A stretch of 32,965 bases of DNA from an uncultured Prochlorococcus sp. (GTDB taxonomy: Bacteria > Cyanobacteriota > Cyanobacteriia > PCC-6307 > Cyanobiaceae): the NCBI GenBank assembly GCA_902589115.1, contig CACIRS010000013.1, positions 1 to 32,965 of the forward strand, given 5' to 3'. A program made the position numbers and the translations under genes. How positions within the stretch are numbered: position 1 is the first letter of the stretch; the number at the start of each line of letters is the position of its first letter. Positions 1-32,965 of this stretch are shown piece after piece. The notes under the pieces are model-generated. The model had not been told where the DNA came from. It saw only the letters and a list, made by a program, of their open reading frames with translations, and did not search any database.

Positions 1-312
1 CGTTTGATCTTCCAATACGCCAGCTTCAATAACAGCCGCAGCCTTCACTTCTTCTTGGCAATTTTCCCAGTTGTTTGTGTTTGGTTGACCTCCATGGGCA
101 TTTGCACCATGGCCTTTAACTTGAACGGCTTTAACTTCAACCAGTCGATCATTGATTCACAAGGCAAGGTAGTTCCAACTTGGGGAGACGTTTTAAACCG
201 CGCCAACCTAGGTATGGAAGTTATGCACGAGCGTAATGCTCATAACTTCCCTCTTGACCTTGCAGCTGCTGAGTCAACTCCAGTTGCTCTGATTGCACCA
301 GCAATAGGCTGA
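1..312 (+). CDS. psbA: Photosystem II reaction centre protein D1, C-terminal part (5' end outside window)
   Basis: This is the last 103 codons of D1, the reaction-centre subunit that binds the primary electron carriers and most ligands of the Mn4CaO5 cluster in the thylakoid membrane. The reading frame is open from base 1, so the start lies upstream. The visible part includes the end of the last transmembrane helix and the lumenal tail [14 protein letters not shown], which carries the known manganese and calcium ligands (His332, Glu333, His337, Asp342 and the Ala344 carboxylate in standard numbering). It is followed by a 15-residue extension starting AAESTPVAL, which the CtpA protease removes in cyanobacteria. 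The product looks fully functional. A hairpin terminator follows. FtsH, which degrades photodamaged D1, is encoded about 1.5 kb away. Identification is certain; copy number in the genome cannot be told from here. Confidence 0.98.
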
Positions 313-346
313 TTCAATCAATTTCAAGATCTGATTAAATTGAGAT

Positions 347-380
347 CAAAAGCCTCCTCATTTGAGGGGGCTTTTTATTT
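347..380 (+). terminator. Intrinsic terminator of psbA
   Basis: A 10-bp stem (AGCCTCCTCA paired with TGAGGGGGCT, one G-T wobble, minimal TT loop) is followed directly by a T-rich run. It begins about 35 bases after the psbA stop codon and separates this highly expressed gene from aroC. Confidence 0.85.
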
Positions 381-480
381 GCAAAACAGCCAACCATCAA
401 GTAGTAATTAATTATCGAGGCTCTGGAAATTCAGTACTAGTGTTTTCGGAGTTCTCTAATTTTTTGAAGAATTTGTTTTT

Positions 481-1569
481 ATGGGAAGCAGTTTTGGCAA
501 ATTACTTCGAATCAGTACTTTCGGTGAGTCTCATGGAGGGGGTGTGGGAGTCATCTTGGAGGGTTGTCCCCCAAGGCTGGAGCTTGATATAGAAAAGATT
601 CAAATGGAGCTTGATAGAAGAAGACCTGGGCAAAGCAAAATTACTACTCCTAGGAAGGAAAAAGACCAGGTAGAAATTTTAAGTGGGCTAGTAGGAGGGC
701 AAACTTTAGGGACACCAATAGCCATGATTGTTAGAAATAAAGACCAGAGACCTAATGATTATCAAGAATTAACAGGTGCATTTAGGCCTTCCCACGCGGA
801 TGCTACCTATAACGCAAAATATGGAATTCAAGCTCTTAGTGGTGGAGGAAGGGCCTCTGCTAGAGAAACTATTGGGCGGGTAGCAGCGGGCGCAATTGCC
901 AAACAAATTTTGTTAAAGGCAAATAATTCAGAAGTGATTGCTTGGGTTAAGAGAGTTCATAACATTGAGGCCCCGATTAACCCTAATTTAGTAACTTTAA
1001 AAGCTATTGAATCAAACCTTGTTCGATGTCCTAATGAGGATATTGCAAAATTAATGATTCAGCGAATTGAAGAAATAAGCAGAGAGGGCGATTCTTGCGG
1101 GGGGCTGATTGAGTGTGTAGTTCGTAATTCTCCAGTAGGCTTAGGTATGCCAGTTTTCGATAAGTTAGAGGCTGATTTGGCTAAGGGGTTGATGTCATTG
1201 CCAGCAACAAAAAGTTTTGAAGTTGGTTCGGGATTAGGAGGAACTTTTCTGAAGGGTAGTGAACATAATGATGCCTTCGTTCCAACGAAAGACGGAAGTT
1301 TGAAAACAGCTACTAATAATTCTGGTGGAATTCAAGGAGGCATTACTAATGGGGAACCAATTCTTATAAGAGTTGGTTTTAAACCAACAGCTACTATTCG
1401 CAAAGATCAGCAAACTATTGATTCAGAAGGTAACTCAATAACCCTTGTTGGAAAAGGTAGGCATGATCCATGTGTGTTACCTAGAGCAGTGCCAATGGTA
1501 GAAGCAATGGTTGCACTTGTATTGGCTGATCATCTTTTAAGACAACAAGGACAGTGCAGTCTTTGGTAA
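481..1569 (+). CDS. aroC: Chorismate synthase
   Basis: The 362-residue product has the family's usual length. It converts 5-enolpyruvylshikimate-3-phosphate to chorismate, the last shikimate-pathway step and the branch point to aromatic amino acids, folate and quinones; it needs reduced FMN. Clear family signatures are the N-terminal [18 protein letters not shown], the basic [15 protein letters not shown] stretch near residues 47-61, [14 protein letters not shown] near 103-116 and [18 protein letters not shown] near 122-139. The ATG at 481 places the conserved N-terminus at residue 1; no strong ribosome-binding site precedes it. The gene lies 168 bases after psbA, beyond that gene's terminator, so it probably has its own promoter. 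The 225 bases after its stop (1570-1794) are very AT-rich and hold no recognisable gene. Confidence 0.97.
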
Positions 1570-1794
1570 AGATTCAGTCAATATAAAATGCTTAAAAATA
1601 TATAGTTTTCCCAATTTAATTTCGGCTTATGCTCGATGATTAAAAAATGACTTCAGATATATATTTTAATTGCTAAATATAAAAAATTCAGCGTTTAAAT
1701 TTAAGGAAAATGGTTTATATATTTACATTAGTATTAGTTGGAGATTTTTTGAATTATAAAAGTGAGAATTTGTCCTGCCTTTAAGGCGATAGTT

Positions 1795-3642
1795 TTAAAC
1801 ATATTCTGCCACTTTTACATTTCTTCGAATTAAAAGATCTTGTAAGTCATCTGAATCTACGGTTTCTTTTTCTACAAGCATTTCAGCTAATTCATCAAGT
1901 ACAGACCGATTATCTGAAAGTACATTTGTGGCTCTTCTATAGGCAATATCTACTAATTCAGATACTTCGGAATCAATAGTTGCAGCTGTGTCTTCTGAAA
2001 AATCTCTTTCCGAAGCTATATCTCTACCAAGAAACATTCCTCCTTGTGATCTGCCTAGAGCAACGGGCCCTAATTTGTCGCTCATACCAAAGCGAGTAAC
2101 CATTTGCCTGGCTACTTGAGCTACTTGCTTTAGATCATTAGATGCTCCTGTGGTGACTTCATCTTCTCCATAAACAATTTCTTCTGCTACTCGGCCTCCA
2201 AGCGCTACTGCCATTTGATTTTGTAAATATGATCTGGAATAAAGGCCTGATTCCATTCTTTCTTCACTTGGTGTGAAGAAAGTTAATCCACCTGCTTGGC
2301 CTCTAGGAATGATAGAAATCTTTTGAACAGGATCATAATCTGGCATTAAAGCTCCCACTAAGGCATGCCCAGCTTCGTGATATGCAACTAGTCTCTTGCG
2401 TTTTTCGCTCATAACTCGGTCTTTTTTCTCTGGACCTGCCATAACTCTTTCTATCGCGTCCCCTATTTCGTCATTACTTACTTCGGTTAGTTCTCTTCGT
2501 GCAGCAAGTATTGCTGCTTCGTTAAGTAAATTGGCAAGATCGGCACCTGTAAAACCAGGAGTTCTTCTTGCGACTTTATCTAGATCAACATCTTTTGCGA
2601 TGGTTTTATCCCGCGCATGCACTTTGAGAATTTGCATACGTCCTGAGTAATCGGGCCGATCAACAACAACTTGACGATCGAAGCGTCCTGGTCTCATTAG
2701 AGCAGCATCTAGAACGTCTGGCCTATTAGTTGCCGCAACAATAATTATCCCAGTATTACCTTCAAATCCATCCATTTCCGTTAGGAGTTGGTTTAGGGTT
2801 TGTTCTCTTTCATCATTTCCCCCGCCAAGTCCTGCTCCTCTTTGTCTGCCTACAGCATCAATTTCATCAATAAATACGATGCATGGTGCATTCTTTTTTG
2901 CTTGTTCAAAAAGGTCTCGAACTCTACTTGCACCTACACCTACAAACATTTCTACAAATTCAGATCCTGAAATAGAGAAAAAAGGTACATCTGCTTCTCC
3001 CGCAACAGCTTTAGCTAGAAGTGTTTTACCAGTTCCAGGAGGTCCGACTAATAAAACACCTTTTGGAATTTTTGCCCCTACAGCAGTAAAACGATCGGGA
3101 TTTTTCAAAAAGTCGACCACTTCAGTTAGCTCAAGTTTTGCGCCTTCAATACCAGCAACATCCCCAAAAGTGACTTGAGTAGATGGTTCCATTTGAAGTC
3201 TTGCTTTACTCTTCCCAAAACTCATTGCTGGGTTTCCCCCTCCATTACCTTGAGCGCGTCTGAACAGGAAGAAAAGTCCACCTAATAAAAGAATGGGAAA
3301 AATTAAACTGCCAGCAGCTTGTTGCCATGGGTTGGGTTGGCGGGTTGGCTGAACAGCAATATCTACATTGTGATCATTAAGTAAATTGAGTAAATCCTTG
3401 TCTGGAGCAAGATTTACAGCTGATCTTCTACCGTCATTTTCAATTACTTGCGCGGTTCCTCTATCAGGTGAAATAAGAACTCGACTAATTTGATTGTCTT
3501 CAACTGCTTCTATAAAATCGCTATATCTGAGAATTTTGCTGGCAGTTGACTGTTGCGGTCGGTCAATAAAAGATGTCCCAACTACGATCACGATGATCAC
3601 TATGAGTACATAAAGTCCGATGTTGCGTAAGCGCTTGTTCAA
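1795..3642 (-). CDS. ftsH: ATP-dependent zinc metalloprotease FtsH (thylakoid D1-repair type)
   Basis: The 615-residue membrane-anchored AAA+ protease has an N-terminal transmembrane helix (about residues 8-25), a lumenal or periplasmic domain, and a second helix (about 112-128). Then come Walker A GPPGTGKT at 200-207, Walker B VFIDEIDA near 256-263, and the zinc-binding HEAGH at 422-426. It closely resembles the cyanobacterial FtsH2 (slr0228) type that removes damaged D1 during photosystem II repair; this assignment is by overall resemblance. The start is a TTG at 3642: an in-frame stop lies 33 bases upstream with no ATG between, and [13 protein letters not shown] matches the expected N-terminus. 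It follows sat by 42 bases on the same strand, so the two may be cotranscribed. Closeness to psbA and psbO fits a PSII maintenance role. Confidence 0.96.
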
Positions 3643-3685
3643 GGTCTTTGGTGCTAATGAAAGAATGTTAAGGGATTATTTGTGA

Positions 3686-4843
3686 TTAGGCGGCTCTTAA
3701 AACGTCAACTACGCTTCGGAAAGCAAACCATTCTGGTATCTCTTCTCCACTACGCAGCATTTTTCGGAATTGAGTTCCACTTAGTTTTTTGATATGCAGT
3801 CCCCGAGCTTCAGCATGCTCTGCAGTCACATATCCTTCCTCTGCTGTATAAACCAAGTTAAGGGAAGGCACTGTTTCCATAGTTAATTCTGGTGCGCATT
3901 CTCTAGCAAAATTTTGAGCATCATATGGACCATAAAAATCTTCTCCGGTAAGTGATGATTTGCAACCGGCCATATCTCTTCCAATTATGAAGTGTGTACA
4001 CCCATAATTCCTTCTTATAATCATATGTTGAAGGGCTTCTCTAGGTCCTGCCATATGCATTGAATAAGGTAAATAAGCCCATCTAATTCGAGGATTATCA
4101 ACCTCTTCAGCAAGTTGCTCATAAGTTTGAAAGCGTATTTCACCAGGGATATCGTCTTGTTGTGTTGGACCACAGGTAGGGTGAACTAAAACCACTGCGT
4201 TTTTGCTCACGTTGTTTGCATGTAAGGCCCTAGTGAAAAGCTCATAATGTGCCCTATGAATAGGATTGCGACATTGAAAAGCAACGACATCTTCACCTGA
4301 AGGAAGATTGCTTCTTACTTCTTTTGGGGTTTTGCACGGAAATATTCTTTTTGGTAGTTCTAATCCTGAAATACTGCCACCTATATAAAACCTTTTCCTT
4401 TCGGTTGCGATCATTCTGACTGCAGGATGCTCAAGAGATGTTGTTCCATAGCAGCCTTGAGCCTCAAGAACTTTGTCAGGCTCCCATATTTCTTCTACTT
4501 GAAGTACAGCTAAGTCTTGTCCTTTATAAGTAAGTAGGACTTTGTCACCAGAATGAATATCACTTTGATCTGTATCAAATATGATTGGCAGACCAAATAA
4601 ATGACCTGAAGTTGTTCTATTAGTTGCAACTACTGAATCGTAATCGGCTTTTTGCATAAAGCCTCTTTCTGGAGAAAAGCCCCCAACAATCAATAGCTCA
4701 ACATCGCAAGCATTGCGATCAGAGCATTCAAGAGTTTTTGTAGCACTCTTTTTGACTTCTTCTATTTGGTGCGAAGGAACCATCAGGTCAACTAGCTTCC
4801 CTCCACATGGAGCTATTAATGCTGAGTCGCTTTGAGATGTCAT
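3686..4843 (-). CDS. sat: Sulfate adenylyltransferase (ATP sulfurylase)
   Basis: This enzyme makes adenosine 5'-phosphosulfate from sulfate and ATP, the first step of sulfate assimilation. The product is the monofunctional bacterial/cyanobacterial type. The nucleotide-binding signature QCRNPIHRAH lies at residues 190-199, and the second motif IIGRDMAGCKSS near 286-297 corresponds to the GRDHAG motif of the family, with Met replacing His. The frame is open to an ATG at 4903, but the 20 extra residues are unlike the family; the ATG at 4841-4843 gives MTSQSDSALIAPCGGKLVDL and a typical 385-residue protein, so I use it. A strong terminator separates the gene from psbO upstream, and ftsH follows within 42 bases. 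Both names sat and met3 are used for this gene in cyanobacterial annotations. Confidence 0.95.
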   Translation of the reverse strand: MTSQSDSALIAPCGGKLVDLMVPSHQIEEVKKSATKTLECSDRNACDVELLIVGGFSPERGFMQKADYDSVVATNRTTSGHLFGLPIIFDTDQSDIHSGDKVLLTYKGQDLAVLQVEEIWEPDKVLEAQGCYGTTSLEHPAVRMIATERKRFYIGGSISGLELPKRIFPCKTPKEVRSNLPSGEDVVAFQCRNPIHRAHYELFTRALHANNVSKNAVVLVHPTCGPTQQDDIPGEIRFQTYEQLAEEVDNPRIRWAYLPYSMHMAGPREALQHMIIRRNYGCTHFIIGRDMAGCKSSLTGEDFYGPYDAQNFARECAPELTMETVPSLNLVYTAEEGYVTAEHAEARGLHIKKLSGTQFRKMLRSGEEIPEWFAFRSVVDVLRAA

Positions 4844-4920
4844 TGGTCTGAAAATTATTAAGAGTCTTGATGGACTGGGAATTTCTCCCAGATTTGAGAA
4901 CAATAAGTTTTCTTAGACAA

Positions 4921-4948
4921 AAAAAAGGGGCTACTTAGCCCCTTTTTT
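4921..4948 (-). terminator. Intrinsic terminator of psbO (symmetric, possibly bidirectional)
   Basis: A GGGGCT/AGCCCC stem with an ACTT loop is flanked by A6 on one side and T6 on the other, so a U-tract follows the hairpin whichever strand is read. It lies about 50 bases after the psbO stop codon and upstream of sat, and should insulate the highly expressed psbO from sat/ftsH. Confidence 0.9.
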
Positions 4949-4995
4949 GATTGAACTTGAATGAATTGGCTTTTCCTTTGAGCTTGATAGAACCC

Positions 4996-5796
4996 TTAAG
5001 CCTTGCGACCGTAAAGAACACCGGTGAGTTTCACATCAATAGGTTCTTTAGATCCAAGATCATTGTCTGAAGGTTGAATTGCAGTGAAAGTTCCACCAAA
5101 TTCATTGGTTTCTTCATTAACACTATCGATTGACAATGTTATCTGGCCCTTGCCAGTTAGATCTTGTTTGATGTTTTCTTTAGCGAGGTCTTCATCGTCA
5201 CCACCTAAGGCAACAAGTCCTTGGGCATAATCGACGCCAGTATCCTTAGCCCTACTTTTGGGATCAAGGAAGTCTGCACTGCGATAGCTAGGGGTGAATG
5301 TTGACCCTTTGAACTCTGCTCCAGGGGCAATTGATTTGCCTCCGTCAGCAACCATTTCTTTAACAGAAAAAGCTAAAGGGAACTCTTCACCTGTTGGAGA
5401 TAGAACTGTAATCAATGAGAAGTCAATTCCACCCTTTTCAGTGAATTTGCCGCCTGATAGGTCTCCATAGACCTCATCAACGCTTGAATTAAAGCGAGGA
5501 CTGATGATCTTTGCAGGTAAGAACTGAGATTTTTGACGTTTGTTGCCAGCAATTTTTACAAAAATCTCCTGTGGTTGAAGACAGAGACTCTTGAATTTCC
5601 CGTCAACGCTGAGAGATCCTGATGAACCAGCTGGAAGGACTTTGCATTCTCCTGCTTGGCCGGTATTTACAACGTCGGCAAATTTTGAATTACCCCTTTC
5701 GCCTCCAAGAACGAATGCGGCAGAGACACTACTTGGGACAGCTGCGAAAGTTAGACAGAAAGCCAGCACCAGGGCCAGCAAAGGACGAAAGCGCAT
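4996..5796 (-). CDS. psbO: Photosystem II manganese-stabilising extrinsic protein PsbO
   Basis: PsbO is the lumenal 33-kDa subunit that shields and stabilises the oxygen-evolving cluster. With the ATG at 5794-5796 the product has 266 residues and begins with a classic signal peptide: MRFRPLLALVLAFCLTFAA, then a cleavage region ending SVSA. The mature part holds the two cysteines of the conserved disulfide (GECKVLP and KSLCLQPQE) and the PsbO motifs around GDLSGGKFTEKGGIDFS and ending LTGVLYGRKA. An in-frame ATG exists 45 bases further upstream (5841), but it would put 15 residues before the signal peptide and lies only about 7 bases from the predicted transcript start, so I prefer 5796. A strong terminator follows. 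The identity is certain; the start is likely. Confidence 0.96.
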   Translation of the reverse strand: MRFRPLLALVLAFCLTFAAVPSSVSAAFVLGGERGNSKFADVVNTGQAGECKVLPAGSSGSLSVDGKFKSLCLQPQEIFVKIAGNKRQKSQFLPAKIISPRFNSSVDEVYGDLSGGKFTEKGGIDFSLITVLSPTGEEFPLAFSVKEMVADGGKSIAPGAEFKGSTFTPSYRSADFLDPKSRAKDTGVDYAQGLVALGGDDEDLAKENIKQDLTGKGQITLSIDSVNEETNEFGGTFTAIQPSDNDLGSKEPIDVKLTGVLYGRKA

Positions 5797-5854
5797 GGGA
5801 ATGATGCCGAAAGGCCAGATACTGCGGATTAAACCGCCCATTTGTTCAGTGTGG

Positions 5855-5860
5855 ATAATA
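5855..5860 (-). promoter_or_regulatory. Candidate -10 element of psbO
   Basis: On the minus strand the sequence TATTAT occurs about 60 bases before the chosen psbO start. Transcription would begin near 5848, leaving a leader of roughly 50 bases. No good TTGACA-like -35 is visible at the usual spacing. The call rests on one hexamer and position only. Confidence 0.35.
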
Positions 5861-6012
5861 CAGGGGGCAAATGAGAGTTAGGTCGTGTCCTTTGCAGCTC
5901 TCAACAACCCGTTGCTTCTTTTATTTAAATTATTTGCTCAGAAATTCTTCAAAAGCCTTTCCTGGCAATGCTTTCTTCAATTATTCCGAAAAATCACAAT
6001 AAAAATTTATTT

Positions 6013-7299
6013 TTAACTTGAGTCGGAAATGTTTACCTGAAGGGCTCGTATCGCATCAAGTAATTCATGTGAAAGGAGCAATTTTGATTGAATTGGGAAA
6101 TTTTTGATAGATCCTTTAGGGCCTAGAAGAAATCCTCCATTGAGGTTTGACTCAAATCCTTGCCCTGGTCGATCGATAGGATTGGCCATCATTAGGTCAC
6201 AACCTTTTTGTAATCTTTTGGCTTCTCCAACAGTTTTTAACTGATCGTCACTACCTGATAAAGCAGTAAAACCGACTATTAATTGAGAGTTGCTTTTTCT
6301 TCTAACGATTTCAGAAAGCAAATCAGGAACCTTCTCAAATCCATTGCCCATACTTGCTAGTAATTGTTCCTTACTGAATTTGCTTCTAGAACCTCCTTCT
6401 ATTTTTCTTAAATCAGCAACTGCAGCAGCCATTGCTATAACTGCTGATGATGGCTGCAGTTGTGCAAGAAATCCTTGCATCTCCGCAGCATTTGTTACTG
6501 GATAAGTATTCAGTCCTTCTAAGTAACTGGTTGGGAGGGCAAGTGAACCATGAATTAAATCAACAATTGCTCCTCGTGTTCGGGCTGCTTGGGCTAGAAA
6601 CACGCCCATTCGCCCACTACTGCGATTGGTAAGCAATCTTGCAGGATCAAGTTTTTCTGATGTCCCTCCAGCAGTAATAAGTAATCTTTGACCAAAAAAG
6701 TCTTTTTTGAGTTTTCCAAAGTTATTGATTTGTAAGAGCGCACTGCTAATTGCAAATTGAATAAGGTCTGGATTAGCCATCCGACCATCCCCAAATCGAT
6801 CGCAAGCAAGGAGGCCTGACTCAGGTTCTAAAGTTAGTATTTGAGGATTAGTTTTTAATGCTGCCCAATTCTTTTGGATGATTGGGTTCTTCCACATACC
6901 TGTATTCATTGCTGCTGCGGCTAAAACAGGCCTTTCAAATGCCAACAAAACGCTTGCGACTAATCCTTCGGCAAGCCCTTGAGTCCAACGTGCAAGAGTT
7001 GATGCACTTAAAGGTGCGACAACAAGAATTTCAGCCCATTCAGATAGATCTATATGAAGAGGTTTTGCTTGGTCTGGACTCCATTGATCTTTATCTTGAA
7101 AACAATGATTTCTGCTTAATGTCGCAAGGGATAAGGGGCTAACCAAATTTGCCGCACTTGGGGTTACAACGCATCGAACTTCTGCACCAGCTTTGATTAA
7201 ATTGCTTACAAGTGAAGGGGTTTTAACTGCTGCAATGCTTCCAGTAACAGCAATGAGAATTCGCTTGCCTTTGAGTGATAAAGGTTCTTCAATCTTCAT
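6013..7299 (-). CDS. coaBC: Bifunctional phosphopantothenoylcysteine decarboxylase/phosphopantothenate-cysteine ligase
   Basis: This 428-residue two-domain enzyme (also called dfp) performs two consecutive steps of coenzyme A synthesis: it joins cysteine to 4'-phosphopantothenate, then decarboxylates the product. The N-terminal CoaC flavoprotein domain (about 1-190) shows KRILIAVTGSIAAVK, the AMNTGMW substrate-binding motif and ESGLLACDRFGDGRM with the catalytic cysteine. The C-terminal CoaB domain (about 200-420) shows LLITAGGTSEKLDPARLLTN, RSSGRMG, and AMAAAVADLR. The ATG at 7299 overlaps the end of the preceding small gene by 11 bases, suggesting translational coupling. No frameshift or missing motif is seen. 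Confidence 0.95.
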   Translation of the reverse strand: MKIEEPLSLKGKRILIAVTGSIAAVKTPSLVSNLIKAGAEVRCVVTPSAANLVSPLSLATLSRNHCFQDKDQWSPDQAKPLHIDLSEWAEILVVAPLSASTLARWTQGLAEGLVASVLLAFERPVLAAAAMNTGMWKNPIIQKNWAALKTNPQILTLEPESGLLACDRFGDGRMANPDLIQFAISSALLQINNFGKLKKDFFGQRLLITAGGTSEKLDPARLLTNRSSGRMGVFLAQAARTRGAIVDLIHGSLALPTSYLEGLNTYPVTNAAEMQGFLAQLQPSSAVIAMAAAVADLRKIEGGSRSKFSKEQLLASMGNGFEKVPDLLSEIVRRKSNSQLIVGFTALSGSDDQLKTVGEAKRLQKGCDLMMANPIDRPGQGFESNLNGGFLLGPKGSIKNFPIQSKLLLSHELLDAIRALQVNISDSS

Positions 7300-7528
7300 C
7301 GAAGGGTTCCTGATCCATTAAGTGAAGATAAGGACCTGTCAGTTCAGGTCGATGGATTGCCAATGCTCTTATAAGGTGCCAGTCATTTAAGCCATCAAAG
7401 GGAGTTGGATAATCATCTTGTTCAAGCCTTTCAGCAAGAACTGCAATAGTTTCATCGTCAAATGCCTTTAGAAGCTCTTCGGTTATCTCATTTGAATTGC
7501 ACATTGAAATGGCATCTGATTTAACCAT
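7289..7528 (-). CDS. Small conserved cyanobacterial protein, DUF2555-like
   Basis: This 79-residue soluble, acidic protein has no signal peptide or membrane segment. The core VLAERLEQDDYPTPFDGLND followed by WHLIRALAIHRPELTGPYLH resembles the cyanobacterial DUF2555 family as I remember it; this is recognition by eye, not a search result. Function is unknown. Two in-frame starts are possible, the ATG at 7528 and another at 7504 (residue 9); neither has a clear ribosome-binding site. Its 3' end overlaps the coaBC start by 11 bases, so the two form a likely operon, but this alone does not tie it to coenzyme A metabolism. Confidence 0.8.
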   Translation of the reverse strand: MVKSDAISMCNSNEITEELLKAFDDETIAVLAERLEQDDYPTPFDGLNDWHLIRALAIHRPELTGPYLHLMDQEPFDED

Positions 7529-7587
7529 AATTACTTTATAAGCTGCTTATTTATCTATTCTGCCTACACGTTAGTTTTTCTGGCGAT

Positions 7588-7660
7588 GGGGAATTAGCTC
7601 AGTTGGTAGAGCGCTGTGATCGCACCGCAGAGGTCAGGGGTTCGAATCCCCTATTCTCCA
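7588..7660 (+). tRNA. tRNA-Ala, anticodon CGC
   Basis: The 73-base cloverleaf folds fully. The acceptor stem is GGGGAAT with ATTCTCC (one G-T pair), D stem GCTC/GAGC, anticodon stem CTGTG/CGCAG with loop ATCGCAC placing CGC at positions 34-36, T stem AGGGG/CCCCT with loop TTCGAAT, and discriminator A. A 3' CCA tail is not encoded in full beyond the discriminator. The CGC anticodon reads only GCG, a rare alanine codon in an AT-rich genome, so it is a supplementary alanine tRNA. Confidence 0.95.
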
Positions 7661-7976
7661 TATTTTTCTAGTAGTTTTTTTAGTGGCGATTAATAAAGTT
7701 AGTTTTTGACTGATTATTTTCAGTAGAAAGCTTGCTAGAAACTTTTCGGGATTCTTAGATTTGGGTTTCAGTTATAAGTATTTCATTGTTTTTTGAAGGA
7801 AAATCAGAGTGGTTTGTCTGTTTTGGGAATCTGCATTTTGCTTGTGATAACTAACTTATGTACGATGTGACCAATCTTTTGCCTCTGTTTTAGAGTCTTG
7901 AGCATATTTTTTTGGAAATTGTCTAGCCACCATTAGATAATCCATGAGATAAAAGACTCATAGAAAAGGAACCTCG
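7661..7976. other. Gene-free interval between tRNA-Ala and a small gene
   Basis: These 316 bases are AT-rich and hold no convincing ORF, tRNA or repeat. The only feature I can point to is the candidate promoter at 7912-7941 near the downstream end. Confidence 0.5.
7912..7941 (+). promoter_or_regulatory. Candidate promoter of the 64-residue protein gene
   Basis: TTGGAA (7912-7917) and GATAAT (7936-7941) are separated by 18 bases, close to the standard bacterial housekeeping pattern. Transcription would start near 7948, about 29 bases before the ATG at 7977. Confidence 0.4.
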
Positions 7977-8171
7977 ATGTCCCAATCGAAACGTGAACAG
8001 GTAGTCAGTCACCTCCGCTATGTCCGCCAGGAGCTTCGTGAGATGCATCAAGGTGTTCTTGAAGATGGCCTTTTGCCTGAGGGAGGTGAGATTAGAGGGG
8101 TGATGGCTCAAATGGAGGCTTTATTAGAATTACTAGAAGGCAAGACAGCGAAAAAACATAAACCTGATTAG
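7977..8171 (+). CDS. Small conserved protein of unknown function (64 residues)
   Basis: I do not recognise a named family. The product is 64 residues, soluble and highly charged, with a predicted helical middle (SHLRYVRQELREMHQGVLED and RGVMAQMEALLELLEG, suggestive of a helical hairpin) and a lysine-rich tail KTAKKHKPD. The start is well supported: AAGGA at 7966-7970 sits 6 bases before the ATG, one of the best ribosome-binding sites in the window, and a candidate promoter lies just upstream. The start of the next gene, a Ycf20-like membrane protein, lies 12 bases downstream, so the two are probably cotranscribed. Confidence 0.8.
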   Translation: MSQSKREQVVSHLRYVRQELREMHQGVLEDGLLPEGGEIRGVMAQMEALLELLEGKTAKKHKPD

Positions 8172-8183
8172 AACTTTTTATTT

Positions 8184-8525
8184 ATGCCTAAAAACTTTCA
8201 ACTTACAAATTTACATCTTAATTGGGGACAAGCTTTATTTCGTCTTGAGGTTTGGACCAGAAATCCTTGGAGAAGAGTTTCACTTTTCTTGATTGTTTTA
8301 CTGACAGGGTTTGTATTTGGCAGTTCATTAGGGACTATTAATGGTGCTCTTGCTCTTATGGACCCAATAGGAGCTTTCTTGATAGTTTTATTATTAGAAA
8401 TCTTGACGAGAATAAGAAGGCATTGGCCTTCCTCTCCTGAAGCTAAGATTGCATTGAATTTAATCGATTTAGCAAGGATTGGTTTGCTTTATGGATTGAT
8501 ATTAGATGGCTTTAAGTTGTTATAA
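8184..8525 (+). CDS. Ycf20-like membrane protein (DUF565)
   Basis: The 113-residue product has a short cytoplasmic N-terminus, the motif NPWRRVSLFLIVLLTGFVFG (about residues 27-46) leading into the first membrane helix, a second hydrophobic helix around 60-73 and a third at the C-terminus (about 91-110). The NPWRR motif followed by a hydrophobic span with SSLGTINGA, plus the closing GLLYGLILDGFKLL, match the Ycf20/DUF565 family of chloroplasts and cyanobacteria. In green algae and plants Ycf20-like proteins are linked to non-photochemical quenching; whether that holds here is unknown. It lies 12 bases after the 64-residue gene on the same strand. Confidence 0.82.
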   Translation: MPKNFQLTNLHLNWGQALFRLEVWTRNPWRRVSLFLIVLLTGFVFGSSLGTINGALALMDPIGAFLIVLLLEILTRIRRHWPSSPEAKIALNLIDLARIGLLYGLILDGFKLL

Positions 8526-8577
8526 ACAAGGTTCTTTCTAAAACTAGATTTCTTCATTTGGTTGGGGGAAAATATTA

Positions 8578-9594
8578 TTAATTTTCTATTGCAGTCATTA
8601 GATAAAGCAGCGCCATTCTGATTGGGATGCCATTAGAAACTTGTTTTTCGATCAAGCATATAGAAGCATCTTCTAGTAATCGACTGCTTATTTCAATACC
8701 TCGATTTACTGGGCCTGGATGCAAAACAGGTACCTTTTTCCCACACCATTTAAGACTCTCATGGGTAATTCCATATTCATGATAATAAGTATCTAGATTA
8801 CTAAGAAGATTTTCATCCATTCGCTCTTTTTGCAGTCTAAGTGTCATAACAGCATCTGCTCCATCTAAGGCATCTTTAAGGCATCTATTAATGCTAATTT
8901 TCCCTCTATTTTTTACAGGATCATTTTTTATACCTGGTGGAGGGCTTTCTACAAACGATTCAAATGCATTTGGCAATAAACTAGGTGGTCCACAAAGGGA
9001 GATGTTTGCGCCACATGCAGTTAAAGCCCATAAATTTGATCGGGCAACTCTTGAATGAATAATATCTCCTACTATTACTATTTTTTTATCTTTAAGTGCA
9101 TAGGTATTTGGATTATTTGGGCTGAAATAGCTGGCCAAGGTATATAAATCTAATAAACCTTGACTAGGATGGCTGTGCAATCCATCTCCACCATTTAAAA
9201 CAGCTGTTCTTTTGCCACTATGTTCTAGTGCATTGGCTAATTGCTCAGGAATATTTGTGGAACTATGACGAACTATTAAAACGTCAGCACCCATAGCTAC
9301 ATATGTAAGGGCAGTATCAAGGGGGGTCTCTCCCTTTTTAAGAGAACTATTGTTTGGACTAAAACTCTGTACATCAGCTGAAAGTCTTTTAGCAGCAAGT
9401 TCAAAACTGCTACGAGTTCGAGTACTTGGCTCAAAAAATAAAGTTGCGATTAATTTTCCTTGAAGTGCAGGAATTTTCCTCGCTCCCTTATCTGGTAAAG
9501 CGTTAAATCGATTAGCTACTTCCAATACATAGTCATAATCAGCAACTGAAAAATTGGCTAGGTCAATGACATGACGATGTGTCCAGTTGCTCAT
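8578..9594 (-). CDS. pyrB: Aspartate carbamoyltransferase, catalytic subunit
   Basis: This enzyme condenses carbamoyl phosphate and aspartate, the committed step of pyrimidine synthesis. The 338-residue product has the carbamoyl-phosphate motif [15 protein letters not shown] (STRTR at 57-61), the [12 protein letters not shown] motif and the aspartate-binding HPGPVNRG at 292-299. It is slightly longer than the about 310-residue bacterial norm because of an internal stretch near 220-240 ([17 protein letters not shown]). Its ATG overlaps the stop of mpg as ATGA, implying coupled translation. No regulatory subunit gene (pyrI) is nearby, as expected in cyanobacteria. Confidence 0.96.
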
Positions 9595-10211
9595 AAGATT
9601 TCTTCTTTTTCTGGCCTCCAGGCTTCACGTCGCGGTGGTGAAGCGTCGCCTTTGGCGCGTTTACTCACACTTCGACTAGCTTTGAGATACCACCTCCAAG
9701 GTAAATCTTTTCCTTTAGAGATGCCAATCCTTGAAGTACTAATAATTTCTTGTTCAGATACAGAAGATGATTTTGGACAGATCCATAAGTTGTTCCCTTT
9801 ATAGATTTTTAGTGAATCATATGACTTATTTAAGTTAAATCTCCTCGCTAGTAAAGCAGGACCGGCTGCAACTCTTTCATCTTCGTTTGGCAATGCAATT
9901 GCTCTCAATAAAACTCCATTTGCCCAATCCTTTCGATCAGTAACTACATTGACGCAGTGATGAATACCGTAGCTGACATATACATATAACTGTCCAGCAG
10001 AACCAAATAAGGTCTCATTCTTTGGAGAGCGTTTTCTGGACCCATGACAGGCAGGTTCATCTTGAGAATATGCTTCTGTTTCGATGATTACTCCCCAAAG
10101 CAATTGTCCGCTTGGTTGCGACTTTATTAATTTGCATCCAATTAGATCAGGCCCTACAAATTCTGCAGGCCTTTCATAAAAACTCAGAGGAAGCGGATTA
10201 TTTGATCTCAT
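9591..10211 (-). CDS. mpg: 3-methyladenine DNA glycosylase (AAG/MPG family)
   Basis: The enzyme removes alkylated purines such as 3-methyladenine from DNA to start base-excision repair. The 206-residue product shows family motifs in order: [19 protein letters not shown], the catalytic-site strand [20 protein letters not shown], the DNA-intercalating region with [16 protein letters not shown] (the conserved tyrosine hairpin), and [11 protein letters not shown] followed by GPALLARRF. The last about 20 residues ([20 protein letters not shown]) are encoded by a very GC-rich, palindromic 48-base stretch unlike the rest of the gene. The ATGA overlap couples it to pyrB, with no evident functional link. 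Confidence 0.93.
9612..9659. repeat. GC-rich palindromic element inside the 3' end of mpg
   Basis: Thirty-three of 48 bases are G or C in otherwise AT-rich surroundings. It contains a perfect 7-bp inverted repeat (GCTTCAC at 9622-9628, GTGAAGC at 9638-9644, 9-base loop) and shorter flanking hairpins (GCCT/AGGC near 9614-9623; CGCC/GGCG with TTT loop at 9647-9657). It is read through in frame as part of mpg. It looks like a small dispersed palindromic repeat, but only one copy is present in this window. Confidence 0.6.
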
Positions 10212-10399
10212 TTAGATAGGTGCTTATAGCTTGAAAGAAATCATCCACAATTATCATTATCTCGATGGAATTGATTTTTTACACCTTTGTTAATTAATAG
10301 CTTTTTTATTTGTTATCTGGCAGCATCCTCAATGGGATTCTTCTTTTGAATTTCTAGCAACGATCTCTTTGAATACTTTTTCTTATAAACTTCATTCCT

Positions 10400-11185
10400 A
10401 TGCTCTCCAACCCTTTAAACCTCAAGAAGCCTGAAAGTGCTATTCGTTTAGATCTTCGAAGTTGGAAAGAAGTGGATAGCTATTTAGAAGATTGCAAAGG
10501 AATAATTTTGCCTATTGGTTCTACTGAACAACATGGACCAACAGGAGCTATTGGTACAGATGCCTTAACTGCTCACGCAATAGCTTTAGAAGTTGGGAGA
10601 CGAACAGGCGTATTAGTTGCTCCTGTTCAAGCTTTTGGCATGGCGGAACATCATCTGGGTTTTCCTGGAACAATGAGTCTTAAACCAGCAACAATGTTGG
10701 CTCTTATCCATGATCTTTTGCTGTCTTTGTTTAGTCATGGCTTTGAAAGAATTTTTGTAGTTAATGGCCATGGTGGAAACATTGCGAGTGCTAAGGCAGC
10801 TTTTGCTCAGGCTTATGGAACTGCAGCACAAAGAAATTTGCCAAATGCATCACAACTTAAATGCAAGTTAGTTAATTGGTTTATGGCAGCTTCTGTTTTT
10901 CGTGAAGCTAATAATCTTTATGGTGATAAGGAAGGTCAGCATGCGACACCAAGTGAAATAGCATTAACCCTTTATTTAGAACCTAGTTTATGTAATAAGC
11001 AAAGACCACTGCCAGAGGCTTCCCCTGCAGGCCCAATTTATGGCCCTACAGATTTCCGTATGAGGTATCCTGATGGAAGGATGGGTTCTGATCCCTATTT
11101 GGCAAAACCAGAACATGGTGAGATGCTTTTGAACAAAGCTGCAACTTCACTAAGCGAAGATTTGATTAATTTCTTGAAAACATGA
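10400..11185 (+). CDS. Creatininase-family amidohydrolase
   Basis: The 261-residue protein belongs to the creatininase superfamily, metal-dependent hydrolases that include creatinine amidohydrolase, the riboflavin-pathway ArfB type and the MftE peptidase. The visible metal-ligand motifs are [10 protein letters not shown] (Glu43, His45), TDALTAH (Asp54), NGHGGN at 122-127, and the later Glu in [16 protein letters not shown]. All expected ligands seem present, so it should be catalytic. The true substrate cannot be read from sequence; creatinine is unlikely in this organism. Its stop overlaps the gatC start (ATGATGA region, 11182-11185), so translation is probably coupled, though the link to tRNA amidation is unexplained. 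Confidence 0.85.
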
Positions 11186-11478
11186 TGACCAAAATCACTG
11201 CAGAAGATATTGAAAAAGTTGCCAAATTGGCACGTCTTCAACTTCCAATGGAACAGATTGAAAAATATACCAATCAACTGGAGAAAATTCTAGAATATGT
11301 TGACCATCTTCAGGCAATTGACACAACTGAAGTTCCTCCAACAACAAGGGCTTTGGAAGTAATAAATTATACACGTAAAGATGAAATAGCAGATCCAAAA
11401 GTCCGTGAACAGTTGCTTGAACTTGCACCACAAAGAGAAGATGACTTCTATAGAGTTCCTAAGATTCTTTCAGATTAA
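11182..11478 (+). CDS. gatC: Asp-tRNA(Asn)/Glu-tRNA(Gln) amidotransferase subunit C
   Basis: The 98-residue product is the small linker subunit of GatCAB, which converts misacylated Glu-tRNA(Gln) to Gln-tRNA(Gln). Family signatures include [18 protein letters not shown] at the N-terminus, [20 protein letters not shown] in the middle and the C-terminal [10 protein letters not shown]. Two tandem ATG codons (11182 and 11185) are possible starts; either differs by one residue. The gene overlaps the end of the creatininase-family gene and converges on crtR, whose stop is only 7 bases away. gatA and gatB are not in this window, as usual for scattered gat genes. Confidence 0.95.
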
Positions 11479-11485
11479 ATGCAAA

Positions 11486-12517
11486 TTACTTAGAGGTAGG
11501 TATAACAGCAGTTTTATGAAGTAGGGATATAAATTTTTTTCTTAACTTGCTATTAGGCAATAACTTTGCAATGGGACGCATTTTACTTCTTTGTTTTTTA
11601 TGGCTTCTTATTCCTAAAACTATGTCATAAAGAAAATTAAATCCATCAGCTTTTGTTTCGAAAATTCCCATTCTTTGAGGTGAACCCTTCGCGTCAAGCA
11701 ATGGTTTAGTGGCTTCATATGCTGGCTTATATTCGAACCATGGAATTGAAGGCCATAAATGATGAACAAGATGATAATTTTGCCCCATTATTAACCAATT
11801 CATAACTTTACTTGGATATACTCTTGCATTTTTCCATCTATTTCTTGATAAAAAAGGCCTATGAGGTAAATAGTCAAAAAATATTCCTAAAGTCACTCCC
11901 ACCATAAGTGCTGGACCAAACCAAAGATTATAAATAACATTCATAAAGTTATATTTTATTCCTGCAAGAACAATACAGATAAATAAACCTCTTTCTAATC
12001 CCCATTGCATTAATTCATAACGTCGCCAGAGCTTTCTCTCAAAGAAAAAATATTCATGATAGAAAAACCTTGGTGCTATTAACCAAACTGGGCCAAATGT
12101 ACTGACAATATGGTCCGGATCATTTTTGGGATCATTTACATGAGAATGATGTTGAAGATGGACTCTAGTAAATACCGGGAAACTAAAACCAAGCAAAATA
12201 GCTGCTCCATGACCCATTGCTTGATTTATCCAACGATTTGGATGTGCAGCGTTATGACATGCATCATGAATAACCGTACCTTCCATATGTAAGGCAAGAA
12301 AAGCCAATCCAACTAAAAGAGGTAATGGCCAGCTCCCTCTATACCATTGCCAAATGCTTATTGCTGCAAGAAGGTATCCGCCAATGAATAGCCCTACAGT
12401 TAAATTCCAAGGCTTAGGTGGGTCTAAATATTCTTGTATAACCTTTTGCCAATCAGCTAGTGATTGGAATTTATTGGGTAAATTCTTTGTTGTAGTGATT
12501 TCGCCAGTATTGGTCAT
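11486..12517 (-). CDS. crtR: Beta-carotene hydroxylase CrtR
   Basis: The 343-residue di-iron membrane hydroxylase adds 3-hydroxyl groups to beta-ionone rings to make zeaxanthin, the main photoprotective carotenoid of marine picocyanobacteria. It resembles membrane fatty-acid desaturases. Histidine boxes are visible as HDACHNAAH (84-92), HLQHH (120-124) and HLVHHLWP. Hydrophobic helices lie near 40-58, 64-80, 102-115 and 170-215. The ATG at 12517 opens the frame with no better alternative. tRNA-Leu lies on the same strand just upstream. Confidence 0.94.
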   Translation of the reverse strand: MTNTGEITTTKNLPNKFQSLADWQKVIQEYLDPPKPWNLTVGLFIGGYLLAAISIWQWYRGSWPLPLLVGLAFLALHMEGTVIHDACHNAAHPNRWINQAMGHGAAILLGFSFPVFTRVHLQHHSHVNDPKNDPDHIVSTFGPVWLIAPRFFYHEYFFFERKLWRRYELMQWGLERGLFICIVLAGIKYNFMNVIYNLWFGPALMVGVTLGIFFDYLPHRPFLSRNRWKNARVYPSKVMNWLIMGQNYHLVHHLWPSIPWFEYKPAYEATKPLLDAKGSPQRMGIFETKADGFNFLYDIVLGIRSHKKQRSKMRPIAKLLPNSKLRKKFISLLHKTAVIPTSK

Positions 12518-12571
12518 TGCATTGAACTAATTTTTCAAGGAACAAGCTATATAAGTCTAAGTTAAGAAAAA

Positions 12572-12653
12572 TGCCCACCGGGAGACTTGAACTCCCACGA
12601 CCGAAGTCACTGGTACCTAAAACCAGCGCGTCTACCAATTCCGCCAGGTGGGC
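12572..12653 (-). tRNA. tRNA-Leu, anticodon UAG
   Basis: The 82-base minus-strand gene folds as a class II tRNA: acceptor GCCCACC/GGTGGGC, D arm with GAATTGGTAGA, anticodon stem CTGGT/ACCAG with loop TTTAGGT (TAG at 34-36), a long variable arm GACTTCGGTC, T stem GGGAG/CTCCC with loop TTCAAGT, discriminator A. It reads CUN leucine codons. A decayed partial copy lies 130 bases upstream. Confidence 0.96.
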
Positions 12654-12974
12654 AAAGGGATCTCGAGGAATGGAATCGTTAGGAAACCATTCGAAATTAG
12701 ACCAACTACATCATTTTAGAGGATTAGTAGACTTACTGGTTCTTTCTTCTGAGTGGAGCTTTTATCAATTCCTCTAGGTGGGCCAATGGCTCTCACTTGC
12801 TGCGCAACAAGCTGGAAGAGAAAGAATGCTTATAAAGCCAACTATCAACGCCTGATATTTAAAGATTAGGGTTGTTGAAATTTCCAATCTGATGTGGGTG
12901 TTCTCTATAGTCTTTAAGACTTCTTTTCAGAATTAAAGGTTTTAATTAAGACTTCAGAGCCAACCCTCTATTCA
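12654..12974. other. Gene-free interval between tRNA-Leu and ileS
   Basis: These 321 bases hold no credible ORF. The main content is a degenerate copy of the 5' half of tRNA-Leu plus its upstream flank (12731-12800). The region should also carry the divergent promoters of tRNA-Leu and ileS, but none is clear by eye. Confidence 0.6.
12731..12783 (-). pseudogene. Decayed partial copy of tRNA-Leu(UAG)
   Basis: Read on the minus strand from 12783, the acceptor strand GCCCACC is intact and 19 of the first 23 bases match the real tRNA-Leu 5' end. An ACCAGT block matching the anticodon stem 3' side occurs near the expected distance, but the D stem, anticodon loop and T arm are lost. Identity continues about 11 bases into the 5' flank. 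It cannot fold as a tRNA. It is best explained as an old tandem duplication now decaying. Confidence 0.65.
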
Positions 12975-15899
12975 GTGTTGAAAGTGACCCAGGAGAATCG
13001 ATCAAAATCAGATCAGCGGCCTTCTTTTAAGGAAACCCTCAATTTGTTGAGCACTGAGTTTGGTATGCGTGCAAACTCATCAACTAGGGAGCCTGAATTA
13101 CAAGCATTTTGGAAAGAGCAAGGCATAGATTTTGAATTAGGCATAACAAATAATGGCCCTAGTTTCACGCTGCATGATGGTCCTCCATATGCAAATGGTT
13201 CTTTGCATATGGGCCATGCTCTTAACAAAGTACTTAAAGACATCATAAATAAATATCAAATCCTTAATGGTCGGAAAGTTCATTTTGTTCCAGGTTGGGA
13301 TTGCCATGGACTTCCAATTGAGTTAAAGGTTCTGCAAAATCTGGATAAGGAGCAGAGAAAAGCATTAACACCTCTGAAATTACGTAAGAAAGCAGCTGCA
13401 TATGCATATAAACAAGTTGAAAATCAAAAAATTGGCTTTCGTCGTTGGGGAATATGGGCTGATTGGGAAAATCCTTATCTCACTCTTCAAAAGGAATATG
13501 AGGCAGCTCAAATCAAGCTTTTTGGGCAAATGGCTCTGAAAGGTCACATTTATAGAGGGTTAAAACCTGTTCATTGGAGCCCTAGCTCTAGAACGGCTTT
13601 AGCCGAAGCTGAATTGGAATATCCAGATGGACATACAAGTCCAAGTATTTATGTTTCCTTCCCTGTAACTCATTTGCCTGATCTGTTGAGGAAAGAGTTG
13701 GCATGCCAGGATTTAAATTTACCTCAAAAAGAAAATGAACTTAGCCAATTATTAAAACTTGCTATATGGACTACTACCCCTTGGACTATACCGGCCAATT
13801 TAGCTATATCTGTGAATGAAAAATTAGATTACATCTTTGTAAAAGATAATAAGGGATCGTTATTAATAATTGCTGATGAACTCATTGCTTCAATGAGGGA
13901 TAAATTGTCAACAAATCTCTCTGTAATAGCAAAGATTAAAGGCATACTTTTAAGAGGAATTGAATACTCTCATCCAATAATTGATCGAAAAAGTAAAGTT
14001 GTACTTGGAGGTGATTACATTACAACTGAATCAGGAACTGGTCTCGTTCATACAGCACCAGGCCATGGAATTGATGATTTTAATACAGGAAAAAAAAATC
14101 AACTGCCAATTCTTTGCCCAGTAGATGAGTCTGGTAATCTTACATCTGAGGCAGGTAAATTTGAAGGTTTAAATGTCTTAACTAATGCAAATCAGGAGAT
14201 TATTAAATCTCTTCGTGAAAGTGGAGCATTGTTAAAAGAAGAGAGCTATTTGCATAGATATCCATATGATTGGCGAACTAAAAAACCTACAATATTTAGA
14301 GCAACTGAACAATGGTTTGCATCTGTAGAAGGTTTTAGGAAGCAAGCTTTAGATTCTATAGAGACTGTAAATTGGCTGCCTCAATCAGGACTTAATCGTA
14401 TTAAATCAATGGTTGTAGATCGGGGAGATTGGTGTATTTCAAGGCAAAGAACCTGGGGGGTACCTATTCCAGTTTTTTATGAGAAGGATGGCTCAGATAT
14501 TTTATTAACGGAAGAAACTCTTCAGCATATTTATCAACTTATCCTCAAGCATGGTGCAGATATTTGGTGGGAGAAAAATGAGTCTGAACTCCTCCCGCCT
14601 TCTTTAGCAGATCAATCAGAGCGTTGGATAAAATGTACTGACACTATGGATGTTTGGTTTGATTCAGGTTCGAGTTGGGCTTCTGTAATTAGTTTAAAAG
14701 AAAATCTTTCATATCCAGCAGACCTATATTTAGAAGGTTCTGATCAACATAGAGGATGGTTTCAATCTTCTTTGCTTACATCTATAGCGGTCAATGGAAA
14801 AGCTCCTTATCGAAAAGTTTTAACGCATGGCTTTGCTTTGGATGAAAAAGGTCGTAAGATGAGTAAGTCATTAGGGAATATTATCGACCCTATTGTGATA
14901 ATTGAGGGAGGTAAAAATAAGAAGAAAGATCCACCATATGGAGCAGATGTATTACGATTATGGGTCAGCTCAGTTGATTATTCTGTTGATGTCCCAATAG
15001 GAGAAAACATACTAAAGCAAATCTCCGATGTTTATAGAAAGATTCGAAATACGGCTCGTTATCTATTAGGTAATTTAAATGATTTTGAACCTTCTAAGGA
15101 TGCGATTGATTTTAATGACTTACCAATCCTAGACAAGTGGATGCTAAGCAGATCAGCAGAAGTTTTTGATGAAATTAATTTAGCTTTTGAGAATTATGAT
15201 TTCCCTAGGTTTTTTCAATTAATACAAAGTTTTTGTGTAATTGATTTGTCCAATTTCTATTTAGATATTGCTAAAGATAGACTTTATGTAAGTGCTCCAT
15301 CAGCTAGAAGTAGACGTACTTGTCAGACTGTTATTGCTTTAATAATTGAGAGATTAGCAGGTGTAATTTCACCTGTTTTATGTCATATGGCAGAAGATAT
15401 CTGGCAAAACATTCCTTATAAAACTAATCACGAATCTGTATTTAAAAAAGGATGGCCAATTGTACCTAATGAATGGAGGGATAAAACACTATTAGCACCA
15501 ATTTCCCATTTAAGGAAATTAAGAGCTTTGACTAATCGTGTATTAGAGCAATGCCGTAATCAACAAAAGTTAGGAGCTTCTTTGGAAGCAGCAGTGCGAA
15601 TAGATATTACTGACAAATGTTTAACTGATGCTTTAAATTGGCTAAACATGCATGGAGATGAACAAGTCGATGTATTGAGGGATTGGCTTTTGGTGTCTCA
15701 ATTGCAAATAGGTGGAGAGCCATGGGCTGAGATTATAGCTAGTGAAATTAATGAAATAGCTACTATTGAAATTGCTAAAGCGCGTGGTGAGAAGTGTGAC
15801 CGATGCTGGCATTATGATATTAATGTTGGTTCTAATAAAGAAGATTTACAGATATGTAATAGATGTAATCAAACATTGCAATCTATTAACTATCTATAA
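12975..15899 (+). CDS. ileS: Isoleucyl-tRNA synthetase
   Basis: The 974-residue class I synthetase charges tRNA-Ile. The HIGH-type motif HMGH is at 78-81 after [11 protein letters not shown]. The CP1 editing domain follows, with [12 protein letters not shown] and [28 protein letters not shown] lies in the catalytic core, KMSKS is at 628-632, then the anticodon-binding domain and a C-terminal zinc finger with Cys941, Cys944, Cys961 and Cys964. The length fits bacterial IleRS. The start is uncertain: GTG at 12975, TTG at 12978 and GTG at 12984 are all in frame with no ATG and no clear ribosome-binding site. The GTG at 12984 (giving MTQENRSK) is a good alternative. Identity is secure. Confidence 0.96.
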
Positions 15900-15954
15900 A
15901 ACTATTGAAATAGTAAGTTTTATTAAATCATTTTCTTTTTATACATTATCTACT

Positions 15955-16566
15955 TTAAAAGTCTCCCGCTATTCTTCCATTTTTGGGTATACGAATTAAG
16001 ATTAATTGTAGTAAGCCAACTGTATATCCTAATAAAGTTAAATAACCTATAAATGCCGCTAGAGGAGGTGTCCAATTTGCTCCAAAAAGAAAACTAAAAA
16101 CTTTCTCAGAAATTTCGTGAACCCCTTTTGGAGCATCAAGCCATGCAATACATGTAGATGCTTTTGATGACTGAATACATGACAAACTAAAAGATGAAAG
16201 ATATGCGGTTAATACTCCAATCAATGTAAGAATTATTCTCCATACTTTTACAGTTAATATTAGTGGTTTCCAGGTTGGAAGCTCATTTAACTCTTCATTT
16301 AGATCAACCCAAAACCAAACAGAAGTAACTAAAAGAAATGGCGAGACAAAAAGACTTAAGTAACCAATAGAACGTTGGTCTGTTAGTAATAGAGCTGTTA
16401 TAAAAAGGAGAGAGGCAGTTTTCCAGTAAATGGTCAGAAGCCTCAAAATAGAAGATTCTTGTCTTATCGCAGCCCATAAGGCCAAAACCAATGGAAGCCC
16501 TATTGCAAATACTGCTGCTAGGCGATAAGAGAGCCATACAAGTACACGGTAATTAAGCTCGTTCAC
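15955..16566 (-). CDS. Cyanobacterial membrane protein of unknown function (possibly DUF3177)
   Basis: The 203-residue product is an integral membrane protein with about six hydrophobic helices (roughly 12-30, 42-62, 66-86, 103-127, 157-175 and 176-193). The one polar loop of note is SCIQSSKASTCIAWLDAPKG between helices, with two cysteines that could pair if it faces the periplasm or lumen. It looks like the cyanobacterial DUF3177 family, but this is from memory of length and composition. It converges on ileS and is divergent from trmB with a 110-base gap between. No function should be inferred. Confidence 0.75.
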   Translation of the reverse strand: MNELNYRVLVWLSYRLAAVFAIGLPLVLALWAAIRQESSILRLLTIYWKTASLLFITALLLTDQRSIGYLSLFVSPFLLVTSVWFWVDLNEELNELPTWKPLILTVKVWRIILTLIGVLTAYLSSFSLSCIQSSKASTCIAWLDAPKGVHEISEKVFSFLFGANWTPPLAAFIGYLTLLGYTVGLLQLILIRIPKNGRIAGDF

Positions 16567-16676
16567 AAATAGTTTTCAATCGTTCTCTATTATCAATCTT
16601 TATACGGACCTTTCCACCTAATTTTTGTGATCGCTTATATCAAGTACTTCAACCTTGGCAATCTTGGTTTGTTCCA

Positions 16677-17345
16677 ATGAGACAACATGTCAACCCACTT
16701 AGCCGCTATTTTCAGCTTCCTAAAGAGATTCCTGGTTTGAAAGATTTATTTAAAAATCCAAAATTACCTATACATCTTGATATTGGTTCTGCCAGAGGTA
16801 GATTCCTTTTAAATCTTGCATCAGTTCATCAAGATCAAAATTTTCTAGGTGTTGAGATTCGCAAATCTCTAGTTGAATCTGCTATTCGAGAAAAAAATTT
16901 ATTAGGCCTAGAAAACCTTAACTTTATTTTTTGTAATGCAAATGTAAGCCTTGAATATTGGCTAAGTTGTTTAAATAATAAGCAACTTAATGTAGTTTCA
17001 ATCCAGTTTCCTGATCCTTGGTTTAAGAGACGGCATCAAAAAAGAAGAGTGCTACAGCCAAAATTACTTATTTCTTTAGCTAAAGCTTTGAATCCTGGGA
17101 AACAAATATTTATTCAGAGCGATGTTCTTTCTATAATAGACCCTATGATTGAATTGATTGAGTTAAGCAATTGCTTTGATGAAGATATAAGACTCACTAC
17201 AACATTGCTTGACTCTAATCCTTTCAAAGTATTAACTGAAAGAGAAGAATATGCTTTGATTAAAAAATTACCAATATACAAAAAGATGTATGTTAGAAAT
17301 TATAATTCGCCACCAGATTTAGAAAACTTATATCTAGATAATTAA
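16677..17345 (+). CDS. trmB: tRNA (guanine-N7-)-methyltransferase
   Basis: This SAM-dependent methyltransferase makes m7G46 in the variable loop of tRNAs. The 222-residue product shows HLDIGSARGRFLL (SAM-binding motif I, about 34-46), FLGVEIRKSLVESA (motif II), and the family hallmark SIQFPDPWFKRRHQKRRVLQ near 110-129, including the catalytic aspartate of PDPW and the basic tRNA-contacting cluster. The C-terminus has the typical FKVLTEREEYALIKKLPIYK. It converges on glmM with only 16 bases between stops, filled by a hairpin that begins inside its last codons. Confidence 0.95.
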   Translation: MRQHVNPLSRYFQLPKEIPGLKDLFKNPKLPIHLDIGSARGRFLLNLASVHQDQNFLGVEIRKSLVESAIREKNLLGLENLNFIFCNANVSLEYWLSCLNNKQLNVVSIQFPDPWFKRRHQKRRVLQPKLLISLAKALNPGKQIFIQSDVLSIIDPMIELIELSNCFDEDIRLTTTLLDSNPFKVLTEREEYALIKKLPIYKKMYVRNYNSPPDLENLYLDN

Positions 17346-17361
17346 GATTTTTTATCTAGAT
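17332..17361. terminator. Inverted repeat between convergent trmB and glmM, likely bidirectional terminator
   Basis: ATCTAGATAA (17332-17341) and TTATCTAGAT (17352-17361) form a perfect 10-bp stem with a 10-base loop. It spans the last trmB codons and ends right before the glmM stop. The stem is AT-rich and the following T-run is broken, so termination strength is uncertain; position and symmetry favour the call. Confidence 0.5.
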
Positions 17362-18714
17362 TTAGTTTAAATTTTGATCCACAACTTTTGCTAAATGAGA
17401 ACTCCATTTATCTACTGCTTTTCGATCAATTCCTTCAACCATAACTCTTAAGAGTGGTTCAGTTCCACTTTTTCTTAACAGAACTCTTCCATCTTTCCCC
17501 ATGTCCTCTTCAGCTGCCAGAACTGCTTTATTTAATTCAGAACAATCTTGCCAATTATCAGCAATAATTCCATTTGATAAGGGAACATTAATAAGATTCA
17601 TTGGAAATGCTTCAAAGCTTTCTGCATACCACTCTGCAAGAGTTTGTTGTCTTTGATTACATATAGTCGCTAATTGCAATGCAGTAAGAACGCCATCCCC
17701 ATTATATCCATGTGCTGATGAAAGAATATGTCCAGATTGTTCTCCACCTAAAGCTGCACCAGTATTTAACATTGCGTCAAGAATATATTGATCACCTACA
17801 GGTGTGCGATCAAATAAACCACCTTGTTGTTTCCAAGCCTTTTCAAAACCTAAATTAGACATTATTGTTCCTATTAATCTATTATCTGGAAGAGAATTTT
17901 GATTTTTTAGAGTTGTACCCCAAAGGTAAAGAACATGATCCCCATCAATAATATTTCCATCTTTATCAATAGCCATCATTCTGTCTGCATCCCCGTCAAA
18001 AGCAAACCCCATTTCAGAATTGCTTTCAAAAACTGCTTGTTTTAATTGATCAAGATTTGTTGAGCCACAATTAACATTAATCTTTTCACCTTGTGGACGA
18101 TCATTAATTACAGTTATATTAGCTCCAAGATCTTGGAAAACTTCTTCTGCAAATACTGATGCTGAACCCCAACATAGGTCTAGAGCAATCTTTATTCCAT
18201 CTAATCGTTTGGAGTTTACAGATTGTTTGAGTTCCAGTTTATAAATATCTAACAGATCATTCTTTTGAATATAGTTACCATAATTGCTATAAGCTGATGA
18301 TACATCTTTATCTAATGATTCATTAGTCAATTTTTTTTCTAGAATTGACTTTAATTTATTATTTATTTTCGAACCATTTGAATCAAAAAGTTTAATCCCA
18401 TTGTCTTCGGGAGGGTTATGGCTTGCAGAGACCATCAATCCACCTGAACCTTCTATTTTCTTCGTAAGGATAGAGATTGCTGGTGTAGGGCAAATTCCTA
18501 ATATCCATACTTCTCTGCCTGCTGCTGTTAGCCCTGCTGTTAGAGCAGAAACTAACATGTTTCCACTAATTCTGGAATCTTGGCCAATTAGTACAGGACC
18601 TTTATTAGGAAGTAATTTCCCAAACCAATATCCCAAATCTAAAGCTAAAGAGGGGGTTAATACTTTCCCTACTCTTCCTCTAATACCATCTGTTCCAAAT
18701 TTGACTAGAGGCAT
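17362..18714 (-). CDS. glmM: Phosphoglucosamine mutase
   Basis: GlmM interconverts glucosamine-6-phosphate and glucosamine-1-phosphate on the way to UDP-GlcNAc for peptidoglycan and lipopolysaccharide. The 450-residue product has the N-terminal KFGTDGIRGRVG, the phosphoserine loop MVSASHNPPEDNG (active Ser98), the magnesium-binding DGDADR at 240-245, the sugar-specificity loop GGEQSGHIL and the C-terminal phosphate-binding RKSGTEPLLRVMVEG. The GTDGIRG start and GEQSGH loop favour GlmM over phosphoglucomutase/phosphomannomutase. All catalytic groups are present. It converges on trmB. Confidence 0.95.
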   Translation of the reverse strand: MPLVKFGTDGIRGRVGKVLTPSLALDLGYWFGKLLPNKGPVLIGQDSRISGNMLVSALTAGLTAAGREVWILGICPTPAISILTKKIEGSGGLMVSASHNPPEDNGIKLFDSNGSKINNKLKSILEKKLTNESLDKDVSSAYSNYGNYIQKNDLLDIYKLELKQSVNSKRLDGIKIALDLCWGSASVFAEEVFQDLGANITVINDRPQGEKINVNCGSTNLDQLKQAVFESNSEMGFAFDGDADRMMAIDKDGNIIDGDHVLYLWGTTLKNQNSLPDNRLIGTIMSNLGFEKAWKQQGGLFDRTPVGDQYILDAMLNTGAALGGEQSGHILSSAHGYNGDGVLTALQLATICNQRQQTLAEWYAESFEAFPMNLINVPLSNGIIADNWQDCSELNKAVLAAEEDMGKDGRVLLRKSGTEPLLRVMVEGIDRKAVDKWSSHLAKVVDQNLN

Positions 18715-19154
18715 TTTTAGTCCAATCCCTCTTTACATTACATTGTCCTCTATAAAGGTGCAAAATTCACAAAAAGGCTACTAAATCGATTGAAATTTTA
18801 TCTATAAATATCCTTTTAGGTAGTATTTATCTATATAATTTATTAAAAATATTGTAAATTTACATCCTCTCAAGTATTCTTATCTATAAAGCTTTTACTT
18901 TAATCATTATTTCTTAGCCAACCGCGGCAATGAGTTTTAATTTTTAAGTCATATTTGAAAAATATCTTAATTATAAATAATTTCTACATCTAAAATATAA
19001 GCAATTATGCTAGCTATCGGAAATATAAATTACCAGTGATTTATCTGAAAGAGCTTATTGTAAAATTGATCAAATCAGCATAAACTGCTAATATTTTTTT
19101 TGTAGTCGAATTCATACAAACTTAGTAGATAAACTAGAACTCCCATTCCCCGCC
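18715..19154. other. Gene-free interval between glmM and txlA
   Basis: These 440 bases are extremely AT-rich, with stops in all frames and no recognisable RNA gene or strong inverted repeat. It must hold the divergent promoters of glmM and txlA, but I cannot assign them. It is the longest gene-free stretch in the window; a small RNA cannot be excluded by eye. Confidence 0.5.
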
Positions 19155-19724
19155 ATGTCAAGTAACACAGAAAATATTCCTCTAGCTAGTTGGCAAAGGT
19201 TTATGTTGCTTTTCGCAGGAGTAATGTTATCCATATTAATTTTTACTTTTAGAGGCGGCTTTAATTCCCAGTCGCCCTTGGAGCAGCTTGCTAGAAGGTC
19301 AATTCAACCAGATATTGCCCTCTCAAATGGAAAGCCATCTGTCTTTGAATTTTATGCAGATTGGTGTGAGGCTTGTAGAGAAATGGCGCCAGCAATGCTC
19401 AATATTGAAAAAGCGAATGAAAGTAAATTAGACTTAGTCTTATTAAATGTAGATAACATTAGATGGCAGGATTTAATTAATAAATATAATGTTACTGGCA
19501 TACCTCAACTAAATTTATTTGACTCGAATGGTAATTTAAAAGGTACTGCTTTGGGTGTCCTTAATGAAGAAGAGTTAAGTGGATTAATTTCCGCCTTAAT
19601 GGAAAATAAAGTTCTTCCTTTATATACAGATAAAGATAAAATTTACAAGCTTGAATCTGATTATATAAAAACTACTGAAATAAACTATAATTCTGCTAAG
19701 ATTTCACCTAGAAGTCATTCTTAG
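19155..19724 (+). CDS. txlA: Membrane-anchored thioredoxin-like protein (TxlA/HCF164 type)
   Basis: The 189-residue protein has one N-terminal membrane anchor (about 14-32) followed by a thioredoxin domain with the redox motif DWCEACREMAP (Cys71, Cys74) and the cis-proline segment VTGIPQLNLFD. This layout matches cyanobacterial TxlA and plant HCF164, which pass reducing power to thylakoid lumen proteins during cytochrome and photosystem assembly. The anchor-then-domain topology suggests a lumenal or periplasmic location. The tail after about residue 160 is poorly conserved and polar. It converges on thyX with a 19-base gap. The family is clear; the partner proteins are inferred. Confidence 0.88.
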   Translation: MSSNTENIPLASWQRFMLLFAGVMLSILIFTFRGGFNSQSPLEQLARRSIQPDIALSNGKPSVFEFYADWCEACREMAPAMLNIEKANESKLDLVLLNVDNIRWQDLINKYNVTGIPQLNLFDSNGNLKGTALGVLNEEELSGLISALMENKVLPLYTDKDKIYKLESDYIKTTEINYNSAKISPRSHS

Positions 19725-19743
19725 CAATAGATTCTGAATTTTT

Positions 19744-20382
19744 TTAACCTTCCCATCCCAGTGCATTGGCAACTGTAGGAAATTGGATGGCAAAAATATC
19801 TTTACTTTCTAAAGCTATATTCATATGTTCTTTTTGAGTGCCGTGACCTGACCTGAGATTGATATAATGAATCCATGATCTACATGATCCAGTCATATAT
19901 ATTTTTGTAGGTGTTGCTATTGGTAGCACAAAACGAGCACATTCTTTTGCTACTCCAGCTTCTAGCATTTCTTGATATAACTTCTTAGACTCTTCAAAAT
20001 GCCTTTTGATTTTTGAGGAGAATTGTTGAGATACTTCTTGGTCTAAGTCACAAATAGAATTTTGCCTATTTTTTTTGTCCTGTCGACGAAGTTCAGGGAT
20101 TGGAATTTCTCCTAGTTGAGTGCTATCAGCATATCTTTGAGAAAATTCTTGAAAAGTAAATGACCTATGTCTCAATATTTGAGCTGCTATTCCTCTATTT
20201 GTTTCTATTTCTAAAGTCATATATGCTTGTTCAAAAACACTCCAATGTTCATTATTAATGCAATATTTAAGTAGATTTGAGAAATTTTCATTAGATTGAT
20301 TATTTGGATTACTAACTCTTGCTATGTATGCCATACCTTTTTCAGCATTAGGAGTGACAGAAATAAATTTAACGTTAGACAT
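19744..20382 (-). CDS. thyX: Flavin-dependent thymidylate synthase ThyX
   Basis: ThyX methylates dUMP to dTMP with methylene-tetrahydrofolate, FAD and NADPH. The 212-residue product contains the defining signature RHRSFTFQEFSQRY (the RHR-x7-S motif) and the flanking HWSVFEQAYMTLEIET, with C-terminal SCRSWIHYINLRSG contributing to the active site. It starts 2 bases after the dcd stop, as the third gene of a compact operon (cobO-like, dcd, thyX). This is biochemically coherent: dCTP deaminase supplies the uracil nucleotide that becomes dUMP, the ThyX substrate. No thyA is seen here. Confidence 0.95.
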   Translation of the reverse strand: MSNVKFISVTPNAEKGMAYIARVSNPNNQSNENFSNLLKYCINNEHWSVFEQAYMTLEIETNRGIAAQILRHRSFTFQEFSQRYADSTQLGEIPIPELRRQDKKNRQNSICDLDQEVSQQFSSKIKRHFEESKKLYQEMLEAGVAKECARFVLPIATPTKIYMTGSCRSWIHYINLRSGHGTQKEHMNIALESKDIFAIQFPTVANALGWEG

Positions 20383-20384
20383 CT

Positions 20385-20978
20385 TTATACCTTTGCTAGA
20401 GTAACTTTTTCTGGCTGATGTTGATATTTTCCTTTGCGATCACTATAAGTTGTTTTACAAGGATCACCTTCAAAGAAAAGCAGCTGACAAATGCCCTCGT
20501 TGGCATAAATCCTACAATCAGCTCCTGAACTATTACTAAATTCTAGGGTTAAGTGGCCTTCCCAACTTGCCTCTGCTGGGGTTGTATTAACAATGATTCC
20601 AAGTCGTGCGTATGTACTTTTACCAAGACATATTACAGTTATATTTGGAGGTACTTTCATTTTTTCAAGAGCAACTCCTAATCCATAGGAATGTGCTGGA
20701 AGTATAAAAAAATCTCCATCTTCATCTGATTGCAAGGGGGTTGATTCTAGGTTTGCTGGATTAAATTTCTTAGGGTTCATTACAGTCCCTGGAACATGTC
20801 TAAATATGAGGAATTCATTTGAGGAAAGTCGTAGATCGTAGCCATAAGAAGAGCAGCCGTAACTGAGAACAGGACGATCTTTGCTTTCTGGTCCTAGTTT
20901 TCGAACCAACCCTGACTGGAATGGTTCCAGCATTCCAGCTTCTGCTTGTTGTGTGATCCAGAGGTCGTTTTTAAGCAT
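20385..20978 (-). CDS. dcd: dCTP deaminase
   Basis: The enzyme deaminates dCTP to dUTP, the main bacterial route to dUMP for dTMP synthesis. The 197-residue product matches the trimeric Dcd/dUTPase fold. It shows LSYGCSSYGYDLRLS, the core GKSTYARLGIIVNTTPAEAS with the catalytic glutamate in PAEASWEGHLTLEFSN, and the C-terminal YSDRKGKYQHQ that closes over substrate. Whether it is deaminase-only or also hydrolyses dUTP cannot be told by eye. Its ATG overlaps the TAA of the upstream cobO-like gene by one base (TAATG), so translation is coupled on both sides. Confidence 0.94.
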   Translation of the reverse strand: MLKNDLWITQQAEAGMLEPFQSGLVRKLGPESKDRPVLSYGCSSYGYDLRLSSNEFLIFRHVPGTVMNPKKFNPANLESTPLQSDEDGDFFILPAHSYGLGVALEKMKVPPNITVICLGKSTYARLGIIVNTTPAEASWEGHLTLEFSNSSGADCRIYANEGICQLLFFEGDPCKTTYSDRKGKYQHQPEKVTLAKV

Positions 20979-21571
20979 TAGTAACTACACCTTGATTTTG
21001 TTACTTGATCTGCCATGTCTATGATTTTGGTTGGAATAGATGGGCCAGTTAGGATGACATCCATTGAGCTTGGTCTTTGCTCCAGTGCTGAAACTAACTC
21101 TTTTTCGTTTAAATATCCGTAATCTATTGCTAGTCCAATTTCATCTAAAACTAATTGATCTAGATCGCCTTTTATCAAGTGAGAGCTACATTTATTCCAT
21201 ATTGCTCTAACAGAATCTTGTCTATGAATTTGATCTTCATAAGATGACTTCTCAAGAATTTCTTTATTAATGCAACACGAGATATCTGGCCTCATCCATT
21301 TTAAGCGTCCACATAGTTGAATAGCTTCGGTTGGACCTTGGTTTACTCCTCCTTTAAGAAATTGTGCGATTAAAACTTTACTGCCGAGTCCAGCAGCTCT
21401 CAGGGCTTCGCTAAGTACTCCTGAGAAACTTCCTCGGAACGGGGCGGTATGAACTTGAAGTTGACCTTCTTGAACTACTAGATGAAGAGGAGTCTTTTGC
21501 TCAGTCACCCCAATTGGCCTTAAACCAATTGGGGTGACTGTCATTTCATTTGAAATTGGGCTGGCAGTCAT
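20978..21571 (-). CDS. CobO/BtuR-family protein with a degenerate P-loop
   Basis: The 197-residue product resembles cob(I)alamin adenosyltransferases of the CobO/BtuR type in its second half: QLVLDEIGLAIDYGYLNEKE (139-158) and DVILTGPSIPTKIIDMADQV (171-190) align with the LDELxxALxxGYL and LTGRxxPxxLIDLADLVTE motifs of that family. It also has SEALRAAGLGSKVLIAQFLK (54-73), matching the helix and strand after the P-loop. However, where the family has its GxGKGKTT P-loop, this protein reads HTAPFRGSFSGVL (41-53), with no lysine and no threonine pair. Classical ATP-dependent adenosyl transfer is therefore doubtful. It is first in an operon with dcd and thyX. N-terminal 25 residues look unstructured and are encoded over a perfect hairpin; a GTG at codon 22 is an alternative start. 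Confidence 0.8.
   Translation of the reverse strand: MTASPISNEMTVTPIGLRPIGVTEQKTPLHLVVQEGQLQVHTAPFRGSFSGVLSEALRAAGLGSKVLIAQFLKGGVNQGPTEAIQLCGRLKWMRPDISCCINKEILEKSSYEDQIHRQDSVRAIWNKCSSHLIKGDLDQLVLDEIGLAIDYGYLNEKELVSALEQRPSSMDVILTGPSIPTKIIDMADQVTKSRCSY
21502..21540. repeat. Perfect 16-bp inverted repeat at the start of the cobO-like/dcd/thyX operon
   Basis: CAGTCACCCCAATTGG (21502-21517) and CCAATTGGGGTGACTG (21525-21540) pair perfectly around a 7-base loop. In the minus-strand mRNA it spans codons 11-23 of the cobO-like gene, directly after an internal in-frame ATG (codon 10) and covering an in-frame GTG (codon 22). No U-run follows on either strand, so it is not a standard terminator. Confidence 0.9.
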
Positions 21572-21641
21572 ATATCTCTCACTAACTGGGTTGGACTAAG
21601 TTGATTCAAATCTAGCGCCAAGATTCTGTACTTCAACCATA

Positions 21642-21671
21642 TTGACACTATCTATAGTGTTCTTTTAGTTT
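21642..21671 (+). promoter_or_regulatory. Candidate rph promoter with an overlapping perfect dyad
   Basis: TTGACA at 21642-21647 is a consensus -35; TAGTTT at 21666-21671, 18 bases on, is a possible weak -10. A perfect dyad, ACACTAT-CT-ATAGTGT, spans 21645-21660 and overlaps the -35, where a repressor could bind. It lies in the 139-base divergent region between the cobO-like operon and rph. Confidence 0.45.
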
Positions 21672-21710
21672 TCTGTCAGGCTTAGCTTGTCAAATTCTTC
21701 ATAGCTTTTT

Positions 21711-22442
21711 ATGAATTCCTCTTTAAGACGATTAGATGGACGTCGTTTTGATGAATTAAGACCATTTTCAGTGACTTGGAACCCAATGGGGTTTTCTTTG
21801 AGCTCTTTGATAGTTCACATGGGTAAGACTTCAGTTCTTTGCAGTGTTTGTATAGAAGAGGGTGTACCAAAATGGAGAGAAGGAAAAGGTAAGGGCTGGT
21901 TAAGTGCTGAATATCGATTGCTGCCTGGCTCAACCCCTCAACGTCAGCGAAGAGAATTAATAAAGCTGTCAGGTAGAACACAAGAAATTCAAAGAATTAT
22001 TGGTAGAAGCCTTAGATCAGTTATTGACATGTCTCAGCTGGGAGAAAGAACTTTATTAATTGATTGCGATGTTATTCAAGCTGATGCAGGGACTAGAACA
22101 GCTGCGATCACTGGAGCTTGGATTGCTTTACAGAAAGGCTGTCAAGATTTAGTTCAACAAGGATATTTAATGAAGAACCCTATACAAAGCCAAGTGGCAG
22201 CTGTTTCTGTTGGCTTTGTCAATGGGGAGCTATTGGTAGACCTGGATTACCAAGAAGATTGTCAGGCAGATGTAGATCTAAATGTTGTGATGGACTCCAA
22301 AGGAAATTTTCTAGAGCTTCAAGGAACAGCTGAAGGGGCTCCATTTAATAGATATCAACTTGGGAATCTCCTGGATATAGCGAGTGAAGGATTAACTTGC
22401 TTGCAAAAAGCTCAACAAGCTGCTTTGTTAAATCAAGGTTGA
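21711..22442 (+). CDS. rph: Ribonuclease PH
   Basis: RNase PH is a phosphate-dependent 3' exoribonuclease that trims tRNA 3' ends. The 243-residue product has the family length and signatures: N-terminal LRRLDGRRFDELRP, KGWLSAEYRLLPGSTPQRQRRE in the active-site region (arginines that bind phosphate), GRTQEIQRIIGRSLR, and DCDVIQADAGTRTAAITGAW. No truncation of the C-terminus is visible. Its stop lies 68 bases before ntcA; the gap contains a separate candidate NtcA-dependent promoter, so ntcA need not depend on readthrough. Confidence 0.95.
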   Translation: MNSSLRRLDGRRFDELRPFSVTWNPMGFSLSSLIVHMGKTSVLCSVCIEEGVPKWREGKGKGWLSAEYRLLPGSTPQRQRRELIKLSGRTQEIQRIIGRSLRSVIDMSQLGERTLLIDCDVIQADAGTRTAAITGAWIALQKGCQDLVQQGYLMKNPIQSQVAAVSVGFVNGELLVDLDYQEDCQADVDLNVVMDSKGNFLELQGTAEGAPFNRYQLGNLLDIASEGLTCLQKAQQAALLNQG

Positions 22443-22447
22443 AAAAC

Positions 22448-22489
22448 GTCATAATTGCTACAAGACTTTTGACCACCTGTTCTTAGCGT
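22448..22489 (+). promoter_or_regulatory. Candidate NtcA-activated promoter of ntcA (autoregulation)
   Basis: GTC-N8-TAC at 22448-22461 meets the GT-N10-AC core of the NtcA box (one mismatch to GTA-N8-TAC). Exactly 22 bases later TAGCGT (22484-22489) fits the TAN3T -10 form. A start near 22496 would put the box centre at about -41.5, the classic class II NtcA geometry. The leader would be about 15 bases. Confidence 0.6.
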
Positions 22490-22510
22490 CTTCAAAATTG
22501 CTTCGCCAAT

Positions 22511-23245
22511 ATGGGAGGCGTCTCCAGCGGCTTCAGTCGTTACTCTTCAAAAATTCATAACCAAGGCGGTGCAAGCTCTCTTTCAGTGAATACGCCATTG
22601 GAAAGAACTCTGCTTGATGAAATTCGAGCAATGGATGGTTCTAATACAGAAATAGTTGATAGATCAAAAACTATATTTTTCCCTGGAGACCCAGCTGAAA
22701 AGGTCTATTTGATTCGTAGAGGTGCAGTCAGACTTTCGAGGGTATATGAATCAGGTGAAGAAATTACAGTTGCACTCTTAAGGGAAAACAGTTTGTTTGG
22801 AGTTTTATCTCTCCTTACAGGACATCGTTCGGATCGGTTTTACCATGCAGTTGCATTTACCAAAGTTGAACTTGTTACTGCGCCAGCTACTTCTGTAAAG
22901 AATGCTATTGAGGAAGATACAAGAGTTGGTTTGCTTTTATTGCAAGGATTATCTAGTCGAATTCTTCAGACTGAATCAATGATAGAAACCCTTACTCATA
23001 GAGATATGTCATCTCGTCTTGTTAGCTTCTTATTGGTTTTGTGTAGGGATTTTGGAGTCCCTGGGGATAAAGGGATTACTATTGATCTACGTCTTTCTCA
23101 CCAATCGATAGCTGAAGCTATAGGCTCAACTCGTGTAACAATTACTAGATTATTAGGAGATCTTCGAAATGCAGGACTATTGCAGATTGATCGAAAAAAA
23201 ATAACAGTTTTCGATCCAATTGCACTATCCAAGCGTTTCAGCTGA
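22511..23245 (+). CDS. ntcA: Global nitrogen regulator NtcA
   Basis: NtcA is the CRP-family transcription factor that senses 2-oxoglutarate and activates nitrogen-assimilation genes in cyanobacteria. The 244-residue product has a cyclic-nucleotide-like sensor domain (about 45-150, including [20 protein letters not shown] and [19 protein letters not shown]) and a C-terminal helix-turn-helix [20 protein letters not shown] at 195-214, whose recognition helix matches other NtcA proteins. Compared with freshwater NtcA (about 223 residues) it has a Ser/Gly-rich N-terminal extension of about 20 residues; no alternative ATG before residue 41 would keep the sensor domain. A candidate self-activation site lies just upstream. 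Confidence 0.96.
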
Positions 23246-23306
23246 TTCTTTTATAATCAGGCAGCAGATTTTTTCTGCTCAAGCTAAATCCCTTGATTTT
23301 TAAGTT

Positions 23307-24299
23307 GTGTCAGGCTGGTTACTCATTATTATCCTGCTTTTACTTGGAGGTGTGCTATCTACACTTGGGGATCGTTTAGGAAGTTTTGTCGGTAAAGCAC
23401 GCTTGAGTGTTTTTAATTTACGACCTAGAAGAACAGCAGTTTTGATAACAGTATTTACAGGGAGTCTTATTAGCGCCCTTTCATTAGGACTGATGCTTTT
23501 AGTTAGTCAGCAATTAAGAGTTGGATTATTTGAATTAGATGATCTTCAAGATAAATTAAAAAAAAGTCGGCAAGCATTGGCTCCATTAAAGAAAGAGAGA
23601 AAGTTTCTTGAGAAAAAAATTATTTCAAGTGAAAAAGAGCTTAAGCAACTAGAAAACAATTTAATTGCATTCAGGCGTGGTAATGTTGTTATTACAAGCG
23701 GTCAATTATTGGCAAGTAATACTTTTCAGGTTGATAAAGATACGAACTTTAAAAAAACTATTGAAGGGTTACTTCAAAAAGCAAATCTTGAGGCTTATCG
23801 CAGAGTATTGCCAGGTGAAAAACCTAATAGGCAAATCCTTCTTGTCCCCAGATCGGATGTACAAAGATTAGAAAATATAGTTGCAAATAAAGGGACTTGG
23901 GTTATAAATCTTCGCTCTGCTGCAAATGTATTAGGTGGAGAGAAATTTGTTTATGCATACCCTGAAGTAAGGCCAAATATAACTATTGCGCGTGAAGATG
24001 AGTTGTTATCTAAAATAACCCTAAATTCAAATGAAAGTGATTCAGAAATAGTTGTTAAAAAAATTAGACTATTACTTGCTTCAACAATGGCAGAAATTAA
24101 AAGACGAGGTTCTTTGAGTACAAGAATTGAATTTGATTCACAGCAAATTAATCAAATTGTAAATTTACTAGTGAATAGAGAAGAAACTGATGTTGAAATA
24201 AATTCAGTATCTATAAAAAACTCTTATACCTCAGACATAGTTTCTGTAATATTATCTATTAAGAATTTGAATATAGATCAAGTCACCTCAAAAAGCTAA
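23307..24299 (+). CDS. DUF3084 family membrane/coiled-coil protein
   Basis: The 330-residue product starts with a GTG (MSGWLLIIILLLLGG). Two membrane helices (about 3-18 and 43-66) flank a basic loop LSVFNLRPRRTAVLI, followed by a coiled coil (about 75-123, rich in Lys, Glu and Leu) and a mixed alpha/beta C-terminal region with RQILLVPRSDVQRLE and VINLRSAANVLGGEKFVYAY. This order is what I recall for the DUF3084 family of cyanobacteria. No enzymatic motif is evident; a structural or envelope-linked role is possible but not shown. The next gene starts 2 bases after its stop, so they form an operon. Confidence 0.8.
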   Translation: MSGWLLIIILLLLGGVLSTLGDRLGSFVGKARLSVFNLRPRRTAVLITVFTGSLISALSLGLMLLVSQQLRVGLFELDDLQDKLKKSRQALAPLKKERKFLEKKIISSEKELKQLENNLIAFRRGNVVITSGQLLASNTFQVDKDTNFKKTIEGLLQKANLEAYRRVLPGEKPNRQILLVPRSDVQRLENIVANKGTWVINLRSAANVLGGEKFVYAYPEVRPNITIAREDELLSKITLNSNESDSEIVVKKIRLLLASTMAEIKRRGSLSTRIEFDSQQINQIVNLLVNREETDVEINSVSIKNSYTSDIVSVILSIKNLNIDQVTSKS

Positions 24300-24301
24300 T
24301 A

Positions 24302-24739
24302 ATGAAAAGAGTATTAGCTATTGATCCAGGTCTGCAAAAATGCGGATTAATTCTTGCGGATATTGATTCGAACTATGTATTAGAAGCTGCGGTTATGTAT
24401 AAATTTAAAGTTATGAACCAAATAAATTTGTGGATCAACCAATATTCTTTTGAAGAGATAATTTTAGGAAATGGAACTAATAGTAAATACTGGCTAAATC
24501 TCTTAAGAGTCCAAGCTCCTGTTAAAGTTGTAGAAGAAAGAGGAACGACTTTAAGAGCACGTGAACGTTATTGGGAAGTGTTCCCACCTAGACACTTAGG
24601 ACGCTTAATTCCTAAAGGTTTGCGCTATCCACCTAAAAGCTTAGATGCAATTGCTGCAATGGTTTTGTTGGAAGATTACTTACAGATAAGATTGATTTGG
24701 CCAGATCAAATTCAAATTAGAATTGAGCTCGAACCATAA
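24302..24739 (+). CDS. RNase H-fold nuclease-like protein (RuvC/YqgF-like)
   Basis: The 145-residue protein begins with RVLAIDPGLQKCGLILAD, the first strand of the RuvC/YqgF branch of the RNase H fold with the conserved Asp8. A second acidic pair, VVEERGTTLRARERYW (Glu78/79), and a third, KSLDAIAAMVLLEDYL (Asp115), occupy the spacing expected for a two-metal active site. It could be a resolvase or a 16S rRNA-processing nuclease; sequence alone does not decide. It lies 2 bases after the DUF3084 gene, and its last 23 bases overlap the convergent DUF3146-like gene. Confidence 0.78.
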   Translation: MKRVLAIDPGLQKCGLILADIDSNYVLEAAVMYKFKVMNQINLWINQYSFEEIILGNGTNSKYWLNLLRVQAPVKVVEERGTTLRARERYWEVFPPRHLGRLIPKGLRYPPKSLDAIAAMVLLEDYLQIRLIWPDQIQIRIELEP

Positions 24740-24974
24740 ATATATAATCACCTCCAGGTTCTAAATTATAATCAGTTCTGATTAAGAAACGCAATAGCGA
24801 ATCTTCAATTAGTGCTCTGCCTAATGATGGCTCAACATTAAGTTCTCCTTTCCCAAATGCCCAGCTAAATTGCCACTCAAAGCCCCCAGCAGATACTTCT
24901 CCATTAATACATTGATCATTAAAATTTTGATTCAGTACTTTTACATGGGCTGTAGTTTTAGGAAGCTTGTCCAT
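24717..24974 (-). CDS. DUF3146-like small cyanobacterial protein
   Basis: The 85-residue soluble protein contains LPKTTAHVKVLNQ, SAGGFEWQFSWAFGKGELNV and EPSLGRALIEDSLLRFLI with the ending EPGGDYIFMVRAQF. These match my memory of the cyanobacterial DUF3146 family. Function unknown. The ATG start is preceded by the pth stop 8 bases upstream, so it is probably the last gene of a pth-DUF3146 unit. Its 3' end overlaps the opposite-strand nuclease-like gene by 23 bases in coding sequence. Confidence 0.82.
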   Translation of the reverse strand: MDKLPKTTAHVKVLNQNFNDQCINGEVSAGGFEWQFSWAFGKGELNVEPSLGRALIEDSLLRFLIRTDYNLEPGGDYIFMVRAQF

Positions 24975-24981
24975 TTATAAA

Positions 24982-25593
24982 TTAATCTTCTAAAGGTTTA
25001 AATGAATTCAAACGATTACCTGCTTTTTCATAACCTAAACTGTGAATTAAATCTAAGCTTATGGTCACTTCCTCAAGTACTTGCTCAATTAAAGACATTT
25101 CATTTGACTGAAATGACCCTAGAACATGTGCAACGGTTTTAGATTTTCTTTCCTTAGGAATTGAGCTAGGACCACCTATCCCAATTCTCAGCCTACAAAA
25201 ATTCTGTGTATTTAAATGTTCAATCGTGCTTTGTAAGCCTTTATGTCCTCCAGAGCTTCCACTCATGCGGAATCTTATTTTCCCTAATGGCAAATCCATA
25301 TCATCAACCACCACAATCAACTGATCAATTGTCAATCCGAACCAATCTAATGTTGCTCTAATTGATTTTCCACTGTCATTCATATATGTAGTTGGCATGA
25401 GTAATTTGAAGGACTCTGCTTGCGAACTCATCTCAGCAATCAAACCATGCAATTTTTTGCTTTTTTTAAAAGTAATAGATTCTTTTGTTGCTAACTTTTC
25501 AAGAACCATAAAACCAATGTTATGGCGAGTCTTTTGATACTTTTCTCCAGGATTTCCTAAGCCGACCAATAGGCGGAATTTTCCTGGGCTCAT
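24982..25593 (-). CDS. pth: Peptidyl-tRNA hydrolase
   Basis: Pth releases tRNA from prematurely dropped peptidyl-tRNAs, an essential recycling step. The 203-residue product shows LLVGLGNPGEKYQKTRHNIG with the catalytic His24, PTTYMNDSGKS, VVVDDMDLPLGKIRFRMSGS with the conserved aspartates, and GGHKGLQSTIEHL. All active-site positions are present. It lies between tatA upstream (39-base gap) and the DUF3146-like gene downstream on the same strand. Confidence 0.96.
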   Translation of the reverse strand: MSPGKFRLLVGLGNPGEKYQKTRHNIGFMVLEKLATKESITFKKSKKLHGLIAEMSSQAESFKLLMPTTYMNDSGKSIRATLDWFGLTIDQLIVVVDDMDLPLGKIRFRMSGSSGGHKGLQSTIEHLNTQNFCRLRIGIGGPSSIPKERKSKTVAHVLGSFQSNEMSLIEQVLEEVTISLDLIHSLGYEKAGNRLNSFKPLED

Positions 25594-25632
25594 TCAACTA
25601 AATAGCAGGTGGATTTTTCACATCTTGAGAAG

Positions 25633-25884
25633 TTAAATTTTAGGGACTTCATTATCTTTTGAAGAGCTATTTAATAAGTCTGAATCTGAACTCTCATTAG
25701 GGTCATCAGATTCAGACATTGCTTTTTTTATTTCTTTTTCAAATTCAGTAGATGCGCTCTGAAAGCCTTTCAGAGTTTTCCCAAGGGTCCTACCTAGTTC
25801 TGGCAACCGTTTAGGTCCAAAAACTACAAGTGCTACAGCAGCAATTACTGCTATTTCAGGCAGACCGACGCCAAATACATTCAT
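25633..25884 (-). CDS. tatA: Twin-arginine translocase subunit TatA/E
   Basis: The 83-residue protein has the standard TatA layout: a short N-terminus MNVFGVGLPE, one membrane helix (about 10-21), the FGPKRLPELGRTLGK hinge and an amphipathic helix (25-42), then a flexible acidic and serine-rich tail. TatA forms the protein-conducting part of the Tat system that exports folded proteins to the thylakoid lumen and periplasm. It is encoded 39 bases after psbH on the same strand. tatC is not in this window. Confidence 0.93.
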   Translation of the reverse strand: MNVFGVGLPEIAVIAAVALVVFGPKRLPELGRTLGKTLKGFQSASTEFEKEIKKAMSESDDPNESSDSDLLNSSSKDNEVPKI

Positions 25885-25923
25885 AGGGGACAGTTTTAGC
25901 CCCTTTGGCTATAAATGGTTAGA

Positions 25924-26121
25924 TCAACCATTCCATTCAGGTGAAAAACCCTGGAAAAGAATTGACTCGTTATAAATTTGAAGCATTAAAACGAGGAAAA
26001 CTAGCAGTAGGCAGCCAATAAACGCCATCACTGGTACGGCACCCCAACCAGGAACAACTTTCCCTTGACCAGAGTTGCCAATGGATTTGAGCAGAGTTCC
26101 AAGAGCAGTTTTTTGTCCCAT
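25924..26121 (-). CDS. psbH: Photosystem II protein PsbH
   Basis: PsbH is a one-helix PSII core subunit near the QB site. The ATG at 26119-26121 gives 65 residues: [20 protein letters not shown], then [12 protein letters not shown] leading into the helix (about 27-46) and the tail [10 protein letters not shown]. The frame stays open to an ATG at 26211, but those 30 extra residues do not resemble PsbH, so the internal start is chosen. A possible -10 (TACAAT, minus strand, 26159-26164) lies about 38 bases upstream. It is followed by tatA and pth on the same strand. Confidence 0.95.
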
Positions 26122-26547
26122 GACGGTTTTTGGTTTCAAGTCAGGTTTCAGTTTGGATATTGTATGAGGAACCCCCTGCCAGGGAGTGAACAATAAGCAG
26201 ATTTGATGCAAATCGCTTTGTCTAATTTCCTTGAATTGGCTTTTTTGAATGTTTTTTTTGCCTCATAGGGCTTAATTGAATATTGGATAGCTGGTTCAGT
26301 TTTAGTTCAAACAGTTGTTGCAGCAAGGCTTTTACTCATGCTTTCAGCAGATATGACCGATATTCATAAAACCTTTTGTTAATTGTAAAGATCGAAATTT
26401 TGGGGAATCTATTCATTACAAATTTTCTCAAGCTACTGCGAAACATTTCAATCCACTCCAATTGAGAACTATTTCACTGACTTTTGACTGGGATTACTCC
26501 CTAAAGACCCATAAGATGGGTTGCTTCTATAGACGTGGTTTTTATCC
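26122..26547. other. Divergent intergenic region between psbH and psbI
   Basis: These 426 bases hold a candidate psbH -10 (minus strand TACAAT, 26159-26164) and a short perfect dyad CCCTG-C-CAGGG (26174-26184) just upstream of it. The spot just upstream of psbH, on the opposite strand, is where psbN sits in many cyanobacteria, but I find no intact psbN in any frame; only a 20-codon ORF (26206-26268) begins there. No other gene or RNA is recognisable. Confidence 0.55.
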
Positions 26548-26676
26548 ATGCTCGCCCTCAAGATTTCCGTATACACGGTCGTCTTCTTTTTCGTTGGGAT
26601 TTTTCTGTTTGGCTTTATGGCTAGCGACCCAACAAGAACCCCAGCCAGAAAGGATCTAGAGAGTCCGCAAGACTAA
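26548..26676 (+). CDS. psbI: Photosystem II reaction centre protein PsbI
   Basis: This 42-residue single-helix protein binds next to D1 and CP43 and helps early PSII assembly. The sequence starts [17 protein letters not shown], continues with a hydrophobic helix (about 6-24), and ends with the conserved [18 protein letters not shown], matching the SDPSRNPGRKDLE ending of PsbI. It is four residues longer than the common 38-residue form. The helix faces the membrane near the chlorophyll Z site of D1. It reads divergently from psbH and is followed by structured DNA and the LptD-like gene. Confidence 0.96.
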
Positions 26677-26736
26677 GGATTCTCTAGGTTCCTTAGAGAC
26701 ACGCAACGCACTGGACTGGGACTGCTCAGTGCGTTG
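26656..26736 (+). repeat. Cluster of alternative and stable inverted repeats after psbI
   Basis: CTAGAGA (26656-26662, in the psbI tail) can pair with TCTCTAG (26681-26687), but the latter can also pair with the following TTAGAGA (26693-26699), so two stems compete. A third, perfect 10-bp stem follows: CAACGCACTG (26704-26713) with CAGTGCGTTG (26727-26736), 13-base loop. No U-run follows the last stem. It may stabilise the psbI 3' end or act as a leader element. Confidence 0.6.
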
Positions 26737-26778
26737 GTTGCTCATGGGAAGATAATTATTTAAAATGGGAACTGTCTG

Positions 26779-29700
26779 GTGGCAATAAGCCCACCCATTT
26801 TGCTGCTAGGACTCATAACCTCTGGGGGTATGGGTTTAAATCGCACTACATTATTTGCACCCTTCAAAAATCAATATTCGAAAGCTTATATAAGTAAACC
26901 TTTTTTCTTGGCTGATAAAGATAGTTCTAAGGAGTCTTCTAAAAGTATAAAAAACAAATTAAGTGGTGTTAATAATAAATCTTTGTTGGTCCCCCCGAAT
27001 GAATTAAAACTACGATCAGATAGGCAGAGTTATGATAGAACCAGTGAGCGTTTTATTGCAGAAGGGAAGGTTAAAGCTTTTTTAAATGGTGCATTATTAA
27101 AAGCAGATAGGATTGAATTTGATAATAAGTTTAATACTCTTTTTGCTTTTGGTAATGTTAGTTATAGAAAAGGTTCTCAATATTTTCAGGCAAGCTCACT
27201 ACGCTATAATTTCATTCAGAAAAAAGGGGTTTTGAAGAATGTTTATGGCATTCTTGATTTAGAGGATTTAGGCCAAGAAGCTTCAAGCTCGATTAGTTTT
27301 AGTGATAAAGCTAATAAAGAAAGTATCACAAGAAATTTTGAGAGACACTCAATCACACCTTTAACTCTTCCATTTGGAGATGGAAAAGTTTCGGAAATAT
27401 CACAAAAAATATATGGCAACTTTAATAATATGCAAGGCATTTCATGCCCTCCTTTATTACCTAAAGAACCTTATTGGCATCCACAGCCTTGGTCATTCAC
27501 GGTTTGGAGTGGTCAGATGCTGAGTTCCAATTTTGGTAAATCATTATTTTTGAACAGTAAAACTAGACCAGAATACGTATTTGGTTTAGGAGTTAATCGA
27601 AGGATTTATCGTAATGGTCCTTTTTCATTAGAACTAGAGATGGATATCTTCCAACATTTTGCAGATAGACAAACTGGTGGGAAATACAATCAAAATATAC
27701 CATTTGCAGAAAGTTCATCTCAAAATTTCTTTGAAGGTGTTTTAGGATTAGGAGCAAGGATTTGGCTTAGGCCTTGGTTAAGCATAGGTGTTATAGAAGG
27801 TATTAGTTATAATACGAATGCAAGTAATTATGAAAGAACATTTAGAGAAAAGTACGCAAAATTGCTAAACTATCTTGGCTTTGAAATTCAAGCTTCTATT
27901 TCAGAAAAACTTTCAATCGTTGGAAGGATGCATCATAGATCGGGTGCATTTGGTGTTTATAGTGGCGCCAGAGAAGGAAGTAATGGTTATCTAATTGGAT
28001 TAAGATATCTTTGGGGAAAGGAGAAGAAAAAAATCAAACAAACTATACCTATACCAAGAGAATGTAATAATTCAATAGAAGCTACAGGCTTTTTATCAAA
28101 TTCTAAAAGTAAACCTTTAAGTCTTCTAGAAAGCAATACATCTGAACTTTCTGCTAGAGAACAATCAAAAATTAGACAAGATGCAATTAGATTAATAGAT
28201 CAAAGGATTAAAAATATTTCTTATAAAGATAGCTTGCGATTTGAAAGCAGACTTGGCTTCTCAAAATCATCTGGATTTAACTATGGACATAATCGTTATG
28301 GGGGAATAAGAGTTTCACAATTGAATAGGTTGAAGAGAGATGGATTTGTATCTGGTTCAATTACTCGTTGGAGAGTGCAAGCATCGGAAGTTCTACTAAC
28401 TCCAGAAGGTTGGGAAGCTAATCGAATGGGATTTACAAATGACCCATTTACACCAGCGCAAACAAGAATAGATGCGAGGAATGTAAAGGCAAAGGAGGAA
28501 AATAATGGAGATATATATATCACTACAAGTAAGAATAGATTAATTATTGAAGATCAGTTAAAAATACCAATTATTAGAAACCGAAGGATAAAGAGAAAAG
28601 AGGATTTAGAAAATAGATGGGTTTTAGGTATAGATAGTAAAGACAGAGATGGTTTATTTGTTGGCCGCAAAATGAGACCTATTAACATATTTAGTAATTA
28701 TGAACTTTATTTGCAGCCTCAATTCCTTTTACAAAGAGCAATGCTTGGTAGAACTAATAGCTATATTAATAATAAATTAGGTATACAGAGTAAGCGAATA
28801 TCATCTGAGGCAAAAGCGTTAGATTTATTTGGATTGCGTTCGGAAATTGCAGGAAACAGTTTTGGTTGGGATGTCAGCTTAAATTCTGATTTAAGTTCAT
28901 TGAGTATTAATAGATTTACTCATGGATCAAGACATTGGGTAAGTTTAAGCAAGCAAACGCAATTTCCACTCCTCAATCGAGTTCAGGCAAATCTCTTTGG
29001 TGCATATAGATATAAAGCCTGGAATGGCTCTCTTGGAGAAACAGATATTTATACTGCTTATGGTGGTTATGTTGAAAAGAGGAAAGAGTTTGCTATTGGT
29101 AAGCTAACTAATAATTATTTGTTACGATTAGGTTTTGGAAGATATCAAGCAGAGGCCTTTAGAAGTGCTGAATTGTTGAGTTCATGGCGAGCAAATTTAT
29201 ATGGGTCTTTGAATAGCAGTTATCCTCTTTGGGTCGGTGAATCTGCAGAGTTGAAACCTTATTTGGCATATAGATATTCACCAGCACCAATAATTCCCGG
29301 TCTAAGATTAAACTCTAGCTTGCAATTATCTTCATCTTATTATCAAAATGGAAATTCGTTAAATCGTGTTTCTTTAAGTATTGGACCTACATTAACAATG
29401 GGGACTTTTAGTAAGGAATTTCTTGATTACACTAAATTATCCCTTGCTATTGGAGGTACAATTAAGGAAGGCCAAAGTCCATTTGACTTTGATGCGGCTG
29501 TTGACTTAGGCACTATTAGTGTTGGTTTGACTCAGCAGATAGTTGGCCCATTATTATTTAAAGGTGGATGGGAATTTAATATAGACAAAAGTTCTGAATC
29601 TTTTGGTAAATCAATAAATTCAAAATTAGAGCTTTTATGGCAAAAACGCTCTTATGATTTTGGTGTGTATTATAATCCTTATGAAGGCATGGGTGGAATA

Positions 29701-29781
29701 AGAATAAGATTAAATGATTTTCAATTTGGCGGAACAGGTCTTCCTTTTATTCCTTCAGATACCAAAACAAATAGTGAATAA
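26779..29781 (+). CDS. LptD/OstA-like outer-membrane protein (DUF3769-type)
   Basis: The 1000-residue product begins at a GTG with a short hydrophobic stretch (SPPILLLGLITSGGMG) that may be a signal sequence. Residues about 75-160 form an OstA-like domain (LRSDRQSYDRTSERFIAEGK, then ADRIEFDNKFNTLFAFGNVS), typical of the periplasmic jellyroll of LPS-transport proteins. The remainder is long, rich in alternating aromatic and polar residues and repeated short beta-strand patterns (for instance NLFGAYRYKAWNGSLG), consistent with a large outer-membrane barrel. It fits the cyanobacterial LptD-like/DUF3769 group, which is thought to insert lipopolysaccharide into the outer membrane. An internal ATG at 26830 is a less likely start. 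The symbol is left blank because orthology to lptD is inferred. Confidence 0.82.
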   Translation: MAISPPILLLGLITSGGMGLNRTTLFAPFKNQYSKAYISKPFFLADKDSSKESSKSIKNKLSGVNNKSLLVPPNELKLRSDRQSYDRTSERFIAEGKVKAFLNGALLKADRIEFDNKFNTLFAFGNVSYRKGSQYFQASSLRYNFIQKKGVLKNVYGILDLEDLGQEASSSISFSDKANKESITRNFERHSITPLTLPFGDGKVSEISQKIYGNFNNMQGISCPPLLPKEPYWHPQPWSFTVWSGQMLSSNFGKSLFLNSKTRPEYVFGLGVNRRIYRNGPFSLELEMDIFQHFADRQTGGKYNQNIPFAESSSQNFFEGVLGLGARIWLRPWLSIGVIEGISYNTNASNYERTFREKYAKLLNYLGFEIQASISEKLSIVGRMHHRSGAFGVYSGAREGSNGYLIGLRYLWGKEKKKIKQTIPIPRECNNSIEATGFLSNSKSKPLSLLESNTSELSAREQSKIRQDAIRLIDQRIKNISYKDSLRFESRLGFSKSSGFNYGHNRYGGIRVSQLNRLKRDGFVSGSITRWRVQASEVLLTPEGWEANRMGFTNDPFTPAQTRIDARNVKAKEENNGDIYITTSKNRLIIEDQLKIPIIRNRRIKRKEDLENRWVLGIDSKDRDGLFVGRKMRPINIFSNYELYLQPQFLLQRAMLGRTNSYINNKLGIQSKRISSEAKALDLFGLRSEIAGNSFGWDVSLNSDLSSLSINRFTHGSRHWVSLSKQTQFPLLNRVQANLFGAYRYKAWNGSLGETDIYTAYGGYVEKRKEFAIGKLTNNYLLRLGFGRYQAEAFRSAELLSSWRANLYGSLNSSYPLWVGESAELKPYLAYRYSPAPIIPGLRLNSSLQLSSSYYQNGNSLNRVSLSIGPTLTMGTFSKEFLDYTKLSLAIGGTIKEGQSPFDFDAAVDLGTISVGLTQQIVGPLLFKGGWEFNIDKSSESFGKSINSKLELLWQKRSYDFGVYYNPYEGMGGIRIRLNDFQFGGTGLPFIPSDTKTNSE

Positions 29782-29809
29782 TTATTATTAAGATCTCAAT
29801 TAAGATATT

Positions 29810-30427
29810 CTATGTAAAATTATTTAAATAAGGGATTAATTTTATTCGTTTGTCGATCTTCTCCCCTTGGGAAATTAATTGTGATGTTGCATCCCACTTC
29901 CCTGTTAACAGCATTTCAAGTCCTCCAGATTCAAAGTCTAGATGCCATTCATAATTTGATGAACTTAACGATTGTTGCTGAAGATTCAAATCCCAATGAA
30001 GTTCAGGGTAATTTTTAATTACTTTTTGCATTTGAATAAGCTCTTTATTCGCAACTGTTGCACATGGAATTCCTAATGCTAAGCAATTACCATAAAATAT
30101 TTCAGCAAAACTTTGGCCAATAATAGCCTTAATTCCCCATCTCATTAATGCTTGAGGAGCATGTTCTCTGCTAGAGCCGCATCCAAAGTTATCATTAACT
30201 ACAAGAATAGAAGCTCCTTTGTTTTCCTTTTTATCAAATGGATGTTTGCCTTTTAACTGTATACGGTCATCTGCAAAAACATTCTCACCCAATGACTCAA
30301 AACTTACACATTTTAAAAATCTAGCAGGAATAATTCTGTCGGTATCAATGTCATTGCCAACTAAAGTAATACATCTACCATTAATAATTTTTATAGGACC
30401 TTGAGGAAAATTTGTTTTTAAGTCCAT
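29810..30427 (-). CDS. leuD: 3-isopropylmalate dehydratase, small subunit
   Basis: LeuD pairs with LeuC to isomerise 2-isopropylmalate to 3-isopropylmalate in leucine synthesis. The 205-residue product shows the swivel-domain motifs VGNDIDTDRIIPARFLK (about 22-38) and DNFGCGSSREHAPQAL (about 82-97), followed by GQSFAEIFYGNCLALGIP. It starts 6 bases after the leuC stop, so the two subunits are cotranscribed and probably made in equal amounts. It converges on the LptD-like gene with a 28-base gap that contains no clear terminator hairpin. Confidence 0.96.
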   Translation of the reverse strand: MDLKTNFPQGPIKIINGRCITLVGNDIDTDRIIPARFLKCVSFESLGENVFADDRIQLKGKHPFDKKENKGASILVVNDNFGCGSSREHAPQALMRWGIKAIIGQSFAEIFYGNCLALGIPCATVANKELIQMQKVIKNYPELHWDLNLQQQSLSSSNYEWHLDFESGGLEMLLTGKWDATSQLISQGEKIDKRIKLIPYLNNFT

Positions 30428-30433
30428 AGCAAT

Positions 30434-31864
30434 TTATGAGAGTTGATTAGAGCTTTTTTCATTTAGAAATTTCCTTACATCTGTAACTTTCCCATTGATT
30501 GCAGCCGCCGCAACCATGGCAGGACTCATAAGAAGAGTCCTGCCAGAAGCAGAGCCTTGCCTACCTTTAAAATTTCTATTGCTTGAACTTGCACTGATTT
30601 GGTTGCCCACAAGTTTGTCCGGATTCATTGCAAGACACATTGAGCATCCTGGTTCTCTCCATTCAAATCCAGCTTTTTGAAAAACTTTATCTAAACCTTC
30701 TTTTTCAGCTTCTTTTGCAACTTGTTCTGATCCAGGAACAACGAAAGCTTTGATTCCTTTAGCCACATGTCGGCCATTTGCTATCTTTGCTGCTGCTTTT
30801 AGATCGCTTAAACGGCCATTTGTACAACTTCCAATAAAGCAAACATCAATGTTCAATCCTTCAATTGCTTTCCCAGGTTCAAGGTTCATATATTCATAGG
30901 CTTCTTCAGCAATTATCCTTTCATTTGGGTCTAATGATTTTGGAATTGGTAGATTTTCGTCGATTCCTATCCCTTGGCCAGGAGTGATTCCCCATGTAAC
31001 CGTAGGGGCAATATTTGAAGCATCAAAATTCACTTCATCATCAAAAGTCGCATTTGCATCGCTAGCTAAATTATTCCACCATTTCACTGCTTTCCCCCAA
31101 GACTTGCCTTGAGGTGAATAAAGCCTACCTTTTAAATATTCATAAGTTATTTGATCTGGATTGATATATCCACATCTAGCGCCTCCTTCTATAGCCATAT
31201 TGCATATGGTCATTCTTTCTTCCATTGAAAGAGCTTCTATTGCAGTACCAGCAAATTCATACGCATAACCGACACCTGCTTTGACCCCAAGACTTCTAAT
31301 TACATGAAGGATTAAATCTTTTGCATAGACTCCTTTATTGAGTTGTCCATCAATCTGAATTCGACGAACTTTTAATTTATTCATAGCCAAGCTTTGGCTG
31401 GCAAGAACATCTCTCACTTGACTAGTGCCAATGCCAAATGCAATTGCTCCAAATGCACCATGAGTAGAAGTATGAGAGTCTCCACATGCCACTGTCATCC
31501 CAGGTTGCGAAAGACCTAATTCTGGTGCAATCACATGAACTATCCCTTGTTTGCCACTATTAAGTCCGAATAAAGTTATGCCATGTTCAGAACAGTTTTG
31601 TTCGAGTGTACTTAGCATTTCCTCAGCAAGGGGGTCTGCAAAAGGCCTTTTTTGGCTAATAGTTGGGACGATATGGTCTACGGTTGCAATTGTTTGATTT
31701 GGACAACGGACACTTAGGTTTTTATCTTTAAGTGCAGAAAAAGCTTGTGGACTGGTAACTTCGTGGATTAAGTGAAGGCCTATAAATAGTTGAGTTGAAC
31801 CACCAGGAAGAGTTGCAACGGTGTGCAAATCCCAAACCTTGTCATAGAGCGTTCCAGAGCTCAA
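30434..31864 (-). CDS. leuC: 3-isopropylmalate dehydratase, large subunit
   Basis: The catalytic large subunit carries a 4Fe-4S cluster. The 476-residue product shows [19 protein letters not shown], the cluster cysteines in FIGSCTNGR and [11 protein letters not shown], and the C-terminal [12 protein letters not shown], all typical of LeuC of the aconitase family. The start is a TTG at 31862-31864: an in-frame TAG lies four codons before it and no ATG or GTG lies between, while [14 protein letters not shown] is the expected N-terminus. It is preceded by cinA (31 bases) and followed by leuD (6 bases), a probable operon with cinA first. Confidence 0.95.
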
Positions 31865-31895
31865 GGTAAAAATCTAATCGAATTAAGCGAAGAGA

Positions 31896-32965
31896 TTAAG
31901 CCCTAGCCAGTATATATAAGCGTAATTCGTTGAGACCTTGAATAACACTCAATTTTTGAATGCCAGTCCTTCCGTGTCTAGGACTAAATAATTTAGAAGA
32001 AGATGTACAACCAAATGGACTATCAAGTCCAAAGTGAACTAGGCCTATAGGTTTATTTTGCGACTCTCCAGTAGGTCCGGCTAAGCCACTAATAGCTATA
32101 GACCAATTTGCTTGGAATTTATTTCGACTGCCCGTAGCCATTGCTTCTACTACTTGAGTCGAAACAGCACCGTGTTTTTGGAGGAGAGCTGCAGAGACCC
32201 CAACCAGATTTTCCTTGATCGAGTTGCTATAGCTAATAAAGCCTCCGAGGAAGACGTCAGATGCTCCTGGTATAGCTGCAAGGGCTGCTCCAAGGCCTCC
32301 TCCTGTACAAGACTCTGCAACACATAATGTTTCTCCTCTTTGGCGTAATAAATCAATGATGGTAGAGGCTAAACTATCCTTGTTCTCTCCATAACAAAAT
32401 AGATCAGTTCTTTCTTTTATTTTGTCTATTAATGGATTAATCAATTCTTGTGCATTTATATTGTCAGTACTTTTAGCGGTTAAACGTAATTGAACCTCTC
32501 CAAGAGTTGCATATGGAGCTATTGTTGGATTCTTACTCTCAAATAGATCGTTTAATTTTTGTGAAAGCTCAGACTCAGATATGCCTGCAAAATACATATT
32601 ATGACTAATAAATTTTTCTTTTAAAAGTTTTTTTTCTTTCATCCATGGGATAACAAAGTTTTCCCACATTTCCTTCATCTCTGATGGAACTCCTGGTAAA
32701 GTAATTATAGTAAAATCTTCTATTGGATTCCAAATCATACCAGGCGCTGTTCCCGTATTATTTGTAATTGTCAGCGCATCTTTTGGGAAAAAAGCTTGTT
32801 TGCGATTGATTAAGGAATTAGTCTTTTGTTTGATGTTATCCCAAATGCCTGGTCTTTCTTCAAGAGAAGTATTAAAGGCATTGGCTATAGCTTGCGTCGT
32901 TAGGTCATCTGGAGTTGGCCCTAGACCACCAGTTGTGATAAGAATCGCGCTACGTTTGGAGATTT
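31896..32965 (-). CDS. cinA: CinA-family protein, partial (5' end beyond window edge)
   Basis: The frame is open to the window edge; the Met at 32738 is internal. Translating the extra bases gives TTGGLGPTPDDLTTQAIAN and NNTGTAPGM, the N-terminal molybdopterin-binding-like (MoCF) domain that in this family hydrolyses ADP-ribose or a related nucleotide. The C-terminal part has the NMN-amidohydrolase (PncC) domain: LCVAESCTGGGLGAALAAIP, VFLGGFISYSN, and AISGLAGPTG. CinA recycles pyridine nucleotides; a link to competence holds only in some bacteria. About 356 codons are visible, so only about 60-70 residues are missing. It leads the leuC-leuD run. Confidence 0.94.
   Translation of the reverse strand, partial: ISKRSAILITTGGLGPTPDDLTTQAIANAFNTSLEERPGIWDNIKQKTNSLINRKQAFFPKDALTITNNTGTAPGMIWNPIEDFTIITLPGVPSEMKEMWENFVIPWMKEKKLLKEKFISHNMYFAGISESELSQKLNDLFESKNPTIAPYATLGEVQLRLTAKSTDNINAQELINPLIDKIKERTDLFCYGENKDSLASTIIDLLRQRGETLCVAESCTGGGLGAALAAIPGASDVFLGGFISYSNSIKENLVGVSAALLQKHGAVSTQVVEAMATGSRNKFQANWSIAISGLAGPTGESQNKPIGLVHFGLDSPFGCTSSSKLFSPRHGRTGIQKLSVIQGLNELRLYILARA

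Follow-up and report, generated by a model that had tools for sequence, protein, structure and literature searches.

What can a protein of the CobO/BtuR family do once its ATP-binding loop has gone, and what ties it to the dCTP deaminase gene dcd that follows it? This question is raised by a gene of an uncultured Prochlorococcus sp. in a window of 32,965 nucleotides, by which we mean the whole stretch of DNA that was analysed. We refer to its product as PLL, for P-loop-less CobO/BtuR-fold protein. In most cyanobacteria, the most abundant marine phototrophs included, the reductase that supplies DNA precursors depends on B12. Published work names NrdJ and MetH as the enzymes that use B12 in Cyanobacteria and describes Prochlorococcus and Synechococcus as organisms with class II ribonucleotide reductase (RNR) (PMC6370689). 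In the open-licence literature, we found no study describing the route by which NrdJ acquires or renews its cofactor in cyanobacteria.

Fold and catalytic motifs of PLL

PLL is a homologue of the CobO/BtuR fold. In a Pfam profile search, PF02572 matched residues 35-194 with 96 bits (cut-off 25.7), Salmonella CobA (4hut, 1g5r) was found as a sequence match with an E-value of 8e-12, and profile-profile comparison with the CobO/CobA fold (hhalign) gave probabilities of 99.8-99.9%. The family assignment made in an earlier, sequence-only reading of the window is thus borne out, and the structure prediction that it had proposed leads to the same family: the AlphaFold model (mean pLDDT 84.6) has CobA as its top PDB match, with TM-scores of 0.63-0.65 by query length and 0.66-0.80 by target length, and the following matches are much weaker.

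Within the family, the CobO equivalog model TIGR00708 scored only 80.6 bits, under its cut-off of 167.75. The best NCBIfam model was NF005648 (PRK07414.1) with 157.4 bits, which is also under the curated 248, and scores in other picocyanobacteria range from 127 to 180 bits. PLL is nevertheless orthologous to this family, as it forms one clade (100/100) with members above the cut-off and has the dcd neighbour in common with them. The PLL family is therefore already present in NCBIfam, where its curated name is ‘P-loop NTPase family protein’. This name is misleading because the members that we inspected lack a P-loop, and the same holds for the automatic name ‘cob(I)yrinic acid a,c-diamide adenosyltransferase’. 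Such names would cause B12 biosynthesis genes to be miscounted in genomes and metagenomes.

The P-loop segment of CobA, T35-GNGKGKT-T43, aligned without gaps to T42-APFRGSF-S50 of PLL, K39, K41 and T42 being replaced by Arg46, Ser48 and Phe49, respectively. The sequence-only reading had noted the loss of this loop, stating that no Lys or Thr was left. The loss stands, as does the disappearance of the functional Lys and Thr; the loop as it was quoted does include one Thr, which precedes the loop proper (CobA T35). We compared 15 canonical CobO proteins with 70 PLL orthologues, which range from marine picocyanobacteria to relatives of Nostoc and represent over 20 GTDB families besides the picocyanobacterial one. 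The P-loop, the FTW(E) motif and the TGR motif were each present in all 15 canonical proteins and in none of the 70 orthologues, which read TGP, TGS, TGT, TGA or TGQ in place of TGR. W92 and R94 are invariant across the PLL orthologues, and an alignment of 25 diverse PLL rows contained 15 invariant columns. The equivalents of CobA Phe91 and Trp93 depend on the alignment, as MAFFT pairs Trp93 with the invariant Trp92, whereas hhalign pairs Trp92 with CobA Phe84.

Judged by these motifs, PLL appears to have lost the catalytic apparatus while retaining the CobO fold, and it is best explained as a catalytically dead CobO paralogue. The suggestion of a repurposed protein in the earlier reading likewise fits best with a fold that is kept and a P-loop and two other CobO motifs that are lost. 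It is improbable that PLL still works as an enzyme on ATP, with Arg46 and further residues standing in for the P-loop. Arg46 does occupy the position of CobA K39 in 69 of the 70 orthologues, and the Walker B motif (LVLDE in PLL) is conserved in its LDE. However, the catalytic Lys position is taken by Ser or Phe and the Thr/Ser position by Phe or Tyr, the Arg of TGR is missing throughout, and the FTWE segment is replaced. Decay into a pseudogene, to which the missing motifs might point, can be dismissed with near certainty, since the ORF is intact in every orthologue aligned, invariant residues are found class-wide and the coupling to dcd is conserved.

Single origin of PLL, and other CobO copies in the genome

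A tree was built from PLL, canonical CobO, a tandem paralogue and CobO from elsewhere in the phylum. The P-loop-less proteins, of which 20 were sampled, fell into a single clade (100/100), and each of the 44 remaining rows possessed the P-loop; the sister group of the PLL clade is unsure because of long branches in the tree. The comparison with orthologues, which the sequence-only reading had recommended, rules out that the loss is peculiar to this genome. As the P-loop is absent from all 70 orthologues, its loss is most readily read as ancestral, an ancient trait of the subfamily. The alignment and the tree together point to one ancient event of motif loss, after which PLL was retained by most cyanobacteria. 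No viral copies of PLL were found in a search of IMG/VR.

The same reading had advised a search for a P-loop-bearing CobO elsewhere in the genome. Two such genes are present in the assembly, which is 71% complete: a canonical CobO with the loop GNGKGKTT (C1:40928-41446) and a tandem two-domain CobO paralogue with two intact GEGKGKS loops (C31:3938-5080). Corrinoid adenosylation therefore need not rest on PLL.

Gene order and ribonucleotide reductase class

The PLL ORF is intact from its ATG start codon and, as had been noticed before, it is coupled to dcd, the TAA stop codon and the ATG of dcd having one base in common (Table 1). Together with the spacing of 2 nt between the end of dcd and the start of thyX on the same strand, this overlap makes PLL, dcd and thyX look like a single operon, which we consider probable.

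Table 1. Features of the PLL locus, with positions in the window
Feature	Position	Strand	Basis
PLL (P-loop-less CobO/BtuR paralogue), 197 aa	20978..21571	-	ORF list, profile and structure matches
Position of the former Walker A loop in PLL, residues 42-50, TAPFRGSFS	21422..21448	-	Alignment
PLL motif L90-x-W92-x-R94....C100, where canonical CobO has its FTWE segment	21272..21304	-	Alignment
Walker B-like VLDE kept in PLL, residues 141-144	21140..21151	-	Alignment
TGP in PLL, residues 175-177 (TGR in canonical CobO)	21041..21049	-	Alignment
TAATG, overlap of PLL stop and dcd start, translational coupling	20976..20980	-	Read in the sequence; conserved
dcd, dCTP deaminase, next in the operon after PLL	20385..20978	-	TIGR02274, 116 bits (cut-off 92.8)
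thyX, flavin-dependent thymidylate synthase	19744..20382	-	Its own sequence and recurrence beside dcd (no profile search)

This arrangement is widespread. At all 109 picocyanobacterial PLL loci (80 + 29), dcd lies directly downstream on the same strand, mostly with a one-base overlap. In other families, 32 of the 60 loci show the same order, the two genes lying 6-266 bp apart. PLL thus adjoins or overlaps dcd at 141 of 169 loci, and thyX and dut recur nearby. This gene order ties PLL to deoxynucleotide metabolism across the class. No gene-order link of PLL with nrdJ or with PRK07413, the tandem paralogue, was seen in the loci inspected, and the surroundings of dcd showed no scar of PLL in four non-carriers (G284, G054, G121 and G051). 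The thyX ORFs of G121 (locus L279) and G054 (locus L278) encode 690 and 439 aa and the dcd ORF of G121 encodes 542 aa, all well above normal length, which suggests the presence of inteins in these thymidylate-gene neighbours.

RNRs were scored in two sets of 80 genomes using the NrdJ profiles TIGR02505 and TIGR02504 and the class I NrdB profile PF00268. Set 1 was taken from the Cyanobacteriia in our phylum sample, the non-carriers of the class included, and comprised 38 PLL carriers and 42 non-carriers; set 2, the second 80 genomes, comprised 69 and 11, respectively. All 38 carriers in set 1 had NrdJ (TIGR02505) and none had NrdB. The 42 non-carriers divided into 37 with class I only, 3 with class II only, 1 with both and 1 with neither (G051). 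In set 2, class II was found in 67 of the 69 carriers, some of them with the TIGR02504 type and two (G326 and G450) with NrdB in addition, and the remaining carriers G335 and G501, which gave no RNR match, are fragmented or incomplete drafts. All 11 non-carriers in set 2 had class II, several of these genomes being incomplete. Over the 160 genomes, class II RNR therefore accompanies PLL in 105 of 107 carriers, the other two being the drafts just mentioned, and PLL occurs in none of the 37 class-I-only genomes. There are, however, 14 class II genomes without PLL, of which G054, G121, G284 and G381 are complete or nearly so. The relation thus holds in one direction: a carrier has class II and a class-I-only genome never has PLL, but a class II genome may lack it.

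PRK07413 is unlinked to PLL, yet it has the same distribution. Its full-length form was present in 40 of 42 NrdJ genomes and in none of the 37 class-I-only genomes, and fragments were detected in G203 and G172, both of which have class I RNR. By contrast, most class I genomes have canonical CobO as well, which therefore serves another need, presumably cobamide synthesis for MetH.

Three genomes combine both RNR classes, namely G203, which has lost PLL, and G326 and G450, which have it; they are possible intermediates of an RNR switch. G051 (GTDB family f7, a single contig, 99% complete) gave no NrdB or NrdJ match with any of the three profiles, and it also lacks PLL, in contrast to its close relative G233. 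Many NrdJ ORFs are 1000-1850 aa long or split.

The main rival to a role linked with B12 is that PLL has no tie to this cofactor left, and either acts on Dcd as a regulator or structural partner or is a dNTP sensor that tunes the dUTP/dTTP supply. The close and recurrent proximity to dcd, with thyX or dut nearby, argues for this idea, and the loss of the P-loop and FTWE removes the grounds for assuming corrinoid binding. Against it, Dcd is a weak predictor of PLL in set 1, where 8 of the 38 carriers had no Dcd match above background and about 24 of the 42 non-carriers possessed Dcd (Fisher p 0.055). The carriers without Dcd weaken the view of Dcd as an obligate partner, and RNR class fits the distribution of PLL far better than Dcd does. 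We therefore regard a role confined to Dcd or dNTP sensing as unlikely, but as deserving serious attention.

The co-distribution itself might be a lineage effect, PLL having been lost in clades that also happened to gain class I RNR. The association of PLL with RNR class in set 1 has a Fisher p of 1e-18, a value that ignores kinship. The class-I-only genomes belong mostly to one large clade and the early-branching family f2, and PLL losses without a change of RNR exist. On an RpoB tree, five independent informative pairs were identified, every one of which agrees with the expected direction (sign test p = 0.0625); with only five such contrasts, part of the pattern may well be due to shared ancestry. 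However, the pattern recurs inside the mixed families f4 and f11, no contrast runs in the opposite direction, and the unlinked PRK07413 follows the same distribution. In our judgement, it is doubtful that lineage accounts for the co-distribution.

Proposed role and comparison with known systems

Our preferred reading, held tentatively and with somewhat less than even confidence, is that PLL is a catalytically dead CobO paralogue in B12-dependent dNTP synthesis, either handling the cofactor of NrdJ or acting as a partner of PRK07413. As PLL is found almost only together with B12-dependent RNR, its part in this process is probably accessory and not enzymatic. A role with the NrdJ cofactor is consistent with the fold and descent of PLL, the loss of its motifs, the constraint on its sequence, its dNTP gene context, its link to RNR class and the distribution of PRK07413. 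We envisage that a CobO/BtuR-fold protein without catalytic function, passed on by vertical descent, became fixed early in the Cyanobacteriia, dropped the loop for the ATP triphosphate and the other adenosyltransferase motifs, and gained invariant residues of its own. It would act in deoxynucleotide supply where the RNR is the adenosylcobalamin-dependent class II NrdJ, and would handle the corrinoid without making it, either as an escort that brings adenosyl-(pseudo)cobalamin to NrdJ or in the removal of spent corrinoid. Alternatively, it could be the non-catalytic partner of the tandem two-P-loop paralogue PRK07413. The simplest model would be that PLL handles or senses the NrdJ cofactor, alone or with PRK07413. 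In this model, we infer that PLL binds a corrinoid and that it touches NrdJ or PRK07413, and we likewise infer which way the cofactor would pass.

The NrdJ protein of Prochlorococcus shows an almost tenfold daily swing (PMC3430701), from which we conclude that the demand for cofactor must vary strongly. The main weakness of the cofactor-handling model is the loss of FTWE: this segment contacts the corrinoid in CobA, so corrinoid binding by PLL may have been lost too. Furthermore, PLL adjoins dcd and not nrdJ, and the 14 class II genomes without PLL imply that the need of NrdJ for it is not universal. We regard as rather unlikely the narrower idea of PLL and PRK07413 as a pair dedicated to supplying or repairing the cofactor of class II RNR. 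If true, it would describe a class II RNR accessory system, one partner of which is a catalytically dead adenosyltransferase, and we found no report of such a system.

Our literature search, which covered open-licence papers, found no described P-loop-less CobO or class II RNR accessory, and no paper on the P-loop loss of PLL, its coupling to dcd or its link to class II RNR. PLL, as a class-wide protein without an ATP site that is tied to dNTP genes and class II RNR, offers a concrete gene for experiment.

Compared with the CobO/CobA/BtuR adenosyltransferases (PF02572, TIGR00708; Salmonella CobA, 1g64, 4hut), PLL has the same fold and length, and it keeps the QFxKG, Walker B LDE, RP, TG and ADxVTE stretches of canonical CobO. 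It differs by the absence of Walker A, FTWE and TGR, by its own invariant Arg46, Trp92, Arg94, Gln78-Gly79 and Gln189, and by its separate clade (100/100). NF005648 is its orthologous family, in the same clade and with inspected above-cut-off members that also lack the P-loop, the window protein lying under the curated score (157 versus 248 bits). Like PLL, PRK07413 (NF005647) is a CobO paralogue of cyanobacteria, is confined to genomes with class II RNR and lacks FTWE; unlike PLL, it has two domains, each with an intact GxGKGKS loop and TGR. The fold of human ATR (MMAB) is not known to be related to that of CobO and PLL, and the likeness to PLL is functional only. As a functional model, human ATR and similar escorts may nonetheless be instructive, since this adenosyltransferase doubles as an adenosylcobalamin escort and its chaperone role is separable from catalysis by mutation (PMC8633584).
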